From Ruania rhizosphaerae (lineage in GTDB: Bacteria > Actinomycetota > Actinomycetes > Actinomycetales > Beutenbergiaceae): a DNA stretch of 64,000 nt. Location: positions 1 through 64,000 of the forward strand of contig NZ_VSMB01000014.1 in the NCBI RefSeq assembly GCF_009805705.1, read 5' to 3'. The stretch's first letter is position 1; the number at the start of each line of letters is the position of its first letter. The notes beneath the pieces are model-generated. The model was not told the DNA's origin and made no database searches. It saw only the letters and a list, made by a program, of their open reading frames with translations. Positions 1 to 64,000 of this stretch are shown in pieces. The position numbers were made by a program, and so were the translations under genes.

Positions 1-788
1 CGCAGCACCTCCGAGCCGCGCGACTTGCCAGCGTTGCCCGGGGTGTAGGCAGTCATTCCAGCCAGCACAGGGTTCCGCAGCAGATCCTCGACGGTCTTGT
101 ATCGCCAGCCCTCGCGCTTGCGGTGCGTCTGCGACGCCCGGGGGAGCGGCGCGTTCGATTCATTGAGCCACTGCACCACGCTGTAGATGGTGTCGCCCCG
201 CTGCGCGCGCTGAACCATGCCGCGCACGTACTCGATACGCTCCGGGTCTCGCGAAAGAACCTTGCCGTCGCCGTCGGGGTTCGGCACGTTGCGCCAGCCG
301 TACGGAACCGTCCCGCCCACCACACGCCCAGCCCGCAGCAGGTGGCCCCGTGCCGCCCGCACCCGGAGCGATATAGCCTCCGCCTCCATCTCGGCGAAGC
401 CCGCTATCAGCCCGGCGAACGTGCGCCCGGTGGCGGTGGTCATGTCCAGGCTGTCCTTGACGGCCACCAGCGCCCGGTCCTGCTCCTGCAGCGCGGCCAC
501 CGACGCCCAGAAGTCCGTGATGCGCCGCGCCAGCCGGTCCACCTTCCACACGATGACAACGTCGTACGGCTCAGGGCTGGCCAGCAGCGCCCGCCACCCC
601 TCGCGGTCCACAGGGCGGTTGGCCGTCGCGCTCACGCCCTCATCTGTGAAGGTGCCCACCACCTGCCAGCCCTGCGCGGCGGCGTACTGCTCGCCCGCCT
701 CAATCTGCCGCTCAATGCTGACCGACTCTTCGCTGGTGATGCTGATGCGGGCGTACACCACACAGCGGCGGGCGGCGCCCGGGCTCAT
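1..788 (-). CDS. Large serine recombinase/integrase of the left element (C-terminus outside window)
   Basis: The minus-strand frame stays open from ATG at 788 to the window edge, so about 262 residues are visible. The N-terminus contains VVYARIS, with the catalytic serine typical of resolvase/invertase enzymes, followed by VDRLARR and the FAEMEAEAIS region. From about residue 165 (GTVPYGW) it continues into a recombinase domain, which marks a large serine integrase rather than a short invertase. It should cut and join attP and the attB inside tadA. Its start overlaps the stop of the upstream small gene (ATGA). It is clearly different from the integrase at 45493-46962, so the two elements are unrelated insertions. 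Confidence 0.85.
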   Translation of the reverse strand, partial: MSPGAARRCVVYARISITSEESVSIERQIEAGEQYAAAQGWQVVGTFTDEGVSATANRPVDREGWRALLASPEPYDVVIVWKVDRLARRITDFWASVAALQEQDRALVAVKDSLDMTTATGRTFAGLIAGFAEMEAEAISLRVRAARGHLLRAGRVVGGTVPYGWRNVPNPDGDGKVLSRDPERIEYVRGMVQRAQRGDTIYSVVQWLNESNAPLPRASQTHRKREGWRYKTVEDLLRNPVLAGMTAYTPGNAGKSRGSEVL

Positions 789-970
789 GCCTCGCTCCTT
801 GCGTCGAGGTCCGCCTCGATGGTGTCCACGAGGCGCCGCCGCTCGGCGGCGGTGAGGTCCGCGTCGCGTGCTATTGCCATGGTCACCCCGAGAGCGTAGT
901 TCGTCAGCTCGCTGTACGTCCGGGCAGCAGCGGCGAGCGACTGCCAGTTGGCCACCATCGCCCCGGTCAC
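785..970 (-). CDS. Small protein coupled to left integrase
   Basis: About 61 residues from a GTG at 970 that overlaps the upstream stop (GTGA); an internal ATG at 958 is an alternative. The protein is helical and acidic at the C-terminus (RRRLVDTIEADLDARSEA). It has no family that I recognise. Tight overlap on both sides places it in one transcript with the integrase, so it may be an accessory or directionality factor, but this rests on position only. Confidence 0.5.
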   Translation of the reverse strand: MTGAMVANWQSLAAAARTYSELTNYALGVTMAIARDADLTAAERRRLVDTIEADLDARSEA

Positions 971-1266
971 CGGTTCGCCTCCGCCTGGATCTCCCGCTCG
1001 ACGGCGACCAGCGAGACCATCACCCAGCGGATGCGGCGCCCGGCACCCTTGCGGATGTACGCGTGGTTGGTCATGCGCGTCACGAGCTGCCCGGTCCGGG
1101 TCGGGCGCGGGGTGGCGAGGGTCTTGACCTCGTACCGCTTGCCCGAGGGCAGGTACACGGTGCAGATGTGCATGTCGCCTTCGCCGAAGGCGTCTGTGCG
1201 GATGACGGCCTCGATGCCGCGCTTGGTCGCCAGGTCGTAGAGCTCGGTCGCCTTGTTGGTGCTCAT
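967..1266 (-). CDS. Hypothetical protein next to element end
   Basis: 99 residues, starting with MSTNKATELYDLATKRG and preceded by a strong AAGGAGAGG ribosome-binding site 6 bases before the ATG. It is basic towards the C-terminus (KGAGRRIRWVM). It is the first gene inside the element and the start of the leftward small gene-small gene-integrase operon. I do not recognise a family. Confidence 0.6.
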   Translation of the reverse strand: MSTNKATELYDLATKRGIEAVIRTDAFGEGDMHICTVYLPSGKRYEVKTLATPRPTRTGQLVTRMTNHAYIRKGAGRRIRWVMVSLVAVEREIQAEANR

Positions 1267-1345
1267 GGTGCCCTCTCCTTAGGACGGTGGGGTTGGCGGC
1301 GCTAAATGTACTTGGAACCTTCAGGGCAACACCCAATCGGGGAAA
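1267..1345. other. Junction (attL/attR-type) of left element with tadA
   Basis: The element's promoter-proximal sequence ends here and tadA coding sequence begins in frame around 1322, giving QGNTQSGKTTMINAL. The N-terminal half of tadA is absent, so the crossover lies roughly between 1310 and 1345, inside the Walker A codons. The exact core cannot be fixed without the other end of the element. Confidence 0.5.
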
Positions 1346-1948
1346 ACCACCATGATCAACGCGCTTGGCGGGTCGATCCCAGCGAACGAGCATGTGATCA
1401 CATGCGAAGAGGTTTTCGAACTGCAGCTCGCAGGACGAGACGTGGTCTCGCTGCAGTGCCGGCAGCCCAATCTCGAGGGCACCGGCGAGATCCCGCTGCG
1501 GCGCCTTGTGAAAGAGGCGCTGCGCATGCGTCCGGACAGGCTCATCATCGGTGAGGTTCGCGAGGCCGAGTCTCTTGACATGTTGATCGCGTTGAATGCG
1601 GGTATCCCCGGCGCGTGCACGATCCATGCCAACTCGGCCCGGGACGCCGTCGTGAAGATGTGCACGTTGCCCTTGCTGGCCGGTGAAAACGTCTCGGACC
1701 GGTTCGTGGTGCCGACTGTCGCAGCAGCGTTCGACCTGGTGATTCACCTCGACCTCGACCACACCGGGCGACGGCAGGTGAGTGAGATCGTGGCGCTGTC
1801 CGGCCGTGTGGAGCAGGGCGTGGTGGAGGTGTCCACCGTCTTCGAACGTCGTGGGGGTGAGCTGGTCCGGGGCGACGGATTCCCGCCGCATCCCGAGCGC
1901 TTCGTGCGCGCGGGCTTTGACCTCACTGAGCTGCTGGCGAGGCGTTGA
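1322..1948 (+). pseudogene. tadA: tadA/cpaF pilus-assembly ATPase, 3' fragment cut by element
   Basis: About 208 codons of the C-terminal half of a TadA/CpaF type II/IV secretion ATPase. Visible motifs are Walker A (GNTQSGKTT at the very start), the Asp-box region (VITCEEVFELQL), the Walker B-type segment LRMRPDRLIIGEVREAES and the conserved GCTIHANSARDAV-like stretch (ACTIHANSARDAV). The N-terminal domain is missing because the left element sits at the Walker A codons. An internal ATG at 1352 could start a truncated polypeptide, but that would lack the P-loop. Excision of the element would restore the gene. It is followed by tadB 5 bases downstream. Confidence 0.85.
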
Positions 1949-1952
1949 GCGT

Positions 1953-2804
1953 ATGGGGACAGTAGCCGGCCTGCTGCTCGGTGCAGGGCTGCTCTGCATC
2001 TGGTGGTCGTGCTGGCCACGCGCGCAACGATCACCGTCGGCACGGACCAGCCGCGTGCAGGATCTCCTCGTCCAGGCGGGGATGCCGGGCGTCGGTCCGG
2101 GTGGCCTCGTCGCAGTCTCGCTGGCACTGGCCCTGGTGGTGCTCGGCGTCGTCTACGTCTTGACGACGTCCCTTCCGATTGCCGCTGCGTTCGCCGTGCT
2201 GGCCGGCCTGGGTCCGCAGACCTACGTGCGTGCCCGAGCCCGACGGCGCAGGGTCGCCCTGCGGGAGCTGTGGCCCGACGTCGTGGATGACCTCTCGTCA
2301 GCCATCCGAGCTGGTATGAGTCTGCCGGAGGCGCTGATCAGCCTGGCTGACCGGGGCCCGGAACAGTTGCGCGGCGAGTTCACATCCTTCGCCGAGGACT
2401 ACCGGGCGACGGGCCGGTTCGCCGACTCCCTGGACCGGTTGAAGGCGCGTCTGGCCGACCCGGTCGCGGATCGGCTCATCGAGGCACTGCGCCTGACACG
2501 CGAGGTCGGCGGCACGGACCTGGGGCGCCTGCTGCGCACCCTGTCGCAGTTCCTGCGCGAAGATCTCCGGGCGCGCGGTGAGCTGGAGGCGCGGCAGTCC
2601 TGGACCGTCAACGGTGCCCGGCTCGCAGCAGCGTCGCCGTGGCTGATCCTCGCCATGCTCAGCACCAGGCCGCAGACGACCGACGCCTTCAGTTCACCGC
2701 TCGGCGCCGTGGTCTTGCTGCTCGGCGGGCTCGCATGTGCGGGCGCCTATCTGCTGATGGTGCGCATCGGCCGACTCCCCGAGGACCAACGGGTGATGCG
2801 GTGA
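1953..2804 (+). CDS. tadB: TadB-like inner-membrane platform protein
   Basis: 283 residues with a type II secretion F domain. There is a TM segment at the N-terminus, a TM pair around residues 50-90, a cytoplasmic helical domain (LWPDVVDDLSSAIRAGMSLPEALISLADRGP) and a C-terminal TM. It pairs with TadC as the platform that couples the TadA ATPase to Flp pilin assembly. Start ATG at 1953 lies just after the tadA stop, and its stop overlaps the tadC ATG (TGATG). It is intact even though both its upstream ATPase gene and the downstream pilin gene are interrupted. Confidence 0.85.
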   Translation: MGTVAGLLLGAGLLCIWWSCWPRAQRSPSARTSRVQDLLVQAGMPGVGPGGLVAVSLALALVVLGVVYVLTTSLPIAAAFAVLAGLGPQTYVRARARRRRVALRELWPDVVDDLSSAIRAGMSLPEALISLADRGPEQLRGEFTSFAEDYRATGRFADSLDRLKARLADPVADRLIEALRLTREVGGTDLGRLLRTLSQFLREDLRARGELEARQSWTVNGARLAAASPWLILAMLSTRPQTTDAFSSPLGAVVLLLGGLACAGAYLLMVRIGRLPEDQRVMR

Positions 2805-3736
2805 TGTTCGGACACCTCTCACTGACCGGGGCGGGCATCGGCATGATGTTCGGCCTGGGTTGCTGCCTGGTGGTGTGGCGCCTCGCCGCGCGGCGGGTAC
2901 GACTCATCGACCGGGTCTCACCCTATCTGCGCGACCAGGTAGGCACGTCCCGCCTGCTCGAAGCTCCGGCGACTCACACGCCCTTCCCCACCGTGGAACG
3001 CATGCTCCGCCCAGTGATCGGCGATGCCGCGGCGTTCTTCGAACGTCTTGGGAGTACAACGATCAGTATCCGGCGCCGCCTCGTGCGGGCCGGTCATCCG
3101 ATGACGGTGGAGCAGTTCCGGACCGAGCAGGTGATCTGGTGTGCGCTGGGACTCGCTGCGGGACTGCTGTTCTCCTTCGTGCTGGCCGCCGCCCGAGGGA
3201 CATCGGTTGCCGCGTTGGTGGTGCTCGTCGCTCTCGCCGGCCTGGCCGGCGTCCTTGCCCGCGACTACATGCTCACCCGCCAGGTCCAGGCTCGGGAGAA
3301 GCGCATCGTGAGCGAATTCCCCACGATCGCCGAGCTCCTCGCCCTGGCGGTAGGGGCCGGAGAGGCGCCGGTGTCAGCCCTCGATCGGGTGGCGCGAAGC
3401 ACGCGCGGTGAGCTCTCCGGTGAGCTGACTCGCACGCTCGCCGACGTCCGTTCCGGGCGTAGCCTCACCGACGCGCTCGAGGGGCTGTCGCAACGGACGG
3501 ACCTGCCGGGTATCGCACGCTTCGCCGAAGGCGTGGCGACGGCGGTCGATCGGGGAACGCCGCTGGCCGATGTTCTCAGAGCCCAAGCCCAGGACGCCCG
3601 CCGGGTGGGGCACCGAGCGCTGATGGAGGAGGGCGGCAAGCGGGAGATCGCAATGATGGTGCCCGTGGTTTTCCTGCTGCTACCCATCTCGGTGGTGTTC
3701 GCCGTGTTCCCGGGCTTGGCGGTGCTCTCCCTATGA
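2804..3736 (+). CDS. tadC: TadC-like inner-membrane platform protein
   Basis: 310 residues, second type II secretion F-domain protein. N-terminal TM at about residues 8-26, central TM pair around 120-160, cytoplasmic F domain (FPTIAELLALAVGAGEAPVSALDRVA) and C-terminal hydrophobic segment (IAMMVPVVFLLLPISVVFAVFPG). It overlaps tadB upstream and the pilin-like gene downstream (ATGA at 3733), so the whole cluster is one translationally coupled operon in the uninterrupted state. Confidence 0.85.
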   Translation: MFGHLSLTGAGIGMMFGLGCCLVVWRLAARRVRLIDRVSPYLRDQVGTSRLLEAPATHTPFPTVERMLRPVIGDAAAFFERLGSTTISIRRRLVRAGHPMTVEQFRTEQVIWCALGLAAGLLFSFVLAAARGTSVAALVVLVALAGLAGVLARDYMLTRQVQAREKRIVSEFPTIAELLALAVGAGEAPVSALDRVARSTRGELSGELTRTLADVRSGRSLTDALEGLSQRTDLPGIARFAEGVATAVDRGTPLADVLRAQAQDARRVGHRALMEEGGKREIAMMVPVVFLLLPISVVFAVFPGLAVLSL

Positions 3737-3900
3737 CCTGTACGAACCGATCCGAGACGACGAGAGATGACGCGCACGAGGCGAAGGAGACGATGATGCG
3801 ACGCAGGCTGATCCACTGGCGGAGGCAGGTGGCTGCACGCTTGTACGAAGCCCCGGAGCGGGGCGATGTGCCCGGCTGGGTTTTGGTAACTCTCATGACT
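3733..3900 (+). pseudogene. Small pilin-like tad gene, 5' part split by prophage
   Basis: The first 56 codons of a short actinobacterial tad-locus protein, ending in GDVPGWVLVTLMT where the hydrophobic helix begins. After ACT at 3898-3900 the frame enters prophage DNA and reads nonsense to a stop at 3948. Joined to 47697-47786 it gives an 85-residue protein with one helix (GWVLVTLMTAGLVVLIWALAG), the right size and position for a Flp-like pilin or a small pilin partner. The true start may be MMRRRLIHWRRQ at 3793. Confidence 0.85.
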
Positions 3901-3923
3901 AGTGCCTCATCTCACCCGGGTGG
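3892..3923. other. attL: attL: core CTCATGACT plus phage arm
   Basis: The host half (pilin-like gene codons) ends and the phage half begins here. The phage arm CTCACCCGGG at 3911-3920 is the exact reverse complement of CCCGGGTGAG at 47661-47670. When the ends are joined, the two arms lie 18-27 bases on either side of the dinucleotide CT (3892-3893 = 47688-47689), as expected for a serine-integrase attP. Confidence 0.85.
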
Positions 3924-3944
3924 AGAGGTCCGACCGCTCGCGCC

Positions 3945-4355
3945 ATGATGGTGGCCATGCCGAGGGTGTGTGCTGTGATCGGGTGCGAGAGCCCCGTGAA
4001 GAACCGCAGCCTGTGCTCGTTGCACTACTCCCGCACCCTGTACGGGCGCCCGCTGTTGGGTCCGTCGCTGATGCGCGAGGGAGCGTGCCGTATGTGCGGG
4101 GCCACGTGGTGTGTCCTGCCCGGCAAGCGGCAGCCGAAACTGTGCGGGTCCAAGACGTGTCTGCGGTTAGCGATGATCGCTGAGGCGCGGGTGCGTACGC
4201 GGGAGCGTGACGAGCGGATCGTCGAGCTCATGCGGGCCGGCTGGAAGGTGGATGCGGTGGCCGAGGAGGTGGGGTCGACGCCGTCGACGGTCAGCCGGAT
4301 CGCACGGCAGTCAGGGTTGCGGCGGTACCCGTACGCTCCACGTCGCCGGCACTGA
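3945..4355 (+). CDS. Zinc-finger and HTH protein at prophage left end
   Basis: 136 residues (or 132 from the ATG at 3957). The N-terminal half has two cysteine clusters (CAVIGC..C..H and CRMCGATWC....CGSKTC) that could bind two zinc ions. The C-terminal half is a helix-turn-helix (RIVELMRAGWKVDAVAEEVGS followed by STVSRIARQSGL), similar to HTH_38/Hin-type DNA-binding segments. It is the only rightward gene near attL and faces the converging lytic operon. It could be a transcription factor or a lysogeny-expressed regulator; no catalytic recombinase domain is present. Confidence 0.65.
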   Translation: MMVAMPRVCAVIGCESPVKNRSLCSLHYSRTLYGRPLLGPSLMREGACRMCGATWCVLPGKRQPKLCGSKTCLRLAMIAEARVRTRERDERIVELMRAGWKVDAVAEEVGSTPSTVSRIARQSGLRRYPYAPRRRH

Positions 4356-4593
4356 CCCACGCCCCGATCGTCCGCCGGCGATCGTCGAGGATCCGCACCA
4401 GCACGTCACCGCGGACTGTCCACCGCGTCGCCACCGTGCGCAGCTGCTCGGCACCGTCGACCGCCCACACGATCGTGGCCACCACCGGCACCGGCGGGGT
4501 GAGGCGGCACTGTACCCGCCGAGCCGGCACCGGGCGCGCGTTGAGGATCGGCTGGGTGCGGTCCGCGAGCTGCCACCACGACTCCACGGTCAT
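4291..4593 (-). CDS. Hypothetical phage protein
   Basis: About 100 residues from ATG at 4593 (MTVESWWQLADRTQPILNARP), rich in beta-prone and Arg/Val residues. It is the last gene of the leftward operon and its 3' end overlaps the converging gene at 3945-4355 by about 65 bases. A GTG at 4623 is an alternative start. No family recognised; the call rests on position and an uninterrupted frame. Confidence 0.45.
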   Translation of the reverse strand: MTVESWWQLADRTQPILNARPVPARRVQCRLTPPVPVVATIVWAVDGAEQLRTVATRWTVRGDVLVRILDDRRRTIGAWVSAGDVERTGTAATLTAVRSG

Positions 4594-4634
4594 GAGAGGG
4601 AGTCTCGCGCCAGGGGGTGACACTCCACGCTCAC

Positions 4635-4853
4635 TCAGGACAGGCTGAGTAGGTAGTCCAGAAGAGCCTGCAGGCCGGGCAGGATCTTCAGCAGCACGAG
4701 CATCACGCGGGCGGCCAGGCCGTCGATCCGCTCGGAGAGCGTGGGGCGCTCCCGGGATACCTCACAGCGAGCGCTGAGCTGGAAAGACCGGCCCTCCTCG
4801 CTGGTGCTGTGGACATGGAGCAGGACCAGGGACTTCGACTTCTCGGTTGACAT
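4635..4853 (-). CDS. Small protein with C-terminal hydrophobic helix
   Basis: 72 residues. The N-terminal half is polar (MSTEKSKSLVLLHVHSTSEE) and the C-terminal 25 residues are hydrophobic (VMLVLLKILPGLQALLDYLLS), so it may be membrane-associated. It lies just downstream of the holin in the lysis region. It could be an additional lysis factor, but I recognise no family. Confidence 0.5.
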   Translation of the reverse strand: MSTEKSKSLVLLHVHSTSEEGRSFQLSARCEVSRERPTLSERIDGLAARVMLVLLKILPGLQALLDYLLSLS

Positions 4854-4921
4854 GCGATGAACTTGGCATTCCGGATCTCCTACCGTCCCGTCCTGGTTGC
4901 GCATGCCCCCGACGCACGAAA

Positions 4922-4957
4922 TCGCCCCCACCCAGCCATCAGGCCAGGTGGGGGCGA
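4922..4957 (-). terminator. Hairpin upstream of the last small lysis-region genes
   Basis: Perfect 11-bp stem TCGCCCCCACC / GGTGGGGGCGA around a 14-base loop, between the holin stop (4976) and the next gene start (4853). It lacks a clear U tract on the minus strand, so it may terminate weakly or stabilise the lysis transcript. Confidence 0.5.
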
Positions 4958-4975
4958 ATGCGCACCGGAGGTTCG

Positions 4976-5386
4976 CTACTCCTCGAGCAGTTCTTCGGTC
5001 GCCGACTCCGGCAGGTAACCGATCAGCGTCCGGATGAGCGTCACGGCTGCAGTACCAGCGGCGGTGACGGCGATGTCGTGCCAGGCAGCGTCCTGGATCA
5101 GCGTCACCGATGCCACCCCGGCTGCGACAGTCTGACCCAGGGTGCGTGCCACCCGGTACACCGCTGCCTTCCACGCCGGCACCTGGGTGCCGGTGAGTTC
5201 GGGCATTCGGAACAGTGCGGTGGCGAACGACGCGACAGCGACGGCACCGAGGAGGCCGCCGGCGTAGGCGAGCTCCACGTTGCCGGTGCCGATCTGCGAC
5301 GCCAGCGGGATGAGCGCGGCGAGGACGGTGTACAGGACGCGCCACCCGGTGGCCTTCCACCAGGCGCCGGTGAACAACGGAGTCAT
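4976..5386 (-). CDS. Putative holin (r1t-like)
   Basis: 136 residues from ATG at 5386 (MTPLFTGAWWKATGWRVLYT). It has two or three hydrophobic segments: residues ~14-32 (VLYTVLAALIPLASQIG), ~38-55 (LAYAGGLLGAVAVASFAT) and a helix near 85-95, and an acidic C-terminus ESATEELLEE. This layout matches actinophage r1t-type holins, which permeabilise the membrane so the amidase can reach the wall. It follows the endolysin gene with a 41-base gap. An in-frame start at 5431 would add 15 polar residues and is less likely. Confidence 0.8.
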   Translation of the reverse strand: MTPLFTGAWWKATGWRVLYTVLAALIPLASQIGTGNVELAYAGGLLGAVAVASFATALFRMPELTGTQVPAWKAAVYRVARTLGQTVAAGVASVTLIQDAAWHDIAVTAAGTAAVTLIRTLIGYLPESATEELLEE

Positions 5387-5427
5387 AAGGATTCCCTTCT
5401 GTGTGCGCGCGTGGCGCGGGGTTGGCT

Positions 5428-6414
5428 TCATAGGTACTTGCGCTGCTGGTTGAGGTAGGACTGCAGCGCCTTCACGCTCATCGGTCCGAGCCAGCCGTCG
5501 ATCCGGCCGGAGTACAGGCCCTTGGAGCGCAGGAACGACTGCAGCGCCTTGCGGGTCATCGGGCCGCGGATGCCGTCAATGCGGCCCTTGTAGAACCCGA
5601 GGTCGCGCAGCCACTCCTGCTCAGCCCTGATGGACAGGGACCCGAAGTCGCCGTCAATGTCGCCGTGGTAGTAGTCCACCTCGGGGGCGTCCAGGAGGAT
5701 CTGGTACGCCGTGGCGGTGACCGGACCGAAGTCGCCGTCGCGGCGGAGCTTGGCGTACTTACGGCTCTTGCGCGGGGTCTTCTTGCCTGATCCGGTGACC
5801 GGCGCAGGCTTCTGCTTCGGCGGCCTCTTGACCGGCACGCCCTCGATGTAGTCCTGCGCCAGGTCGAAGATCTCGTCCAGCTGGTCGATGAACGCATCGG
5901 TTGGGCAGGTCTTGCCGAAGACGGTCGACCAACGCTGCCCGGTCTGATACCCGGACCAAGTCTTCCGGTTGGCCTTGTCGAACGCGCCGAAGTTGCCCTT
6001 GCAGCCGAGGCGGTGCCAGGCCAGACCGGTCGTGTCGTTGTAGCTGGCGATCCGGTTCGGCACCCCATGTTCGGTGACCAGGTGTGCGAATGCTCGGGCG
6101 TCGTTGTCGATCTGGTTGCCGCTCATCCGGTCGCCCGGGCGGCCCTGGTGCTCGACAGCGAAGGTCTTGCCGTTGCCGTCGAGGTCGGCATAGGCCTTGC
6201 GGTGGATCTCCTGGTGCTGCCGCATTGCCTCGTCCAACGGGTTGTACGCGTGGGCGTACGTCCTCCCTGGACCTTTGCCGGGACCGTAGATGTCGTCGGC
6301 GTCGGTGACGGCCATGTGCACCGTCATCCGCACCGGCCGGTTGGACAGCAGGGACCGCTTACTGATCGGGTCCCAGACGGCGCCGGGTAGGCGCCCCTTC
6401 TTGAGCGTGACCAT
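5428..6414 (-). CDS. Endolysin: N-acetylmuramoyl-L-alanine amidase with C-terminal binding repeats
   Basis: 328 residues. The N-terminal 190 residues are an Amidase_2-type domain; H33 (VHMAVT), E88 (FAVEHQG), H134 (LAWHRLG) and C170 (GKTCPTD) fit the zinc-ligand and catalytic positions. After a Lys/Pro linker (about 195-220) come peptidoglycan-binding-like repeats (RRDGDFGPVT, DIDGDFGSLS, RIDGIRGPMT, RIDGWLGPMS). The enzyme should cleave the muramoyl-alanine bond in the host wall. It has no signal peptide, so release depends on the adjacent holin. Confidence 0.9.
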   Translation of the reverse strand: MVTLKKGRLPGAVWDPISKRSLLSNRPVRMTVHMAVTDADDIYGPGKGPGRTYAHAYNPLDEAMRQHQEIHRKAYADLDGNGKTFAVEHQGRPGDRMSGNQIDNDARAFAHLVTEHGVPNRIASYNDTTGLAWHRLGCKGNFGAFDKANRKTWSGYQTGQRWSTVFGKTCPTDAFIDQLDEIFDLAQDYIEGVPVKRPPKQKPAPVTGSGKKTPRKSRKYAKLRRDGDFGPVTATAYQILLDAPEVDYYHGDIDGDFGSLSIRAEQEWLRDLGFYKGRIDGIRGPMTRKALQSFLRSKGLYSGRIDGWLGPMSVKALQSYLNQQRKYL

Positions 6415-6439
6415 GCTTGGATGCCTCCTGGCATGCGAA

Positions 6440-6461
6440 AGCCCCGCGCTCTGGCGGGGCT
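6440..6461 (-). terminator. Intrinsic-terminator-like hairpin before endolysin
   Basis: Stem AGCCCCGC / GCGGGGCT with a 6-base loop; on the minus strand it is followed by TTTCGC. It lies between the 6480-6812 gene and the endolysin. The same hairpin-plus-TTTCGCATG arrangement occurs at 25699-25724. Confidence 0.55.
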
Positions 6462-6479
6462 CGGGTGGGGGTGTCGGGG

Positions 6480-6812
6480 TCAGGCGCCCTGGGGGCGCGC
6501 GGGCGGCGGGGGTTCTCTTCGTGCCCAGATGTGCGCCTCCAGGACGTCGATATGGTCACCTTGGGCGCGGATGAGGACAGCGTCGGCGCGGCGGGCCGTC
6601 CAGAGTCGGTCGATCTCGCCCTGCATGCTCGCCTGCCTGGTCTCGCTGTCACGCAGGCGGGTCTGCAGGATCTCGACGTGCTGCATGATCGCTGAGGCGC
6701 GGTCGCGTTTCGTCTCACGGCTGTGGACCAGGGCGGCGCCGACGATGACGCCGACCACTCCGATAGCGGCGGCGACGATGGTTGCGATCGCCGCAGGGGG
6801 TAGGGCGGTCAT
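6480..6812 (-). CDS. Membrane-anchored coiled-coil protein (lysis region)
   Basis: 110 residues with one N-terminal TM helix (IATIVAAAIGVVGVIVGAALV, first 20 residues shown in part) followed by a charged coiled coil (REHE.. IMQHVEILQTRLRDSETRQ) and a Pro-rich tail. One TM plus coiled coil is typical of phage spanin-like or second-holin proteins of actinophages, next to the lysin. Its start codon region (6782-6812) is antisense to the spurious upstream part of the silent fibre cassette. Confidence 0.6.
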   Translation of the reverse strand: MTALPPAAIATIVAAAIGVVGVIVGAALVHSRETKRDRASAIMQHVEILQTRLRDSETRQASMQGEIDRLWTARRADAVLIRAQGDHIDVLEAHIWARREPPPPARPQGA

Positions 6813-6840
6813 ACGACTCCTCGGAGGTCGGGGCCGATAG

Positions 6841-6865
6841 GTGGATTTACGTCAACGGGGACTGG
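6841..6865 (+). repeat. Inverted repeat, left copy, of invertible tail-fibre segment
   Basis: 25-bp sequence starting GTGGATTTAC and ending GGGGACTGG. It is the reverse complement of 7705-7729 with a single mismatch (C/T, synonymous Asp codon). It encodes WIYVNGDW in frame with the silent cassette that follows. Confidence 0.9.
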
Positions 6866-7288
6866 AGGGCGCAGAACGCCACCGCCGTGGCTGCCCGTCG
6901 AGAGGGAGGAACGGGCACCGTTTCGATCCCGGAGGGCGGTCCGCACACCATCAGCGCCGGCACGGTGCAATACATGCACGGCGGCATCACGGCCGGGGCC
7001 AACGGCTTCTATGTCCCAGTCGACGGCATCTACATGGTCTCTGGCAGCATCCGTCTCGACCTGACCCCACCCCACGAGTTCCAGCTCCGGATCGTGGTGG
7101 GCGGAGTGGGCACGGTCATCGATCAGAGCGGATGGGAAACCCGGTACCTCGCAACCGCCACGACAGTTCAGATCGCTGCCGGACAGGACATCTTCCTACA
7201 GGTCTGGAACAACGGCACTGATCCAGTCGACATGCTGGACGGGATCGGTGCTCCGCATCTGGCCGTAGCGCTCATCGCGCGGACGTGA
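6842..7288 (+). CDS. Silent alternative C-terminal cassette of the tail fibre
   Basis: 148 codons beginning WIYVNGDWRAQNATAV and ending at TGA 7288. It is predicted to fold as beta structure (repeated short strands such as GFYVPVDGIYMVSGSIRLDL, cut here at 20). It has no ribosome-binding site or plausible start; the open frame upstream (6782-6841) is only antisense to the neighbouring gene. The first eight residues equal residues 70-77 of the fibre gene on the other strand, and inversion between the two repeats would fuse this cassette in frame to that gene's N-terminus. It is thus a stored second receptor-binding tip. Confidence 0.85.
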   Translation, partial: WIYVNGDWRAQNATAVAARREGGTGTVSIPEGGPHTISAGTVQYMHGGITAGANGFYVPVDGIYMVSGSIRLDLTPPHEFQLRIVVGGVGTVIDQSGWETRYLATATTVQIAAGQDIFLQVWNNGTDPVDMLDGIGAPHLAVALIART

Positions 7289-7323
7289 CGCCTCAGTGAC
7301 TCAGGGACACATCGGGTGACGGG

Positions 7324-7935
7324 TCACGCCTCCCAAACCGCTACCCAACGCGAGGTCGCGCCACTGGACGTGGCATCGACCTGATATCGGAGCGCGACCG
7401 ACCCCGACGTCGTGACGTTCACGTGAGAGAAGTTCGATCCCGCCGACCCGGAACCGAACGAGATCTCCTTCGGGATCGGCATACCTACTGCAAGAGAGCC
7501 GAGGGCCACATTCTGGGCTCCGGACGTGATCGCGACGCCCGTTTGCTGCCAGGTCATGGTGACCATCGACGTGCCCGCTTCTGGGTCGGTATCGATGACA
7601 GCGGAGGCGTAGACCAGGGACCACCCGGATTCGACGGCGATGACGTCGGTGCCGGTTAGTCGCTCGCGGCGGAGGCGAGAGTCTCCTGCCTCGTAGGCCC
7701 GCACCCAATCCCCGTTGACGTAAATCCACTTAACGGCGCTCGACCCGGACCCGGTGAACGCTTCCATGCCCTCGACGGGGGAGGGGATCTCGGCCTCCAG
7801 GGCGGGCACGTCGGCGAAGCGCATGTTCAGTCGCCCGGCCGCCCACGTGACGATCGCGCTCATCTGGTTGGGACCGTCAGGCGGATCCGGGGGAGTCGGG
7901 TACGGGCCCTGCTGGACTGGCTCATTTGCGGGCAT
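7324..7935 (-). CDS. Tail fibre / receptor-binding protein, currently expressed version
   Basis: 203 residues, ATG at 7935 with AGGAGG six bases upstream. Residues 1-77 form the constant part (Pro-rich start, then FADVPALEAEIPSPVEG, ending WIYVNGDW). Residues 78-203 are the variable tip (RLTGTDVIAVESGW, VTMTWQQTGVAI, SGSVALRYQVDATSSG), strand-rich with short repeats as in C1q/TNF-like trimeric tips. It sits at the end of the tail operon before the lysis genes. The 25-bp repeat at 7705-7729 divides constant from variable parts, so inversion of 6841-7729 would replace the last 126 residues with the 140 stored on the plus strand. Confidence 0.8.
   Translation of the reverse strand: MPANEPVQQGPYPTPPDPPDGPNQMSAIVTWAAGRLNMRFADVPALEAEIPSPVEGMEAFTGSGSSAVKWIYVNGDWVRAYEAGDSRLRRERLTGTDVIAVESGWSLVYASAVIDTDPEAGTSMVTMTWQQTGVAITSGAQNVALGSLAVGMPIPKEISFGSGSAGSNFSHVNVTTSGSVALRYQVDATSSGATSRWVAVWEA
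7705..7729 (-). repeat. Inverted repeat, right copy, inside expressed tail fibre
   Basis: Reverse complement of 6841-6865 with one synonymous mismatch. It codes for WIYVNGDW at residues 70-77 of the expressed fibre, marking the crossover point for inversion. Confidence 0.9.
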
Positions 7936-7999
7936 GCGGTCCTCCTGGGCATGGGTGAGGCCCCGATCGCGCTGGGCGTCGGGGTGAGGGCGGGAGAGG

Positions 8000-8863
8000 T
8001 CAGACTTCGGGCGGTGGGGTGTAGGTGAGTACCAGGGAAATCGCGAAACTGGCGGTCTCGTCGATGTCGTCGGTGTATAGCGCCAACCCGGTAGCGGCCC
8101 CTGAGATCAGGTCGTCCTGGAGTGCCTGCGGGATCGGCCATGTGGCCTGCTCGCCGTCACCGGCGCCCCACTCGGATGCGGCGGCCAACTGCCCGGGCAA
8201 CCAGGGCCCGTGCGTGAGTGTCGGGGCGACGTTGTCAGCTGGCGGCGCTGCCTGTGTGTAGGAGTGACCCCACAGCACAGGGGAGACGAGCTGCTTGCGT
8301 GGCTGGTACGGGCCGTAGTCGCCGGCGCGGTCGACCCGCTTGACGCGAGCTAAGAGGCGCACGCCTGTCGCGCCGCCAGGGATCCGGTCGGGCAGGTCCT
8401 CCCAGGTGATCATGGTCGCCCACACGATGATCGGCGCCACGAAGTCGGGCGGCTCATCCCCGCCCTGGCGAGGGTCGGTGCCCTGCGTGGCCCACTCGAT
8501 TCCATCCGGGTAGAAGAGGGTGGGGGACCACGTGCCGTCGTTGTCCTCGTCGGACATCTCCCAAGCGACCTCGTCAGTGGACGGCAGCGCCCGGGTCACG
8601 GGCTCCGGCTCGTCCACCTGGACAGTGGAGATAGTTCCGGTCACGAGTAGTCCATGAGTCCTGTCCCAGTGGACCGTGACGACGTCTTCGACGACGGGGG
8701 AGTAGGCGGATGCCTGCCATGGCACCCCGGAGACGGTCTCGCCACCGAGATCCAGGGTGAGCGTCCCCGTAGGGGCGTCAACCTCGAGGACGGTGCCGAG
8801 TCGCCACCCCGAGGTCGTCATGCGGGCGAGCATGTTCGCTGTGGACTGCCCGAGCGATGTCAT
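8000..8863 (-). CDS. Minor tail protein
   Basis: 287 residues from ATG at 8863 (MTSLGQSTANMLARMTTSGW), overlapping the upstream gene stop. An N-terminal region (GTVLEVDAPTGTLTLDLGGE, GVPWQASAYSPVVEDVV) resembles the small OB-like domain of phage tail proteins, and the C-terminus contains Tyr/Pro-rich strands (LYTDDIDETASFAISLVLTY). It lies between the DUF5047-like protein and the fibre, so it is probably part of the tail tip. No exact family assigned. Confidence 0.7.
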   Translation of the reverse strand: MTSLGQSTANMLARMTTSGWRLGTVLEVDAPTGTLTLDLGGETVSGVPWQASAYSPVVEDVVTVHWDRTHGLLVTGTISTVQVDEPEPVTRALPSTDEVAWEMSDEDNDGTWSPTLFYPDGIEWATQGTDPRQGGDEPPDFVAPIIVWATMITWEDLPDRIPGGATGVRLLARVKRVDRAGDYGPYQPRKQLVSPVLWGHSYTQAAPPADNVAPTLTHGPWLPGQLAAASEWGAGDGEQATWPIPQALQDDLISGAATGLALYTDDIDETASFAISLVLTYTPPPEV

Positions 8864-10617
8864 GCGACCACCTGCCGGATGTCGCGAGTGCTCATCTGGA
8901 AACGGCCCCCTGCTGCGAGATCGAAAGTGATGGAGTCGACGACGTGCCGGCGGATCGTGTTCGCGTCGGTCGGGTCGGTCCACAGGTCGATCACGTCGAG
9001 CGCCTCCAAAGCGACGTTCGGCACCGCGCCGATGTCCACCGAGGACGCGGCACCGGTGGAGCGCGCGAGCTCGGCCGCCGCGGCACGTCGTGCCTGTGTC
9101 ACGGTTGTGATCGTTGGGATCGCCTGGAACTTCGTCACGTGCCCATAAGCACCGGTCGATGGTGCGCCGTAGCGAGTGGGCGAGGACGAGTCGGTGTCCG
9201 TCGCGATCGCGGACACCGGGGGAGCGCCAGAGGAAGGGTTCTCCCCGCGCGTTACCACCCGGTTGTAGACGCGCTCACGACTGGAGGATTGATCCGCGGA
9301 GACAAGCACGCCCGCGTGGTCGACCGTGTAGTACTCGATCACGTCGCGGGTGTCGCCGTCGAAGAATGGTCCCGCCACCGTGGAGGCGTACGCCATGGTG
9401 AAATCCAGCTCCACCGCGTCCGGCAGTGTCGAGGAGACCAGGCCGACCGTCGCGCGCGCAGAATCGAACTCGCTTGCGACTTCCACCGTCCCGGCCACTT
9501 CGGCCCACTCGCCCGCCGTCAGCGGGATCGGGGATAGGTCGGTGCTGGCCACAGTGGAGAACCCGTCCCGGGCGGACACCCGGGCCCAGTCCATCGTCAC
9601 GTCCGCAGTGGAGCGCGCCCACAGCGACATGTGCACGGCGGTGTTGGAGCCAGCCATCGGGACACTGACCTGCGCGTACCGCTGTCCAGATCCGTCTCCG
9701 ACCAGCCGCAACAGCCCGATACCGCCATCAGGGCCAGGCTCGTCTACTGCGACCGGGCCACCGAACGTTCCCCATGGGCCTAGATCCTCACCTTCGCGCG
9801 GACGTGGGACCGTGACATGGTTGGTGCGGGTCACCACGTCCAGCGTGGTCTCGATGGAAGTCGACTCCCCAGTGGTGCCGGTCCAGTCGTAGGTGGTGAC
9901 AGTGCGTTGCTCCTGGGTCGAGTACTCCGACGCGATCCGCCACACCGGTGGCGAATCCAGCGTCGGAGCGTCACGGATCACAAACCGACCTGCAGCGTCC
10001 GCATAGACGACAGCTCCGATGCCCTTAGCGATCTGAGTGATGGCATCCCACCGGTCCTCATCGAACGTCGTCCGCCGCACGCGCGCGTCCTGCGTCGCAG
10101 ATGGGATCACCACGAACGCCGGGTCGGTCTCCTGGATCAGGTCAGTGATCAACTGCTGCGCCGACGAGGACGAGACGGTACGAGGATTGGAGAAGCGGTC
10201 GTCCGCGATCCACGCCTCACGTGAGACACCCTTGATCTGCACGCCCGACTGGTCCAGCAGCGACCCGTCCACGTCATCAATGCGGTACATCCCGCACGGA
10301 ACCCACTCCACGACACCGTTCGGATACACCAGGCCGTGGCGGAGCGTGATCTCCTGTCCGTAGTGACCCAGCGGCGCATCCCACGACTCGGGCAGCGCCG
10401 GCCGGTCACCATAGACACCCTCACGCAACCGTGGAGCGATGATCAGTGTGCACTCACGTCGCGTGATCCGGTGCGCAGCCACCGACACCCGAGAGCCCTG
10501 CGTTTCCACCGGCAGATCCGAGTACAGCCGGACGCCGCCCTTGTTCACGTCAGCGCGGATGACCACCTCATGCGGGGACTGGATCGCCTCCAGGTAGGGG
10601 CTTGTGACGGGCCACAT
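8860..10617 (-). CDS. Minor tail protein, DUF5047-like, with inserted carbohydrate-binding-like domain
   Basis: 585 residues from ATG at 10617 (MWPVTSPYLEAIQSPHEVVI). Residues 1-275 and about 430-585 look like the DUF5047 phage tail family, including ALEALDVIDLWTDP and FQMSTRDIRQVV near the end. Between them, residues ~279-425 form a separate beta-rich block (GLLRLVGDGSGQRYAQ, VHMSLWARSTADVT, GEWAEVAGTVEVASE) like a carbohydrate-binding module. The insert suggests that this baseplate protein touches a surface glycan. It overlaps both neighbours by a few bases. Confidence 0.75.
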   Translation of the reverse strand: MWPVTSPYLEAIQSPHEVVIRADVNKGGVRLYSDLPVETQGSRVSVAAHRITRRECTLIIAPRLREGVYGDRPALPESWDAPLGHYGQEITLRHGLVYPNGVVEWVPCGMYRIDDVDGSLLDQSGVQIKGVSREAWIADDRFSNPRTVSSSSAQQLITDLIQETDPAFVVIPSATQDARVRRTTFDEDRWDAITQIAKGIGAVVYADAAGRFVIRDAPTLDSPPVWRIASEYSTQEQRTVTTYDWTGTTGESTSIETTLDVVTRTNHVTVPRPREGEDLGPWGTFGGPVAVDEPGPDGGIGLLRLVGDGSGQRYAQVSVPMAGSNTAVHMSLWARSTADVTMDWARVSARDGFSTVASTDLSPIPLTAGEWAEVAGTVEVASEFDSARATVGLVSSTLPDAVELDFTMAYASTVAGPFFDGDTRDVIEYYTVDHAGVLVSADQSSSRERVYNRVVTRGENPSSGAPPVSAIATDTDSSSPTRYGAPSTGAYGHVTKFQAIPTITTVTQARRAAAAELARSTGAASSVDIGAVPNVALEALDVIDLWTDPTDANTIRRHVVDSITFDLAAGGRFQMSTRDIRQVVA

Positions 10618-11435
10618 CACGCCCCCTGGAGTAGGTCGAACCAGGTCGGGTTGGCGTCGATGACGTCCTGCCAGGTGGCGTACTGATCCATCACGCCCTG
10701 CCAGGTGGTCCCGGTCGAGCGGACACCCAGCCCGGCGGGCATGTCGGTGGCGACGAGGGAGAGGGCATAGTTCCGGCCGTCGTAGTGGGCGTAGCTCATC
10801 TGCGCCGGGTTCGCCCGCGACCACCCGGTGACCAGGTACCAACCTGGTGTCAGCTCCGGCTCGGCGGCCGCGTCCTGGATCAGCACCACCCGCGCGCGCT
10901 GGAGCAGCCCCTCCAGTGCGCGGGCAGCACCTGCACCCTTCGTGCCGACGATGATCGGCGCCTGGAGAGTGTCTGATCCCGCCCACTGTGCGATCGCCTT
11001 GGGTCGGGCGGCCGGGTCGGACTGGTGGATCTGGTAGGCGCCGCCCCGAGTCGCCGAGGACACGTCCCCGATCCCTCGGAAAATGACGTTCTGCGTGAGG
11101 TCCGGCTTCCCAGGTGCCTTGATGAAGAAGTCACATGGTGGGGCGCCCACGGTCGAGACGCTCTGCGACTCCTGTGCAACTGGGTCGCCGAACTCGTTGA
11201 ACCCGTACACGGTGTACTGGACGTTGGTGTTGATTGGCATCTCATGGTCAGTGCCGATCCAGTACCCACCAGCCACCCACAGGTCCTCCACGCCCCGCAC
11301 CGGGATGACCGGGTAGCCGGCCGACTGGCGTTCGATCCGGATCTGCGACACCGCAGACGGCCACATGCCGCCATCGACCACGATCCGCACCGCAGCCCAC
11401 GCCGGGTCGTAGGTGGCTTCAAGGATGGGCATCAT
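10617..11435 (-). CDS. Distal tail / minor tail protein
   Basis: 272 residues beginning MMPILEATYDPAWAAVRIVV. It lies immediately after the tape measure gene, the usual place of the distal tail protein in actinophages. Visible features are an FNIII-like segment (YTVYGFNEFGDPVAQESQSV) and a C-terminus with repeated TWQGVMDQYATWQDVIDANP (20 residues shown). TGATG overlap links it to the next gene. Confidence 0.7.
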   Translation of the reverse strand: MMPILEATYDPAWAAVRIVVDGGMWPSAVSQIRIERQSAGYPVIPVRGVEDLWVAGGYWIGTDHEMPINTNVQYTVYGFNEFGDPVAQESQSVSTVGAPPCDFFIKAPGKPDLTQNVIFRGIGDVSSATRGGAYQIHQSDPAARPKAIAQWAGSDTLQAPIIVGTKGAGAARALEGLLQRARVVLIQDAAAEPELTPGWYLVTGWSRANPAQMSYAHYDGRNYALSLVATDMPAGLGVRSTGTTWQGVMDQYATWQDVIDANPTWFDLLQGA

Positions 11436-14365
11436 GGCCTCCCTGCGTATCGGTAGGAGTCGGCCTGCTGGGTGAGAGCGCTGCCGATCCGTCCATCGAC
11501 GATCCGAGCCAGGCCATCCCCACTGATCTCCAGGCGGCCGGTGATCGCCATGCCGTCCAGAGACGGTGCCGCAACGTTCACTGTGGGGGCTGACGGCGCG
11601 GTTGGGAGGAATGTGCGGCTCACAGGACCACCGGTGGCGTAGGCGCGCATCCGGCGACCGGAGCGGATCTCGGCTCGCATCGCCTCAATCGCCGAATGCC
11701 CGCCCGCCATCTGTACCTCGCGGGCCGTGAGCATGTGCTCGCCGTTGGACGCCATGATTGGCACCGAGTCCGACGTGCCACTCCCGGGGCCGGAGATGGC
11801 ACCACCGGTGGCGTAGCCCTCGGGCAGTCTCCCAAGAGCGCTGTCGCTACCCCCGCCACGCACTCGCCTGGTGTAGACGCTGATGGTCGCTGACCGGCCG
11901 TTGATGTCCCGGACCAGGTAGTCGACACCCTGGCGAGCGCTGTAGGTGTTGGCGCCGACCTGCACATCCGTGCCGCGGTCACTGGTGGAGTCCAAGAAAC
12001 CGTTCACGTCCAACCATGCCGGACTCGTGTTTGCGCCCAGTTGCGTGTCAGTGGTGTCGTTCGCCCAGTCGTTCTGCGCCTCACGGACCGAGTCGTCAGC
12101 TGGGCGCGTGTTCGCGTCCAGGTTCGTATCCGTGACGTCGTCCATCATGGTGCGCTGCCACTCCGCGACCGTGTCGTCCGCGTCGGTGGTGTCCGCGTCC
12201 AAACCAGTGGGCGTGGTGGTGTTCTCCCAGTCGCCTGTCATCGCGTTGAACTCGCTGACGGCCTCAGACGTGTCAGCGTCGAGCCCGATCGGGCGGGTGC
12301 CCCGGTCAATCACATCCGAGATCGCTTGCCCGGTCCCCGCCCAGGCGTCCACAAGCTGCTGCCGCTGCTCCGGTGTGCCGTCAACGAACGCCTGCAGCGC
12401 CGCCGCGCCCTCCTCACCGGAAGCGACCATCTCCTCGACGAACGCCCGGTGCGCTTCCTGGCCTGCGCGAGGGACCTCGTCAGCGATCTGACCGAGGGCC
12501 TCGCGGTAGTTCGCAGCCCAGTTCTCTGTAGCCTCCCGCTGGGCCTCCAGCTCGGCAATCCAATCCTGCATGGACACCGAGGCGCCGTCGTAGAAGTCCT
12601 CCCACGAATCCGACGCGTCCTCCGTCGCCGCCGAGGTCGATTCGGCGATCTCGCGGTTCTTGTCGATTACGGACTGGTAGGAGCCCACGATCGAGCCGAA
12701 TGACTCACCAGCCGACTGTGCTGTGCCAGCCCACTCCTCGGCCTGCTCCTGTGCAGCCTCCTGAGATGCCGCCAGAGTGTCCGACCCGCCAGCCGCGTCG
12801 TAGGCGCCCTCCTCGAGACCCACGAGCGCGTCCCGATAGGACGGCATCAGTTCGAGCAGTTGCTCCTGCGTGACACCCATCTCAGCAGCGCGATCAGCGA
12901 GCATCTCGAACTGCGCTGCCGCCTGCTCGGCATCACCACCCTGCACCATCCCAGAGAGGGAGTCGCTCATCGCGGCGAACGCGTCCCTAGCGCCTTGCAC
13001 ATCATCAACGAACGGGCCACCAACAGCCTGGTTGAGGCCCGAGAGTGCACGGTCTGCGCGGTCGATGATCCCGCCACCGGTGAGGGTCTGCAGCGACTCA
13101 CCGAGACTGTCATACGCACCAGATAGGCCCTGGAATGCTGTGTCGTAATCGCCGGTGCGCAGCGCGCGGGACAACTCGTTAGCGCCGGCGGCGCCCCCAT
13201 ACATGGCATCACTGAGTGCGCGGGACGCGGCGCCGGCGGCCTGCACTGCCACGGCTACAGCTGCGGCCCGGATGGCGATCCTGCCCAGCGTGGGGCCGAA
13301 ACGACGGAGCCCAGCTTGGGCTCGGGTGCCCGCGGGTCCGAGGTTCCCGAGGGCGTCGTAGAACGCGACCATCCGGGGGACCGCGAGCAACGCACCACCG
13401 GCGAGGAGGGATGCGGCGCCGGTCAGCCCGATGATGCCCGCGACGGTGGCCTTCAGTGGGCCGGGCAGGTCCTGGAAGCCGCGAGCGGCGTCAGCGAGGT
13501 TGTTCAGCCAGTCGACAAGGAGGCCACCGCCCTCGGGGTCGACGAGCACCGTGACGAGCTCGGAGGACAGGTCACGGAACGCGGCCTTCACTCGGTCGAC
13601 GGCGCCGACCATGGTGTCCTTGACGTTGTCCGCCGCGCCAGAGAACCGCTCCTGCATGCCAGCAGCGAGAGCATCGAGCGCGTCCTGTGCGTCGAGAGTG
13701 CCATCGGTAATGGACTCACGGATCTCGGCGCCGGTCATGCCCATCTGGGACCCGATGAGGGTCGCGGCGTCGATCCCGCGGTTGCCGAACTCACGCAGGT
13801 CAGTGGCGGTGATCTTCGCGGACGCGCTGATCTGGGAGAAGATGCGGGACAGTTCGGCAACGTCGTGGTTGGAGCCGCCGGCGGCTGCGACACCGTTCTC
13901 GATCGCGTCCAGATAGGGGATGACGCGTTGGGCTTCGATGCCGAAGCCGAGCATCTGCTGCTGCGCCTGAAGCCACACGTCCCTCGCGAACGGGGATTGG
14001 CGAGCGAATTCATCGAACTCGGCCATCTGCGCCGCCACCTGCTCGGCCGATCCGAGCATGGTGGTCAACGCGGCACGGGACCGTTGCTGCAGGGTGTTGT
14101 ATGCGATGCCAGTACGTCCGGCGGCCACGCCTGCGGCCGTGATGCCCGCGCCAAAAGCCGTGAGCCCGGCGCCGGCGGTCGTCCACGCCTGCTCGTTCTC
14201 CCGCGCAGACTGCACGATGCTGCGCACAGCCGTCTGCGACCGCTGGGAAGTGCGCTCCGTAGCGCTGCCGACTTCCTCCACAGACCGGGACGCCTGCCCC
14301 ATCGCCCGGGTGAATTCGGAGATCTGGGCGACGAGTCGGACGACGACGGAACGCTGCTCTGCCAC
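11432..14365 (-). CDS. Tail tape measure protein
   Basis: 977 residues, the longest structural gene of the prophage. The N-terminus (VVVRLVAQISEFTRAMGQAS) and the region LREFGNRGIDAATLIGSQMG are typical of siphovirus tape measures. Hydrophobic stretches lie around residues 300-375 (TVAGIIGLTGAASLLAGGAL), and a C-terminal part carries spaced repeats of the form (T)GLDADTS/DANTRPADDS/GANTSPAW. It sets tail length and is ejected with DNA. It sits directly after the frameshifted chaperone genes, with the lipoprotein gene 14393-14890 inserted between them on the opposite strand. Confidence 0.93.
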   Translation of the reverse strand: MAEQRSVVVRLVAQISEFTRAMGQASRSVEEVGSATERTSQRSQTAVRSIVQSARENEQAWTTAGAGLTAFGAGITAAGVAAGRTGIAYNTLQQRSRAALTTMLGSAEQVAAQMAEFDEFARQSPFARDVWLQAQQQMLGFGIEAQRVIPYLDAIENGVAAAGGSNHDVAELSRIFSQISASAKITATDLREFGNRGIDAATLIGSQMGMTGAEIRESITDGTLDAQDALDALAAGMQERFSGAADNVKDTMVGAVDRVKAAFRDLSSELVTVLVDPEGGGLLVDWLNNLADAARGFQDLPGPLKATVAGIIGLTGAASLLAGGALLAVPRMVAFYDALGNLGPAGTRAQAGLRRFGPTLGRIAIRAAAVAVAVQAAGAASRALSDAMYGGAAGANELSRALRTGDYDTAFQGLSGAYDSLGESLQTLTGGGIIDRADRALSGLNQAVGGPFVDDVQGARDAFAAMSDSLSGMVQGGDAEQAAAQFEMLADRAAEMGVTQEQLLELMPSYRDALVGLEEGAYDAAGGSDTLAASQEAAQEQAEEWAGTAQSAGESFGSIVGSYQSVIDKNREIAESTSAATEDASDSWEDFYDGASVSMQDWIAELEAQREATENWAANYREALGQIADEVPRAGQEAHRAFVEEMVASGEEGAAALQAFVDGTPEQRQQLVDAWAGTGQAISDVIDRGTRPIGLDADTSEAVSEFNAMTGDWENTTTPTGLDADTTDADDTVAEWQRTMMDDVTDTNLDANTRPADDSVREAQNDWANDTTDTQLGANTSPAWLDVNGFLDSTSDRGTDVQVGANTYSARQGVDYLVRDINGRSATISVYTRRVRGGGSDSALGRLPEGYATGGAISGPGSGTSDSVPIMASNGEHMLTAREVQMAGGHSAIEAMRAEIRSGRRMRAYATGGPVSRTFLPTAPSAPTVNVAAPSLDGMAITGRLEISGDGLARIVDGRIGSALTQQADSYRYAGRP

Positions 14366-14392
14366 GAGGGAACCTCCCCTCGTGCGGGTGCC

Positions 14393-14890
14393 ATGCGGTT
14401 GACTGTGCTGATGGAGAGATCACTGATGACAGCCATCGCTGCGAGCGTGCTGTTCTTAGCCGGATGTACCGCCAACGACGGCGAAGCGAGCGCCGCTCCT
14501 GATGAGCCGAGCAGCTCCGCGGCTGTAACGGAGGAGCCGAGCGAGGCCGAAGCCTCGGAGATCGACGTGCAAGGTGCTGTCGGGTTGGGGGGCGGCGCAG
14601 TGCTGCATGACGTACCCGAGGACGGGATGTGCATGGGCCACTCAGAGTGGACCGTGATCAAGGAGGGCGTGCAGGTCACGATCGAGGACGCAGCCGGTTC
14701 CATCGTGGCGACCACCACGCTGAGGGCCGGCGAGCGCTATCAGGACAGCGAAGACTGCCTCTGGTGGTTCGAGGCGTCCGTTCCTACCGGTGGCGAGTTC
14801 TATTCCGCCCATGTGCTCGATTGGTCTTCGGACGTCGTGCCAGAAGATGAGGTGAGCTTCACCCCGTTTGCAGTCCTCCCAGCCGGTTAA
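14393..14890 (+). CDS. Prophage-encoded lipoprotein (moron) inside tail operon
   Basis: 165 residues from ATG at 14393. The hydrophobic start ends in the lipobox LAGC (ASVLFLAGC), so the mature protein would be lipid-anchored on the outside; then comes a Ser/Glu-rich linker and a domain with three further cysteines. Starts at 14411 or 14426 (GGAGAG upstream of the latter) are alternatives. The gene runs against the structural operon, between the chaperones and tape measure, and its stop touches that of the chaperone gene. This is the arrangement of a lysogenic-conversion gene, possibly for superinfection exclusion. The open frame extending upstream to 13316 is antisense to the tape measure and not real. 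Confidence 0.75.
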   Translation: MRLTVLMERSLMTAIAASVLFLAGCTANDGEASAAPDEPSSSAAVTEEPSEAEASEIDVQGAVGLGGGAVLHDVPEDGMCMGHSEWTVIKEGVQVTIEDAAGSIVATTTLRAGERYQDSEDCLWWFEASVPTGGEFYSAHVLDWSSDVVPEDEVSFTPFAVLPAG

Positions 14891-15249
14891 CCCGTCACCG
14901 GGATCACCAACGGCGGCAACGGCTTGTCTGCCGGGCGGGTGTCCACCACATGCAGCACCGCACCCGGGTCAGGCTTCTCCGTGTCCGCCCGCGCCCGGTC
15001 CGCGGCCGCGCAGGCGTAGCAAACGTCCCACTCGGCCTCGAACCACCCATCCATCTCCGGATTGAACGCCCGCCCCACCGGGTGACCGCACGAATGCAGG
15101 CCGGCCTCGTATGTCAGGAGCCCTTCAGCGAGGGTGCGGTCACGTTCCGACCAGCTGCTCAGGTATTCCATCGGGCGCACCTGCCATGCCCGGGCTGCCC
15201 GCAACGCCAGCAGCAGCCCGGGCTGTTCGGTCAGCTCGTCGGCAACCCT
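14887..15249 (-). CDS. Tail assembly chaperone, T extension (read by -1 frameshift)
   Basis: This frame has no good start. From the slip site it reads RVADELTEQPGLLLALRAAR and then MEYLSSWSERDRTLAEGLLT and ends at 14887. In actinophages the second chaperone is made as a G-T fusion by -1 slippage. A CHxxG-like set of cysteines (HSCGHPVG, CYACAAAD) is visible. The fusion product helps load tail-tube protein on the tape measure. Confidence 0.75.
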   Translation of the reverse strand, partial: RVADELTEQPGLLLALRAARAWQVRPMEYLSSWSERDRTLAEGLLTYEAGLHSCGHPVGRAFNPEMDGWFEAEWDVCYACAAADRARADTEKPDPGAVLHVVDTRPADKPLPPLVIPVTG

Positions 15250-15893
15250 TTTGGGGCCACCACCTCCACGTCACCATTCGTGGCCTGCGAGATCTTCTGC
15301 ACCAGAGCGGTGAGCTGCTTCTTCCCGTGCGGACGAACCGCGATCCGCCGCACCTGCTCCAACGAAACACCCGTCACGCTCCCCTTCGGGGTGACGACCT
15401 CATCCACACTGGCGACGATGAACCGGTAGTTCCGCTCGTCCATCGCGACAGCGATCTTCTTCGCCACGGCATCACGGTGGGGCAGCCACTTCTCATAGGC
15501 TGCCGCGTACGCCTCCTCGGAGGAGTACTGGTGCCGCTGCGGCTCCGGGCGCGCCTCGGGGAGCGGGTGCTTCTCGGTGATTTCATCGATGAGCTCCTGC
15601 GCGAGGGCGTGGCCCCGCCACACCGCCTTCGACGCCTCCCACTGCTCAACGACACGTTCCATCTCCCTGAGGAGATGGTTCACGCGGGAGGTCTCGCCCA
15701 TGGACTCTTCGCCCGCCGGCGCGTTCTCGTCGGCGCGGGTGGCTTCGTCGTACTGGCGCTTGAGGTCCTCCATGACGGAGGCGAGGGCGGGGTTGTTGTA
15801 GATGGGGTGTTCCCACCGGGCGGTGGTGCCGGAGTCGATCCAGTCGAGCAGATCGAACTCGGCCGCCTCAGGGGTGGTGGTGTTCTCGGACAC
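15231..15893 (-). CDS. Tail assembly chaperone G protein
   Basis: About 220 residues from GTG at 15893, which has AAGGAG six bases upstream (a GTG at 15908 is an alternative). Acidic N-terminus (AEFDLLDWIDSG), helical middle and C-terminal KKQLTALVQKISQATNGDVE ending in PKGLPTS. It lies between tail tube and tape measure, the conserved place of the G gene. Near its 3' end is the slippery heptamer that fuses it to the T frame. Confidence 0.8.
   Translation of the reverse strand: MSENTTTPEAAEFDLLDWIDSGTTARWEHPIYNNPALASVMEDLKRQYDEATRADENAPAGEESMGETSRVNHLLREMERVVEQWEASKAVWRGHALAQELIDEITEKHPLPEARPEPQRHQYSSEEAYAAAYEKWLPHRDAVAKKIAVAMDERNYRFIVASVDEVVTPKGSVTGVSLEQVRRIAVRPHGKKQLTALVQKISQATNGDVEVVAPKGLPTS
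15249..15255 (-). promoter_or_regulatory. Programmed -1 ribosomal frameshift site CCCAAAA
   Basis: On the minus strand the zero-frame codons are GCC CCA AAA GGG, so C CCA AAA fits X XXY YYZ exactly. Slipping back one base gives AGG GTT GCC GAC and opens the 120-codon T frame, whereas the zero frame stops nine codons after the slip region. Confidence 0.85.
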
Positions 15894-15935
15894 GGGGTGC
15901 TCCTTCACGGGGTTTCACGGGTCTGCACGGGTTGG

Positions 15936-15978
15936 ACCTGCCGGGGCCCGGGACCCGTGAACACAGGCCCCGGCAGGT
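15936..15978 (-). terminator. 13-bp hairpin after the major tail protein gene
   Basis: Perfect stem ACCTGCCGGGGCC / GGCCCCGGCAGGT with a 17-base loop, between the tail tube stop (15991) and the chaperone start (15893). No U tract follows, so it may attenuate transcription or protect the 3' end of an abundant message. A similar hairpin follows the capsid gene. Confidence 0.6.
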
Positions 15979-15990
15979 GACAAAGAGGGA

Positions 15991-16500
15991 TCAGACGCCC
16001 GCGGCGACGACCCCTGTTTCCTTCCACTGCACACCGAGCGGCACGATGCGCTTGATGAACCCGGTGAACCGGTCCGTGGGAACCTGCGGCTCATCGGTGA
16101 CGACCTCGTACACGACGTACTCGTCTCCCTCGGCCCAGTCGACGTCCTCCTCGGGACCGTCCCGCTCGACGAGCCACAGCGTGGTGCCCTTCGTCTTGAG
16201 CAGGTCCCACACCTCCATCGCCGCCGGGTCGGGCTGCCCGGTCTCGTCCAGGTACCAGAACGGGGTCACACTGCCCTCGTACTGGGTGGGTCCGGGGGTG
16301 TTGCCCTCGCCCTTGCGGCACATCTCCTGCTCGGTGATCGGGGTGGACCCGGTCGCGGAGAGCCGGTAGTCGGACTTGTTGATCGAGCACGCGGCCTCGG
16401 TGCCAGCGCCGAGCTCGGTGATGGTGATCGCAGCCACATCTGCGGGCTTGGTGGTGAGCGCGGTCAGCTTGACCCGACCGTCAGCCAGAGTCTTCGGCAT
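15991..16500 (-). CDS. Major tail tube protein
   Basis: 169 residues. It starts MPKTLADGRVKLTALTTKPA and continues with LGAGTEAACSINKSDYRLSA, a segment common in actinophage major tail proteins (phage_TTP-like). Strand-rich throughout, with a FTGFIKRIVPLGVQWKETG C-terminus. Its place between connector genes and chaperones is conserved. Followed by a strong hairpin at 15936-15978, consistent with high expression. Confidence 0.85.
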   Translation of the reverse strand: MPKTLADGRVKLTALTTKPADVAAITITELGAGTEAACSINKSDYRLSATGSTPITEQEMCRKGEGNTPGPTQYEGSVTPFWYLDETGQPDPAAMEVWDLLKTKGTTLWLVERDGPEEDVDWAEGDEYVVYEVVTDEPQVPTDRFTGFIKRIVPLGVQWKETGVVAAGV

Positions 16501-16501
16501 G

Positions 16502-16732
16502 TCACTTCTCCTTCGTGGTGTTGGCCCCGGTCGGGGACTCCTGAGTGGCCGGCTCGGTCACCTTCGCGGCGTCCGTGCCGGTCTGCGGCTTCGGCTCCTG
16601 CGCCTTCTGGCGGGGGGTCTTGGACAGGTGACGCCCGAACTTGCGGTGCCCGATGAAGTACTCGGGCACCCGGTGCTGCAGCTTCTTCCCGGTGCGGGTG
16701 TCGTAGGCGTCGACGAACTTCGTGGCCATCAC
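16502..16732 (-). CDS. Small Lys/Pro/Thr-rich phage protein
   Basis: 76 residues. The first half (ATKFVDAYDTRTGKKLQHRVP, starting at residue 3 and trimmed) contains a PEYFIGHRKFGRHLSKTP stretch; the second half is a low-complexity Pro/Thr/Glu tail. It is positioned just before the tail tube gene. Homologues at this place are common in actinophages, but I know no function. Confidence 0.65.
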   Translation of the reverse strand: MMATKFVDAYDTRTGKKLQHRVPEYFIGHRKFGRHLSKTPRQKAQEPKPQTGTDAAKVTEPATQESPTGANTTKEK

Positions 16733-16748
16733 GGCCTCCTCGAGGTGG

Positions 16749-17162
16749 TTAGGGGATCTGGACGGTGAACAGGACGGGGTAGAACCACCGGTGCGGGCGG
16801 GTGGTGGTGTCCTCGGTCGCGAACGTGGGTACGTACTCCTGCCGCACGAACCCGCTATCGGGGGTGAGTCGCACCTTCTGGGTGAACGCGGCCAGCGTGC
16901 GGGTGAGGGCCCATTCGGCGTGCGAGATGGTGCCGCCGGCGCAGGTGACCTGGAACTGCCACCGCCCGGACCCGACGTCGCCGCACAACGCCTCGTCGGA
17001 ATCGCCCGGGCGGCCGGTGTTGCCCGGGTAGAGCCGCACGTATGGTCCGACGAGTTCGTCAGGACCGACGGGAGCGTCCTCGTTGACCGATCGCAGCAGC
17101 TGCAGTCCCTCGTTGATCAGGAGGGTTTCGGCGGCGACGCGGAGCTGGCGTGGTGTGGGCAT
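16749..17162 (-). CDS. Tail terminator-like protein
   Basis: 137 residues (MPTPRQLRVAAETLLINEGL start). It lies between the HK97 gp10-like protein and the tail tube, the usual place of the tail terminator, which caps the tube. Length and mixed alpha/beta pattern fit, with strands around VTCAGGTISHAEWALTRTLA. The call rests mainly on gene order. Confidence 0.65.
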   Translation of the reverse strand: MPTPRQLRVAAETLLINEGLQLLRSVNEDAPVGPDELVGPYVRLYPGNTGRPGDSDEALCGDVGSGRWQFQVTCAGGTISHAEWALTRTLAAFTQKVRLTPDSGFVRQEYVPTFATEDTTTRPHRWFYPVLFTVQIP

Positions 17163-17518
17163 CAGAGCGCCTTGTCGATGATCTGGCCCATCGCCTTCTC
17201 GAACCCGGGTCCGTTGCGGTCTAGGGCCGGGCCGAGGAACGCTCGGGGTGCCATGCGGGAGGTTCCGAACTCGACGAACGCGCCGTAGTTCACGGTCGGG
17301 CCGACCTCGCCGGTGATGGTGTCGGCACCGGTGCTGACCTGGCGGGAGATCGAGTTCTGCAGGGCGCCGGTGTCGACCGGGGCGAAGATCTTCGCGTCAC
17401 GCTCCACATCGGCGGTGACCTTCTGTACCACGGTCTCGGCCAGGGGGCGCGCCCGTTCGCCCGCGCGGGCGAGGTCTACGGCGAGGGTGTGGAAGCCGGA
17501 GCCTTCGATCATGACCAT
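17162..17518 (-). CDS. HK97 gp10-like head-tail protein
   Basis: 118 residues. The segment AKIFAPVDTGALQNSISRQV followed by NYGAFVEFGTSRMAPRAFLG is the hallmark of the HK97 gp10/minor capsid-like family (A-P-V-D-T-G-x-L and Y-x-x-x-V-E-F-G-T). It joins head and tail. It overlaps neighbours on both sides by 1 base. Confidence 0.88.
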   Translation of the reverse strand: MVMIEGSGFHTLAVDLARAGERARPLAETVVQKVTADVERDAKIFAPVDTGALQNSISRQVSTGADTITGEVGPTVNYGAFVEFGTSRMAPRAFLGPALDRNGPGFEKAMGQIIDKAL

Positions 17519-17982
17519 CAGGGATTCACCGCCTCCGTGGACTCGTTGTGCGTGCAGAACAGGTCCCGCTCGAACCGCTCACTGCCGAGGAGCACGTCGG
17601 TGACCGTGAACATCTCGCCCGGCAGGTTCGGGTCGTTGATCGCGTCGGTCACATGGACCTCGTAATCCGGGTGAATGGCGGGCGCGTCGGCGGGGATGGT
17701 GATGAGGTAGCCGCGGTACTCGACCTGCACACCGGCCTGGACAGCCTCGCGGCCGGAGGCGATGCGCTGCACCCGGCACGGGGCATCCTCGGTGGCCTGC
17801 GGGTCGGGGTACACCTGGAATGGGACAGGCGGGCCGTAGCTGCCGGTCTGCTCGTCCCAGGGGCCGCGGGTGGTGCGTGCAGGGTCCGTGATGACGCAGG
17901 TGGCGTTCATGGATGTGCGCATCGCGGGCTGGTGATGCGCTGACCAGCCGGTCGGGATGATCCGTGTCGACGGGAACGGCAT
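17518..17982 (-). CDS. Head closure / connector protein
   Basis: 154 residues with a strand-rich body (AVQAGVQVEYRGYLITIPAD, YEVHVTDAINDPNLPGEMFT). It resembles the actinophage DUF6093-type head-tail connector that follows the adaptor gene. Start ATG 17982 overlaps the adaptor stop. The product would seal the portal after packaging. Confidence 0.65.
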   Translation of the reverse strand: MPFPSTRIIPTGWSAHHQPAMRTSMNATCVITDPARTTRGPWDEQTGSYGPPVPFQVYPDPQATEDAPCRVQRIASGREAVQAGVQVEYRGYLITIPADAPAIHPDYEVHVTDAINDPNLPGEMFTVTDVLLGSERFERDLFCTHNESTEAVNP

Positions 17983-18335
17983 CAGATCGCCTGCTCTGTC
18001 GCTTCCGGGCCCGGGTAGGGGTGGAACTCGATCACGTCGAGGAAGCCGGCGTTGTCGTCCTCGTCGGCCTGGCCGCGCAACTGGCGGGCGAGGGCGCGGA
18101 GAGCGTCGGCGACCTTCGCCCCGTCAGTCGTCAGATCTTGGGAGCGGATCACCTTGGACACGAGGACCTCGGACACGGCGATCGCGTCGAGGGCGGCCGC
18201 CGCGGCCCGCTTCACCCCAGCCTCCATGGCGAGGAGTCCGTCGATCTGGTCGTCGGTCAGGACCAGGTTGCTCTCGTTGACGTCGGCGATGAGGAGGCGG
18301 ACCTGCCCGACCTCAGTGTTGTAGTCGATGGCCAC
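17982..18335 (-). CDS. Head-tail adaptor
   Basis: 117 residues from GTG at 18335, chosen because GGAGGTG lies 5 bases upstream; an ATG at 18378 lacks such a site. Mostly helical (VGQVRLLIADVNESNLVLTD, GLLAMEAGVKRAAAAALDAI), as in Gp6/gp15-type adaptors that plug onto the portal. First gene after the capsid in the connector block. Confidence 0.72.
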   Translation of the reverse strand: MAIDYNTEVGQVRLLIADVNESNLVLTDDQIDGLLAMEAGVKRAAAAALDAIAVSEVLVSKVIRSQDLTTDGAKVADALRALARQLRGQADEDDNAGFLDVIEFHPYPGPEATEQAI

Positions 18336-18362
18336 GAGCTCACCTCCACTGTTCAGGTAGGT

Positions 18363-18409
18363 GCGGGTGGGTGTCATCCCTGGTGATGGCAGGGGCGACA
18401 CCCACCCGC
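18363..18409 (-). terminator. 13-bp hairpin after the major capsid gene
   Basis: Perfect stem GCGGGTGGGTGTC / GACACCCACCCGC with a 21-base loop, 18 bases beyond the capsid stop codon. Its placement mirrors the hairpin behind the tail tube gene. Confidence 0.6.
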
Positions 18410-18426
18410 CGGTTGGGGCGCCTGGG

Positions 18427-19497
18427 TCAGGACGCGCCGGTGGAGGCGTACGTCGCCGTCGGGACCACAGTCCCGGCGCCGGTGACGTGCCGGACCCGGT
18501 ACTGGATGGTGTCGTCGTCGAACGACCCCTCCTCCGGAGCCACGGCGCCACCGCCGACCCGGTTGCCGGCGTCGGCCTTGACCCGCAGGTCCGGGTCCTC
18601 CTCACCGCGGAGGAAGCCGGTGACGAGCGCCGGGCGGTTGTTGTTCTGGTTCGGGTTCGGGAGCACGAACCAGTTCGTGGCCGCGTTCGTCCCGGTGTTG
18701 ACGACGGTCAACCACGGGTTCACCACGAGCTCCACCAGGCCGGTGAGGTAGTTCGACTCCACCGTGGTGGTGTTCCCGTCGGTGCGGCGGATCTCCGTCG
18801 CGTTCAGGATCCGCCGAGCCTGCATCTCCAGCGTTGGCGGAACCATCAGGACGGCACCGGAGACCACGATCGGACGCTTCTCGTTGTCCTTGCGGGTGCT
18901 GATGTTGGTCAGCGCCGCTTCGAGCGACTCGGTGCTCAGCGCCGCGGTGCCCGGGGCATTCTTGTTCGCCGTCTTGAAGAAGTCCGTGTTCAGCGCGGTC
19001 CCACCGCTGTTGAACAGGGTCTTCGCGGTGACGATGTCCTCGGTCTCCCGGGCTGCGACAGCGAGTCGGGAGGGGAGGTTGCGGAATGCGTCGAGGTCGT
19101 CGTTCTTCAGCATTTCCCACGTGAGCGGGAACCGGTCGCCGTACTTCTCGACCTTGAACTCGTACTTCGCCTCCGACAGCTTCCGTGCCTTGTACTCGGT
19201 GGCCTCCGGCACCCGGGTGAGTCCGGCGCGACCGCCCAGGAGGTCGATGAGCGACTTCGGGCGGAAGTCGGGCACAGTGGAGCGGGTGGAGTACCGCTGC
19301 CACACAGCCGGGACGCTGGCGTACTCGCCGAGCATCTCCCGGCTGTACGCGGCACCGAGGAGGTACGGGAAGTCGCTGGTCGTCAGCGTCTCCAGGACCT
19401 CGGCGCGTGCACGAAGGTCGCCCTTCAGGACTCGGTCGAACAGGCGGCGGGCTTCGACGATGCGCCGGTTGCGCCCCTGCGTCTGGGTGGTGCTCAT
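18427..19497 (-). CDS. Major capsid protein (HK97 fold)
   Basis: 356 residues from ATG at 19497 (MSTTQTQGRNRRIVEARRLF). Regions such as YKARKLSEAKYEFKVEKYGD and FPLTWEMLKNDDLDAFRNLP match actinophage major capsid proteins of the Mu gpT-like/HK97 type. It follows the DUF2190-like and protease-scaffold genes in standard order. A 429-codon frame extends further upstream but overlaps the decoration gene. Confidence 0.88.
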   Translation of the reverse strand: MSTTQTQGRNRRIVEARRLFDRVLKGDLRARAEVLETLTTSDFPYLLGAAYSREMLGEYASVPAVWQRYSTRSTVPDFRPKSLIDLLGGRAGLTRVPEATEYKARKLSEAKYEFKVEKYGDRFPLTWEMLKNDDLDAFRNLPSRLAVAARETEDIVTAKTLFNSGGTALNTDFFKTANKNAPGTAALSTESLEAALTNISTRKDNEKRPIVVSGAVLMVPPTLEMQARRILNATEIRRTDGNTTTVESNYLTGLVELVVNPWLTVVNTGTNAATNWFVLPNPNQNNNRPALVTGFLRGEEDPDLRVKADAGNRVGGGAVAPEEGSFDDDTIQYRVRHVTGAGTVVPTATYASTGAS

Positions 19498-19511
19498 GAT
19501 GCGGTCTCCTC

Positions 19512-19865
19512 TCAGACCTGGGCGGTGCGGACGGGGATCGGGCCCTGCGCGGCCGCCTTCGTGGCGAGCGCGTACCCGAACAGGGTGTTGTCCGTGGCGG
19601 TGGCGGACAGGACCGGGTTCCGGGTGGAGCCGTCGCCCTGGTAGTAGACGGGCGTGCCGACAGCGGCGATCGCGCCGTCGACCTCGAAATCGTGGGCGCC
19701 GTCCAGCCACACCGACGCGTGGGTGGAAGCGTTGCCGCCCTCACCGCGCTTCGTCTGGGCGACGCCCTTGAGGGAACCCACGATCACCGGGTCACCCGGG
19801 AGGGTGCCTGCGATGACGGGCAGGGACAGGTGGTCTGCGTGGCGGTAGACCTCGTTCGTGGCCAT
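19512..19865 (-). CDS. DUF2190-like capsid decoration/fibre protein
   Basis: 117 residues (MATNEVYRHADHLSLPVIAG). The sequence SGTxxGDPVxVG-like (AGTLPGDPVIVGSLKGVAQT) and a glycine-rich strand pattern are typical of DUF2190 proteins, found directly before the capsid gene in many phages and likely to decorate the head. ATG at 19865 is 10 bases after a purine-rich site. Confidence 0.75.
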   Translation of the reverse strand: MATNEVYRHADHLSLPVIAGTLPGDPVIVGSLKGVAQTKRGEGGNASTHASVWLDGAHDFEVDGAIAAVGTPVYYQGDGSTRNPVLSATATDNTLFGYALATKAAAQGPIPVRTAQV

Positions 19866-19866
19866 C

Positions 19867-20268
19867 TCAGGCCTCCTTCCGGGTGATGCCGAGCTCACGG
19901 TCGAGCTCTTCCTCGGTCAGGTCCTCCGACTCCGAGGCCCGCTTTCCGCCTAGGCCGCGGACGCTGCCGGCACCGTCGGTCTCGGCGAGGCGTGCGGCCT
20001 CGGTGGTGACGGTGGTGGTGAACGCCTCGGTGTCGAGGCGGCCCTCCTTGGTGCGCGGCAGGTCGGCCAGGAGGCCGCGGGTCTGCAGCTGGTCGAAGTC
20101 GTAGTCGGCTTCGGCGACGATGCGCGCCGCGGCCGCGGCGTCGGCGGTCTGGCGTGCTTCGTCACGCTCGGTGATGGCCTGGTCGCGCTCGGACTCGAGC
20201 GCGGTGGCCCGGCCGGCGTCCTTCTCGAGCTGAGCCAGCCGGCTCTCCTCGATCTGGATCTGTGCCAT
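19867..20268 (-). CDS. Nested scaffold protein (internal in-frame start)
   Basis: 133 residues beginning MAQIQIEESRLAQLEKDAGR. The internal ATG has GGGAGGAC three to nine bases upstream, a far better site than expected inside a gene. This repeats the lambda C/Nu3 arrangement, in which protease-scaffold and free scaffold share a C-terminus. Confidence 0.65.
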   Translation of the reverse strand: MAQIQIEESRLAQLEKDAGRATALESERDQAITERDEARQTADAAAAARIVAEADYDFDQLQTRGLLADLPRTKEGRLDTEAFTTTVTTEAARLAETDGAGSVRGLGGKRASESEDLTEEELDRELGITRKEA

Positions 20269-21354
20269 GGTGTCCTCCCTGGACTCGTTGGCGGTGGACT
20301 GCCCGGCCGGACGGCTCGGGACACTTGGGGCCGACGCTTCGTCGGCGTTGATGGGGATGTACTCGGTGCGCACCCGCACCTCGGTGCGGTCCCCGGTGAG
20401 CGCCGTGGCGGCGTCACCAGTGGTGGTGTAGGTCTGGGCGTAGGTGCCGGCGTCGTCGCCGCTGTCGAGTTCGAACCAGACCGTGGCCTCGTCGAAGTCG
20501 CGGACCCACACCCACCGGTCCTGCTCGCCGTAGGCGTCCTTCACCAGGGCGGACAGTTGCTCGCGGCGGTCGTTCGCCGTCGCTTCCGACGCGCCCCGGC
20601 GGGCCTCGGTGACCTCACCGGTCGGGGGCTCGTCCCACAGGTCCCGGGCGTAGAGGTCGCCGGCGTCGGTCTGCACGCGGGACGTGAACGCCCCGAGGGC
20701 GTCACCGATCCCGGCGGAGAGGGTGATGCGTTCGTCCCGGGTCAGCTTGCCTTCGCCGTACATCTCGTCGGCGAGGTTCGTGAACGCCTGGTGGATGCGT
20801 GCCTCGAACCAGCCGCCCACGTTCCTGGCCTCCACGGCCTTCGCACGGGCGGACTCGATCACTTGCAGCACCCGGCCACCACGGCCAGCCTTGGTGACGA
20901 AGTCGACGGACTGGATCTCACTGATCTGGGTGGCGATGAGGCCCTCGTGGCCTTCCCATTCACCGTGCTCGCCCTCGATGTACCCACGGATGGACAGGCC
21001 GATCGCGTCGGCCATCTCGTTCACCGCGGTGCGGTAGGGGGAGAACACGCGCACGTCAGCGTCGAGGGCACGCGCCTCAGGGACGTAGATGGCGTCGGTG
21101 GTGGTGACGCCAGCGAGGTCCCGCACGGACCGCTCGGGCCGGTCCATGTCCTCCGTCGTGGACGGGTGGTCGAAGTACACGTGCGTCCCGGCGGGAAACA
21201 CGCGGGCCTCGGCCGCAGCCCGGAGGGTGGTGTCGGGGTAGATCGCCGAGCTGCCGCGGCCGGCGTCGATGAGCCGCACCCGCAGGTGCCCGGACGCGTT
21301 GGTCGCTTCCCGGATCGGGCGGGCAGTGTGAGTGAGGGTGATCGAGGTGGCCAC
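19867..21354 (-). CDS. Capsid maturation protease fused to scaffold
   Basis: 495 residues. Residues 1-~190 resemble a prohead serine protease (THVYFDHPSTTEDMDRPERS gives the catalytic His region; GLSIRGYIEGEHGEWEGHEG follows). The middle is Gln/Glu rich, and the last 133 residues are a coiled-coil scaffold (RLAQLEKDAGRATALESERD). A nested start at 20268 would make the scaffold alone. Processing of the capsid precursor and scaffold removal follow assembly. No plus-strand coding overlaps. Confidence 0.82.
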   Translation of the reverse strand: MATSITLTHTARPIREATNASGHLRVRLIDAGRGSSAIYPDTTLRAAAEARVFPAGTHVYFDHPSTTEDMDRPERSVRDLAGVTTTDAIYVPEARALDADVRVFSPYRTAVNEMADAIGLSIRGYIEGEHGEWEGHEGLIATQISEIQSVDFVTKAGRGGRVLQVIESARAKAVEARNVGGWFEARIHQAFTNLADEMYGEGKLTRDERITLSAGIGDALGAFTSRVQTDAGDLYARDLWDEPPTGEVTEARRGASEATANDRREQLSALVKDAYGEQDRWVWVRDFDEATVWFELDSGDDAGTYAQTYTTTGDAATALTGDRTEVRVRTEYIPINADEASAPSVPSRPAGQSTANESREDTMAQIQIEESRLAQLEKDAGRATALESERDQAITERDEARQTADAAAAARIVAEADYDFDQLQTRGLLADLPRTKEGRLDTEAFTTTVTTEAARLAETDGAGSVRGLGGKRASESEDLTEEELDRELGITRKEA

Positions 21355-21377
21355 GACAGTTCGCCTCCTGGTGGGGG

Positions 21378-21575
21378 ATGATGGGCCGGATGGCCAGCGA
21401 GGATCGGGTGGATTGCGACGCGCACGACTGGGTGCTGCGTGAGGTCGTCATGGACTGGGACGGGTCACACCTGCTGCACGAATGCCGTGCGTGTGGGGCG
21501 GAGGCGTTGGAGGGTCCGGACGAGCTGACGGGGCGGCCGCCGACGATCAGGCGGTCAGCGCCGCCACAGGGGTGA
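21378..21575 (+). CDS. Small zinc-binding protein opposite to head operon
   Basis: 65 residues (or 61 from MASEDRVDCDAHDW). Pattern C-x2-H (CDAH), H-x-C-x2-C (HECRAC) suggests one zinc site. A run of G (GGTGGGGG) lies just upstream. It fills the gap between the MuF and protease genes on the opposite strand and its 3' end overlaps the MuF 3' end by 29 bases. Small Cys/His proteins in this spot occur in other actinophages. Confidence 0.6.
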   Translation: MMGRMASEDRVDCDAHDWVLREVVMDWDGSHLLHECRACGAEALEGPDELTGRPPTIRRSAPPQG

Positions 21576-22602
21576 CGGTGTAGGAGTCACGCCACCCGGT
21601 GGTGTGTCGCAGGCGGGTGAGGTCGTCCCAGCTGATGTCACCGTCCTGCAGCAACTGCAGTCGGCGGGGGCCCATGATGCGGGCCTGGTCGGTGGCCGCG
21701 AGGTTGTCGAACCATGCGCGAGCGTCGGGGATGATGTCTGGCGGTTCGTCGATGTCGAACCCGAGTTCCCGCCATGTCTTGGTGACGGGTAGGCGTGCGC
21801 AGCGGCCCTGCTGGTGATCGTGTGGTCCCGCCTCGCTGGTGGGGTGGAGGCTGCCGTGCTGGGCGAGGCAGGAGGGGCAGGTGCGGGTGTCCAACGTGGC
21901 CATCCACCGCCACCCGGTCAGCGTGGTCTCGTTGGCGATGTCCTGTGCCTGCGCGGCCGCCCTGTACGCGTCAAGCATCTCGGTCCGGGAGATGACCAGC
22001 GCCCTCGTGAGGCCCCCGTTGAACCCACCCTCTAACCGTCGCAGCATCAGGGCCGCGACCTGACGCGGGTTATCACCAACGGCCACGCCACGGATCAGCT
22101 GCGACCGCATGACCGCGATCGCTTCTACGGACAGGGGCCGGGTGGCGGCGTGAATCTGTGTCGTGGTGCGGGTGACGATCTGTTCCAGCTGGGCGGGATC
22201 GACCCGGTTGAACCGGGCGACGAGTTCCGCCGTCGAACCAGCCGCGGGCGGGAGTTGTGAGCCGGTGATGCGCGCCTGCCACAAGGCGGCGTCGCCGGTC
22301 AGGTCGGGCAGGTCCTGCAAGATCCGCACGTCCAGGTCCTGTGCGAGGCCGTCGAGGGCGTCCCTGGTGGCGTCCATCGCCCGCCACACCCGGTCCGCCC
22401 GCGCCAGCTGCGCCCTGGACGGCCACCCGTTCGCGGTCGAGGCGGCAGCGAGCTCGGTGAGCGCAGCGTCCCACTCAGCGGCGAGCTCGTCCCACGCCGT
22501 CGCCCATCCACGCACGAGGTCGCGGCCGGCCTGGTCGACGGAGTCACCGACACGGATCCGGAGCCCTGCAAGGAGGCGGAGGGTGTCGGGGGTGACGGCC
22601 AC
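21547..22602 (-). CDS. MuF-like head morphogenesis protein
   Basis: 351 residues. Helical N-terminal two-thirds and the MuF signature near the C-terminus: ALVISRTEMLDAYRAAAQAQ followed by TCPSCLAQHGSLHP...GPHDHQQGRCAR, containing the Cys/His set of minor head proteins. It follows the portal with a 3-base gap and would be packaged in a few copies in the head. Confidence 0.88.
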   Translation of the reverse strand: MAVTPDTLRLLAGLRIRVGDSVDQAGRDLVRGWATAWDELAAEWDAALTELAAASTANGWPSRAQLARADRVWRAMDATRDALDGLAQDLDVRILQDLPDLTGDAALWQARITGSQLPPAAGSTAELVARFNRVDPAQLEQIVTRTTTQIHAATRPLSVEAIAVMRSQLIRGVAVGDNPRQVAALMLRRLEGGFNGGLTRALVISRTEMLDAYRAAAQAQDIANETTLTGWRWMATLDTRTCPSCLAQHGSLHPTSEAGPHDHQQGRCARLPVTKTWRELGFDIDEPPDIIPDARAWFDNLAATDQARIMGPRRLQLLQDGDISWDDLTRLRHTTGWRDSYTVTPVAALTA

Positions 22603-22605
22603 GGG

Positions 22606-24159
22606 TTACACCTGCGGGGTGTCGCCGCGGCGGTAGGCGTCGATCGCGGCCTGCCCGGCGGACATGAGCGGGTCGATCCACTGGTTTTGGTCGTCGGTGA
22701 CGGTGTCGATGATCGCCTCCGGGTCATCCACCCCCAACGCCTGCAGCAGCAGCCGCAACGTCGTCAGTGGCGGCATCTTCTGGGTGGAGTCGGCTTCGAC
22801 GATCGCGGACACGATCTTGTCCACGTCGACGTCGTCCAACGGGGGGAACACGACGTCGATGGTGCGGTCCAGGTCACCGGCCAGTTGCAGCTGCTCGCGG
22901 CCGGAGAAGTCATCCCGGATCAGCGTCCCGGTGAGTGGCCCTTGGGGTGCGCGGACGGCGGAGCGGATGACGTACTCGGCGATGTCGCGGTACAGGTTCG
23001 CCCACACGGACCGGCGTTGCCCCATTTCCAACCGGGTCGGCTCGTCCAGCGTTTCTGCCACGGCGCGTGCACCGGTCTGCCCCGGGTCGGCGAGCAGCGT
23101 GGTCACGGGCAGGCCGAGGGCGGCGGCGATGAGTGACGCGAGGGGGCGGCCGGATTCGGAGTCCAGGGTTGCACCGGTCTTGGGGACCGCTTCGAGGGTC
23201 ACGTCGGGGGACATCATTGCTGTCGCGCCGGCACCAGTGTCAGTGCCCGCGGCGGTGCCTGGTGCGGGGCGGCGTGCGAGAGCCCGCCGCATCTCCTGCG
23301 ACTTCGTCGGCTTCCCCGTCGTGGCACGCCAGGCGTACTGCGACAGGGACTTCATGAGGGTCGCCCAGTCGGCGAGGAACTCCCGGTACGCGCGAGCCCA
23401 CGGCAGGGCGGCGTACACGTCCCCGATGCCGAAATCCCACCCCTGCAACGCGTTCACCTTCGAATGCACCACGGGTGCGTCCCACAGGACCTCGTTGCCC
23501 TGGATGAACCGTGGCCGCAGGCGGGGGCGGTATCGGATGCCGGGGTAGAACGTGGTCCTCGTGACCGTCTCGACACGGCCGTCGAGGCCGATATGGGTGC
23601 GGGTCCAGTCGCGGCGGTAGAACCACGGCTCAGTGTCATCGTCCGGGTTGGTGATGATCTCCGTCATCTCAGCGAACGGGATGGGGCGGACTTGCACGAA
23701 CCCGGTCCTGGGGTTGGTGAAGCAGGCGAGGAACACGTTCCCGTCGGTGCCGTGCGCCCATTCCAGCGTCTCCTGCGCCTGGTCGCCGTACAGGGCGGCC
23801 TGGTTGCCCGGGTCGTCAAGGTGCGCCTGTAGTACCTCGTTGACGGTGTCGTCGACGGCGTTGATCTGCATGCCGCCGCCGAAGATGTACCCGGTGCGCA
23901 CGGCCAGGCCGCGCTTGATGAGAGGGTGCCCGACAGCCATGATCCGACACAGCTCGGCTGCCCGTTGCAGGCCGGCGCGGGAGAACTCTTCCTGCGACCG
24001 CGCCAACAGGCTGGTCCAGCCCTCATCTTCCAGTGCGAGCTCGGCACGGCTGAGCGCCTCGCGGGCGAGTTCGAGGCTGTTCTGCGCCTGGGCGGCGGTT
24101 TCCTGGGCGGCGGTGACGACAGGGGTGCGGGCGAGGAGCCGTTCCAGGATGCCGGCCAT
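22606..24159 (-). CDS. Portal protein
   Basis: 517 residues, a typical siphovirus portal size. Features: helical N-terminus, GHPLIKRGLAVRTGYIFGGG (start of the wing), PNTGFVQVRPIPFAEMTEII-like region, ALPWARAYREFLADWATLMK in the stem, and ADPGQTGARAVAETLDEPTR-like clip region near residue 360. It forms the dodecameric DNA entrance. 3 bases separate it from the large terminase. Confidence 0.9.
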   Translation of the reverse strand: MAGILERLLARTPVVTAAQETAAQAQNSLELAREALSRAELALEDEGWTSLLARSQEEFSRAGLQRAAELCRIMAVGHPLIKRGLAVRTGYIFGGGMQINAVDDTVNEVLQAHLDDPGNQAALYGDQAQETLEWAHGTDGNVFLACFTNPRTGFVQVRPIPFAEMTEIITNPDDDTEPWFYRRDWTRTHIGLDGRVETVTRTTFYPGIRYRPRLRPRFIQGNEVLWDAPVVHSKVNALQGWDFGIGDVYAALPWARAYREFLADWATLMKSLSQYAWRATTGKPTKSQEMRRALARRPAPGTAAGTDTGAGATAMMSPDVTLEAVPKTGATLDSESGRPLASLIAAALGLPVTTLLADPGQTGARAVAETLDEPTRLEMGQRRSVWANLYRDIAEYVIRSAVRAPQGPLTGTLIRDDFSGREQLQLAGDLDRTIDVVFPPLDDVDVDKIVSAIVEADSTQKMPPLTTLRLLLQALGVDDPEAIIDTVTDDQNQWIDPLMSAGQAAIDAYRRGDTPQV

Positions 24160-24162
24160 GGT

Positions 24163-25656
24163 TCACCACCCCCCGGTCAGGTACGTGTGCGGGTCGTCCT
24201 CGAGGAGGTCAGCGTCGGTGAGACGGTCGTCGCCGGTGAGGATCGGCTGCAGGAGGAGCCGGTTCACGGCTTGGGAGAGGGCGTCGATGGTGTCGTCGTG
24301 GGTGCCGTTGGGGAAGTCGCGGGCTTCCTCGGTCAGGTACACGATCGACGGAAGGACGCTGGAGTCGGGGAGGACGATGTCACCGGAGTGTGCGAACGGG
24401 GACACGGCGACGGCGCGGGAGTACTTCGACCCCTCCGGCTCGACCGGGATCAGGCCCGGGACGGTCGCGGACAGGAGGCTGATGACAGCGGGCCCGTTGG
24501 CCTTGTCCTCGACGAACTTCGCGACCGCCTGCGGCCACCTCGCTGTCATGTCCCGCACGGCTTGCAGGGTGGCGTTGATGTCCATACGGGCGCGGGCCTG
24601 GTCGAGGAGCCAGGCTTTGCCGGCGATGAGGGCCCACACGTGCCCGACGACGTAGTCCGTGCCGGCGGAGTCCTTGAACGTCATGTCCCAGGACTGCACG
24701 ACCTCCACGTCCTGACCGGGGACCCAGCGGGTGCCGTCCTCGCGTTCCAACCATGGGGGCTGGTTGTAGGTGGCCCATTCGGCGGGGAACACGCCGCCCT
24801 TCTGCGGGGACGGGTGGCCTTGGTAGAGGGACGCCCAGGTGCGGGGGCCGGAGCGGACTTTGATCGCCGCCCACTGTGCCACTGTGCGGCCGCGGGCTGA
24901 TTGGAGGTATTCGCCGACCTCACGACCGAGAGGGTCGGTTTCGCCCTTGTCCGGGTTGTGGTCGGCCTCGGCGGGAATGTTGATGACCTTCCACAGGTGC
25001 CCGTCCTCGGCGTCGACGAGGCGGCCGGCGAGGTCGTCGTGATGCCACCTGGTCAGGATGAGGACGACGGGGGCGCCGGGGGCGAGGCGGGTGGCGGCGG
25101 TGTCGGTCCACCAGTCCCACGCCCGGTCGCGGTAGACCTTCGATTCGGCTTGGACGCGGTCTTTGATGGGGTCGTCGATGATGAGGAGGTCGACGGGGCG
25201 GCCGGTGAGGGCGCCGCCGACGCCGGCGGTGTACACGCCGCCTTCGTGGTCTGCGAGTTGCCATTCGTGTTGGGCGGAGAGGTCGTCGCGGACGGTGAGG
25301 CCGAGGTCGCGGGTGTGGGTGGTGATGTCGTCGCGGATGGCGCGACCCCACCGGCGGGCCATGGATGCCTCGTAGGAGGTGATGGCGATGCGGAGGTCGG
25401 GGTTCTGGGTGAGGGCCCAGAGGGGGAAGCGGCGGGACGCGCGCTGTGACTTGCCCTCTTGTGGGGACATGCTGATGATGACCCGAGCGTCGGGGGTGGC
25501 GTACGCCGCGGTGAGGGCGGCGTCGATGAGGTCGAGCGCGGGGGTTTGGATGGTCTTGTGGTCGAGCTCGGCGGCGAGCTGGCCGGGGGTGGCCCATCGG
25601 GGTGGGGGTGGTGGTTCGAAGGCGCGTGCGGCGTGTTCTGCCCAGGTGATCGACAT
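24163..25656 (-). CDS. terL: Large terminase subunit
   Basis: 497 residues. N-terminal ATPase with a Walker A variant SPQEGKSQ (residues ~64-71) and Walker B DLLIIDDP (~156-163), motif III-like LILTRWHHDD (~199-208). C-terminal RNase H-like nuclease with SWDMTFKD (~322-329), TDYVVG and THDDTIDAL. It packages DNA into the head together with the small subunit encoded at 28296-28973. Unusually four other genes lie between the two subunit genes. Confidence 0.93.
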   Translation of the reverse strand: MSITWAEHAARAFEPPPPPRWATPGQLAAELDHKTIQTPALDLIDAALTAAYATPDARVIISMSPQEGKSQRASRRFPLWALTQNPDLRIAITSYEASMARRWGRAIRDDITTHTRDLGLTVRDDLSAQHEWQLADHEGGVYTAGVGGALTGRPVDLLIIDDPIKDRVQAESKVYRDRAWDWWTDTAATRLAPGAPVVLILTRWHHDDLAGRLVDAEDGHLWKVINIPAEADHNPDKGETDPLGREVGEYLQSARGRTVAQWAAIKVRSGPRTWASLYQGHPSPQKGGVFPAEWATYNQPPWLEREDGTRWVPGQDVEVVQSWDMTFKDSAGTDYVVGHVWALIAGKAWLLDQARARMDINATLQAVRDMTARWPQAVAKFVEDKANGPAVISLLSATVPGLIPVEPEGSKYSRAVAVSPFAHSGDIVLPDSSVLPSIVYLTEEARDFPNGTHDDTIDALSQAVNRLLLQPILTGDDRLTDADLLEDDPHTYLTGGW

Positions 25657-25698
25657 GGCCGATCACCCCCGGGGCGGTGGTCAGTCGTCACATGCGAA

Positions 25699-25724
25699 AG
25701 CCCCTCTCGTGAGACGGAGGGGCT
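25699..25724 (-). terminator. Terminator-like hairpin upstream of terL
   Basis: Stem AGCCCCTC / GAGGGGCT, 10-base loop, followed on the minus strand by TTTCGCATG as at 6440-6461. It separates the 25817-26590 gene from terL; the gap 25657-25816 holds nothing else clear. Confidence 0.55.
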
Positions 25725-25816
25725 GGATAGAGGGTGCGTGTGGGCGCGCTGAACACCCGGAACGGTGACAGGCTATCGCAACCAGCCGCCACCGGTGCGA
25801 CTGCGGTGAGGGCGTG

Positions 25817-26590
25817 TCACTCATCCTCCGTTCGAGGTTCGACGAGCTTCGAGTACCCGTAAACCACCAGCAATGCGGTCACGAGAGCAAGGCCTGCCGA
25901 CCAAAGAGCGATGTCCTGCCCGTACTGCGACTCATCGATCCAGGCCTCCAGCTTGCCCTGGTAGAACGAATCGCTCGCCAGAAACGACCCAACCGAGGTA
26001 GCGATGATGCGCCACTCACGTGCCGTCAGGCGACGTGTCCGGGCGACGGCGCCCCCTTCGTCAACCTCCTCCGGGAACTCCATCTCGAGCAGCTCGTCCG
26101 TGATGAACGGCTCCACGTCCGGCTCGACGTCGAGCAACCGATGCCCGACCCCAGCGAAGTCGAACCGTGGCATCGCGTCAAGCGCGAGCGTGCCGATGAC
26201 GTTGACATTGGGCATGTCGAACGCACGCAGATGACCGTCAAAGATCTTCGTGATGCTCGACAGCTCTCGGTCAAACAGATCGGCGAGCCCGAGCGCAGGC
26301 AGCATCTCAGCCACATTGCCGACGATTGGAGGCTGAGATGACCCGATCATGTCCGCGAGAGCTGACCATGCCCCCTCGATTCTCAGGGGTGGGCCGGCGA
26401 GTTGGTCAACCATAGAGCGAGTCGCTTCAAAATAGTTCGACTCTGCGAAGAGACCAGCTGTGATAGACGACATTCCCTGGAAGGGGGCCATCGCGTTGGC
26501 GATTGCGTCGACTTGAGGTTGCAACGCAGCTATCACTCCCTGGTACGGCTCAATGAAGGCGCTCAGCGGCTGCACTGGGTCGTAGCTCAT
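25817..26590 (-). CDS. C-terminally anchored membrane protein of unknown function
   Basis: 257 residues from ATG at 26590 (MSYDPVQPLSAFIEPYQGVI). Long helical cytoplasmic part, acidic stretch ELLEMEFPEEVDEGGAVART, then a basic segment LTAREWRIIATSVGSFLASD and one C-terminal TM (ALWSAGLALVTALLVVYGYS). Flanked by a terminator-like hairpin, it looks like a separately inserted cargo gene within the packaging block. A role in exclusion of other phages is possible but unsupported by motifs. Confidence 0.65.
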   Translation of the reverse strand: MSYDPVQPLSAFIEPYQGVIAALQPQVDAIANAMAPFQGMSSITAGLFAESNYFEATRSMVDQLAGPPLRIEGAWSALADMIGSSQPPIVGNVAEMLPALGLADLFDRELSSITKIFDGHLRAFDMPNVNVIGTLALDAMPRFDFAGVGHRLLDVEPDVEPFITDELLEMEFPEEVDEGGAVARTRRLTAREWRIIATSVGSFLASDSFYQGKLEAWIDESQYGQDIALWSAGLALVTALLVVYGYSKLVEPRTEDE

Positions 26591-26657
26591 GCTCCCGATC
26601 CTGCCACCCCTACGCCCTCGTTGCCCAGAAGGCCAGGTGAGTGAGCTCGCTGCACAT

Positions 26658-27029
26658 TCACGGTAGCCAGCTGTCGTCGTAGTCGGGGTGATCGGCGTAG
26701 ACGGCGGCGAGGGCCCGCAACGTCGGGCACCACCCACTCGGGACGATCCCGTTCTCCTGATCCACGTCGCACGTCCAGCAACCCGGAACCTCGCCGAACC
26801 CGGACGTGGTATCGCCCAGGTAAGGCTCGTGTTCCTCCATGATCGCCCGGTGCGCCCTGACCTCGGCCAGCACGCGGGACGAGCTGGCCATCAGAACCTC
26901 CCCAATCGCGCCCACTTCGGCCCAGCCGATGCCGTTCGGGCCGGCACCTTCGTCGTTGTTCGGGTCGTAGGGCCCAACCTCAGCCTCGTCCTGGTCCAAC
27001 CGAGCCGCCAGGAACTCCACGATGCTCAT
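26658..27029 (-). CDS. DUF6221-like protein
   Basis: 123 residues. It starts MSIVEFLAARLDQDEAEV and ends with TLRALAAVYADHPDYDDSWL, the two ends that characterise the DUF6221 family of actinophages. Between them is EHEPYLGDTTSGFGEVPGCW with two cysteines. Function unknown. ATG overlaps the upstream stop (ATGA). Confidence 0.78.
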   Translation of the reverse strand: MSIVEFLAARLDQDEAEVGPYDPNNDEGAGPNGIGWAEVGAIGEVLMASSSRVLAEVRAHRAIMEEHEPYLGDTTSGFGEVPGCWTCDVDQENGIVPSGWCPTLRALAAVYADHPDYDDSWLP

Positions 27030-28009
27030 GCCCCCGATCCTTCCACCGAGACCGCCTCACTGCCCAGGAGGTCCCCCAACCGGTACACCGGCCGCCCCCT
27101 GACGTCCTCGCCCCGTTCTGGGATGCGTCGGGGTGCGCCGGCGGCTGCGCGGTCGCGGTCGCGCTTGAGCCGCTGGTTGATCGTGTTCCGCCGCGCCGTG
27201 GGGACCGCGAGGCGGGCGTCCTCGACGGTGACGAGGGCGTCCGGGTGGGTTTCTGGGAGTGCGCGGAGGGTGGTGAGGTTGAGGTAGTCGAACCGGTGTC
27301 GGTCGCCCCATGTGGTGCCGCAGCCGGTGCAGCGCAGCACGTCGGAGAGGCCGCGGTCGTGAGGGTGGCCGTCGGGGTCGGTCCAGTCACGCACGACCTT
27401 TCCGCCGCAGTGCACGCACGGGGCGGGTTCGCGTTCGGGGGCGAGGCCGGCGAGAGTGCGGATGCGGGAGCGGACGAGGCGGGCTTCCTCGCGGTAGGTG
27501 TGCCACTCGGAGGCGTCAGGGTTGGCGGCGGCCCAGGTGAGGGTGCCGGCGAGCCAGTCGAACACGCTCCCCGACCATGGTGGAAGCTGCTGTGCGTCGG
27601 TCCAGGCGTCGGCCCAGCCGTGGAGGACGTCGAGGACGTTGTCGGGTTGGCGGAGGAGGTCGATGACGGTGCCGCGGGTGGCGGCGATGGCGGCGAGCTC
27701 GACGGGGTCGTCGTCGTCGGAGCCGATGCCGAACGGCAGCCCGTCTCCGCCGCCGGTGGGGGTGTGGTCGTAGCGGATGGCCTTGATGCCGAGGATTTCG
27801 CGGGCGTTCCCGGGCAGCTGGTCGACGAGGGTGGCCGTGGTGGTGAGGATGCGGCGTTCGGCGGTCAGGCAGGGCCGGCAGATCGCGATGGCGTCTTCGA
27901 GGGGCCGGTCGCCGCAGGTGCCGCACACGGGTGTGGTGGCTTCGCAGTGGGCGCATGCGAAGCCGGTGTCGTCTGCTGGGGTCCAGGTGTGGGTGTGGTG
28001 GTCGGTCAT
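27026..28009 (-). CDS. Zinc-ribbon protein with C-terminal HTH-like region
   Basis: 327 residues from ATG at 28009. Three Cys clusters: CAHCEATTPVCGTCGDRP (first 50 residues), CVHCGGKVVRDW and CTGCGTTWGDRH near residue 230-270. After them comes a helix-turn-helix-like part (VEDARLAVPTARRNTINQRL) and RPVYRLGDLL, a pattern common in actinophage proteins that lie near the terminase. Likely DNA-binding, role unknown. Confidence 0.7.
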   Translation of the reverse strand: MTDHHTHTWTPADDTGFACAHCEATTPVCGTCGDRPLEDAIAICRPCLTAERRILTTTATLVDQLPGNAREILGIKAIRYDHTPTGGGDGLPFGIGSDDDDPVELAAIAATRGTVIDLLRQPDNVLDVLHGWADAWTDAQQLPPWSGSVFDWLAGTLTWAAANPDASEWHTYREEARLVRSRIRTLAGLAPEREPAPCVHCGGKVVRDWTDPDGHPHDRGLSDVLRCTGCGTTWGDRHRFDYLNLTTLRALPETHPDALVTVEDARLAVPTARRNTINQRLKRDRDRAAAGAPRRIPERGEDVRGRPVYRLGDLLGSEAVSVEGSGA

Positions 28010-28263
28010 CGGCGGTTCCTCCGTCGCGTCTTGGCCCTGTAGGCGGCGTGCATGCTGGATCGGCGGGTGGTCTCGGTGCGGCGCAGCGCCCTGGTCCGGG
28101 TGTCGCCCGGGCGGGCGTGAACGGCGGCGTACTGGGCGGTCGATTCGTCGAGCCAGTCTTGGAGGTCCTGTCCTGCTACCGAGACCGCCTCCTGCAGACG
28201 GCGCATGGCCCCGGTGAACGCGGTCGTGTCGGCGATCAGACGTACTTCGACCTGTCGGAGCAT
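28006..28263 (-). CDS. Small basic protein
   Basis: 85 residues, ATG at 28263 with AGGAGG six bases upstream. Begins MLRQVEVRLIADTTAFTGAM, a sequence reminiscent of tape-measure N-termini (VRLVAQISEFTRAM in the 977-residue protein), and ends in a Lys/Arg tail (YRAKTRRRNRR). Function unknown; it may be a former tape-measure start captured elsewhere. Confidence 0.6.
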   Translation of the reverse strand: MLRQVEVRLIADTTAFTGAMRRLQEAVSVAGQDLQDWLDESTAQYAAVHARPGDTRTRALRRTETTRRSSMHAAYRAKTRRRNRR

Positions 28264-28295
28264 GGGCCCTCCTCGTGGGTCCGTCCCGTGGGACA

Positions 28296-28973
28296 TCAGG
28301 TCTCACCCCTTGAAACCTGACGATCAAGGCTTGAAGGTTGATCACCGGCGATCGCCCGCAGATGCCTCGCCGCCACGCCAGGCGCCAACTCCGCCTGCGC
28401 CGGCGTCAGCTGCAGGTCGTCGAGGATCCGTCGGATCACGACGGCGACGAGCTCTCCCTGCTGCTCCGCTAACCGCACACGGCGCTCTTCCACACCGGCC
28501 TTCAGCGCCGCGGTGCAGACGGCGACGAAGTGCGCGCGTTCGCGGTAGTACAAGTCGAGCCAGACGTTCACCGCGGCCGCCTCGGTGGTGTCGATGCCGG
28601 GTTCGGCGCCGGAGCCCTTGTCGACCCGCTTTGTCTCGCCCCACGTCAACGCATCCGGTTCGAGCTGCTGCACCCGGCCCCGCAGCCACTGCACGTGCCC
28701 CGCGGTCCACCGGACCTCCTCGAGGAGCGCCTCCGACGGTGCGACGTCGACGGGCAACCCGAAGGTGACGACGGCGGCCCTCGCTTCGGCTTCGGCGATC
28801 CGGCGGGCGGCAGCCTTCTTCGCCTGCGGCGACTTCCCACCGTGCACCGCGCACACGCGCTGCCCTATGGCGGGGCGGCGCTTGCACTGCTCACCGCTAC
28901 CCTTCGACCGCGCAGTGCACCGCGGGGATTCCATGCGGTCAGGCCCCGGGTCCGGTGTCCGTGAGGTGCTCAT
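28296..28973 (-). CDS. terS: Small terminase subunit
   Basis: 225 residues from ATG at 28973. It contains CTARSKGSGEQCKRRPAIGQ and CAVHGGKSPQAKKAAARRIA, the C..C..C..HGG segment typical of actinophage small terminases, then helical regions (ILDDLQLTPAQAELAPGVAA). It recognises phage DNA for TerL. ATG overlaps the following gene by the upstream stop. Confidence 0.8.
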   Translation of the reverse strand: MSTSRTPDPGPDRMESPRCTARSKGSGEQCKRRPAIGQRVCAVHGGKSPQAKKAAARRIAEAEARAAVVTFGLPVDVAPSEALLEEVRWTAGHVQWLRGRVQQLEPDALTWGETKRVDKGSGAEPGIDTTEAAAVNVWLDLYYRERAHFVAVCTAALKAGVEERRVRLAEQQGELVAVVIRRILDDLQLTPAQAELAPGVAARHLRAIAGDQPSSLDRQVSRGET

Positions 28974-29179
28974 GGCTCGATCCACTCCCCGCACCCCGGG
29001 TTGCGGTTGATGTGCCGGATCGCCCACAACATCGCAGGCGCCGGGCGGCGGTGACGGCGGGAGCGTTTCCCACAGGTACCGCAGATGATGCGGATGCGGC
29101 AGTGGCCGCGGCGGTTGTGGGTGTGTTCGACGGTGCCGGTGTCGCGGGAGAGGCGGTAGGGGCGGGCTGTGGTGCTCAT
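28970..29179 (-). CDS. Small zinc-ribbon protein
   Basis: 69 residues from ATG at 29179 (MSTTARPYRLSRDTGTVEHT). Two Cys pairs (CRIRIICGTCG and, near the end, GCGEW) and many Arg/His. It bridges RuvC and the small terminase with ATGA overlaps on both sides. Probably nucleic-acid binding. Confidence 0.6.
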   Translation of the reverse strand: MSTTARPYRLSRDTGTVEHTHNRRGHCRIRIICGTCGKRSRRHRRPAPAMLWAIRHINRNPGCGEWIEP

Positions 29180-29766
29180 GCTGCGCTCCCGACGGCGTTC
29201 GGCCAGGCGACCTTGGTGAGGGCGTCGGTGTGGGTCTTGGGCAGGTCGGCGATGGGGTGGCCGGTGTGTTCGGCTCCCATGGCTGCGAGGACGAGGGCGT
29301 CGGCCTGGTTGTTGTCGCGGACGTCGACGTGGGGGTATCGGCGGGCGACGTCGAGGAGGACGGCGTCCTTGGCGGCTGTGCCCTTGCCGGTGGCGTACCT
29401 CTTGAGCTGCCCGATGCCGACAGGGACCAGGGGCACGTCGTCGGCGAGGTGGTTGACGAGCATCCAGAAGAGGCCGTTGAGCATGGAGGTGCCGGTGTTG
29501 GACTTCGACATGGCGGGGGTCTCGATGAGCACGAGATCCGCTTGGGGCTGTTGGGGGTGCTGGTCGCCGGTGGGGCCGTAGCCGGTGGTGGCGTTCCATG
29601 CCTGGTCGACGATGTCGCGGAGGCGCTCGAGTCGTTCCTCGAGGGTGGCCTGGGCGCTGCCCTTGGTGGTGATGGTCCAGACGTCGACGTGGAGCTGGTC
29701 GTCGGTGTCGATGCGGGCGATGCCTGTCGCGGTGAGGGATGGGTCTATTCCTACGATGATGGGCAC
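29176..29766 (-). CDS. RuvC-like Holliday junction resolvase
   Basis: 196 residues. The N-terminus IIVGIDPSLTATGIA carries the first catalytic Asp (D8); E82 (VLIETPAM) and D150/D155 (DNNQADAL) complete an RNase H-like site; K122 lies in LKRYATGKG. In phages such enzymes resolve branched replicating DNA before packaging, which fits its place next to the terminase genes. Confidence 0.85.
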   Translation of the reverse strand: MPIIVGIDPSLTATGIARIDTDDQLHVDVWTITTKGSAQATLEERLERLRDIVDQAWNATTGYGPTGDQHPQQPQADLVLIETPAMSKSNTGTSMLNGLFWMLVNHLADDVPLVPVGIGQLKRYATGKGTAAKDAVLLDVARRYPHVDVRDNNQADALVLAAMGAEHTGHPIADLPKTHTDALTKVAWPNAVGSAA

Positions 29767-29780
29767 AGCGTTTTCCTTTC

Positions 29781-30248
29781 TCAGAATGGGATGGGCCCGT
29801 CGGGGTCGAATACTGCGTGGTCGGGTGCAGGTAATGGGGCTCGGGCGATGGGTGGTTTTCCGCAGGCGTGCCCGATGACGACTAATTGTTGGTCGGTGGG
29901 GGTGGGGGCGAATTGTGCGAATCCGATGTGCGGCCAGTAGCGGGCTTCTATTTCCCAGGTGCCGATCGATCCGGCGAGCCAGTACGTGGGCAGGTGAAGG
30001 AGAATCGCTGCCGCCTCGTCGGCTGGGGTGGCGCGGTAGGGGTCGATGGTGGCTTCGCCGGCGACGCGGTGGTGGTCGAGGCCGTACAGGACGCGGCGAC
30101 CGCAGTCACGGCAGCGTTGTGGGCGTGCTCGTTGGGAGAGTTTCGGTGGTGTGCCGTGGGTGGTTTCGTAGTGGCGCACCCATGCTGGCTCGGTGCTCGC
30201 TGCTGGTGGCCGCTGCTGTGGGATGTCGAACAGGGCGGGTTCGCTCAT
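29781..30248 (-). CDS. Hypothetical zinc-ribbon protein
   Basis: 155 residues (MSEPALFDIPQQRPPAASTE start, resembling a clamp-binding QxxLF peptide in ALFDI). CRDCGRRVLYGLDHH gives one Cys pair and His residues. Overlaps the PrimPol-helicase stop. I do not know the family. Confidence 0.6.
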   Translation of the reverse strand: MSEPALFDIPQQRPPAASTEPAWVRHYETTHGTPPKLSQRARPQRCRDCGRRVLYGLDHHRVAGEATIDPYRATPADEAAAILLHLPTYWLAGSIGTWEIEARYWPHIGFAQFAPTPTDQQLVVIGHACGKPPIARAPLPAPDHAVFDPDGPIPF

Positions 30249-32839
30249 GACGCACCACCGCCGTCCCAGATCTCGCCGGTGGTGATGTTGACGTACTCGC
30301 CGAGCTCGTAGTTGAGCGTCCAGCCTTCACCTGCTGGTGGGGTGGTGCTGGGTGTGTCCCGGTTGGGCGGAGACACCGGGTGTGTCGTGTGGCCCGTGAG
30401 TGTGTCCGTGTCCCCTACGGGGGGGACACGGACGGACACACCCACTTCAGTGTGTCCGGGAGACACCGGGACACACCGGGACACACCTGGGTGTGGGGGC
30501 TCATCTGAGGGTGCGATGAGCCCGTCGAGGGGTGGGACGTAGGCGTCGGCTTCGGGGTCGGTTCGTTGCCGGTAGACGTTGATGGAGGTGAACAGGCGGG
30601 ACCGGTTCGGGCCTTGCTCTTCGGTGAAGTGGGCGGCGTCGACGAGGAGGTTGATGGCGTCGGTGACCATGGATTGTCGGGCGCGGCCGCCGTCGTCTTT
30701 GAACGCGGTGTGCAGCTGGCGCAGGCTCATGGGTTCGCCGCGGCGTTCGAGGATGCGGGAGAGCTTCTCCATGACGGCGGTGGGCTTGAACGGCTTGTCG
30801 TCGTCGCTGTGGTGGTGGTCGGTGACGTTGTCCTCGGGTGGGTCGATGCTGACCCGGATGAGTTGGTCGGTGTTGGTGGAGTCGATGTGGACTTGGGCTG
30901 CTTCCTGTGTGCGGTCGGTGGCGCGGTATTTGCCGCAGTGTGCGCGGATTTCCCCGGGCCGGTCTTTGCCTATTCTGAGGGTGACGGTGCCGGACATTCC
31001 TTTACCGATGGGTTCTTTGATTTCGACGGAGTAGGAGGCGCCGTCGATTGCGGCCATTTTCGCCTGCCCGCCAATGGCGAATCGGCCGCGGGTGTCGGTG
31101 TTTTTGATGACGTGGTCGATGAGGATGACGGCTGCGTGGGTGCGGCGGGTGAGCATGCGGGGGACCATGCGGTGCCAGGTGGCGATGTCGTCGTTGTCTT
31201 TGGAGGCTCCGCCGAACTGGCCGAGGGCGTCGGTGACGCCGTCGACGATGACGAGCTCGTAGGTGTTGTTCAGGAGGGCGGCCCATTCGGAGGCTTCGGC
31301 GATCGCATACGGGGACGCTTCGGGGCGGACGTATGTCAGGTGGCGGGTGATCTGGTCGGGGGTGGCGCCGAGGAGGATGAGGCGGCGGGTGATGGGGCCG
31401 GCGTCGTCTTCGAAGTCGATGTACAGGATGGGGCGGTTCTGTTGGAGGAGGTCGGCGGTGAGGATCTGCGCGACGAGGGATTTGCCGGATTCTGATTCGC
31501 CGTGGAAGTCGTGGACTTTGCCGGGGTAGATGAGGGGTTGGCCGTCGGTGCGGGTGAGGAGGGTGGGGGTGTCTGGGGTCCAGGTGCCGTCGAGGTAGGG
31601 GGTGAGGTTGATGGGCCGCCAGGATGGTGGTGGGCCCTCGTCGGCGTCGTCAGGGTCGGGGGCCGTGCCCGGCGGGCCAGTAGTCGATGCACTCGCATCT
31701 GGCGCAGGATTCGACGACGTTGTTGCTTCGGGTGATTCGGTAGAGGTGCTGGTCTCGGTTGTGGCCGCATTGGCAGGTGGGCATGGTGGCTCCTGGGTGG
31801 CGGGTGTGGTGTTGCGGATGAGGTCGGCTGGGGAGGCTGGTGCGCGGTCGATGAGCCCGTGGAACGGGTTGGCGCAGGGGTCGCCGGCGGAGTCGTCGGC
31901 GGTGGTGGGGTGGGCGTTGCGGATGGCGCCGGCGAGCATGCGTTCCCACTCAAGTTCGGCCTCGTGTGCCGATCGGGTGTGGTCGGCGGTGACGGTGGTC
32001 AGGAAGACGGTGCGTAGTTGTGCGAGAGCATCCAGGGTGCCGGGGTGGCCCTCAGCGGCGAGGTGTGCGATCCGTTGGGTGGCTTCGAGGGCGATGTCGT
32101 GGCGGGCGCCGTGCCCGGGGTGGGTGAGCTCGGCGGCACGCTGGTCGAGGGTGCGTTGGACGGCGGGGCAGGGGGTGCCGGTGGGGCGTGCTGCCAGCCA
32201 GGACGTCGCCTCGGTGGTGGACAGGTCGGAGGGTGTGTGGCTGGTGCCGTCATCGGGCCGTGAGTAGGCGTCCACCCATGCCTGGGGGAGGTGGGGGAGT
32301 TGGTCTGGTTGTGGGAGTTCGTGGAGGGCGGTGATGCTGTCGGGGTTGATCCACCTGTAGGTGCCGCCGTTGGGGTGTGTGCTGGGTGGGGCGACGGCGT
32401 ACCGGTGGGCGTAACGGATGGTGTCGATGCCGGGGCCGATGGTGTTGGGCCACACGCGGCCGGTGGGGATGCGGTAGAGGCGGATGCCTGAGATGCCGTC
32501 GTCGCGGCTGGTGGTGCGCCAGGTGGCTGGGAGGGGGCCGTGTTGGGTTTCGGCGAGGTGGAGTGTGGCGGCGCCTGGTTTGCCGTCGTAGTTGTCGACG
32601 TCGAGGCCGATGATGTCCTCGGGCAGGCGGAGGGCGATGTTGCCGGCACCTTCGGGGCCGTCTGCCCATGCCTGGATGTCGGCGCCGCTTGGCCAGATCC
32701 CTTGGTTGCCGGTGAAGCCGCGGGGGACGGGGTGCTTCTGCCCGGCGGGTAGTGGCAGTACCCCGTCCCATCCGGCGGCCCGGTAGGCGTGCGCGTGGGC
32801 CGCGTATGGGGTTGGTGGTGGGGTGTCCGGGTGGGGCAT
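30245..32839 (-). CDS. PrimPol-RecA-like helicase replication protein
   Basis: 864 residues from ATG at 32839. N-terminal bifunctional primase/polymerase domain: VLPLPAGQKHPVPRGFTG and the catalytic pair D80/D82 in IIGLDVDNYDG. About residues 330-420 are a low-complexity Thr/Pro/Ala linker. Then a RepA/DnaB-like RecA ATPase with Walker A HGESESGKS (~440) and Walker B LVIVDGVTDALGQFG, and a winged-helix part (MEKLSRILERRGEPMSLRQL). The last 110 residues are shaped by DNA repeats (VSRCVPVSPGHTEVGVSVRV). It would start and unwind phage replication forks. A longer open frame upstream (to 33604) overlaps the HTH gene and is not used. Confidence 0.85.
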   Translation of the reverse strand: MPHPDTPPPTPYAAHAHAYRAAGWDGVLPLPAGQKHPVPRGFTGNQGIWPSGADIQAWADGPEGAGNIALRLPEDIIGLDVDNYDGKPGAATLHLAETQHGPLPATWRTTSRDDGISGIRLYRIPTGRVWPNTIGPGIDTIRYAHRYAVAPPSTHPNGGTYRWINPDSITALHELPQPDQLPHLPQAWVDAYSRPDDGTSHTPSDLSTTEATSWLAARPTGTPCPAVQRTLDQRAAELTHPGHGARHDIALEATQRIAHLAAEGHPGTLDALAQLRTVFLTTVTADHTRSAHEAELEWERMLAGAIRNAHPTTADDSAGDPCANPFHGLIDRAPASPADLIRNTTPATQEPPCPPANAATTETSTSTESPEATTSSNPAPDASASTTGPPGTAPDPDDADEGPPPSWRPINLTPYLDGTWTPDTPTLLTRTDGQPLIYPGKVHDFHGESESGKSLVAQILTADLLQQNRPILYIDFEDDAGPITRRLILLGATPDQITRHLTYVRPEASPYAIAEASEWAALLNNTYELVIVDGVTDALGQFGGASKDNDDIATWHRMVPRMLTRRTHAAVILIDHVIKNTDTRGRFAIGGQAKMAAIDGASYSVEIKEPIGKGMSGTVTLRIGKDRPGEIRAHCGKYRATDRTQEAAQVHIDSTNTDQLIRVSIDPPEDNVTDHHHSDDDKPFKPTAVMEKLSRILERRGEPMSLRQLHTAFKDDGGRARQSMVTDAINLLVDAAHFTEEQGPNRSRLFTSINVYRQRTDPEADAYVPPLDGLIAPSDEPPHPGVSRCVPVSPGHTEVGVSVRVPPVGDTDTLTGHTTHPVSPPNRDTPSTTPPAGEGWTLNYELGEYVNITTGEIWDGGGAS
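30352..30495. repeat. GTGTGTCC/GGACACACC repeat cluster A with hairpin (possible replication origin)
   Basis: Within the 3' coding part of the PrimPol-helicase gene. Three consecutive GGA(G/C)ACACC units begin at 30459, 30469 and 30479 (10-bp period). A further unit lies at 30434, and several reverse copies (GTGTGTCC) lie to the left. A hairpin with CCCC TAC GGGGG lies at about 30405-30432. A matching cluster occurs at 44835-44972. Iterons inside the initiator gene are a known place for phage origins. Confidence 0.6.
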
Positions 32840-32841
32840 GG

Positions 32842-33642
32842 TCACGCGGGCCTCCGGTCGGTCCTGCTTGATGTCGTGGCCTCCCACTGGGTGGGGATGC
32901 CGTTCCTTTGACGGATGCGGAGCACTGTGCGGTCGGTGACGCCGAGCTCGTGGGCGATCTCCCGGTCGGTGCGGCCCTCGGCGGTGAGGTGGCGTACCTG
33001 TTCGACGCGGTCCGCTCGGGCGCCGGTGACGTCGTCGACGGGCCTGCGCACGCCCTCGGGGGTGGCGTCTGGGTTGTCGATGGTGTCGTCGTCCCAGGCG
33101 AGGGGCCCGGCCCAGCCTTTGCGTGCGGCTCTGTTGCGGGTGATTCTGCTGGCGCCTGGGCGCATCGAGAGGGCCTGGTAGGCGGTGAGGATGCGTTCGT
33201 GGTTGGTGCGGGAGATCCACCGGCCGGTCTTGTTCAGGAGGTTCAGGACGATGCGTTCGTTGACGGCGGCGTCGCCGGTTGCGGTTGCGATGGTGGTCGC
33301 GGTGTGGCCGAGTCGCATGAGTGCTTGGATGCGGCGGAGTGCCCCGATCTCGGGTACGAAGTCCTCGGCGCCGGTGCGGTTGAGGAGTTGCGCGGGGGTG
33401 ACGGTGAGGATGCGGGTGGCGGTGCGGCGTTGCACGTGGGTGTGGTCGCCGCGGATCAGGTGGGTGATGAGGGTGGCGGAGACGCCGGCGGCGTCGGCGA
33501 TGCCTCGTTGGGATGCGCCGGTGGTGAGGAGGTTGCGGAGGTGTTCGCGGACGGGGGTGGGGTCGGTGAGGCGGAGGTGGCCTTGGGAGCGTTCGTATCG
33601 CCATTGCTTGTAGTAGCGGTTCGGGTCGGTGGTGGTGGTCAT
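32842..33642 (-). CDS. Multi-HTH DNA-binding protein
   Basis: 266 residues. An N-terminal HTH (SQRGIADAAGVSATLITHLI), a middle helical part (RTGAEDFVPEIGALRRIQAL) and a C-terminal HTH (GRTDREIAHELGVTDRTVLR). Lies directly upstream of the PrimPol-helicase with a 2-base gap, so it may control or assist replication. Proteins of this form are common in actinophage early regions. Confidence 0.72.
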   Translation of the reverse strand: MTTTTDPNRYYKQWRYERSQGHLRLTDPTPVREHLRNLLTTGASQRGIADAAGVSATLITHLIRGDHTHVQRRTATRILTVTPAQLLNRTGAEDFVPEIGALRRIQALMRLGHTATTIATATGDAAVNERIVLNLLNKTGRWISRTNHERILTAYQALSMRPGASRITRNRAARKGWAGPLAWDDDTIDNPDATPEGVRRPVDDVTGARADRVEQVRHLTAEGRTDREIAHELGVTDRTVLRIRQRNGIPTQWEATTSSRTDRRPA

Positions 33643-33731
33643 GGTCGGTTCCGTTCGATCCAGAGCATGGAGGCGAGTCCGGTGAGGGCGAGGGCGATGT
33701 AGACGACAGCGGCCCAGTCCCCGGCGGTCAT
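33639..33731 (-). CDS. 30-residue single-TM microprotein
   Basis: MTAGDWAAVVYIALALTGLA then SMLWIERNRP. One TM helix with basic end. Both ends overlap neighbours by ATGA, which is strong support for translation despite the short length. Confidence 0.6.
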   Translation of the reverse strand: MTAGDWAAVVYIALALTGLASMLWIERNRP

Positions 33732-34063
33732 GGCTGGTCCTCGAGGAGGGTGAGGAGGGATTCCTGCCCTGGCGCTTCGTCGGGGCGCTCGGGTGCGGGG
33801 TCGGTGTGCTGCAGGTGGGTGGTGTGGACCTGGTAGGTGCCGCGCATCCACGACGACGCTGTGGTGAGGTCGGCGACGTTCGTCAGGTGGTTGACGGCTT
33901 GCACGGTGAAGACACGGTCGCCGGTGCAGACGGTCACCTGGTCGCCGGCGGCCACGACGGTGGGCTTCGTGGTGTCGGTGTAGGTGCAGCCGGGTGTGAG
34001 GAGAGTGCGGCCGTCCCAGGTCGGGTGCGGCGTCCATCCGATCGGGGCGTAGCGGTCAGACAT
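33728..34063 (-). CDS. Hypothetical phage protein
   Basis: 111 residues (MSDRYAPIGWTPHPTWDGRT). Strand-rich core with GDQVTVCTGDRVFTVQAVNH and a Glu/Pro-rich tail. Its start is back-to-back with the divergent plus-strand gene at 34062. No family recognised. Confidence 0.6.
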   Translation of the reverse strand: MSDRYAPIGWTPHPTWDGRTLLTPGCTYTDTTKPTVVAAGDQVTVCTGDRVFTVQAVNHLTNVADLTTASSWMRGTYQVHTTHLQHTDPAPERPDEAPGQESLLTLLEDQP

Positions 34064-34388
34064 GGCGTACCTCTACGGTGTGGGCATGCCTGACACCCCG
34101 AGCGATAACCGCTCTCCCATGCCTGTTGAGGTCCGCAGTGACCTGTCCGAGATCAAGGGATTCGCGACCCTGATCGTTGCGGGTCTTGCGCTCCACTGGA
34201 TTGGAGGTGTGCTCGCGGCCTGGGGTGTGCTCCGGACCGACTGGGCGGGCTTCTCGCCCGAGTTGCCGGTGTATGCGTGGGTCGGAGTGCTCGCCGGAGT
34301 CGGCGGCATCGTGTGCATCCTCATGGGGTTGTATCGGCTGCTGGGAGGCCTGCACTCGGCGATCGCGCACACCGTGTTCCGTCGATAG
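34062..34388 (+). CDS. Small membrane protein, divergent
   Basis: 108 residues (or 100 from the ATG at 34086). Two hydrophobic stretches: GFATLIVAGLALHWIGGVLA and VYAWVGVLAGVGGIVCILMG. It runs against the early operon, so it is likely expressed from its own promoter, perhaps in the lysogen. Such lone reversed membrane genes often act in superinfection exclusion; no direct evidence here. Confidence 0.6.
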   Translation: MAYLYGVGMPDTPSDNRSPMPVEVRSDLSEIKGFATLIVAGLALHWIGGVLAAWGVLRTDWAGFSPELPVYAWVGVLAGVGGIVCILMGLYRLLGGLHSAIAHTVFRR

Positions 34389-34389
34389 G

Positions 34390-34689
34390 TCACCCACGGT
34401 CACACCCCCTATCGGGCGATGTGGGCTCCACGTACAGGTCGCATCGCGGTTCGTGTCCCTGCTGGCTCCGGTTCCACCAACACGTGCAGACGCCTCGCGG
34501 TGACGGATCACTCGAAGGCGCGGGATCGGGCGATGTGGTGCGTGTAGTGGGCTCGGCAGGAAACTCAGGCCACGCGCACGGGCACTGGTCGGGAATGTCG
34601 TCCTCGACCTCGCGCCCGTTGGAGTCGGTCCAGCACTCCCCGGCGTCGTGATGATCTTCGGGGTGATCGCAGGTCAGGCAGTCAGCCAC
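34390..34689 (-). CDS. Cys-rich protein built across a repeat junction
   Basis: About 99 residues from GTG at 34689, which has GGAGGTG six bases upstream (an ATG at 34704 is an alternative). Begins VADCLTCDHPEDHHDAGECW and has CxC, CTCWW and CDLY sets. It contains an internal copy of RTTSPD and ends EPTSPDRGCDRG, the same tail that closes the next upstream gene, so it seems to be two gene pieces fused at a repeated junction. Confidence 0.5.
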   Translation of the reverse strand: MADCLTCDHPEDHHDAGECWTDSNGREVEDDIPDQCPCAWPEFPAEPTTRTTSPDPAPSSDPSPRGVCTCWWNRSQQGHEPRCDLYVEPTSPDRGCDRG

Positions 34690-35074
34690 GATCGCCACCT
34701 CCATCGGGCGATGTGGTGCGCCGGTCGATCGCCTGGACCCACTGCGTAGCGACAGCAGCGATCTGCACCAGTTCGGTGCGGAGTGCGGCCGGGTCGGCCT
34801 CGGCCAGCGCCTCGAACACCTCTTCAAGGAGAATGTCGCGCCAGGTGACCTTCCCGTTCATGGCGTTCTCGTCGGTCTTGCGGGTGAAGATCGTGGCCAG
34901 TTCGGCTGCGGTGCGGAAGTCCAGGTTCGGGTCGGTCGAGTAGAGCGTGATGGTGGCGGCACCGGTGCCGTCGGGGTGGTTCTGCTCGCCCCACTTCTGG
35001 TCCTGGCGTCCGCGCTCGGCCAGAACATCAGCCAGCGCGATCGGGATGCGGGTCGTGATCGTGTGCTCAGCCAT
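34682..35074 (-). CDS. dATP/dGTP pyrophosphohydrolase-like (all-alpha NTP-PPase)
   Basis: 130 residues from ATG at 35074. LAERGRQDQKWGEQNHPDGT matches the N-terminal domain of phage dATP/dGTP diphosphohydrolases, and WRDILLEEVFEALAEADPAA carries the E-x2-E metal site of MazG-like folds. It would hydrolyse or rebalance nucleotides during infection. Ends TSPDGGGDRG at a repeated gene junction. Confidence 0.7.
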   Translation of the reverse strand: MAEHTITTRIPIALADVLAERGRQDQKWGEQNHPDGTGAATITLYSTDPNLDFRTAAELATIFTRKTDENAMNGKVTWRDILLEEVFEALAEADPAALRTELVQIAAVATQWVQAIDRRTTSPDGGGDRG

Positions 35075-35252
35075 TGCTTGCTCCGTCGGTCGTGAGGGCT
35101 GTGTTGATCCGGTCGAGGTCACCGGGGTCGTTTGCTCGCCACTGGTCGGCGAGGCGCGCGAGCTGCTGGGCGTCGTCGTTGTCGAGGAGGTGCGCGGCGC
35201 CGTCGAGGGCGTCGGCGATGAGGTCGGCGACACGGGTGGGGAGGTCAGCCAC
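35067..35252 (-). CDS. Small helical protein
   Basis: About 61 residues from GTG at 35252, behind the same GGAGGTGGCGA module as at 34689. VADLIADALDGAAHLLDNDD is helical. Unknown function. Overlaps neighbours on both sides by 8 bases. Confidence 0.5.
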   Translation of the reverse strand: MADLPTRVADLIADALDGAAHLLDNDDAQQLARLADQWRANDPGDLDRINTALTTDGASNG

Positions 35253-35736
35253 GGTCGCCACCTCCATCTGTGTCGTCGTCCAGGGCGGCGTAGATGCGGC
35301 CAGCGGCGTCATAGTGCACGTGGGCCGTCTTGGCCATGACGGCTGCGTGGTCCGGACCACCTGGGAACCGTCGCGCCTTCTCGGCCTTCGTCTCGTGCCA
35401 CTCGGCCAGGTCCCGCAGCCGCTGCACCTTCTCGGCCAGGCGGTCGGCTCGGGTGCGCTGGGCACTGCACGAGCACGGCGTCACCCGCGCTACCGCATCG
35501 GCCAGGGCGCCAGGTGCACGTAGTCGAGCGTTCTCCTCGGCAAGGCGGTCGCGCTGGTCCCGGCGGTGCTCCGCGTTCGCCTGAGCGTGCCGGAGTCGCT
35601 CCTCCAAGTCCGCCACCTCGGCGCGCAGCTTCGCGTCGTGGGCAGCCATCGACTCGTGGAACATCTTCCGCGAGGACATCCTCGCGACGGCGAGCAGGTC
35701 TTCGCGGTGGTTCCATTCGTCCCAGTTGCGACTCAT
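35245..35736 (-). CDS. Coiled-coil protein
   Basis: 163 residues with a long charged coiled coil (AKLRAEVADLEERLRHAQAN to about residue 110) and a CSC motif at ~88-90. Ends DDTDGGGDRG at the repeated junction. Possibly structural or regulatory, unknown. Confidence 0.6.
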   Translation of the reverse strand: MSRNWDEWNHREDLLAVARMSSRKMFHESMAAHDAKLRAEVADLEERLRHAQANAEHRRDQRDRLAEENARLRAPGALADAVARVTPCSCSAQRTRADRLAEKVQRLRDLAEWHETKAEKARRFPGGPDHAAVMAKTAHVHYDAAGRIYAALDDDTDGGGDRG

Positions 35737-36005
35737 GTCCAGCTCCTTCGTTCTCCGAGCACCAGTGACCCGCCGGCGGCCTCACACAGGTGCTCGGCGG
35801 GCCCGTGGGTGCGGCCGCAGTCAGGGCACCGGGGCGGGGTGAGGTCTGTTTCGGTGAGGTACCGGTCGGGGTCGGGTGCGTCGGCGTCGACTGGGTCGTG
35901 GTCTCCGGTCGGTTCCGGCTGTTGTTCGGCCTCGTGGCGGGCGTACGCGGCTAGCGTGGTGTGGGCGTACTGGTCGGGCCCGAGGCTTGGGATCAGCGCA
36001 GTCAC
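35733..36005 (-). CDS. Small zinc-ribbon protein
   Basis: 90 residues. Acidic middle and CPDCGRTHGPAEHLCEAAGG, a Cys/His set that could bind zinc. ATGA overlaps on both sides. Unknown. Confidence 0.55.
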   Translation of the reverse strand: MTALIPSLGPDQYAHTTLAAYARHEAEQQPEPTGDHDPVDADAPDPDRYLTETDLTPPRCPDCGRTHGPAEHLCEAAGGSLVLGERRSWT

Positions 36006-36616
36006 GGCGCGCCTCCGCCCTGGGCGATGTTGGCGGCGGTCGAGCGCAGCAGGTCTGACACTGTGACTCCGCTGCCGTCGTCGCGGCGGAACAGAATCCA
36101 GTCACTCGGGAAGCGGGTCGAGTCTGCGAACTCCTGCAGCGCTTCAGCCTTGGCCTCCTGCCGCACCTGCTCGACGGTCAGGGCGGTGATCCGAACCTCA
36201 CCAGCGCGTGTCACCCGAATCAGGGGGCGGGCACCCTCGATAGATCCGGGATGCCAACTAGCGCCATCGAGGGTGAGTGCGTGAAGGGCCCCCTCAGCCT
36301 CCTCCACGACGAAGAACAGCCCGCCGTCCTCGTCCACGAGAACGTCACCGGCACGCCATGGCTTCCTGGCATCCTCGCTCGGCGGGGTGCGCTCAGCCGC
36401 CTCCACCTGCTCGGCGGTGGCCGTGAGTGCGGGGCGGTCGGGGCGATAGAGGACGGTGGCGGGGAGGTAGTGGGACAGCTTGTGCAGCGACCATTCAGGA
36501 GGTGCGGCGCAGAACCACTTGCTGCTCTTCTGCCATGCGTCGCCGTCGCGGTCAAGCACCACGCTCCCCACGGGCAGCGCGTCCAGTTCGGCGGCGGTGG
36601 TGATCTGCTCGTTCAC
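36002..36616 (-). CDS. Early-region hypothetical protein
   Basis: 204 residues from GTG at 36616, which overlaps the upstream stop (GTGA). Motifs such as ELDALPVGSVVLDRDGDAWQ and GDVLVDEDGGLFFVVEEAEG occur in many actinophage early proteins; their role is unknown. The second pattern looks like two repeats of a small beta domain. Confidence 0.6.
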   Translation of the reverse strand: MNEQITTAAELDALPVGSVVLDRDGDAWQKSSKWFCAAPPEWSLHKLSHYLPATVLYRPDRPALTATAEQVEAAERTPPSEDARKPWRAGDVLVDEDGGLFFVVEEAEGALHALTLDGASWHPGSIEGARPLIRVTRAGEVRITALTVEQVRQEAKAEALQEFADSTRFPSDWILFRRDDGSGVTVSDLLRSTAANIAQGGGAP

Positions 36617-37044
36617 TGGTTCCACCCCCAGTCCGGATCCGCCACGGGGTGCTGCTCGCATCGGTCGCCGTCGGGGAGGGCGTCGGCCTCGCACATGACG
36701 GGGCGGCCGTGGTCGTACTCGATGTGGGAGCAGACGAACGGGCCCTGCGGTTCGGGGTCGCGTGGTAGCGGCCGCTGGTAGTCGACGGGGATGCGGCCGG
36801 GGGATTCCTTGACGGCGGCGAGGCCTGCCTGGGATGAGAATCGGGGTGTTGCCGGTCGCACCTCATGCCCGCACGCTTCCCAGCGCGTGTGCTCCTTGGC
36901 GTGGCGGCACGGGCTGATCCCGTCCGCGTATTGCACGCCGTTCAGCGGGTGCGGAATGTAGACCTTGGCGGCGAGTTGCCGCGCGTCCGTGTGCACGGAT
37001 CGCACGTCCGCGTTGTAGATGTCAGCAAGGCTGAACCTGATCAC
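36613..37044 (-). CDS. Cys/His-rich early protein
   Basis: 143 residues. MIRFSLADIYNADVRSVHTD start; CRHAKEHTRWEACGHEVRPA and CSHIEYDHGRPVMCEADALP then CEQHP give two potential zinc sites. Its start is 40 bases downstream of the structured RNA element at 37084-37133. Confidence 0.58.
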   Translation of the reverse strand: MIRFSLADIYNADVRSVHTDARQLAAKVYIPHPLNGVQYADGISPCRHAKEHTRWEACGHEVRPATPRFSSQAGLAAVKESPGRIPVDYQRPLPRDPEPQGPFVCSHIEYDHGRPVMCEADALPDGDRCEQHPVADPDWGWNQ

Positions 37045-37083
37045 TGGTCATCCCCTTCCGGGTCGGTGATGGGTGGGTGTGGT

Positions 37084-37133
37084 GCCCCGCCCTCGGCTCG
37101 CACGAGGGACGCCCGCTGGGTCCGGGTCGGGGC
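37084..37133 (-). ncRNA. Structured intercistronic RNA element, copy 1
   Basis: On the minus strand: outer 6-bp stem GCCCCG/CGGGGC and inner 6-bp stem CCCTCG/CGAGGG closing the loop TGCGAGC. The gap 37045-37142 contains little else. Copy 2 at 38371-38413 keeps the outer stem and loop but has three swapped base pairs in the inner stem. Located 40 bases upstream of a start codon. Confidence 0.7.
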
Positions 37134-37142
37134 TGCCCGGGG

Positions 37143-37961
37143 TCAGCCGGGTTGGCCGTGGAAGATCGGCACGCCGTCGGGCACGCCGGTGCGGATGGCG
37201 TCGAGGACGTCGTCGAACGCGGCCCGCAGCACGTCCTCCGGCCGCTCCAGCACGAACCCGACCCGCAGCACCGACTCGTGCAGCCGATACCGGAACCTGG
37301 CGACGACCCGGTACGCCTTCGCGCCCTCGAACGGGATGAGCCCGAGCTCGAAGGTTTCCGGGATGTCCATGCGGCCGGACTTGCCGCCCTTGGCGTCGAC
37401 CTGCTCCTTGTACGACAGCTGCACCTCACCGGTGCTCAGGCGTTGGGAGGAGTCGAACGCGGCCGACTTGGTGGCCTGGAACGTCTGCGCGAGTTCGAGC
37501 ATGTCCGCACCGGTCGGTTTGACGATGTCGACGAGGCGGTTCTCGATGTGCTCGGCGAACGTCTGCTGATCCACCATCTGCCCGGAGAGTCTGTTCCAGG
37601 CCTTCCACGCTGGTGGTTGCACGAGCCCGAGGGAGACACGGTGGTCACCCCACCCGGGCGCGGTGTCGCCGTTGCCGTCGAGGATGGCCACCACCTCGGT
37701 GCTGGTGGCGTCGGCGTAGATCTCCGTCCCCGCGGTGGTGTGCCGGTTCACGTACGCGGTGAACGAGGCGGCATCACGAACGACGGGGCGACCTTTCTTG
37801 CGCCGGGGGAGGGAGGTGTGGGCCGACAGGTCCAGGAGGTGCTTGTTCCCGTCGCCGTCGGTGATGACCTGGTAGGGGTGCTCGTCCGGGTTGACTGGGT
37901 GCGGCCTGGTGGCGGCGTATGCGGTCGAGACGATCTCTCCGGCGTCGGTGCGCTCACTCAT
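37143..37961 (-). CDS. DUF2303-like early protein
   Basis: 272 residues from ATG at 37961 (MSERTDAGEIVSTAYAATRP). The features KHLLDLSAHTSLPRRKKGRP, AASFTAYVNRHTTAGTEIYA and GWGDHRVSLGLVQPPAWKAW are characteristic of DUF2303 proteins of phages, found near recombination genes. Exact role unknown. It is followed by the first RNA element. Confidence 0.82.
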   Translation of the reverse strand: MSERTDAGEIVSTAYAATRPHPVNPDEHPYQVITDGDGNKHLLDLSAHTSLPRRKKGRPVVRDAASFTAYVNRHTTAGTEIYADATSTEVVAILDGNGDTAPGWGDHRVSLGLVQPPAWKAWNRLSGQMVDQQTFAEHIENRLVDIVKPTGADMLELAQTFQATKSAAFDSSQRLSTGEVQLSYKEQVDAKGGKSGRMDIPETFELGLIPFEGAKAYRVVARFRYRLHESVLRVGFVLERPEDVLRAAFDDVLDAIRTGVPDGVPIFHGQPG

Positions 37962-38334
37962 CACCAACCACCTCCTGAGCCCGTGCGGGCGCCTCAGCGA
38001 GATCCGACGACCCGCCGAACAGGGACAGCTGGTTCGGGTCGTTGCGGACGAGGTCGCCGGTGGGGTCGATGTAGAAGATCGACGCGACCCGGTCGTGCTC
38101 GGGCAGCTTCGTCTTGATCTGATCCGAGGTGACGACCGCGTCCGTGGAGCCCTTCATCGGCTCAACCGACAGGGTGTATGTGACGGACCCCTTCTTGCCG
38201 GTGTCCTTCACGCGGGCGACGAGGTCATGCAGCGCCTCGGACAGTTCCCGGTGGGAATGGCCGCGGCCTTGTTCGAGGAGCACGGACGCGAAGTCCCGCG
38301 GCTCCCTTGGTGGTGGTTCCTTGTTCACCATCAC
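37954..38334 (-). CDS. Conserved early phage protein
   Basis: 126 residues. FASVLLEQGRGHSHRELSEA is followed by HDLVARVKDTGKKGSVTYTL, a pattern present next to DUF2303 genes in many actinophages. Overlaps the DUF2303-like gene by 8 bases. Its ATG lies 37 bases behind RNA element copy 2. Confidence 0.65.
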   Translation of the reverse strand: MMVNKEPPPREPRDFASVLLEQGRGHSHRELSEALHDLVARVKDTGKKGSVTYTLSVEPMKGSTDAVVTSDQIKTKLPEHDRVASIFYIDPTGDLVRNDPNQLSLFGGSSDLAEAPARAQEVVGDE

Positions 38335-38370
38335 GGTGTCCTTCCTGATGCGGTGGGTGGGTTGTTGCGT

Positions 38371-38413
38371 GCCCCGCCGAGGGCTTGCACCTCGGATGCC
38401 GCTGGTTCGGGGC
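38371..38413 (-). ncRNA. Structured intercistronic RNA element, copy 2
   Basis: Minus strand: same outer stem GCCCCG/CGGGGC, inner stem CCGAGG/CCTCGG, loop TGCAAGC. Relative to copy 1, base pairs 3, 4 and 5 of the inner stem are all exchanged in a compensating way. It sits between the SSB-like gene stop and the next start, in the gap 38335-38432. Confidence 0.7.
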
Positions 38414-38432
38414 TGCCGCCCGGGGGAGGGGT

Positions 38433-39209
38433 TCAGGCGGCGGTGGTGGAGGCGCGCAACGCGGCGACGGCGTTGATGTCGAGGCCGGTGTGTGCGGCGA
38501 TCGACTCGTCCGGCTGCCCCACCTGAATGAGGGAGCGGGCCATCGTGATCGCCGGCGCCTCAGCCGGAGCAGTCGCCGGAGCCTGAGCGGGCGCCTGCTG
38601 GGGCACGGGCGCCTGGACGGGAGCCGGTACCTGCTGCGGTGCCACCGGGGTGGGCGTCGACACCGGGGCCTGCGCAGGGGCAGACACCGGCGGGGGTGCC
38701 GGTGCTGCAGGCTGACCACCCACACCCTGCTGCGGCTGGTCGGACATCAGCGCTGTCGACGCAGCCGGGGTGTAGGTGATCTTCCAGAACTTCCGGGACC
38801 GCTTGTCCATCGGGTCCTCACGGTGGGTGAACTCCACGTGGATCTGCGCACCGACCTCCAGGCCACGCGCACCAGTCGCCTTCACCGCGTTCCGGACGGC
38901 CTCCTTGAGGTAGCGGCCCTCGATGTAGAACGTCCGCTTGCCGTCGTCGTCGGTGATGTTGACCGGGTCCCGCTCGTCCGTCTGGACGGTCACGATGACG
39001 CCCATGATCGGGTCACCGGAGGGGAAGAACTTCAGGTCCCCACCGCCGGGGTTGTTCTTGTCGTAGTCGCGTTCCTGCCGGGTCTGCGGGGGCTCGGTGA
39101 TGGTGCCCGTGCGGGGCTGGCCGGGGTTGGGTTCGTCGAACTTCCATGCCGGGTTCCCGGCACCGCCGCCCATGAGGACGGAGTTGGCGTCGTACGGCGT
39201 CTGAGTCAT
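38433..39209 (-). CDS. SSB-like early protein with Pro/Ala-rich linker
   Basis: 258 residues. The first 150 residues (MGVIVTVQTDERDPVNITDD, FYIEGRYLKEAVRNAVKATG, GAQIHVEFTHREDPMDKRSR) suggest an OB-like fold seen in phage single-strand binding proteins. Residues ~160-225 are Pro/Gln/Ala repeats, and the end (ESIAAHTGLDINAVAALRAS) resembles a short helical tip. It lies next to the RecB-like nuclease, so recombination or replication is likely. Not a bona fide SSB on motif alone. Confidence 0.62.
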   Translation of the reverse strand: MTQTPYDANSVLMGGGAGNPAWKFDEPNPGQPRTGTITEPPQTRQERDYDKNNPGGGDLKFFPSGDPIMGVIVTVQTDERDPVNITDDDGKRTFYIEGRYLKEAVRNAVKATGARGLEVGAQIHVEFTHREDPMDKRSRKFWKITYTPAASTALMSDQPQQGVGGQPAAPAPPPVSAPAQAPVSTPTPVAPQQVPAPVQAPVPQQAPAQAPATAPAEAPAITMARSLIQVGQPDESIAAHTGLDINAVAALRASTTAA

Positions 39210-39250
39210 CTCGTGCTTCTTTCTCGTCTTGCCACCCGGGGGTGGCGGGG

Positions 39251-40102
39251 TTAACCCCTGGCCGCGGGCGCGACAGGGGAGTCAATGAGCCCGGCGAGCT
39301 GGTCACCAGGCGGCCGGTGCCCCGGCTTCGTCATCCCGGCCGGACGGTCCGGGTAGCGGGGGCAGTCGAAACACCCCTCAGCACGCGGCAGGCTGGTGAT
39401 CCAGCCGTCACGCACCTCAGCGCCAGCGGTCGCGAGGGCCTGCAGGTTCACCGCGAACTGCGTGGCACGATCCAGCGCGTCGACGGCGACCTGCTCGTCG
39501 TACGGTTCGTGCCACCACACCGCCCGCGTCATGGACTGCTCGTTACGGGGCAGGTGCGCGATCGCGACGTGCTCCACGCGGTACCCGGCGTTGACCCAGC
39601 CGCGGCCGTACAGGTGCGCCTGCACCCGGTGCTCCGGCTTCGGGCGCTTCTTCGCCGCCCGCAGGGTGGTGATACCGACGATCTTCCAGTCGACGGTCAT
39701 CCCGGTGACGGTGTCGAACAGGTCGCACGTGCCCCACACGTCCGTCCCGGCCACTTGGCCGACCAGGACCTTGTGCTCGGTGAGGTAACGGCGCCCGGTG
39801 GTGTGGTTCGCGTTGCGGTGGTTCTCGTGCTCGATGAAGAACACCTCCAACGCGGAGTGCACGGCGGTGCCGACGAACGGCAACCACCCGAGCTCGGCGT
39901 TCTGCGACCAGCCGGCCAACTGGGCGGCCAGGCAGTGGTCGCACGGGTTGCCGATCTCGGAGGGCCCGATCTCGACCTGCAGCGACCTAGGGGCGTTCAT
40001 GATCGAGTCGGCGATGATCCGCTCGGCATCCTTCAACGCGGCAGCGGGGTCACCACCGGCGTACGGGGCGTGCACCGGCGGCAGCACCGCGGTGGCGGTC
40101 AT
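39251..40102 (-). CDS. Cas4/RecB-like exonuclease
   Basis: 283 residues from ATG at 40102. PD-(D/E)XK signs: GTAVHSALEVFF, then GTCDLFDTVTGMTVDWKIVG (Asp...Asp-x-Lys) and AHLYGRGWVNAGYRVEHVAI. Two Cys pairs, PCDHC near residue 53 and CFDCP near the end, could hold an Fe-S cluster as in AddB/Cas4. Likely processes ends for phage recombination together with the SSB-like product. Confidence 0.8.
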   Translation of the reverse strand: MTATAVLPPVHAPYAGGDPAAALKDAERIIADSIMNAPRSLQVEIGPSEIGNPCDHCLAAQLAGWSQNAELGWLPFVGTAVHSALEVFFIEHENHRNANHTTGRRYLTEHKVLVGQVAGTDVWGTCDLFDTVTGMTVDWKIVGITTLRAAKKRPKPEHRVQAHLYGRGWVNAGYRVEHVAIAHLPRNEQSMTRAVWWHEPYDEQVAVDALDRATQFAVNLQALATAGAEVRDGWITSLPRAEGCFDCPRYPDRPAGMTKPGHRPPGDQLAGLIDSPVAPAARG

Positions 40103-40566
40103 GATGCACCGCCCGTGATCTGCAGGCGACCAACCTGACCGGAGGCGTACGCCTCCTCGACGGCGGGCAGCACGTCCTCGGCCACGGTGCGCCCCGACGG
40201 GAGCACGGTGTGGGGGAGGAACTCGACCTCGAACGTCACGATGCCGGCCGCGACCGCCTCGAGCTTGGCCTTGACCATGAGCGCGAGGGCCCGCCACCGC
40301 TGCCGGACGGCCTGCTCGTACGCCGTCTCAGCCGCGCTGGCCGTCCGATCCTTGCCCGTAGGCGTCAGTCGGAACTCGTCAGAGTTGCGGTCGGGCAGCG
40401 GGAGCACGAACCGGATCTGCCGGCCGTCCATGACGAACCCGATCGCGGCGCGCGCGCCGTCCCACCCGTAGGTGAAGGAGCTGGCGCCGTACCGGGTCAG
40501 GGTCCGTTCGATCTCGGCGCGCGACCGGTCGGAGGAGACCTGGGTGCTCTCGGCGTAGCGGGCCAT
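40099..40566 (-). CDS. Conserved hypothetical early protein
   Basis: 155 residues. RYGASSFTYGWDGARAAIGF and MDGRQIRFVLPLPDRNSDEF followed by RQRWRALALMVKAKLEAVAA, a combination widespread in actinophages near RecB/Cas4-like genes. Function unknown. Overlaps on both sides. Confidence 0.65.
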   Translation of the reverse strand: MARYAESTQVSSDRSRAEIERTLTRYGASSFTYGWDGARAAIGFVMDGRQIRFVLPLPDRNSDEFRLTPTGKDRTASAAETAYEQAVRQRWRALALMVKAKLEAVAAGIVTFEVEFLPHTVLPSGRTVAEDVLPAVEEAYASGQVGRLQITGGAS

Positions 40567-40856
40567 CAGGCATCCGCCGCTGCGGTCAGGCTTCGCTTGA
40601 GCGCAGCGAACCCTGACTCGAACCAGGTGGGCGCCACCGGCAACTGGCTGATCAGTGGGTCGTCCGCGTACAGGGTGTCGTTCATGCCCGGCCTGTCACC
40701 ACGGACGACGACCACACGGTAAGCGCGCCCGTCGAGGACGAACGCCTCATACGTCACCTGCGCGACAGTGAAGTGCTGGCCGCGGCAGTTGGTAGAGGTA
40801 GGCCCGTCGACGACCGTGATGGTCACCTGGATGCGGGTCACGGGTCCGGCGCTCAT
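40566..40856 (-). CDS. Small hypothetical early protein
   Basis: 96 residues. MSAGPVTRIQVTITVVDGPT then a strand-rich body (AFVLDGRAYRVVVVRGDRPG) and a helical tail. Overlaps its neighbours. Unknown family. Confidence 0.55.
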   Translation of the reverse strand: MSAGPVTRIQVTITVVDGPTSTNCRGQHFTVAQVTYEAFVLDGRAYRVVVVRGDRPGMNDTLYADDPLISQLPVAPTWFESGFAALKRSLTAAADA

Positions 40857-41233
40857 CGCTGACCCGCCTCACGGATCGTGACGACCTTCGCCCCCGGGCT
40901 CCGGTACTCATCCAGCGCGGCGGGCGCGAACCGCTTCTTCACCTCGGCCGTGTCCAGGGACGCCTTGTAGAGGTTCGGGTGCTGCGTGATCGGGTAGTCC
41001 TTCGCCAACGCGGCCGTGTCGAGCCGCATCGGGCATGTCACGACGGCGTCGTACTCCCCGAACGGATGCTTTCCCTCGTCGAGCTCGTCGGCGATGAGCG
41101 CCTTGAGTTCGGCTTTGCGGTCGGTGAGGGCTTTGATGTCGGCGTCGGTCTTGGCGTGTTCGAGGACGAGCTGCTCAATGCGCAGTTGCCGGTCGGTCTC
41201 GTCCTGCTGCTTCTTGGTGGTCTTGGTGTTCAC
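40853..41233 (-). CDS. Helical early protein
   Basis: 126 residues with a charged helical start (RQLRIEQLVLEHAKTDADIK) and a folded end (YPITQHPNLYKASLDTAEVK). Looks like small phage helper proteins near exonucleases; not identified. Confidence 0.55.
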   Translation of the reverse strand: MNTKTTKKQQDETDRQLRIEQLVLEHAKTDADIKALTDRKAELKALIADELDEGKHPFGEYDAVVTCPMRLDTAALAKDYPITQHPNLYKASLDTAEVKKRFAPAALDEYRSPGAKVVTIREAGQR

Positions 41234-41247
41234 GGGTCTTGCTCCGT

Positions 41248-41337
41248 TCAGGTGAGTGCGATGACGAGGAGGAAGCCAGCGCCGACGAAGAAGACGAAGG
41301 TGGCGGCTTCAGCGAGGGCCCAGGCGAGACGGCGCAT
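41248..41337 (-). CDS. 29-residue single-TM microprotein
   Basis: MRRLAWALAEAATFVFFVGA then GFLLVIALT. Start overlaps the stop of the upstream gene (ATGA), and the peptide is one TM helix. Translational coupling supports it. Role unknown. Confidence 0.55.
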   Translation of the reverse strand: MRRLAWALAEAATFVFFVGAGFLLVIALT

Positions 41338-41588
41338 CAGGACACCGCCGACAAATGCCGCGGCCTGGGGTCAAGGGCTCCCTCGACGTGGGAGGCGAGT
41401 CGGCGGGCCTGGGAAGGGGAGAGGACGATCTCGACGCCGCCGGCGTAGATCGCGACCCGCCCACTGCGGTGGTCGACGTCGAGGCGGGTGTCCTCGTGGA
41501 TGCGGATGACCGCATGCCCGCGGGTGGTGCCGTCGACGCTGGTTTGGGTGACCTGGCCGGTGTGGTTCATGACGGTGATGTCCTGCAT
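41337..41588 (-). CDS. Small early protein
   Basis: 83 residues from ATG at 41588 (MQDITVMNHTGQVTQTSVDG). Predicted strand-rich (VAIYAGGVEIVLSPSQARRL). No family recognised. Confidence 0.55.
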   Translation of the reverse strand: MQDITVMNHTGQVTQTSVDGTTRGHAVIRIHEDTRLDVDHRSGRVAIYAGGVEIVLSPSQARRLASHVEGALDPRPRHLSAVS

Positions 41589-41612
41589 CGCGTACGCTCC
41601 TTGTTGTTGGGT

Positions 41613-41649
41613 GAAGCCCGGTCCGGCGTGGTTGTTGTGGCCGGGCTTC
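41613..41649 (-). terminator. Hairpin after the first early genes
   Basis: Perfect 9-bp stem GAAGCCCGG / CCGGGCTTC with a 19-base loop between the 41663-41854 gene and the start at 41588. May limit early transcription or stabilise a processed RNA. Confidence 0.45.
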
Positions 41650-41662
41650 GCTGTGTCCGGGG

Positions 41663-41854
41663 TCAGGCCGCGCCCGACTCCCGTGTGTCCAGACCGCGGC
41701 GGGCCCGGATCCGCTGCTCGAGTTCCGCGAGCGGGGGACCGGTGGGCGTGTACGCCGCCCGCGCTGCTTCCTCCACCGGCAGTTCGTCGAGCTGCGCGTA
41801 GGCCTCGGCGATCGCTGCCCCGGCGGCCCGGATGGCTTCCTGACGGGTAGTCAC
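41663..41854 (-). CDS. Small acidic helical protein
   Basis: 63 residues from GTG at 41854 overlapping the Cro-like stop (GTGA). AAGAAIAEAYAQLDELPVEE is helical. Second gene of the early operon, unknown. Confidence 0.55.
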   Translation of the reverse strand: MTTRQEAIRAAGAAIAEAYAQLDELPVEEAARAAYTPTGPPLAELEQRIRARRGLDTRESGAA

Positions 41855-42126
41855 GCCGGCACCTTCCGTGCGATCTCCCGCGTGACAGTGGACACTTCGG
41901 CCACGAAAAGAGAGCCCCTGGGTGCATCCAGGCACTTCTCAATGGCCTTGGCCCAGTCGGGCCGGATGTAGGTGCGATGCCCGGATCGCAGGTGCCCGAT
42001 CGTGGCGCGCGAGCATCCGACCTTGTCGGCGAGCTCGCGCACGCTGAGGTCGCGGTACTTCATGTACTGCGCCAGTGCGCTAGCGCTGATGAGCCGCACG
42101 TCGAACCTTCTCTCTCGAACGATCAC
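41851..42126 (-). CDS. Cro-like HTH regulator (first early gene)
   Basis: 91 residues. HTH in residues ~27-48 (LSVRELADKVGCSRATIGHL) of the XRE kind. It is divergent to the repressor gene across the operator region at 42127-42327, the position of Cro. A start at MKYRDLS would shorten it by 21 residues. The C-terminal part (PRGSLFVAEVSTVTREIARK) is short. Confidence 0.72.
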   Translation of the reverse strand: MIVRERRFDVRLISASALAQYMKYRDLSVRELADKVGCSRATIGHLRSGHRTYIRPDWAKAIEKCLDAPRGSLFVAEVSTVTREIARKVPA

Positions 42127-42145
42127 TTCATCTCCCTCCTGAGAG

Positions 42146-42327
42146 TAGACGACTGTGGTGTGTCACGCAAGAGACTAGACACATTAGACGCGGTTGTCTA
42201 CTCCCAGCGCCGGGTGCCGTCACGGTCTGATCGTTGGAATCGCGTACTTACAACCGTGGAATCTGTAGACGTTGCGTCTACTCTGGTGCTGGCGTACCGA
42301 GCGCGTGACACTGGAGAGTCTGTAGAC
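42146..42327. promoter_or_regulatory. Immunity operators: TAGAC/GTCTA repeats between divergent regulators
   Basis: The best site is the perfect palindrome GTAGACG TTG CGTCTAC at 42265-42281. A second, TAGAC-N6-GTCTA, lies at 42185-42200. Half-sites TAGAC lie at 42146, 42176 and 42323, the last directly before the repressor GTG. Presumed binding sites for the repressor and/or Cro-like protein. Confidence 0.72.
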
Positions 42328-42885
42328 GTGAGCAACGAACCGACCGGCCCGTGGGTCGAACCCATGATCCGCGCCAAGGCGACCGACCCCCGGAACGGGC
42401 GGCCGTCATGGAACCGGCTGGCAGAGCTCGCTGACGTCTCCACTACCACGATCACGCAGATGGTCGAGGGGAAGCGCCGGACGAGCCCCCAGACGATCGG
42501 GAAGATCGCCGACGCCCTCCACGTAGACCCGGAGCGCGTGTCGGAGTGGATCGGACGCGACCAGCCGGTACGCCGGGCGTGGGAACCGCCCGGCGAGGTC
42601 AACTTGCTCACAGCTCGACAGCAGAAGGCGCTGGCCGAGCTCATACGGGCGATGGCTGCCCCTGAGCGAGAGGAGGTGGTGGGACATGCTGATGCCGAAA
42701 CCGGTCCCACCCCCATGAACCCCGCCGGCACCCCGCCGGCCACCAACGTACGAACCCTCCACACCAACACGGGCGTGGAGGGCATGCCGCCCATGCCGGA
42801 CGACCTCGCGGCCATGGACGGCGAACCAGGCAACCCGCCAGACACCACCACAGGCGAGCACGACCAGCGGGGGCAAGAGGACTGA
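42328..42885 (+). CDS. Prophage repressor (XRE-type HTH)
   Basis: 185 residues from GTG at 42328 with GGAGAG nine bases upstream. HTH at residues ~27-60 (LAELADVSTTTITQMVEGKR then SPQTIGKIADALHV). The C-terminal half is Pro/Thr-rich and disordered without a LexA-like peptidase, so control by proteolysis through the ImmA/IrrE-type gene downstream is plausible. Its start codon overlaps a TAGAC half-site, suggesting autoregulation. It begins the rightward lysogeny operon. Confidence 0.75.
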   Translation: MSNEPTGPWVEPMIRAKATDPRNGRPSWNRLAELADVSTTTITQMVEGKRRTSPQTIGKIADALHVDPERVSEWIGRDQPVRRAWEPPGEVNLLTARQQKALAELIRAMAAPEREEVVGHADAETGPTPMNPAGTPPATNVRTLHTNTGVEGMPPMPDDLAAMDGEPGNPPDTTTGEHDQRGQED

Positions 42886-43475
42886 TGGTGCTTGAGTTCA
42901 CAGTGGATGGGCGCCACATGGAGCCCGGGCGAACCCGACTCTCCTGGTACCAAGCCAAGGAGGAGCTAGTCGAGGCCGAGCGGTTCGTGGGATCGGAAAC
43001 GCGCTCCACTCTGTGGGAAGGGCTGGAGCAGTACGTAGCCCGCTTCCTTGCCATCGAAGAGGAGCATCAAGACCGACTAGCCGGACGACCACTGGTCCAC
43101 TACCTCTGGTTGGGCGGGAGCTTCGTCAGCGCGAAGCATGACCCACGCAACATTGACGCCACGGTCTGTGTGGATGGTCCCGCAAAAGATGCCCTCAAGG
43201 GTGTTCCGAGAGGGGCCTCCCAGGTCAACAAGCTCTTCTCTCGCGAGCGAGTGCTCGAAGAACTCGGCGTGAGTCCGATCGAGCTCCTCTATCGTCCGGT
43301 CCGCTCTGTCTTCCGGCTCGATGAATTAGGTTCCCCGGAGCTTGACTATCTCAGGCAGCGCGGAGGGTGGGATGATTGGTGGCAGCGATGTCGGATGGAG
43401 GGTGAAGACTCGACTCCTGAGCCGACGGTCGAGTCTGCACCGCCGAAACGAGGGTACGTGGAGGTGACGTTGTGA
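42885..43475 (+). CDS. DUF6932-like, nucleotidyltransferase-type protein
   Basis: 196 residues. LWLGGSFVSAKHDPRNIDAT resembles the G-S-F/D-x-D core of nucleotidyltransferase-fold proteins such as DUF6932, in which a GS precedes paired acidic residues; here the acid is D (RNIDAT) with CVDG after it. Start overlaps the repressor stop by one base, and the stop overlaps the partner start. Likely cargo expressed in the lysogen. Confidence 0.6.
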   Translation: MVLEFTVDGRHMEPGRTRLSWYQAKEELVEAERFVGSETRSTLWEGLEQYVARFLAIEEEHQDRLAGRPLVHYLWLGGSFVSAKHDPRNIDATVCVDGPAKDALKGVPRGASQVNKLFSRERVLEELGVSPIELLYRPVRSVFRLDELGSPELDYLRQRGGWDDWWQRCRMEGEDSTPEPTVESAPPKRGYVEVTL

Positions 43476-44392
43476 ACCGCGAAGTCCGGAACGCTCTTGC
43501 GCATCGTCTCGGTGCTGCCCGGGAGTGGCTAGCATCGCAGCCTGACGTCGACGAAGACGCGCTTGAGGTCGAAGTCAACTCGCGCCGCAACCAACTAGCG
43601 GCGATGCGCTCCTTCGATCGTCGTGCGCGCCTCGGCGAAGAACTTGTCGTACGCCTGGTCGGTGAGGGCACCGATGAAGGACTCCTGGATCTTGAGCTCT
43701 CGTCTCTCCTGGATAGTGTCCGCCGTGCCTTCGACGACGGCGGCAAGATCTCGATGGCGCTTGCTGGTCTCAGCAGGGGCAGCACCGTGGTGCACTTCCG
43801 CCCGGTAGCGCCAAAAGTCGAGGGAGACGTCATGGACGACACCATGGTTCAAGTCGATACATCGCCAGCTGAGGCAGTCGGTCGTCGCTTCGTAAAGCTC
43901 GTCAGCGCTGCGGAAGGGGAGAACGATTTGCGCCCGTGGCTCGACATGGTTGATGGCCTCGATCGCTTCACGGCGACCCTTGAGAAGCGCGACCTCAGTG
44001 CTCAAGTGAGTTGGCTTGCGCTCTCGGGAGACATCACGACGTCTTGGCTGACCGCGGTCGGCCGCGCTTACGTCACGCGGCAGTCTGTGCCGAGGTCACG
44101 GTTCGAGCGGACCTATGTCCACGGCCGCGTGACAGAGTTGCGCGAGTCCGGCTTCGTGAAGCTCAAGACGGCGTTGTACCGGAACGCGCCAGCGCATGAG
44201 GTGCACATCGAGCCCGACCAACTGGCTGACTTGCGACTGACCCTTGGGTCGAGCGCCCACTTTGAGGTCGAGAAGCAAGTCGCTGTCGATTCTCTGGACC
44301 GCGAGCTGTCGACACGACTTACCTTCTTGCGTTCACTCGCGGGTCAGCGAACGGATGAGCGCCAGATCTTCGATCGCGGTGACCTGGATTGA
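43472..44392 (+). CDS. Partner protein of the nucleotidyltransferase-like gene
   Basis: 306 residues from GTG at 43472, overlapping the upstream stop (GTGA). No membrane segment. Mixed fold; recognisable parts are DEDALEVEVNSRRNQLAAMR, LSRGSTVVHFRPVAPKVEGD and RFERTYVHGRVTELRESGFV (SH3-like?). No family assigned. The tight pair, within lysogeny genes and less GC-extreme than neighbours, looks like a toxin-antitoxin or defence module. Confidence 0.6.
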   Translation: MNREVRNALAHRLGAAREWLASQPDVDEDALEVEVNSRRNQLAAMRSFDRRARLGEELVVRLVGEGTDEGLLDLELSSLLDSVRRAFDDGGKISMALAGLSRGSTVVHFRPVAPKVEGDVMDDTMVQVDTSPAEAVGRRFVKLVSAAEGENDLRPWLDMVDGLDRFTATLEKRDLSAQVSWLALSGDITTSWLTAVGRAYVTRQSVPRSRFERTYVHGRVTELRESGFVKLKTALYRNAPAHEVHIEPDQLADLRLTLGSSAHFEVEKQVAVDSLDRELSTRLTFLRSLAGQRTDERQIFDRGDLD

Positions 44393-44423
44393 ATGTCGTT
44401 GGTCGGTCGTACGGTCGACCACC

Positions 44424-44834
44424 ATGTGGCACCCCTGGCGAACACTCCGCACTCTCACGCACGTCGACGTCCACTGGACCGACCAACCGCGGGGGCGGAT
44501 CGCAGCCACTGACGGGCGCCGCATCTGGATGGACACCCGCCTGCTGCAGGTGCAACGCCGCGTAGCTGCCACCCACGAGTTGATCCACATCGAACAGGGC
44601 CACACGTCCGGGTGCCACCCGCGTGTGGAGGCGTGGGTGCGTGTAGCCACCGCTCGCCGCCTCATCACCATCGACGCCCTGATCGATGCCCTCCGCTGGA
44701 CCGAGGACTGGCATGAAGCAGCGGACGTGCTGTGGGTGACCGTCGAGGTCCTCAAGGATCGCATCGACCATCTCACCCCCGACGAGACCGCGACCCTCAT
44801 CCGCGTCTACGAGGAGACCGAGGGTGGCGCCTGA
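44424..44834 (+). CDS. ImmA/IrrE-type metallopeptidase
   Basis: 136 residues from ATG at 44424. Zinc-peptidase motif HELIHIEQGH in mid-protein (AATHELIHIEQGH). Such proteases cleave prophage repressors upon stress (ImmA with ImmR). The C-terminal half is helical. In this prophage it could inactivate the repressor at 42328-42885; it is in the same direction 1.5 kb downstream. Confidence 0.78.
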   Translation: MWHPWRTLRTLTHVDVHWTDQPRGRIAATDGRRIWMDTRLLQVQRRVAATHELIHIEQGHTSGCHPRVEAWVRVATARRLITIDALIDALRWTEDWHEAADVLWVTVEVLKDRIDHLTPDETATLIRVYEETEGGA

Positions 44835-44972
44835 GTGTGTCCCAACCCAGGCGGGACACACCGACTGCATCCGGGGCCTCTGAGTGTGTCCCGCTCCCCG
44901 TAGGGGGGAGCGGGACCGGGACACACCCAACCAGGTGTTTCCGGACACACCTGGGACACACCCGGACACACC
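44835..44972. repeat. GTGTGTCC/GGACACACC repeat cluster B with two hairpins
   Basis: Begins right at the stop of the ImmA/IrrE-type gene. GTGTGTCCC (44835-44843) and GGGACACAC (44853-44861) form hairpin 1. GTGTGTCCCGCTCCCC (44884-44899) pairs with GGGGAGCGGGA (44905-44915) in hairpin 2. Three GGACACACC units follow at 44943, 44954 and 44964. Arrangement matches cluster A 14 kb away. Confidence 0.65.
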
Positions 44973-44987
44973 AGCCCCGGGAAGCCA

Positions 44988-45263
44988 ATGTCAGCACCCA
45001 CACCTACGATCCAGAACAGACCCGAAGCACCCGTGGAGGACCCCGTGAACACGAACACACAGCGCCCGAAAGACCCGACCATGATGCTGATCTTCAGCCC
45101 AATCGCACTCGTCCTCGGGATCCTCCTCATCGTCATCGGCGAAGACGCCCAGCTCGTCACCCTCCTCGGAGTGTTCCTCGTGCTCGCATCCATCATCTGG
45201 GGCGTGCGAGGCCTACTCCGCCTGCGGAAAGTCCACCAGTGGGCGCAGGAGCGGCGCTCATGA
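44988..45263 (+). CDS. Small two-TM membrane protein
   Basis: 91 residues. Pro/Thr-rich N-terminus, then two TM segments (MLIFSPIALVLGILLIVIGE and LVTLLGVFLVLASIIWGVRG) and a basic tail. Overlaps the DUF3263-like gene. Unknown; membrane proteins next to integrases often act in exclusion. Confidence 0.65.
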   Translation: MSAPTPTIQNRPEAPVEDPVNTNTQRPKDPTMMLIFSPIALVLGILLIVIGEDAQLVTLLGVFLVLASIIWGVRGLLRLRKVHQWAQERRS

Positions 45264-45496
45264 CCACTCAGGCCGTCGACCTCCCGGACACCGACCGCGC
45301 GATCCTCGACCTCGAAGCACGGTTCTGGAAGTACGCCGGCGCCAAGGAGACCGCGATCCGCGAACAACTCGACCTGTCCGCCACCCGCTACTACCAGCGC
45401 CTCAACCACCTCATCGCCACACCGGCCGCCAACGCGTACGCCCCCATCGTCGTGAACCGACTGCGACGGGCCCTTGCCAAGCCGCGGCGGTCATGA
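45260..45496 (+). CDS. DUF3263-like small protein
   Basis: 78 residues. TDRAILDLEARFWKYAGAKE and AIREQLDLSATRYYQRLNHL are typical of DUF3263, a short HTH-like actinobacterial family. Its stop overlaps the integrase start (ATGA). It may be a recombination directionality factor or regulator on position alone. Confidence 0.72.
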   Translation: MTTQAVDLPDTDRAILDLEARFWKYAGAKETAIREQLDLSATRYYQRLNHLIATPAANAYAPIVVNRLRRALAKPRRS

Positions 45497-46962
45497 TGCC
45501 CCCGAACCAGAAGCGACACCTACAACCCGCACCCGAACGACCCCTCCGCGCCGTCCTCTACCTCCGCCAATCCACCCACCGCGAGGAATCCATCAGCCTC
45601 GAAGTCCAGGAAGCCTCCGGCCGCGACCACGCAGAACGCCACGGCTACCAGGTCGTCGCCGTCGAAGCCGACCCCGGTATCACCGGCCGCACCTGGAAAC
45701 GCCCCGCCGTGCAACGCGTCATGAACATGATCGAAGCCGGTGACGCTGACGTCGTGATCCTGTGGAAGTGGTCGCGCCTGTCCCGGTCACGGCGTGACTG
45801 GGCGGTCGCCGTTGACCTCGTCGAGCAAGCCGGCGGCCGTATCGAATCCGCCACCGAACCGATCGACGTCGCCACCAGCTCGGGCAGGTTCGCCCGCGGT
45901 GTCATGGCCGAGCTCGCCGCCTTCGAATCCGAACGCATCGGTGACACGTGGAAGGAAGCCCACGCCCGCCGCGTCGCGCAGGGGCGACCCGCGAATGGGA
46001 AGCCCCGGTGGGGGTACGCCTACGACCCGGAGGAGAAGCTGCACAAGCCGGACCCGGAAACCGGGCCGGTGTTGGCGTCGCTGTACCGCCGCTATATCGC
46101 CGGTGAGTCGGTGTACGGGTTGGTGCGGTGGCTCAACAGCAACGGGTACGAAACGCTCCCCGGCTACTCCGCCTCCGGTGCTGGTCCCTGGTCTGATCGG
46201 TCGCTGCGGCGGGTACTGGACTCTGGGTTCGGTGCCGGTCTCATCAACGTCCGTGGCGAGCAACGTCCCGGCGCCCATGAAGCGGTGATCAGCATGGGGG
46301 AGTGGGACGCGTACCAGGTCGCCCGCCGAGAACGGCGCGTCGAGCGCACGACGGAACGGTCCCAATACCTCCTCTCGGGCATGGTCCGCTGCCAGTGCGG
46401 GTCGTCCATGAACGGGGGGCAGTTCGGTGGGGCACGGGAGCCGAAGTACCGGTGCAAGCAGGCGCATGCGCAGGACCGCCACCCTGGCGGGTACGCGTCC
46501 ATGCGTGTCGTCGAAGGTGCGGTGCTCGCCTGGTTGCGTGACCTCGCCGCCGACGTGGAAGCGGCGGGGGAGGCGTCTTCGTTGCAGCAGCGGTCAGCAC
46601 GCCGTCAGGAGTCCCTGGCCACCCGACTGACACGTGAGGTGGAGAGGGTGAATGCCCAGTTGCTGCGGGCCACCCGTGGCCACATCGCGGGCACGATCCC
46701 GGAGTCGATGTACGCGCAGATCCGCGACGAGCTCACGCAGCAGTTGGAGGGGTTGCAGGCGCGGCAGCAGGCGGCCGCTGTCGCATCGAGGCGGGCACCG
46801 GCGCCCGAGCTCGCACGTGACCTCCTGGCCGACTGGGAGGTCCTGTCGGTGGAGTTGCGGCGGGGTGCGTTGCGGCAGCTGATCGACCGGGTGGTGGTGA
46901 CGCCGGCGCGGCCGCGTTCTACGGTGAGGGTGGTGCCGGTCTGGGAGGGTGAGGACCGATGA
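45493..46962 (+). CDS. int: Large serine integrase of the prophage
   Basis: 489 residues. Catalytic domain with VLYLRQS (Ser near residue 27), WKWSRLSRSRRDW and AAFESERIGDTW; recombinase domain from ~170 (GKPRWGYAYDP); zinc ribbon MVRCQCGSSMNGG...YRCK near residue 300; then a coiled-coil region (EVERVNAQLLRATRGHIAGT). Lies just inside attR, 726 bases from the core. It should recombine the CT-centred attP and the attB inside the pilin-like gene. Confidence 0.93.
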   Translation: MMPPNQKRHLQPAPERPLRAVLYLRQSTHREESISLEVQEASGRDHAERHGYQVVAVEADPGITGRTWKRPAVQRVMNMIEAGDADVVILWKWSRLSRSRRDWAVAVDLVEQAGGRIESATEPIDVATSSGRFARGVMAELAAFESERIGDTWKEAHARRVAQGRPANGKPRWGYAYDPEEKLHKPDPETGPVLASLYRRYIAGESVYGLVRWLNSNGYETLPGYSASGAGPWSDRSLRRVLDSGFGAGLINVRGEQRPGAHEAVISMGEWDAYQVARRERRVERTTERSQYLLSGMVRCQCGSSMNGGQFGGAREPKYRCKQAHAQDRHPGGYASMRVVEGAVLAWLRDLAADVEAAGEASSLQQRSARRQESLATRLTREVERVNAQLLRATRGHIAGTIPESMYAQIRDELTQQLEGLQARQQAAAVASRRAPAPELARDLLADWEVLSVELRRGALRQLIDRVVVTPARPRSTVRVVPVWEGEDR

Positions 46963-47609
46963 CAGGGTGGGTCAAGATCGTCGAGGGAGTGCCTGTGGAC
47001 GCCGCTTTGGCATGGGTGGCTGCGATTGCAGCTGCCGTGACTGCTCTGGCAACGATCGGCCTTCTGGTTGGGGCCGTCGGGACACTGACGAGCGCTCGCC
47101 GCCAACTCAGCTTGCTGAGAGCGCAAGCTGAGCGGGAGGGCCGTCCATACGTCGTCGCAGAAGTCGTCCCCGGATTTCATGGAGCTGGATCATGGGATCT
47201 GATCGTGCGCAACTACGGAAGAACCAGCGCACGTCAGATCACCTACACCGTCGAAGGCCTCACGAAGAAGAACCCTGAGGACCACATCGCCACACCGCTG
47301 GCAAGCTACCTGGAGTCGGAGCGCTGGCTGGCGCCGGGCGCGCGAGAACGAGTGATGTGGAGGCACGATCCCGCCAAGGGGATTACAGAGTCGGGGGTTG
47401 ATGCAAGGTCGACCGTCAGGGTCAGATACAGAGACGAGCTGGGGACCCCGTTCTCCGACACTTTTGTCTTCGATACCGGAGTTCTGGGTGCGATTGCCCC
47501 AGTGCCGACGACAGGCCCCGAAGCAACTTCCGGTGCTGACAAACCGATGCGCAACCTTGCCCATGCGCTGCGCGCGATCGCCTCCCACATTGGAGAGTTG
47601 CGGCGCTAA
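46959..47609 (+). CDS. Membrane protein coupled to the integrase
   Basis: 216 residues from ATG at 46959, overlapping the integrase stop (ATGA). One TM helix near the N-terminus (WVAAIAAAVTALATIGLLVG), then a strand-rich domain (YVVAEVVPGFHGAGSWDLIV, RERVMWRHDPAKGITESGVD). Proteins with a TM helix followed by a beta domain appear beside integrases in several actinophages. Possibly excludes other phages; unproven. Confidence 0.65.
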   Translation: MTGWVKIVEGVPVDAALAWVAAIAAAVTALATIGLLVGAVGTLTSARRQLSLLRAQAEREGRPYVVAEVVPGFHGAGSWDLIVRNYGRTSARQITYTVEGLTKKNPEDHIATPLASYLESERWLAPGARERVMWRHDPAKGITESGVDARSTVRVRYRDELGTPFSDTFVFDTGVLGAIAPVPTTGPEATSGADKPMRNLAHALRAIASHIGELRR

Positions 47610-47655
47610 CTCGGGTGACTCCACGGGCGAGTGACGTTGATGACCGGTGCCAGCG

Positions 47656-47696
47656 TTCACCCCGGGTGAGCCCAGGTATCAGTCACCCTCATGACT
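47656..47696. other. attR: attR: phage arm and core CTCATGACT
   Basis: Phage arm CCCGGGTGAG at 47661-47670 and the core at 47688-47696; to the right the pilin-like gene resumes in frame. With attL it defines attP and attB. Confidence 0.85.
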
Positions 47697-47786
47697 GCAG
47701 GCCTCGTGGTCCTGATCTGGGCGCTTGCGGGCGAGGCACTCACCCAGGTGTTCGAGACGGCGATGGACCGCGTGCTGAGCCAGTGA
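47697..47786 (+). pseudogene. Small pilin-like tad gene, 3' part
   Basis: 29 codons and stop reading AGLVVLIWALAGEALTQVFE then TAMDRVLSQ. It is the exact continuation of the helix left at 3900 (LVTLMT). The stop overlaps the next gene start (GTGA), so native coupling to tadE is preserved on this side. Confidence 0.88.
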
Positions 47787-48154
47787 ACGACTCCGAGCGC
47801 GGCTCGGCGTTGGTCGACTTCCTGCTGGTCTCGGTATTGGTGACCGCCCTGGTCCTCGGCGTGATCCAGCTCGCGCTGACGCTCCATGTGCGCACGGTGC
47901 TGGTCGACGCCGCGGCTGAGGGGGCCCGGTACGCGGCCCTGCACGAGAGCGCCCTCGCCGCCGGACAGGACCGGACGGCCCAGTTGATCGGGATGACCCT
48001 GCCCGAGGACTATGCCTCCGACGTCAGCGCGGAGACCGGATCGATCGACGGAGTCGACCTGGTCGAGGTGCACGTTCGAGCGCCCATCCCCGTGCTGGGG
48101 TTGTTCGGCCCGTCGGGTGTGCTCACCGTGACCGGGCGGGCGGTGGCCGAATGA
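47783..48154 (+). CDS. tadE: TadE-like pilus assembly protein
   Basis: 123 residues from GTG at 47783. SERGSALVDFLLVSVLVTAL is the TadE signature with the hydrophobic helix and a Gly/Ser processing region, followed by VDAAAEGARYAALHESALAA. A pseudopilin of the tad system. Separated from tadA-C by the prophage, so the operon's promoter-distal genes lose their native promoter in the lysogen. Confidence 0.83.
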   Translation: MNDSERGSALVDFLLVSVLVTALVLGVIQLALTLHVRTVLVDAAAEGARYAALHESALAAGQDRTAQLIGMTLPEDYASDVSAETGSIDGVDLVEVHVRAPIPVLGLFGPSGVLTVTGRAVAE

Positions 48155-48630
48155 TGCGTGCGATGCGATGGCTGCGCCGTCGGTGGGCTGCGGTGCGGGC
48201 GGGCACCGACCGGGGGAGTGCGGTGGTGGAGTTCCTCGGGGTCGCGCTCATCCTGCTCGTGCCGACCGTCTACCTGATCGTCACGCTCAGCCGCGTGCAG
48301 GCGGCCGCCTTCGCGGCGGACGGTGCGGCTCGGGATGCGGGCCGTCTGATCGCGCAGGCCGACACGATGGCCGAGGGAGTCTCGCAGGCCGAGCTGGCCG
48401 TGGAGCTGGCGTTCGCCGACCAGGGTTTCACCGTCGACGGGGAGCATGCGCTGGAGGTGACCTGCCAGGAGGACCCGTGCCTGAGCCCTGGCGCGTACCT
48501 GCACCTGGAGGTGAGTGCCGACGTGGACCTCCCGCTCGTGCCGGAGTTTCTCGCCGGTGCCCTCGCCACTCAGGTGCACGTCCAGGGAGAGGCGCTCACC
48601 GCCGTCGACGACTTCCGGGAGTTGCCGTGA
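48151..48630 (+). CDS. TadE/TadF-like pseudopilin
   Basis: 159 residues. N-terminal basic stretch then RGSAVVEFLGVALILLVPTV, a second TadE-type segment, plus SRVQAAAFAADGAARDAGRL. Two cysteines (TCQEDPCLSP). Couples by ATGA to tadE and by GTGA-type overlap to the next gene. Secreted or membrane anchored. Confidence 0.78.
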   Translation: MMRAMRWLRRRWAAVRAGTDRGSAVVEFLGVALILLVPTVYLIVTLSRVQAAAFAADGAARDAGRLIAQADTMAEGVSQAELAVELAFADQGFTVDGEHALEVTCQEDPCLSPGAYLHLEVSADVDLPLVPEFLAGALATQVHVQGEALTAVDDFRELP

Positions 48631-49121
48631 CTCAAACGTTGCTGACCCGGCTGCGCGCACGCTGGCGGTCGCAGGGCCACGACGACGGTCAGATCCTGCT
48701 GCTCTCGCTGGTCTACGGCGTGGTCACGCTTGCCCTCGTGCTCGTCGTGGTGTCGGTGAGCGCGATCTACCTCGAACGCAAGCGGCTGCTCTCGCTCGCC
48801 GATGCGCTCGCCGCGGATGCGGCAGACGCGGTCGACGAAGCGTCCTTCTACGGCGGTGCGGCAGTCGATCCCGGTGACCTTCCGCTCACGGATGCCTCCG
48901 TCCAGGGTGCCGTGGCCGACTACCTGGCAGCGGCCCCGGCCGGGGTGGCAGAGTTTGAGGATTTCGGCGTGGTTCCGCCGACTGGAAGCCCTGATGGCCT
49001 GACGGCGCAGGTGTCACTGACCGCACGAGTGCGGCCCCCGCTGGTGCCGTGGGCGATCATTCCCTTCGCTGACGGGTTCGTCATCGACGTGACCGCCTTC
49101 GGAGAGGCAGACGACGTCTGA
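48627..49121 (+). CDS. TadG-like/secretion helix protein
   Basis: 164 residues from GTG at 48627. DDGQILLLSLVYGVVTLALV is a flp/TadG N-terminal helix, with strands behind it (AVADYLAAAPAGVAEFEDFG, FVIDVTAFGEADDV). Length is shorter than full TadG (no von Willebrand A domain), which is common in actinobacteria. Last gene of the tad cluster. Confidence 0.72.
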   Translation: MTQTLLTRLRARWRSQGHDDGQILLLSLVYGVVTLALVLVVVSVSAIYLERKRLLSLADALAADAADAVDEASFYGGAAVDPGDLPLTDASVQGAVADYLAAAPAGVAEFEDFGVVPPTGSPDGLTAQVSLTARVRPPLVPWAIIPFADGFVIDVTAFGEADDV

Positions 49122-49196
49122 GCGGCGACCGCTTGCTGTACGTTGCGGTCGCCCGATGCGCTTGACGCGTTCGCCCGAGTCGCCGCCTGGCTGAGT

Positions 49197-49706
49197 TCAG
49201 GCCACCGCCGCGATCGCTAGTAGCACGAGGCTCAGCGTCGAGGCGACGGTGCGCACGAGGTTCCACCCCACCCACACCCGGTCGAACTCCGCCCGCATCG
49301 CGGCGATCGCCTCGGCACTTGCGTCTTCGAGGCGCATGTCCCGCACTCGGTTGTTGAACGGCAGGATGACGGTCAGCGTCGGGAGCCAGAAGCCGGCGGC
49401 GTACAGCAGCGCGGCCGCAGCGAGCAGGACCGAGGACGTCGTGCTGAGGGACGACAGGCTCACCACGAACACGACCGGCAGCAGGATGGACGTCCCGAAC
49501 ACGACCACGCCGAACACCGGCTGCCAGTCGACGGAGGGCGCAGTCGGCTGCAGTCTCCGGTCGATCGTCTGAAACCCGGCGAGCGACTCCCGCGCCGGTG
49601 CATCGCGCAGCCCGGGCACGATCAGCGTCGTGAAGGTGAAGAAGACCCCCGCGGACAGGCCTGTGGTCACGAGAGCGATGATCAGCAGCACCTGCACGAT
49701 GTCCAT
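49197..49706 (-). CDS. DUF1772-like membrane protein
   Basis: 169 residues from ATG at 49706. Four hydrophobic helices (MDIVQVLLIIALVTTGLSAG; FGVVVFGTSILLPVVFVVSL; VLLAAAALLYAAGFWLPTLT; C-terminal LVLLAIAAVA). F-T-F-x-x-L-I-V-P-G-L near residue 25-35 is typical of DUF1772. Function uncertain (proposed oxidoreductase-like). Monocistronic, converging with tad genes. Confidence 0.7.
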   Translation of the reverse strand: MDIVQVLLIIALVTTGLSAGVFFTFTTLIVPGLRDAPARESLAGFQTIDRRLQPTAPSVDWQPVFGVVVFGTSILLPVVFVVSLSSLSTTSSVLLAAAALLYAAGFWLPTLTVILPFNNRVRDMRLEDASAEAIAAMRAEFDRVWVGWNLVRTVASTLSLVLLAIAAVA

Positions 49707-50001
49707 CGAAGCCTCCGGGATCCAGGGACCAGCCGCTACAGCACCGACCACGCCACCAGTGCTGTGATCGCGGCAGATGCGCCGAACACCATGGTCCCGG
49801 ATCGAGGCTCGTGATGGAACACCGCGGCACGCTTCCGTGGCCGGGTATGGAAGTGCGCCTTCGCCCGGAGATGCGCCGGAGTGACCGGGGTGCTGCCATG
49901 GAGGTGGCGGTGCGGAGGCCACCGGCACGATGCTCGCGGCTCGGGTCTGTCACCGCAACGAGAGAAGCCCCCTGGCTGCAGCCGGAACCGGCTCGGAATC
50001 A
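49707..50001. other. Intergenic region upstream of copB, no gene seen
   Basis: About 295 bases between the DUF1772-like gene start and the copB promoter. Short open frames on both strands (for example 18 codons ending at 49737) lack ribosome-binding sites. I see no RNA gene. Confidence 0.6.
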
Positions 50002-50030
50002 TTGCCTGGAATACCCCTAGGGGGTATCGT
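50002..50030 (+). promoter_or_regulatory. copB promoter with CsoR-like operator
   Basis: -35-like TTGCCT at 50002-50007 and -10-like TATCGT at 50025-50030 are 17 bases apart. Between them lies the near-palindrome ATACCCCTAGGGGGTAT (50011-50027), which resembles CsoR copper-repressor sites of actinobacteria. Transcription would start about 6 bases before the ATG at 50043. Confidence 0.65.
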
Positions 50031-50042
50031 GTTCAGAACGAC

Positions 50043-52187
50043 ATGGCGAACGACAGGATGCAGATGAGCACCCACGACCACAGCAAGCACACCGGTCGCG
50101 AGCACGAGGAACCCGGCGAACAGGGCCCCAGCGGTCACGGTCACGACGAGCACAGCGGTCATCGCCATCACCAGCAGCAGGGCGGCCATGACCACCATGA
50201 GCACAGCGACCACCACCAGCAGGGTGGCGATGACCATCACGCCCACCATGAACACGGCGACCATGTCGCCCAGTTCCGCCGGCTGTTCTGGATCATGCTC
50301 GCCCTGGCGGTGCCCACGGTGGCCCTCTCACCGGCCTTCGGGCACCTGCTCGGGTACGCTCCGCCGTCGGGAACTGCGTGGATTCCCGCCGTGCTCGGCG
50401 TGGTGATCTACGTCTGGGGCGGGCGGCCGTTCCTCACCGGCGCGGTCTCGGAGCTGCGTTCACGCGCGCCCGGCATGATGCTGCTCATCGGCATGGCGAT
50501 CACTGTGGCATTCCTCGCCTCGGCCGGTGCCACGCTCGGGCTTCTGCCGCACGACCTCGAGTTCTGGTGGGAGCTGGCCCTGCTCGTGGTGATCATGCTG
50601 CTCGGCCACTGGATCGAGATGCGATCGCTTGCCCAGACCTCCTCCGCGCTGGACTCTCTCGCCTCCCTCCTGCCGGATGAGGCCGAGCGCGTGGACCACG
50701 GCGGTGAGATCGTCACGGTCGCCCCGGGTGAACTGACCCAGGGAGACATCGTGGTCGTCCGCCCCGGCGGGCGCATCCCCGCCGACGGCGAGATCATCGA
50801 CGGCCGGGCTCACCTGGACGAGTCGATGATCACCGGGGAGTCCGCTCCGGTTGCGCGTGGGGAGGGAGAGACCGTGGTGGCCGGCACCGTCGCCACCGAC
50901 TCCGGGCTCCGGGTGCAGATCACGGCCGTGGGGGAGCAGACGGCGCTCGCGGGCATCCAGCGGATGGTCGCCGAGGCGCAGTCCACCTCCACGAAGGTGC
51001 AGCGGCTGGCCGATCGCGCCGCGGGCTGGCTGTTCTGGTTCGCGCTCGGCGCGGCCGTGCTGACCGCGGTGGTCTGGCTCGCGCTCGGGAGCCCGGATCA
51101 GGCGCTGATCCGCGTGATCACCGTGCTCGTGATCGCCTGCCCGCACGCGCTCGGGCTGGCGATCCCGCTGGTGGTCTCCATCTCCACCGAGCGGGCCGCA
51201 CGCGCCGGAATCCTGGTCAAGGACCGGCTCGCGCTGGAACGTGCCCGAACGATCGACACCGTGCTCTTCGACAAGACCGGCACGCTGACCAAGGGCGAGC
51301 CCGCTGTGCAGCACATCGCCGGCGACGACACCGACGAGGTGCTGCGCCTGGCTGCGGCCGCCGAAGCCGACAGTGAGCACCCACTGGCACGAGCCATTGT
51401 CCGGGCGGCCGAACACCTCACGTTGCCCGCGGCCTCGGGATTCTCCTCGGAGCCGGCCGTCGGCGTCCGAGCACAGATCGAGGGCCAGGAGGTGCGGGTC
51501 GGGGGACCGGCATTGCTCGGCGAACTCGGTGCGGCCGCGCTCCCGGAGACCACCGCATGGGCTGAGCGGGGCCACACGGTGTTGCACGTGAGCCGCGCGG
51601 GAACCGTGATCGGCGCACTCGCCCTCGCCGACGACATCAGGCCCGAGTCACGCCAAGCTGTGGCAGATCTGCACGCCGAGGGCGTCCGGGTAGTCATGAT
51701 CACCGGTGACGCCGAACCGGTCGCCCAGGCGGTGGCCGAGGAACTCGGGATCGACCAGGTGTTTGCCCAGGTGCGCCCCGAGCACAAGAACGCCCGAGTT
51801 CGTCAGTTGCAGGACGAGGGCCGGGTGGTGGCGATGGTCGGCGACGGCGTGAACGATGCCCCGGCGCTCGCCCAGGCCGATGTGGGTATTGCGATCGGAG
51901 CCGGCACGGATGTGGCGGCCGCCTCAGCGGGGGTCATTCTCGCCGGCGACGATCCCCGGTCGGTGCTGCAGGTGGTGCGGCTTTCCGCCGCCAGCTATCG
52001 CATCATGGTGCAGAACCTGTGGTGGGCCAGCGGGTACAACCTCATCGCCGTGCCGCTCGCCGCGGGTGTGCTGGCGCCTATCGGGTTCGTCATGCCGATG
52101 GCGGTAGGAGCGCTGCTGATGAGCGCCTCCACGGTCGTCGTGGCCCTCAACGCCCTGCGATTGCGCCGCATCGACCTGGGAACCTGA
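50043..52187 (+). CDS. copB: Heavy-metal (copper) P1B-type ATPase, CopB-like
   Basis: 714 residues. The first ~75 are His-rich (HHQQQGGHDHHEHSDHHQQG), a metal-binding region. Eight TM helices are interspersed with TGES (SMITGESAPV), CPH (IACPHALGLAIP, the CopB signature), DKTGT (LFDKTGTLTKGE) and GDGVNDAPAL. CPH plus His-rich N-terminus marks the CopB (P1B-3) subgroup exporting Cu. The promoter carries a CsoR-like site. A start at 50067 is also possible. Confidence 0.88.
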   Translation: MANDRMQMSTHDHSKHTGREHEEPGEQGPSGHGHDEHSGHRHHQQQGGHDHHEHSDHHQQGGDDHHAHHEHGDHVAQFRRLFWIMLALAVPTVALSPAFGHLLGYAPPSGTAWIPAVLGVVIYVWGGRPFLTGAVSELRSRAPGMMLLIGMAITVAFLASAGATLGLLPHDLEFWWELALLVVIMLLGHWIEMRSLAQTSSALDSLASLLPDEAERVDHGGEIVTVAPGELTQGDIVVVRPGGRIPADGEIIDGRAHLDESMITGESAPVARGEGETVVAGTVATDSGLRVQITAVGEQTALAGIQRMVAEAQSTSTKVQRLADRAAGWLFWFALGAAVLTAVVWLALGSPDQALIRVITVLVIACPHALGLAIPLVVSISTERAARAGILVKDRLALERARTIDTVLFDKTGTLTKGEPAVQHIAGDDTDEVLRLAAAAEADSEHPLARAIVRAAEHLTLPAASGFSSEPAVGVRAQIEGQEVRVGGPALLGELGAAALPETTAWAERGHTVLHVSRAGTVIGALALADDIRPESRQAVADLHAEGVRVVMITGDAEPVAQAVAEELGIDQVFAQVRPEHKNARVRQLQDEGRVVAMVGDGVNDAPALAQADVGIAIGAGTDVAAASAGVILAGDDPRSVLQVVRLSAASYRIMVQNLWWASGYNLIAVPLAAGVLAPIGFVMPMAVGALLMSASTVVVALNALRLRRIDLGT

Positions 52188-52275
52188 CCGGGTCGACACG
52201 GGCGCGTTGAGCCGGGGTGCCCAGCTGCACGAGTCGACGCATCTGTGTCGCTCCGGTAACTGAGACCGGCTCAAC

Positions 52276-52320
52276 CACGACGGCGGAGCTCACCTTCCGT
52301 AGGTGAGCTCCGCCGTCGTG
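52276..52320. terminator. Bidirectional terminator-like hairpin
   Basis: Perfect 19-bp inverted repeat starting CACGACGGCGGAGCTCACC, loop TTCCGTA, lying between convergent copB and the transporter operon. Confidence 0.75.
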
Positions 52321-52336
52321 AGGTGTGGCTAGGTCG

Positions 52337-53137
52337 TCACAGGACCGCGCGCAGGAACTCCTTCGTGCGCTCGTGCGTGGGGTTGGAGAACATCACGTCG
52401 GGCTGAGCGTCCTCGATGATGTGCCCGCTGTCGAACATGAGCACCCGGTCGGAGACGTCCTGGGCGAACTGCATCTCGTGGGTGACGATCAGCATCGTGA
52501 TGTCGGTGTTCTCGGCCAGATCGCGCAGCACCTGGAGCACATCGCCCACGAGCTCGGGGTCCAGGGCCGAGGTGACCTCGTCCAGCAGCAGGATCTCCGG
52601 GTCCATCGCCAGCGCGCGGGCGATGGCCACGCGCTGCTGCTGACCACCGGAGAGCCGGCTCGGGTGCTGGTCAGCCTTGTCGCCCAGGCCGACCTGCTCC
52701 AGGAGTTCCTTCCCGCGAGTGCGAGCCTCCTCCTTTGACTTGCCGAGCACATGCACCGGCGCTTCGATGATGTTCTCGATCACGGTCATGTTCGGGAACA
52801 GGTTGAACTGCTGGAACACCATCCCGATCCGGCGGGTCAGCTGAGCGACGTCCTTGTGACGGCGGGCCACGCGCTTGCCGCCACGTTCGACGTGGGTCAG
52901 CGGGACGCCGTCGACGTGGATGTAGCCGCCGGTGAGGGACTCCAGGGTCATCACCAGGCGCAGAATCGTCGTCTTACCGGAACCCGACGGTCCGATCAGC
53001 GTGACGCGCTGGCCGCGCTCGACCTCGAAGTTCAGGTCGTTCAGCACGGTCAGGTCGCCGAACTTCTTGACGACGTTCTCGAACGTCAGGGCCGGGGCAC
53101 CGGGCACCGGCTGCAGGGACTCATCAGTAGGTGGCAA
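52337..53137 (-). CDS. ehuA: Amino-acid/ectoine ABC transporter ATPase
   Basis: 266 residues. Walker A GPSGSGKTT, signature [15 protein letters not shown], Walker B ILLLDEVTSALDP, H-loop VTHEM. Polar amino-acid type ATPase (GlnQ/EhuA). Order substrate-binding protein, permease, permease, ATPase equals ehuBCDA. The start overlaps the permease stop. Ends before the 52276-52320 terminator. Confidence 0.78.
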   Translation of the reverse strand: MPPTDESLQPVPGAPALTFENVVKKFGDLTVLNDLNFEVERGQRVTLIGPSGSGKTTILRLVMTLESLTGGYIHVDGVPLTHVERGGKRVARRHKDVAQLTRRIGMVFQQFNLFPNMTVIENIIEAPVHVLGKSKEEARTRGKELLEQVGLGDKADQHPSRLSGGQQQRVAIARALAMDPEILLLDEVTSALDPELVGDVLQVLRDLAENTDITMLIVTHEMQFAQDVSDRVLMFDSGHIIEDAQPDVMFSNPTHERTKEFLRAVL

Positions 53138-53774
53138 GGCGGTTCTCCAGTTTGCGCATCAGGACGGCGGTCGGGTAGCTCGCCGCGAGGAAGATCAGGC
53201 CGGCGAGGATGAACGGCTCGTCATAGCTGAAGGTGCTGCCGCCGTACTTCTCGGCCGCGGTGACCATCTCGGGCACCGAGATCATGATCAGGAAGGGGGT
53301 GTCCTTGAACATGGCGATCGCCCAGTTTCCGAGCGAAGGAACGGTGGCTCGCAACGCCTGCGGGATGATCACCGCCCGCCAGGTGCGGCCCTTCGACATC
53401 GACAGCGCCGTGGCGGCCTCCCACTGACCTGGGCGGATGGACTCGATCCCAGCACGGTACGATTCCGCCATATACGTCGAGTAGTGAACCGCGTACACAA
53501 TGAGCCCGACTGTGAGCGCCTCAACATCGGTTGTGATGACAAAGGCCCAGATCGCGGCCAGCTGCAACGGGATCGGCGTCATCCGGATGATGTCGAGGAT
53601 GCGGAAGATGATCGCAGCGACCACCTTGGGTGCCTCACGGAGGACGATGGCCCAGACCAGGCCGAGAACCGCTGCGCCGATCGAGGAGACGATTGTCACC
53701 AGAAGGGTGACGCGAAGGAACGCGGACAGTAGCTCTGGCAGCACGGCTGCTGCGTGGTCCCAGCTCCAGTTCAT
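53124..53774 (-). CDS. ehuD: ABC transporter permease (EhuD-like)
   Basis: 216 residues, five TM helices (LRVTLLVTIVSSIGAAVLGL, AIIFRILDIIRMTPIPLQLA and others). EAA loop QWEAATALSMSKGRTWRAVI identifies an amino-acid type permease. The two bases between its start and the next permease's stop indicate one operon. Confidence 0.75.
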   Translation of the reverse strand: MNWSWDHAAAVLPELLSAFLRVTLLVTIVSSIGAAVLGLVWAIVLREAPKVVAAIIFRILDIIRMTPIPLQLAAIWAFVITTDVEALTVGLIVYAVHYSTYMAESYRAGIESIRPGQWEAATALSMSKGRTWRAVIIPQALRATVPSLGNWAIAMFKDTPFLIMISVPEMVTAAEKYGGSTFSYDEPFILAGLIFLAASYPTAVLMRKLENRLATY

Positions 53775-53775
53775 G

Positions 53776-54489
53776 TCAGCCCACCCCCGCCACGGCTTCA
53801 GCGCGCTTGGTGGCCTTGCGGCTCTCCGGCTTCAGACCGAGACGCCGCTGGGCGCGAAGCTCCAGGATGCGCATCCCGCTGGAGAGGAGCTGGTTCAGCG
53901 CGTAGTAGATCGCAAAACCGATCCCGAACGAGAACAGCTTGCCCATCGTCCGGCGTAGGTCATCGGCCACAAATGTCACGTCGTGCAAGAAGATGAAGCT
54001 CGCCAGGGCCGTCCCCTTGACCAGCATGACCAAGAGGTTGTTCAGGCCAGGAAGCATCAGCGCCCATGCCTGCGGCCAGATAATGCGCGCCATGCGCTGG
54101 ACGGAACCCATGGACAGAGCCGTCGTCGCTTCCCACTGTGCCTTGGGGACCGCCGCGAGAGAGCCACGGACGACCTCGGCACCGTAGGCGCCGTAGTTGA
54201 GCCCGAGAGCGGCAATACCGACCGGGATCGGGTCGAGTTCCAAGCCGATCTGCGGGAGCACGAAGAAGAAGAAGAACAACTGCACCACGAGCGACGTGCC
54301 GCGGAAGAACTCCACCACCATGCGACCGGGTGCCCGTAGCCAGGAATTCGGGCTCAGCGTCAGTAGCCCGAGCGCGACGGCAATCACGAAAGCGACGGCG
54401 GCGCCGCCCAGGCCGAGCTGGAGGGTGACCACCAGTCCGTCCCAGAAACGCGGCGCCGCCGTGCTCAGATCATCGAGGAACGCGTCCAC
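53776..54489 (-). CDS. ehuC: ABC transporter permease (EhuC-like)
   Basis: 237 residues. TM helices with LVVTLQLGLGGAAVAFVIAV at the N-terminus and EAA loop QWEATTALSMGSVQRMARII. C-terminal basic tail (LKPESRKATKRAEAVAGVG). Pairs with the permease at 53124-53774. 11 bases separate it from the binding protein. Confidence 0.75.
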   Translation of the reverse strand: MDAFLDDLSTAAPRFWDGLVVTLQLGLGGAAVAFVIAVALGLLTLSPNSWLRAPGRMVVEFFRGTSLVVQLFFFFFVLPQIGLELDPIPVGIAALGLNYGAYGAEVVRGSLAAVPKAQWEATTALSMGSVQRMARIIWPQAWALMLPGLNNLLVMLVKGTALASFIFLHDVTFVADDLRRTMGKLFSFGIGFAIYYALNQLLSSGMRILELRAQRRLGLKPESRKATKRAEAVAGVG

Positions 54490-54500
54490 GAGAAGGGTGC

Positions 54501-55433
54501 TCAGCCAGCCTCGGGAAGCTCGCCGGCGCAGAGCATCTCAGTGGTGATGTCCTCCGGCGCGTACTCAGCGGCGCTGAACCCGAACTCACCGACGACGGAC
54601 TCGAAGTCCTCCGCGCTGCCGATCACGCTGCGGTAGGCCTCGTTGTAGGCCTCACGGAACTCGTCGTCGTCCGGGTGGAATACGGTCGCGCCCGCACCGA
54701 CCTGGGAGATGCCGTCGACCTCTGCCACGAATGACTCGGTCACCTCGACCGGAACATCCGGGTTGCGCTCAGCGAGCGCACGCAGGGAAATGCCGGTCAA
54801 GGCGTAGGCGTCGACACGCCCAGCTTCGACGAGTTCCATACCGTCCTCGTTGGTTCCCACGGTCTCGTACTCGATGCCGAGATCAGTGGCGTAGCCCTCT
54901 TCGATGGCGCCACTACCCACGGCGAGCGTGAGGTCGGTGTCGACCATGTCCTGGAGGGTGGCCAGGCCGTTGGGGTTGCCCTCCGGCACCATCAGCCCGG
55001 TGGTGTACATGATCTCGGGAACACCGAAGTCGGCCTCGGCGCAGCGCTCCGGCAGGATCGACATCCCCGCCGAGATCGCGTCGAAGCGGCCGGCGTTCAG
55101 ACCCGGGATGAGGGCGTCCCAGTCGACCACGGTGGCCTCGATGTCATCGATCCCGAGCTCGGCGAAGACGGCCTCGTGGATCGCGATCGTGGCGCCGGTC
55201 GGGTTCCCTTCGTCGTCCAGGAAGCTGTAGGGCTCCTCACCGTTGATGCCCACGGTGATGGTTCCGGACTCCTGGAGCTCGGCCAGGGTGCCGCCGGAGT
55301 TGTCGCCGCCGTTTCCGCCGTTCGTGTCGTCGTTGCCACCTTCAGTGTCGCCACCGCCGCACGCGGCCAGTCCGAAGGCGATTGCCCCCGCGGCTGCGGT
55401 CAGCGCGACACTCCGTCGCGTCGTGATTGTCAT
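54501..55433 (-). CDS. ehuB: ABC transporter substrate-binding lipoprotein (EhuB-like)
   Basis: 310 residues. Signal peptide with lipobox GLAAC (AFGLAACGGG), then a Gly/Asn-rich linker. Body: TITVGINGEEPYSFLDDEGN, LIPGLNAGRFDAISAGMSIL and PERCAEADFGVPE, the PERC segment being characteristic of EhuB-type ectoine/hydroxyectoine-binding proteins. RBS AAGGGA lies six bases before the ATG. Ligand still to be tested; an amino acid is the alternative. Confidence 0.72.
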   Translation of the reverse strand: MTITTRRSVALTAAAGAIAFGLAACGGGDTEGGNDDTNGGNGGDNSGGTLAELQESGTITVGINGEEPYSFLDDEGNPTGATIAIHEAVFAELGIDDIEATVVDWDALIPGLNAGRFDAISAGMSILPERCAEADFGVPEIMYTTGLMVPEGNPNGLATLQDMVDTDLTLAVGSGAIEEGYATDLGIEYETVGTNEDGMELVEAGRVDAYALTGISLRALAERNPDVPVEVTESFVAEVDGISQVGAGATVFHPDDDEFREAYNEAYRSVIGSAEDFESVVGEFGFSAAEYAPEDITTEMLCAGELPEAG

Positions 55434-55925
55434 CTTGATCCCTTCGGTTGGACGAGGCCAAGCCTCCCGGTCACCAACCCCCGTGCACTGGGGGTGCGGC
55501 CCCCTCTGTCGCCTCGCCAGGACGTGTGTCCGGCGAAGTTGATCAGGCGCGCGGTACCGGACGGGTCACCCCGACTGGTCTTCGATGCCACTCCACGCTA
55601 AGCAACGGGGCGTGCGTGCTCAAACGGGCCAGACCCGCGCGCAGGTGCGTCGCGAGCACTCTGGTGGGTACCGAGCAATCTGTGTGATCCTGCGGGTTTG
55701 ACGTCACTCTCGCCATAGTGGAACAGGTGGACGGAAGGCGCGTGACGCCGTCGACCATCGTTATCATTCCGAGACGATCTCCACAGGAATCTTTGGCTCC
55801 AGTAAAGAATACTTTGCCGTCACTTTGCTTTGGCTGCTGGTGTCGGATGCTCTCGACGTCGTCGCCTGACCGGTTCTACACGCCCCTGCAGGTCCCTGTT
55901 GCCTCTCGCGGCCCCGTGCGATCAT
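55434..55925. other. Intergenic region between ehuB and the glycosylase gene
   Basis: About 490 bases containing two divergent promoters by inference. Small open frames (for example 55543-55767 on the minus strand) have no ribosome-binding sites. No RNA gene or clear hairpin seen. Confidence 0.55.
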
Positions 55926-55931
55926 GTGCTC

Positions 55932-56495
55932 GTGGGATTCCAGATCGCCAATGAGCCGGCAGCCGACCAGGTCCTCGACGAGCATCCGTTCGCCGTGCTC
56001 GTCGGGATGATGCTCGACCAGCAATACGGGATGGAGCACGCCTTCCGGGGTGGATGGAAAGTCCTCACCAGGTTCGGCACGCTGGACCCGGCCGCTATCG
56101 CGGCGGCAGACCCGGAGGAGTTCAAAGCCATGTGCTCGACTCCGCCGGCGATCCACCGGTTCCCCGGGTCGATGGCCGGCCGCCTGCAGGAGCTTGCCCG
56201 GATCGTGGCCGACGACTACGACGGCGATGTCACCCGCCTGTGGTCGGAGGCGGCGTCAGGCAAGGAACTGGTGAAGCGGATCATGGCGTTGCCTGGCTTC
56301 GGGAAGCAGAAGGCGCAGATCTTCGTCGCGCTGCTCGCCAAGCAGCTCGGGGTGCGCCCGGACGGATGGCAGGAAGCGGCAGGGGACTACGCACTCGACG
56401 GGCATCGCTCGGTTGCGGACGTCGTCGATGCCGAGTCTCTGCTGCGGGTACGTGAGTACAAGCAGGCCAAGAAGGCGGCGGCCAAGACCTCCTGA
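55932..56495 (+). CDS. HhH-GPD-type base excision repair protein
   Basis: About 187 residues from GTG at 55932 (GTG at 55926 also possible). ADQVLDEHPFAVLVGMMLDQ start and the helix-hairpin-helix MALPGFGKQKAQIFVALLAK identify the HhH-GPD superfamily. The typical catalytic Asp may be D in YALDGHRSVADV. Substrate unknown. Lies alone on the plus strand. Confidence 0.82.
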   Translation: MGFQIANEPAADQVLDEHPFAVLVGMMLDQQYGMEHAFRGGWKVLTRFGTLDPAAIAAADPEEFKAMCSTPPAIHRFPGSMAGRLQELARIVADDYDGDVTRLWSEAASGKELVKRIMALPGFGKQKAQIFVALLAKQLGVRPDGWQEAAGDYALDGHRSVADVVDAESLLRVREYKQAKKAAAKTS

Positions 56496-56658
56496 CGACC
56501 TGCCTGAGGTCGTTTCCCGGTACGTGCTTTGCAGGCCGATGACCGGTGTCGGCAGTATCACAGCAATCCAGCGCGAATCGATTCGACCGGATGGTAGAGC
56601 CGCCCGGAGAATGGTGTAGCCCGCTGTTCTTTCGCGCTCTACCTCCGGGAACCCCGCC

Positions 56659-58104
56659 GTGACCTCCGACGCTGCCCCTCGCGCCCGCGCCGACCACCTG
56701 CCCGTCGATGACCTCTCGCTGCCGACCGGCATGCCCGACACTGACGAGTCATCGGTGACCCCGCCGACTCGTGCGACCCAGGCCGCGCTGGACGGTGTGC
56801 CGGCAGATGTGGTGATCGACGCGAACCGGCCGGATACCGAGGTGCGCCGCACCGATGGGCGTGGCACAGGTGCGCCGGCGCCACCCACCACCCGGCGACG
56901 CACCTCTCCCAAGCTGGTTCTCCTGCTGGGGTCCATGGCTGCCCTCGGCGCTCTGACCGTCGACATGTACCTGCCATCGTTGCCCGAGGTCGTCCGTGAT
57001 CTGGCCGCCGGCGAGGCGTCGGTGCAGTTCACGATCACCGCCACGCTGATCGGCGGCGCGCTCGGGCAACTGCTCATCGGTCCGCTGTCGGACAAGTACG
57101 GCCGGCGACTGCCGGTGCTGGTGGGCATCGTCGTGCACATCATCGCCTCGCTGCTGTGCCTGACAGCCGCCGATGTGGCCCCGCTGATCGTGCTGCGGAT
57201 GATCCAGGGGATGGGCAACGCCGCAGCCGGCGTGGTCGCCGTGGCCGTGATCCGCGACCGCCTCTCGGGCGCCGAGGCCTCGGCCGTGCTCTCGAGGCTG
57301 ATGCTGGTGATCGGGGTGGCGCCGTTGCTCGCTCCGACCTTCGGCACACTCATCGCTGCCGTCTGGGACTGGCGGATGGTCTTCGCCGCACTGGCGCTGT
57401 ACGGTGCGGTGCTGCTGGTGATCGTGTGGCGCTTCCTTCCCGAGTCGCTCCCCGTGGAGCGTCGCAACACCGGATCGGCCCGGTCGGTGCTCGGTACCTA
57501 CCGGGTGCTGCTGGCGGACCGGCAGTTCGTCGCCCTCGCCCTGCTGCCCGGGTTGGGGATGGCCGCACTGTTCGCCTATGTCTCTGGTTCGCCATTCGTG
57601 ATCCGCGAGGGATATGGCCTCTCCGAGGGGCAGTTCTCGCTGCTGTTCGCGATCAACGGCATCGGGCTCGTTCTCGGCTCCCAGCTCAATGCTGCGCTCG
57701 TGCGGCGCTTCGCCCCGGTTCGTCTCATCCGGCTGGCACTACCGATCTCGACCACGCTGGCCGTGGTGTTGCTGGTGATCGCCGCGACCGGTTTCGGCGG
57801 TCTGATCGGACTGTGCGTGCCGCTGTGGCTGATGCTGTTCGTCAACGCCCTCGTTCCACCGAACGCCTCCGCGATGGCACTGACGCGCCACGGAGAGCGG
57901 GCTGGGTCCGCAGCGGCCCTCATCGGCTTCTCCCAGGCCGGCGTCGCCGGGATGGTGGCGCCCGCGGTCGGATTGCTCGGCGCGACGGCGACCGCGATGA
58001 GCGTGGTGATCGTCGCTGCGATGGTGGCCTCGACGCTGGTGCTCGCATTGGGTACGCCCGCCTATCGACGCGGCGGGTGGGCGCTGTCTGCAGATCACGC
58101 CTGA
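56659..58104 (+). CDS. Bcr/CflA-type multidrug efflux MFS transporter
   Basis: 481 residues from GTG at 56659. The first ~85 residues are polar and disordered (Pro/Thr/Asp-rich). Twelve TM helices follow, with the Bcr/CflA signature MYLPSLPEVVRDLAAGEASV, the DKYGRRLPVL loop (A motif) and LRMIQGMGNAAAGVVAVAVI. Expels drugs in exchange for H+. Usual family length is ~400, so the start may be internal. Confidence 0.8.
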   Translation: MTSDAAPRARADHLPVDDLSLPTGMPDTDESSVTPPTRATQAALDGVPADVVIDANRPDTEVRRTDGRGTGAPAPPTTRRRTSPKLVLLLGSMAALGALTVDMYLPSLPEVVRDLAAGEASVQFTITATLIGGALGQLLIGPLSDKYGRRLPVLVGIVVHIIASLLCLTAADVAPLIVLRMIQGMGNAAAGVVAVAVIRDRLSGAEASAVLSRLMLVIGVAPLLAPTFGTLIAAVWDWRMVFAALALYGAVLLVIVWRFLPESLPVERRNTGSARSVLGTYRVLLADRQFVALALLPGLGMAALFAYVSGSPFVIREGYGLSEGQFSLLFAINGIGLVLGSQLNAALVRRFAPVRLIRLALPISTTLAVVLLVIAATGFGGLIGLCVPLWLMLFVNALVPPNASAMALTRHGERAGSAAALIGFSQAGVAGMVAPAVGLLGATATAMSVVIVAAMVASTLVLALGTPAYRRGGWALSADHA

Positions 58105-58231
58105 GACGCCTGGCCAATGCTGGGTTGTGCGGTCTTTGTGAGTCCGCGGATGTCTCAGAAGTCAGCGTTCGGCGGCGAGGACGGTGCCGGTTCTGTTTGG
58201 CGGACGGGCGCCGGACGGGGCACAGTGGACG

Positions 58232-58396
58232 GATGAGGTCGAGGAGCCCCCGCGTAGGTACGGCGAGGAACGAGGTGTGCCGCAGCGAGGCACCGCAGAA
58301 CTCAGACCACGGGGCGAGGATGAGGTCGAGGAGCCCCCGCGTAGGTACGGCGAGGAACGAGGTGTGCCGTAGCGAGGCACCGCAGAACTCAGACCA
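58232..58396. repeat. Two tandem copies of an 87-bp repeat
   Basis: Copies start at 58232 and 58319 and begin GATGAGGTCGAGGAGCCCC. About 78 bases are shared with one C/T difference. It contains an imperfect stem (GGTGTGCC...GGCACC). Lies directly before the aldehyde dehydrogenase start; no gene identified. Confidence 0.85.
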
Positions 58397-58408
58397 GAGG
58401 GGTACCGC

Positions 58409-59902
58409 ATGAGCGCCACGGCGACGTCGACTCCGATGTCGGAGGTGCTGCAGCTGCAGCGCAACGCCTTCCACCGGGACGGCTTCCCGGATGCGGCCAC
58501 TCGCCGCGACCGGATCGATCGGTTCGCTCATGCCGTGGTGGCGCACACCGACGAGCTGGTGGAGGCGATCTCGAACGACTTCGGTCATCGTCCAGAGGTC
58601 ACGACGCTCGTCTCGGACATCGCGACCCTCGCGTTGGACGCCGAACTTGCCCGTGCGCGCGTGGGTTACTGGATGCGCCCGCGGCGCCCGTGGGGCCGCG
58701 TCCCCGGCGCGGTGGCCAGCGCCGTCGGGCTGGATGCCGCCATTCACCCGGAGCCTTTGGGCGTGGTCGGAGTCATGGGCATCTGGAACTTTCCGATCAA
58801 TCTGACCGCGATCCCGGCCCTGTCCGCACTGGCTGCCGGGAACCGGGTGATGATCAAGATGTCCGAAGCCGTACCCGCCACTTCCGAGGTGTTCGCGAAC
58901 GCCGTCCACGACGCCTTCGACGTCGAGGAGGTGGCGGTGGTGACCGGCGATGTGGAGGTCTCCCGCGAGTTCGCGGGTCTGGCGCTCGATCACCTGTTCT
59001 TCACCGGATCTGCGGCGACGGGATCAGCGGTCATGGCGGCGGCAGCCAAGAACCTCACGCCCGTGACCTTGGAGCTGGGCGGCAAGAACCCGGTTGTTCT
59101 GGCGCCGGCTGCGGCGGGGGAGAAGGCAGTGGTGCGGCGTGCCGCGGCGAGGGTGGCGACGGCGCGTCTGGTGAACGCCGGTCAGGCGTGTATCGCCCCT
59201 GAAGACGTCTACGTGCCGACGGAGTCCGCCCGCACCTTCGTCCAGGAGGTCTTCTCCACCTGGGGTCGCGTAGTGCCGGACATGTTCGAGCGCGATGAGA
59301 TGCCCACGCTCATCTCCGATGGTGCCTACGAGCGGATCACCGCGCTGCTGGAGGACGCTGCGGAGAAGGGGGCGCAGGTGCTCACGGCTGTCCGATCGGA
59401 CGACAGTGGCCAGGAGGCATTGCGCTCGGCGCGGATCATGCCGCCCACGGTGGTGCTCGGGGTGACGGAGGAGATGAGCATCGCCCACGAAGAGGTCTTC
59501 GGACCGGTGCTCGCCGTCCATCCGTATGACCATCTGGAGGATCTGCTCGAGGAACTGGCCGATAAGCCGGAGCCGCTGGTGGCGAGCTGGTTCGGCCCGG
59601 ACGATGTCGACTACCGGACCTTCGTGGCTCGTACCCGGTCCGGTGGGGTGGCCCGCAACGATTACGCGCTCTCGCAGTCGGTTCCTGGGCTGCCGTTCGG
59701 CGGCGTGGGTGCCTCCGGTATGGGGCAGTATCACGGCAGGTTCGGGTTCGAGACGTTCAGTCACCGACGGTCGGTGGTCGGTTCCGATCTGCCGTTCTCG
59801 ATCGTCGATCTGCTCACGCCGAAGGAGTCGGTCAAGGTGCCGGACGCCGTCCGGCGCGGGCTCTCCGCCTACCGCACCGTGCTCTCGCGGCGCTTGCGCT
59901 GA
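58409..59902 (+). CDS. Aldehyde dehydrogenase (coniferyl-aldehyde/class-3-like)
   Basis: 497 residues. Rossmann NAD site FFTGSAATGSAVMAAAAKNL, catalytic Glu in LELGGKNP and Cys in GQACIAPEDVYV. Sequences such as GVMGIWNFPINLTAIPALSA and C-terminal FETFSHRRSV fit coniferyl/fatty aldehyde-type dehydrogenases. No membrane tail. Oxidises aldehydes to acids; exact substrate open. Preceded by the tandem 87-bp repeats. Confidence 0.82.
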   Translation: MSATATSTPMSEVLQLQRNAFHRDGFPDAATRRDRIDRFAHAVVAHTDELVEAISNDFGHRPEVTTLVSDIATLALDAELARARVGYWMRPRRPWGRVPGAVASAVGLDAAIHPEPLGVVGVMGIWNFPINLTAIPALSALAAGNRVMIKMSEAVPATSEVFANAVHDAFDVEEVAVVTGDVEVSREFAGLALDHLFFTGSAATGSAVMAAAAKNLTPVTLELGGKNPVVLAPAAAGEKAVVRRAAARVATARLVNAGQACIAPEDVYVPTESARTFVQEVFSTWGRVVPDMFERDEMPTLISDGAYERITALLEDAAEKGAQVLTAVRSDDSGQEALRSARIMPPTVVLGVTEEMSIAHEEVFGPVLAVHPYDHLEDLLEELADKPEPLVASWFGPDDVDYRTFVARTRSGGVARNDYALSQSVPGLPFGGVGASGMGQYHGRFGFETFSHRRSVVGSDLPFSIVDLLTPKESVKVPDAVRRGLSAYRTVLSRRLR

Positions 59903-59983
59903 TGGGCGTACCAGGGGCTCGACCGCCTCGGCCGGCCCGGCCGACGTGATCGGGGGCAGGTCGATCGCGTACCCTTGCCACTT

Positions 59984-61105
59984 GTGGCTACCGACTTCCC
60001 CGTAGAGATCCAGGGTCTGCGCCAGATCCTCGACTCGATCACCGCCGTCAGTGACCCAGACGCGTTGCGGGAGCGGATCGCCCAGCTCTCGGAGGAGGCG
60101 GCCGCCCCGGACCTGTGGGACGACCCCGAGGCTGCGCAGCAGGTCACGAGCCAGCTTTCCTACGCGCAGACCGAGCTCGAACGTCTGGAGCGGCTCGCCG
60201 AGCGGATCGGCGATCTCGGTGCGCTGGTGGAGCTGGCGCAGGAGGAGGACGACGCCGATACCCTCGCTGAGGCTGAGGCGGAGCTCGGGACGATCCGTGC
60301 CGCGCTGGAAGATCTGGAGATCCGCACCCTGCTCTCGGGCGAGTACGACCAGCGCGAGGCCGTCGTGACGATCCGTGCAGGAGCCGGTGGCGTGGATGCC
60401 GCCGACTTCGCCGAGATGCTCATGCGCATGTACCTGCGCTGGGCCGAGCGTAAGGGGTACCCGACGGCGGTTCTCGACACCTCCTACGCAGAGGAGGCGG
60501 GCCTGAAGTCGGCGACGTTCGAGGTGAAGGTTCCGTACGCCTTCGGCACCCTGAGCGTGGAAGCCGGGACGCACCGCCTGGTGCGGATCTCCCCATTCGA
60601 CAATCAGGGTCGCCGGCAGACGTCGTTCGCGGCGGTCGAGGTGATCCCGCTGATCGAGCAGACCGACAGCGTGGAGATCCCGGAGTCAGAGATCAAGGTC
60701 GACGTCTTCCGCTCCTCCGGGCCGGGCGGGCAGAGCGTGAACACGACCGACTCCGCCGTGCGCATGACCCACATCCCCACGGGCATCGTCGTCTCGATGC
60801 AGAACGAGAAGTCGCAGATCCAGAACCGGGCCGCCGCCCTGCGGGTGCTCCAGTCCCGGCTGCTTCTCAAGCGCCAGGAGGAGGTGAGCGCGGCCAAGAA
60901 GGCAATGGCAGGGGACGTCAAGGCCTCCTGGGGTGACCAGATGCGCTCCTACGTCCTGCAGCCCTACCAGATGGTCAAGGATCTGCGCACCGAGCACGAG
61001 GCGGGCAACCCCTCGTCGGTCTTCGACGGAGACATCGACAGTTTCATCAACGCCGGGATCCGCTGGCGTAAGCACCAGCAGCTCGACGCCGAAGCAGGCG
61101 CCTGA
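59984..61105 (+). CDS. prfB: Peptide chain release factor 2
   Basis: 373 residues from GTG at 59984 ([12 protein letters not shown] after initiation). SPF recognition tripeptide in [12 protein letters not shown] and GGQ in GPGGQSVN. Reads UGA/UAA. No in-frame UGA or CUU-UGA-C near codon 26, so the E. coli-type autoregulatory frameshift is absent. An upstream TTG at 59975 is less likely. Confidence 0.92.
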
Positions 61106-61145
61106 CTTCACCCCACCGCACTGCGGGGCGATGCTCACGCCCGGG

Positions 61146-61229
61146 CGCGTTCGAATCCCGCTACGTCGCTGGAGTCCCGCTCCGGGTACCTGTTCTGGGA
61201 TTCGAACGCCGCAGCGGGATTCGAACGCG
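61146..61229. repeat. 17-bp inverted repeat downstream of prfB
   Basis: CGCGTTCGAATCCCGCT at 61146-61162 and its exact complement at 61213-61229, with a third partial copy (GGGATTCGAACG) near 61198. Looks tRNA T-arm-like, but no tRNA body is present. The region 61106-61383 has no gene. Confidence 0.75.
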
Positions 61230-61383
61230 GTGACGGCCCTCTGACCGCGACAAGCCCCTCGGCTTAGAGAACGCGCTGACCGGCGCGCGGCGTGTCACCC
61301 GGGCAGGACCAGATTGGCTGCATACCCTGCAAGTGGCCAGGTTTCGCCCTTCCCCACTTCCCCAAGACTGGCCAGGCAGCGCA

Positions 61384-62073
61384 GTGATCCGTTTCAAGAA
61401 AGTCTCCAAGGTGTACGCCCGCGGGGCGCGCCCTGCCCTGGACCAGGTCTCGCTCGAGGTCGGCCGGGGTGAGTTCGTGTTCCTCGTCGGTGCCTCGGGC
61501 TCGGGCAAGTCGACCTTTCTGCGCCTGGTGCTCCGAGAAGAGCGCCCCACCCACGGGTCGGTGTTCGTGGCGGGCCGGGACCTGGCGAACCTCTCCCAGT
61601 GGAAGGTGCCGCAGCTGCGCCGTCAGATCGGGTGCGTCTTCCAGGACTTCCGGCTGCTCCACAACAAGAACGTCTTCGACAACGTCGCCATCGCCCTGCA
61701 GGTGATCGGCAAGCCCCGGCACCACGTGATGACCACCGTGCCGGAGACGCTGGAGATGGTGGGTCTGGCCGGGAAGGAGAAGCGGCTCCCGCACGAGCTC
61801 TCCGGTGGTGAGCAGCAGCGGGTCGCCATTGCCCGCGCGTTCGTCAACCGTCCGGCGATCATCCTGGCCGACGAGCCCACCGGAAATCTGGACCCCACCA
61901 CATCCGTGGGCATCATGCGTCTGTTGGACCGGATCAACCGCACCGGCACCACCGTGGTGATGGCCACCCACGACGACGAGATCGTCGACCAGATGCGCAA
62001 GCGCGTGGTCGAGCTGGTCGACGGGCAGATGGTGCGTGACCAGGACCGCGGCGTCTACGGCGCGGCGCGTTAG
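61384..62073 (+). CDS. ftsE: FtsE, cell division ABC ATPase
   Basis: 229 residues from GTG at 61384 ([14 protein letters not shown]). Walker [10 protein letters not shown], signature [15 protein letters not shown], Walker [14 protein letters not shown]. With FtsX, it controls peptidoglycan hydrolysis at the division site. Followed by ftsX 15 bases downstream. Confidence 0.93.
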
Positions 62074-62088
62074 GGCGGGGGACACACG

Positions 62089-63003
62089 ATGCGACTTCAG
62101 TTCGTCCTCTCGCAGATCGGCAACGGGCTGCGCCGGAACATGGCGATGGCCGTCTCGGTCGTGCTCGTGACCTTCATCTCGCTCACCTTCGTCGGCGCGG
62201 CGGTACTGCTGCAGATGCAGGTGGGCAACATGAAGGACGAGTGGTACGACCGCGTCGAGGTCTCGATCTATCTGTGCCCGCCGGATTCCTCGGTGCCCGC
62301 CTGTGCCGGCGGTGAGGCGACCGAGCAGCAGGTGGAGCAGCTGCAAGACGTGCTGACCTCCGATTCCCTCAGTCCGTATGTCGAGGAGGTCTTCCTCGAG
62401 ACGAAGGAGCAGGCCTTCGAGGCATTCCAGGAGCGCTTCGGGGATCAGGACTGGGCGCAACGGATCACCGTGGACCAGATGCAGCAGTCGTTGCGGGTCA
62501 GCCTCGTTGACCCGGAGCTGTACCAGGTGGTCGCCGACGAGGTGGCCGGACGCGACGGGGTCGAAGAGGTGATCGACCAGCGGTCCATTCTTGAACCGCT
62601 CTTCCTGGTCCTGAACCGTGCGACTGTCCTGGCGGCAGGTCTGGCCGCGGTGATGATCGTGGCCGCGGTGCTGCTGATCACGACCACGATCCGGCTCTCT
62701 GCGATGAGCCGGAGCAGGGAGACGTCGATCATGCGGCTCGTCGGTGCCTCGAACTTCTTCATCCAGCTTCCGTTCATGCTCGAAGGCGCCATCGCCGCCC
62801 TGCTCGGTGCCGTGTTGGCGAGCACCGGGCTGTGGCTGGGGGTACGCTCCATCATCGAGAACTGGCTCGCCGAATCGGTGCGCTGGGTCAATTTCGTCAA
62901 CACCGGGGACGTGCTCGTGGTCGCACCCCTGTTGGTGGCGATCGGAATCGTGCTCGCGGCCATCAGTTCGCTGGTCAGTCTCAGCCGGTACACGAAGGTG
63001 TGA
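62089..63003 (+). CDS. ftsX: FtsX, cell division membrane protein
   Basis: 304 residues. Four TM helices (AMAVSVVLVTFISLTFVGAA; then a large extracytoplasmic loop with two Cys: LCPPDSSVPACAGG; later LAAGLAAVMIVAAVLLITTT and others). FtsX transmits FtsE action to a wall hydrolase, which is probably the next gene. Confidence 0.92.
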   Translation: MRLQFVLSQIGNGLRRNMAMAVSVVLVTFISLTFVGAAVLLQMQVGNMKDEWYDRVEVSIYLCPPDSSVPACAGGEATEQQVEQLQDVLTSDSLSPYVEEVFLETKEQAFEAFQERFGDQDWAQRITVDQMQQSLRVSLVDPELYQVVADEVAGRDGVEEVIDQRSILEPLFLVLNRATVLAAGLAAVMIVAAVLLITTTIRLSAMSRSRETSIMRLVGASNFFIQLPFMLEGAIAALLGAVLASTGLWLGVRSIIENWLAESVRWVNFVNTGDVLVVAPLLVAIGIVLAAISSLVSLSRYTKV

Positions 63004-63005
63004 TC

Positions 63006-64000
63006 ATGCCGCGACGACGTCCCTTCCGATCCCACGGTCCCTCACGTTCGGCACGGGGTGCCTTGGCCGCAGTCCTGGCGTGCTCACTCGCGCTGCTCGC
63101 CGGCCCGGTCGTTGCCGACACGAGGGACGATCTCGAGGAGCAGCAGGAGCAGAACGAGTCCGAGCGCGAAGAGCTCGCGGCGATGCTCGAGGGCACCGAG
63201 TCCGAGCTTGCCGACGTCTACCTCGAGCTCGACGACATCGAGCGGCGCCTGCCAGTCGCGCAGGACGAACTCGCCGTCGCCAACGACGAGCTGGCGGCAG
63301 CGGAGCGCCATGCAGCATCGGTGCAGGACCGCCTGGACGTGGCCGAGGCCCAGCAGAGCGACCTGACGTCGGAGATATCGACCACCGAGGGCGAGATCAC
63401 CGAGACTGAGTCAGCGATGGGTGCGGTCGCCCGATCGGCCTACCGGGGTGGTGAGGGCGCATCTGCCCTGTCGGTGATCTTCGCCGCTGATGACGCCGAC
63501 GACTTCGCCGTCCAGTACTCGGTGATGAGTTCGGCGTTGCGCTCACAGAACCAGACGCTCTCCGACCTGGAGAACCTGGTGGCGGTGAACCGCAACCGGC
63601 AGGCCCGGTTGGACGCGGTGACCGAACGCATCGGTGAGCTGAAGGCGGAGGCGGATGCCGCCGTCGCCGCGGCGGACGTAGCCCGGCAGGAGGCGGCGGA
63701 CCTGGTGGCTGAGATCGAGCAGCTGCAGGCCGATCAGGAGGCCCGGGCGGGCGAGCTCGAGACCCTGCAGGAGGACTACACCGATCAGATCGCCGAAATC
63801 GAGGAAGACAACGAGGAGATCGCGGACGAGATCGCCGAGATCGACCGGAAGGAGCGGGAGGCTGAGCGTGAGCGGCAGCGAGAAGCTGCTGAGCGGGCAA
63901 GTCGATCCGACGATCGGGACACCGGAAACTCTGGTGGGTCCGGTGGCTCGGGCGGGTCCGGTGGCTCTGGTGGATCCGGCGGATCGAGTTCGGCGGGCTC
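63006..64000 (+). CDS. Secreted coiled-coil protein, likely FtsEX-controlled peptidoglycan hydrolase (C-terminus outside window)
   Basis: Visible 331 residues and open at the right edge. Signal peptide (AALLAGPVVA-like region, LAAVLACSLALLAGPVVAD), then long coiled coils (EEQQEQNESEREELAAMLEG; RQEAADLVAEIEQLQADQEA) and a Gly/Ser linker at the edge. This is the layout of PcsB/CwlO/EnvC-type proteins, whose catalytic domain (NlpC/P60, CHAP or M23) should follow; not visible here. Confidence 0.82.
   Translation, partial: MPRRRPFRSHGPSRSARGALAAVLACSLALLAGPVVADTRDDLEEQQEQNESEREELAAMLEGTESELADVYLELDDIERRLPVAQDELAVANDELAAAERHAASVQDRLDVAEAQQSDLTSEISTTEGEITETESAMGAVARSAYRGGEGASALSVIFAADDADDFAVQYSVMSSALRSQNQTLSDLENLVAVNRNRQARLDAVTERIGELKAEADAAVAAADVARQEAADLVAEIEQLQADQEARAGELETLQEDYTDQIAEIEEDNEEIADEIAEIDRKEREAERERQREAAERASRSDDRDTGNSGGSGGSGGSGGSGGSGGSSSAG

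Follow-up and report, generated by a model that had tools for sequence, protein, structure and literature searches.

Known fibre switches and Xer-mediated inversion

To our knowledge, the known fibre-inversion systems (Gin, Cin, Min and Rin) all bring their own invertase, and annotation looks for an invertase because they do. Some details of the Mu and P1 segments that serve for comparison here are general background. In the parts of the published accounts available to us, the Mu G and P1 C segments, with Gin and Cin, and the corresponding system of p15B, with Min, have inverted sites within a fibre gene, C-terminal parts on opposite strands and a constant N-terminal stem (PMC6109161, PMC8987985). 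The Rin shufflon of Bifidobacterium prophages, as far as the consulted portion of its description goes, inverts C-terminal receptor-binding variants in actinobacterial temperate phages, and a tyrosine recombinase is proposed to do so; Rin is encoded by the phage beside the variants, of which there are several, and has 11-bp rix sites (TTCCCTAACCC) (PMC6109161).

Host Xer recombinases are known to act on other loci of a comparable build. In Acinetobacter plasmids, opposite XerC/D sites (pXerC/D, or pdif) with identical centres invert reversibly through host XerC/D and flank resistance modules, according to the sections of the source that could be consulted (PMC9947245). The mba locus of Ureaplasma, in what was accessible of its report, was inverted in a test host by a XerC-type enzyme, with short inverted repeats and a switch in surface-protein expression (PMC3599477). 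Filamentous phages use host XerC/D through a dif-like sequence in order to integrate, as stated in the extracts at hand (PMC3025954).

The locus described here lies in a 64,000-nucleotide stretch of DNA from Ruania rhizosphaerae, which is called the window below. As the preliminary description had proposed, it follows the logic of Mu G and P1 C, since in-silico inversion between its two opposite sites joins the same stem in frame to either tip. Unlike those segments, it has dif-like joints, two tips only and no adjoining serine invertase; in contrast to Rin, its sites are dif-like and 28 bp long. By enzyme, the locus fits neither Gin/Cin, as no serine invertase was found, nor Rin, as neither a phage enzyme nor a rix site was found. 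It resembles the pXerC/D pairs in the opposite orientation of its sites and their identical centres, but these sites lie inside phage coding sequence and their recombination would alter a protein. The mba locus differs in encoding a bacterial antigen rather than a phage protein and in having other sites, and the dif-integrating phages differ in their mode of integration, whereas the window prophage has its own serine integrase. No fibre switch worked by host XerC/XerD was found in the literature searched, which was judged from titles and abstract openings and left subscription papers mostly outside. The switch anatomy is of a known, Mu-G-like kind; what would be new is host XerC/XerD as its proposed agent.

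The fibre gene and its prophage

The prophage is a temperate siphophage of about 44 kb between its presumed ends. Its fibre locus has tail genes on one side and the lysis region on the other, the latter with an endolysin-like gene (5428-6414) and a weakly holin-like one (4976-5431). A good ribosome-binding site precedes the fibre gene (CAGGAGGACCGC-ATG). The N-terminus of the fibre is homologous to fibres of the genomes or loci G006, G320, G218, L095 and L100, and its N-terminal 80 residues are common to the fibres of G006 (71%), G320 (48%) and G218 (38%). These three fibres part from that of the window downstream of the peptide WIYVNGDW, so that this hinge is the point at which tips differ in evolution. 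Gene order in the G218, G320 and G006 prophages is similar by their translations: a tail protein, a protein of ~270-290 aa, the fibre, a small protein and lysis-like genes. Coordinates of the main features are collected in Table 1.

Table 1. Features of the fibre locus and its prophage (positions in the window)
Feature	Position	Strand	Remarks
Small gene just outside the segment	6480..6812	-	Membrane-protein-like by reading; family matches weak only
dif-like site, stored side	6830..6857	+	XerC arm 6830-6840, centre 6841-6846 GTGGAT, XerD arm 6847-6857; rank 2
Left inverted repeat	6841..6865	+	24/25 identical to right copy
Putative invertible segment	6841..7729	.	Inverted repeats at both bounds
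Stored (silent) alternative tip, putative	6842..7288	+	Hinge + 140 codons, frame in phase with hinge
Spacer between the stop codons of the converging frames	7289..7323	.	35 bp
Expressed tail-fibre gene	7324..7935	-	203 aa: constant stem residues 1-69, hinge WIYVNGDW 70-77, 126-aa tip
Right inverted repeat, within fibre gene	7705..7729	-	24/25 identical to left copy
dif-like site, fibre side	7713..7740	-	XerC arm 7730-7740, centre 7724-7729 GTGGAT, XerD arm 7713-7723; rank 1
Gene preceding fibre gene	8000..8863	-	Neighbour conserved in G006, G218; no family match; presumed tail protein
Siphovirus tail protein	8860..10836	-	DUF5047 / phrog_1887
Prophage large serine integrase	45493..46962	+	Resolvase + Recombinase + Zn-ribbon; not invertase-type

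Several features of the surroundings are recorded in their own right. Within a tad (pilus) locus, the prophage apparently splits a Flp-pilin-like gene (window 3780-3922 and 47670-47790), and a presumed att core, CTCATGACT, lies at both prophage ends (3892-3900 and 47688-47696; seen by eye, the repeat script having given other short repeats). The pilin gene would be broken on lysogeny, which could amount to a superinfection block. Two paralogous tadA/cpaF-like ATPase genes, recognised by reading, lie in the regions 1-1400 of the window (L001) and of contig C12 of the same genome (G000:C12, L002). Both abut the end of an element at the same nucleotide-binding motif; the large serine integrases of the two elements are related, and both contigs begin within the integrase. 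Beside the presumed left att end, an HTH protein with Cys/His motifs is encoded at 3945-4355 (+); it matches HNH and resolvase-HTH only weakly. Similar motifs recur, again by reading, in a protein encoded close to the L100 lysis genes (8942-10033).

A probable stored tip on the opposite strand

The preliminary description held that two inverted repeats encode the same hinge peptide in the same codon phase, one within the fibre gene and one at the head of a frame without a start. Re-examination confirmed the positions of the repeats, the reading phase, the residue numbers and the codon counts. The sole mismatch between the copies, GAC/GAT, is synonymous; 21 nt are exactly identical, and identity is 30/33 when the repeats are extended outwards. 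From the left copy the frame runs to a stop at 7286-7288. It has no usable start, the single in-frame candidate after the preceding in-frame stop being TTG 6782, which has no ribosome-binding site. Inversion in silico exchanged the 126-residue tip for the one of 140 residues in frame and gave a fibre of 217 aa. GC content by codon position is coding-like in the stored frame (0.65/0.50/0.79; fibre, 0.62/0.56/0.80).

Within the 64 kb, the pair is the single inverted repeat of at least 17 nt with arms 150-4000 bp apart (14-nt exact seeds), and its longest exact run of 21 nt compares with at most 18 nt in 40 dinucleotide shuffles. Allowing up to 3 mismatches, no further copy was found in the genome (4.43 Mb). 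The codon-restricted pattern W[IVM]YxNGxW matched 66 stretches in IMG/VR and occurred twice only in the window prophage.

Homology says less about the stored tip itself. It gives a weak BclA_C match (E 1.4e-4, 22.2 bits, under the Pfam cut-off of 38) and a 20-residue similarity to the expressed tip of the genome G588 (E 0.12). Neither fibre nor stored tip has close relatives in phage records or IMG/VR except in the same prophage, and the fibre stem gave chance-level matches only against phage records at E up to 10. AlphaFold2 folds of both proteins from single sequences were unusable (mean pLDDT 43.8 and 34.1). IMG/VR contains copies of both the window prophage and the G588 prophage, and neither showed a second orientation; being identical to the two prophages where compared, they are uninformative on orientation. 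We hold with high confidence that the fibre locus contains a stored, switchable second tip, the inversion itself being unobserved. The first interpretation, an invertible fibre segment with a second tip in store, fits and is supported, again without observation of inversion or of an effect on host range.

Recurrence in other phages

A survey of 26 fibre loci, window included, was made by script; several of them had only 1.5 kb of flank, and cassettes could be missed there. Eight were also read gene by gene (L023, L024, L027, L095, L096, L100, L282 and L283, with L096 the same phage as L027). Fibre profile A2 found 11 of the 396 genomes of the order, that of the window included, and profile A3 found 9 of 221 genomes of one family. 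Two loci with weak tail-protein matches, L025 and L026, contained no fibre on reading and were left out. The cassette is present in three of the 26 loci (window, L100 and G588), and the other 23 have no hinge repeat.

L100 is the IMG/VR record 3300024051_000006 (43.6 kb, possibly a fragment), which was found by the fibre-stem profile. Its fibre gene (4998-5552, +) ends 8 bp ahead of the stop of the opposite frame. That stored frame opens with the hinge in inverted copy (24 nt, 88%; 16 nt exact) and is in frame with the stem after a simulated inversion; it is silent as it stands because an in-frame TAG directly precedes the hinge. The hinge repeat is not the longest in this locus, which has further GC-rich repeats of 16-18 nt, so the evidence in L100 consists of phase and position.

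The G588 prophage was found by the second profile search, in the 221 genomes of one family. Its fibre gene (locus L282, 9211-9861, -) and stored tip are framed by an exact 40-bp inverted repeat (L282 8804-9675). The copies are in phase and the frames convergent, with stops 20 bp apart (inversion was not simulated), and no in-frame start was found in the 150 nt before the stored hinge.

Two of the stored tips have expressed relatives. The L100 stored tip is similar to the expressed tip of L095 (25% over 134 aa, 36 bits, E 4e-8), and the G588 stored tip to that of G524 (31% over 124 aa, 42 bits, E 3e-10, the first residues being hinge); both are single-pair E-values. Judged by such comparisons, it is plausible that the stored frames represent real tips, with the window case supported least.

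Dif-like hinges without an adjoining stored cassette were seen in G218 (L023 6362-6389) and G524 (L283 5002-5029). Such hinges might receive tips in exchanges between phages.

Search for an invertase

The absence of a Gin/Hin-like invertase near the locus had been remarked upon at the outset, and none was found beside the window fibre gene or elsewhere in its genome. The window encodes two serine recombinases, at 324-761 and 45550-45987, both of the integrase type with Resolvase and Recombinase domains, as originally stated. A search of the whole genome, which the preliminary description had recommended, returned three PF00239 proteins, all with the Recombinase domain of large integrases and two of them cut by contig ends, and three PF00589 (tyrosine) proteins on contigs C3, C42 and C33, none on the window contig C5. 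The L100 record, which may be a fragment, contains no PF00239 protein and one tyrosine integrase, in two pieces of one frame (PF00589). The G588 genome encodes a serine recombinase of 222 aa and a weak second match on another contig; its prophage was not searched exhaustively. A phmmer search for recombinases near the G588 fibre gave no match and is uninformative because it also missed the known tyrosine integrase of L100.

The repeats were also compared with sites of known kinds. Their best internal dyads, 7/15 and 9/16 in the two copies, are not convincing (no family site model was used), and the Rin rix site TTCCCTAACCC occurs nowhere in the window, L100 or L282. The prophage integrase was rejected as the invertase, the presumed att core being unlike the hinge.

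Resemblance of the joints to dif

With up to 3 mismatches, the dif pattern of the order, CCGATAANNNACATTATGTCAAG, occurs in 358 of the 396 genomes, against 2 when read backwards. It agrees with the dif of Frankia alni, which the portion of the source available presents as suggested but unconfirmed by experiment (PMC3025954). The host's own canonical dif lies at G000:C3:32876. Host XerD scores above its NCBIfam cut-off (339.7; cut-off 329.6), XerC is identified by best match only (285.5, under the cut-off of 335.15) and the third PF00589 protein of the host is a weaker XerC-like match.

A dif matrix with an 11-6-11 bp layout was derived from 20 sites across the host's order and scored over the 22 arm positions only. 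The window joints rank 1 (14.0) and 2 (7.0) among 127,946 positions, the third scoring 2.6, and those of L100 rank 1 (14.1) and 2 (6.8) among 87,160, the third scoring 6.0. With a fixed background, one other position stands slightly above the stored copy of L100, which becomes third. The G588 joints rank 1 (-0.8) and 2 (-2.4) of 38,948, with low scores, in the 19.5 kb around the fibre. In their own 10-kb loci, G218 and G524 each have their one hinge at rank 1. The best matrix position lies away from the hinge in G006, G320, L095 and L099.

Within each phage the sites are opposite and their centres identical: GTGGAT twice in the window, CGGTGT twice in L100 and TGCTGT twice in G588. The segment encloses the XerD arms and leaves out the XerC arms, which differ between copies, and in the window exact identity sets in with the first base of the 6-bp centre. 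The arms are imperfect, with 16/22 positions of the stored-side site matching the general consensus. This layout of arms and centre is what XerC/XerD strand exchange would need, binding and recombination being inferred. Host XerC/XerD are a likely invertase because the repeats sit within dif-like XerC/XerD sites.

Controls on the dif resemblance

Matrices with permuted columns were run in 1000 trials, allowing 8 bases of slack at the sites and requiring all sites to stand above every other position. The number that passed was 0 in the window, 2 in L100, 1 in G588, 6 in G218 and 0 in G524, and none ever passed in the window and L100 jointly. The real matrix passes the strict test in 4/5 records, L100 being missed by one position. 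Among spacings of 2-10 bp, 6 bp is best at all 8 sites, tied with 9 at the G588 fibre; the sites had themselves been found with a spacing of 6.

Synonymous sequences, drawn 200,000 times with the peptide fixed and local codon usage, scored at least as high as the real one in 172 cases for the window fibre copy, 258 for the window stored copy, 919 for the L100 fibre copy and 177 for G218, against 64,656 for G588 and 35,595 for G524. Such rare draws support selection at the DNA level in the window and in the group of L100 and G218. They do not in G588 and G524, where dif-likeness is explained by the protein alone because synonymous draws often match it. L100 and G218 are related and do not count as independent, and the stored copies of L100 and G588 were left out of this test. 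In both hinge copies of the window the Ile codon is ATT, a rare one (27/494 Ile codons).

Other controls limit the resemblance. If the matrix also covers the six central bases, only fibre-side copies keep a place near the top, and neither the window nor L100 has its stored copy among the first five, because the phage centres differ from that of dif. A reversed matrix ranks the window copies fairly high, with 1 and 12 positions above them, and in the AT-richer relatives L106 and L107 single positions elsewhere than at the hinge reach scores of 6-7. The exact dif-like pattern matched at least 120 stretches in IMG/VR, and among those listed only the phage of L100 had an inverted partner, which indicates that chance dif-like sites seldom pair.

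Proposed mechanism and alternatives

Our preferred reading, which we consider reasonably likely, is an invertible two-tip tail-fibre locus worked by host XerC/XerD; that inversion occurs, that these enzymes are its agents and that receptor use changes are all inferred. The hinge codons lie within a dif-like XerC/XerD site, and a second such site in opposite orientation stands ahead of the silent tip frame. Strand exchange by host XerC and XerD within the identical 6-bp centres would flip the 0.86 kb in between, and the constant stem would be joined in frame to the other tip, so that a minority of virions may gain a different receptor specificity. A centre unlike that of dif would prevent recombination of a phage site with chromosomal dif, which is again an inference. 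Two points tell against the reading: XerC/XerD normally require FtsK at dif, and dif-like hinges are also found where no cassette adjoins.

The segment might instead be inverted by another site-specific recombinase, whether an unrecognised phage protein, the enzyme of another element or the phage integrase, its likeness to dif being incidental. Many prophage genes have no known function, the HTH/Cys-His gene sits by the presumed left att end, a small serine recombinase is encoded elsewhere in the G588 genome and the dif-likeness of G588 is accounted for by its protein sequence. Against this, the integrases of the window (serine) and L100 (tyrosine) differ, PF00239 and PF00589 searches find no second recombinase in either phage (L100 with the reservation made above), the Rin site is absent, and the rank, permutation and synonymous results would have to be coincidence. 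We regard such an enzyme as unlikely. Rare inversion by homologous recombination or strand annealing at the short repeats would need no dedicated site, and both the exact repeats of 21 nt (window) and 40 nt (G588) and the exonuclease-like and RuvC-like genes of the prophage are in keeping with it; it is nonetheless improbable, as the exact repeat of L100 is merely 16 nt long and neither the dif-like arms nor the start of identity at the first base of the centre would be explained.

It could also be that nothing switches at present and that an old rearrangement, now frozen, put a second tip on the other strand. We give this little credence: the stored frames are open and coding-like in three phages, the hinge copies are near identical (in the window down to the rare ATT) and phase is kept in all three, even if the second orientation remains unseen and 23/26 fibre loci, some of them with short flanks, have no hinge repeat. 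That the plus-strand frame is a separate gene with its own start is barely credible. The window frame is indeed open back to TTG 6782, but this codon, besides having no ribosome-binding site, lies inside the opposite-strand gene at 6480-6812; the L100 frame is closed just ahead of its hinge, and that of G588 has no start close upstream.

Implications

Inversion by host XerC/XerD, if generalised, describes a group of actinobacterial temperate siphophages without a fibre invertase of their own, which use the XerC/XerD of host dimer resolution and in which the hinge peptide is partly dictated by a site with a non-dif centre; we put the chances of this slightly above even. If it is true, receptor switching would be tied to a host cell-division enzyme that is likely present in every host. 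If XerC/XerD do act here, host-range switches may escape notice in phages that seemingly have no invertase, and could be sought through fibre genes that contain short dif-like pairs in inverted orientation. Receptor variation would then join the phage functions that are outsourced to Xer recombination.
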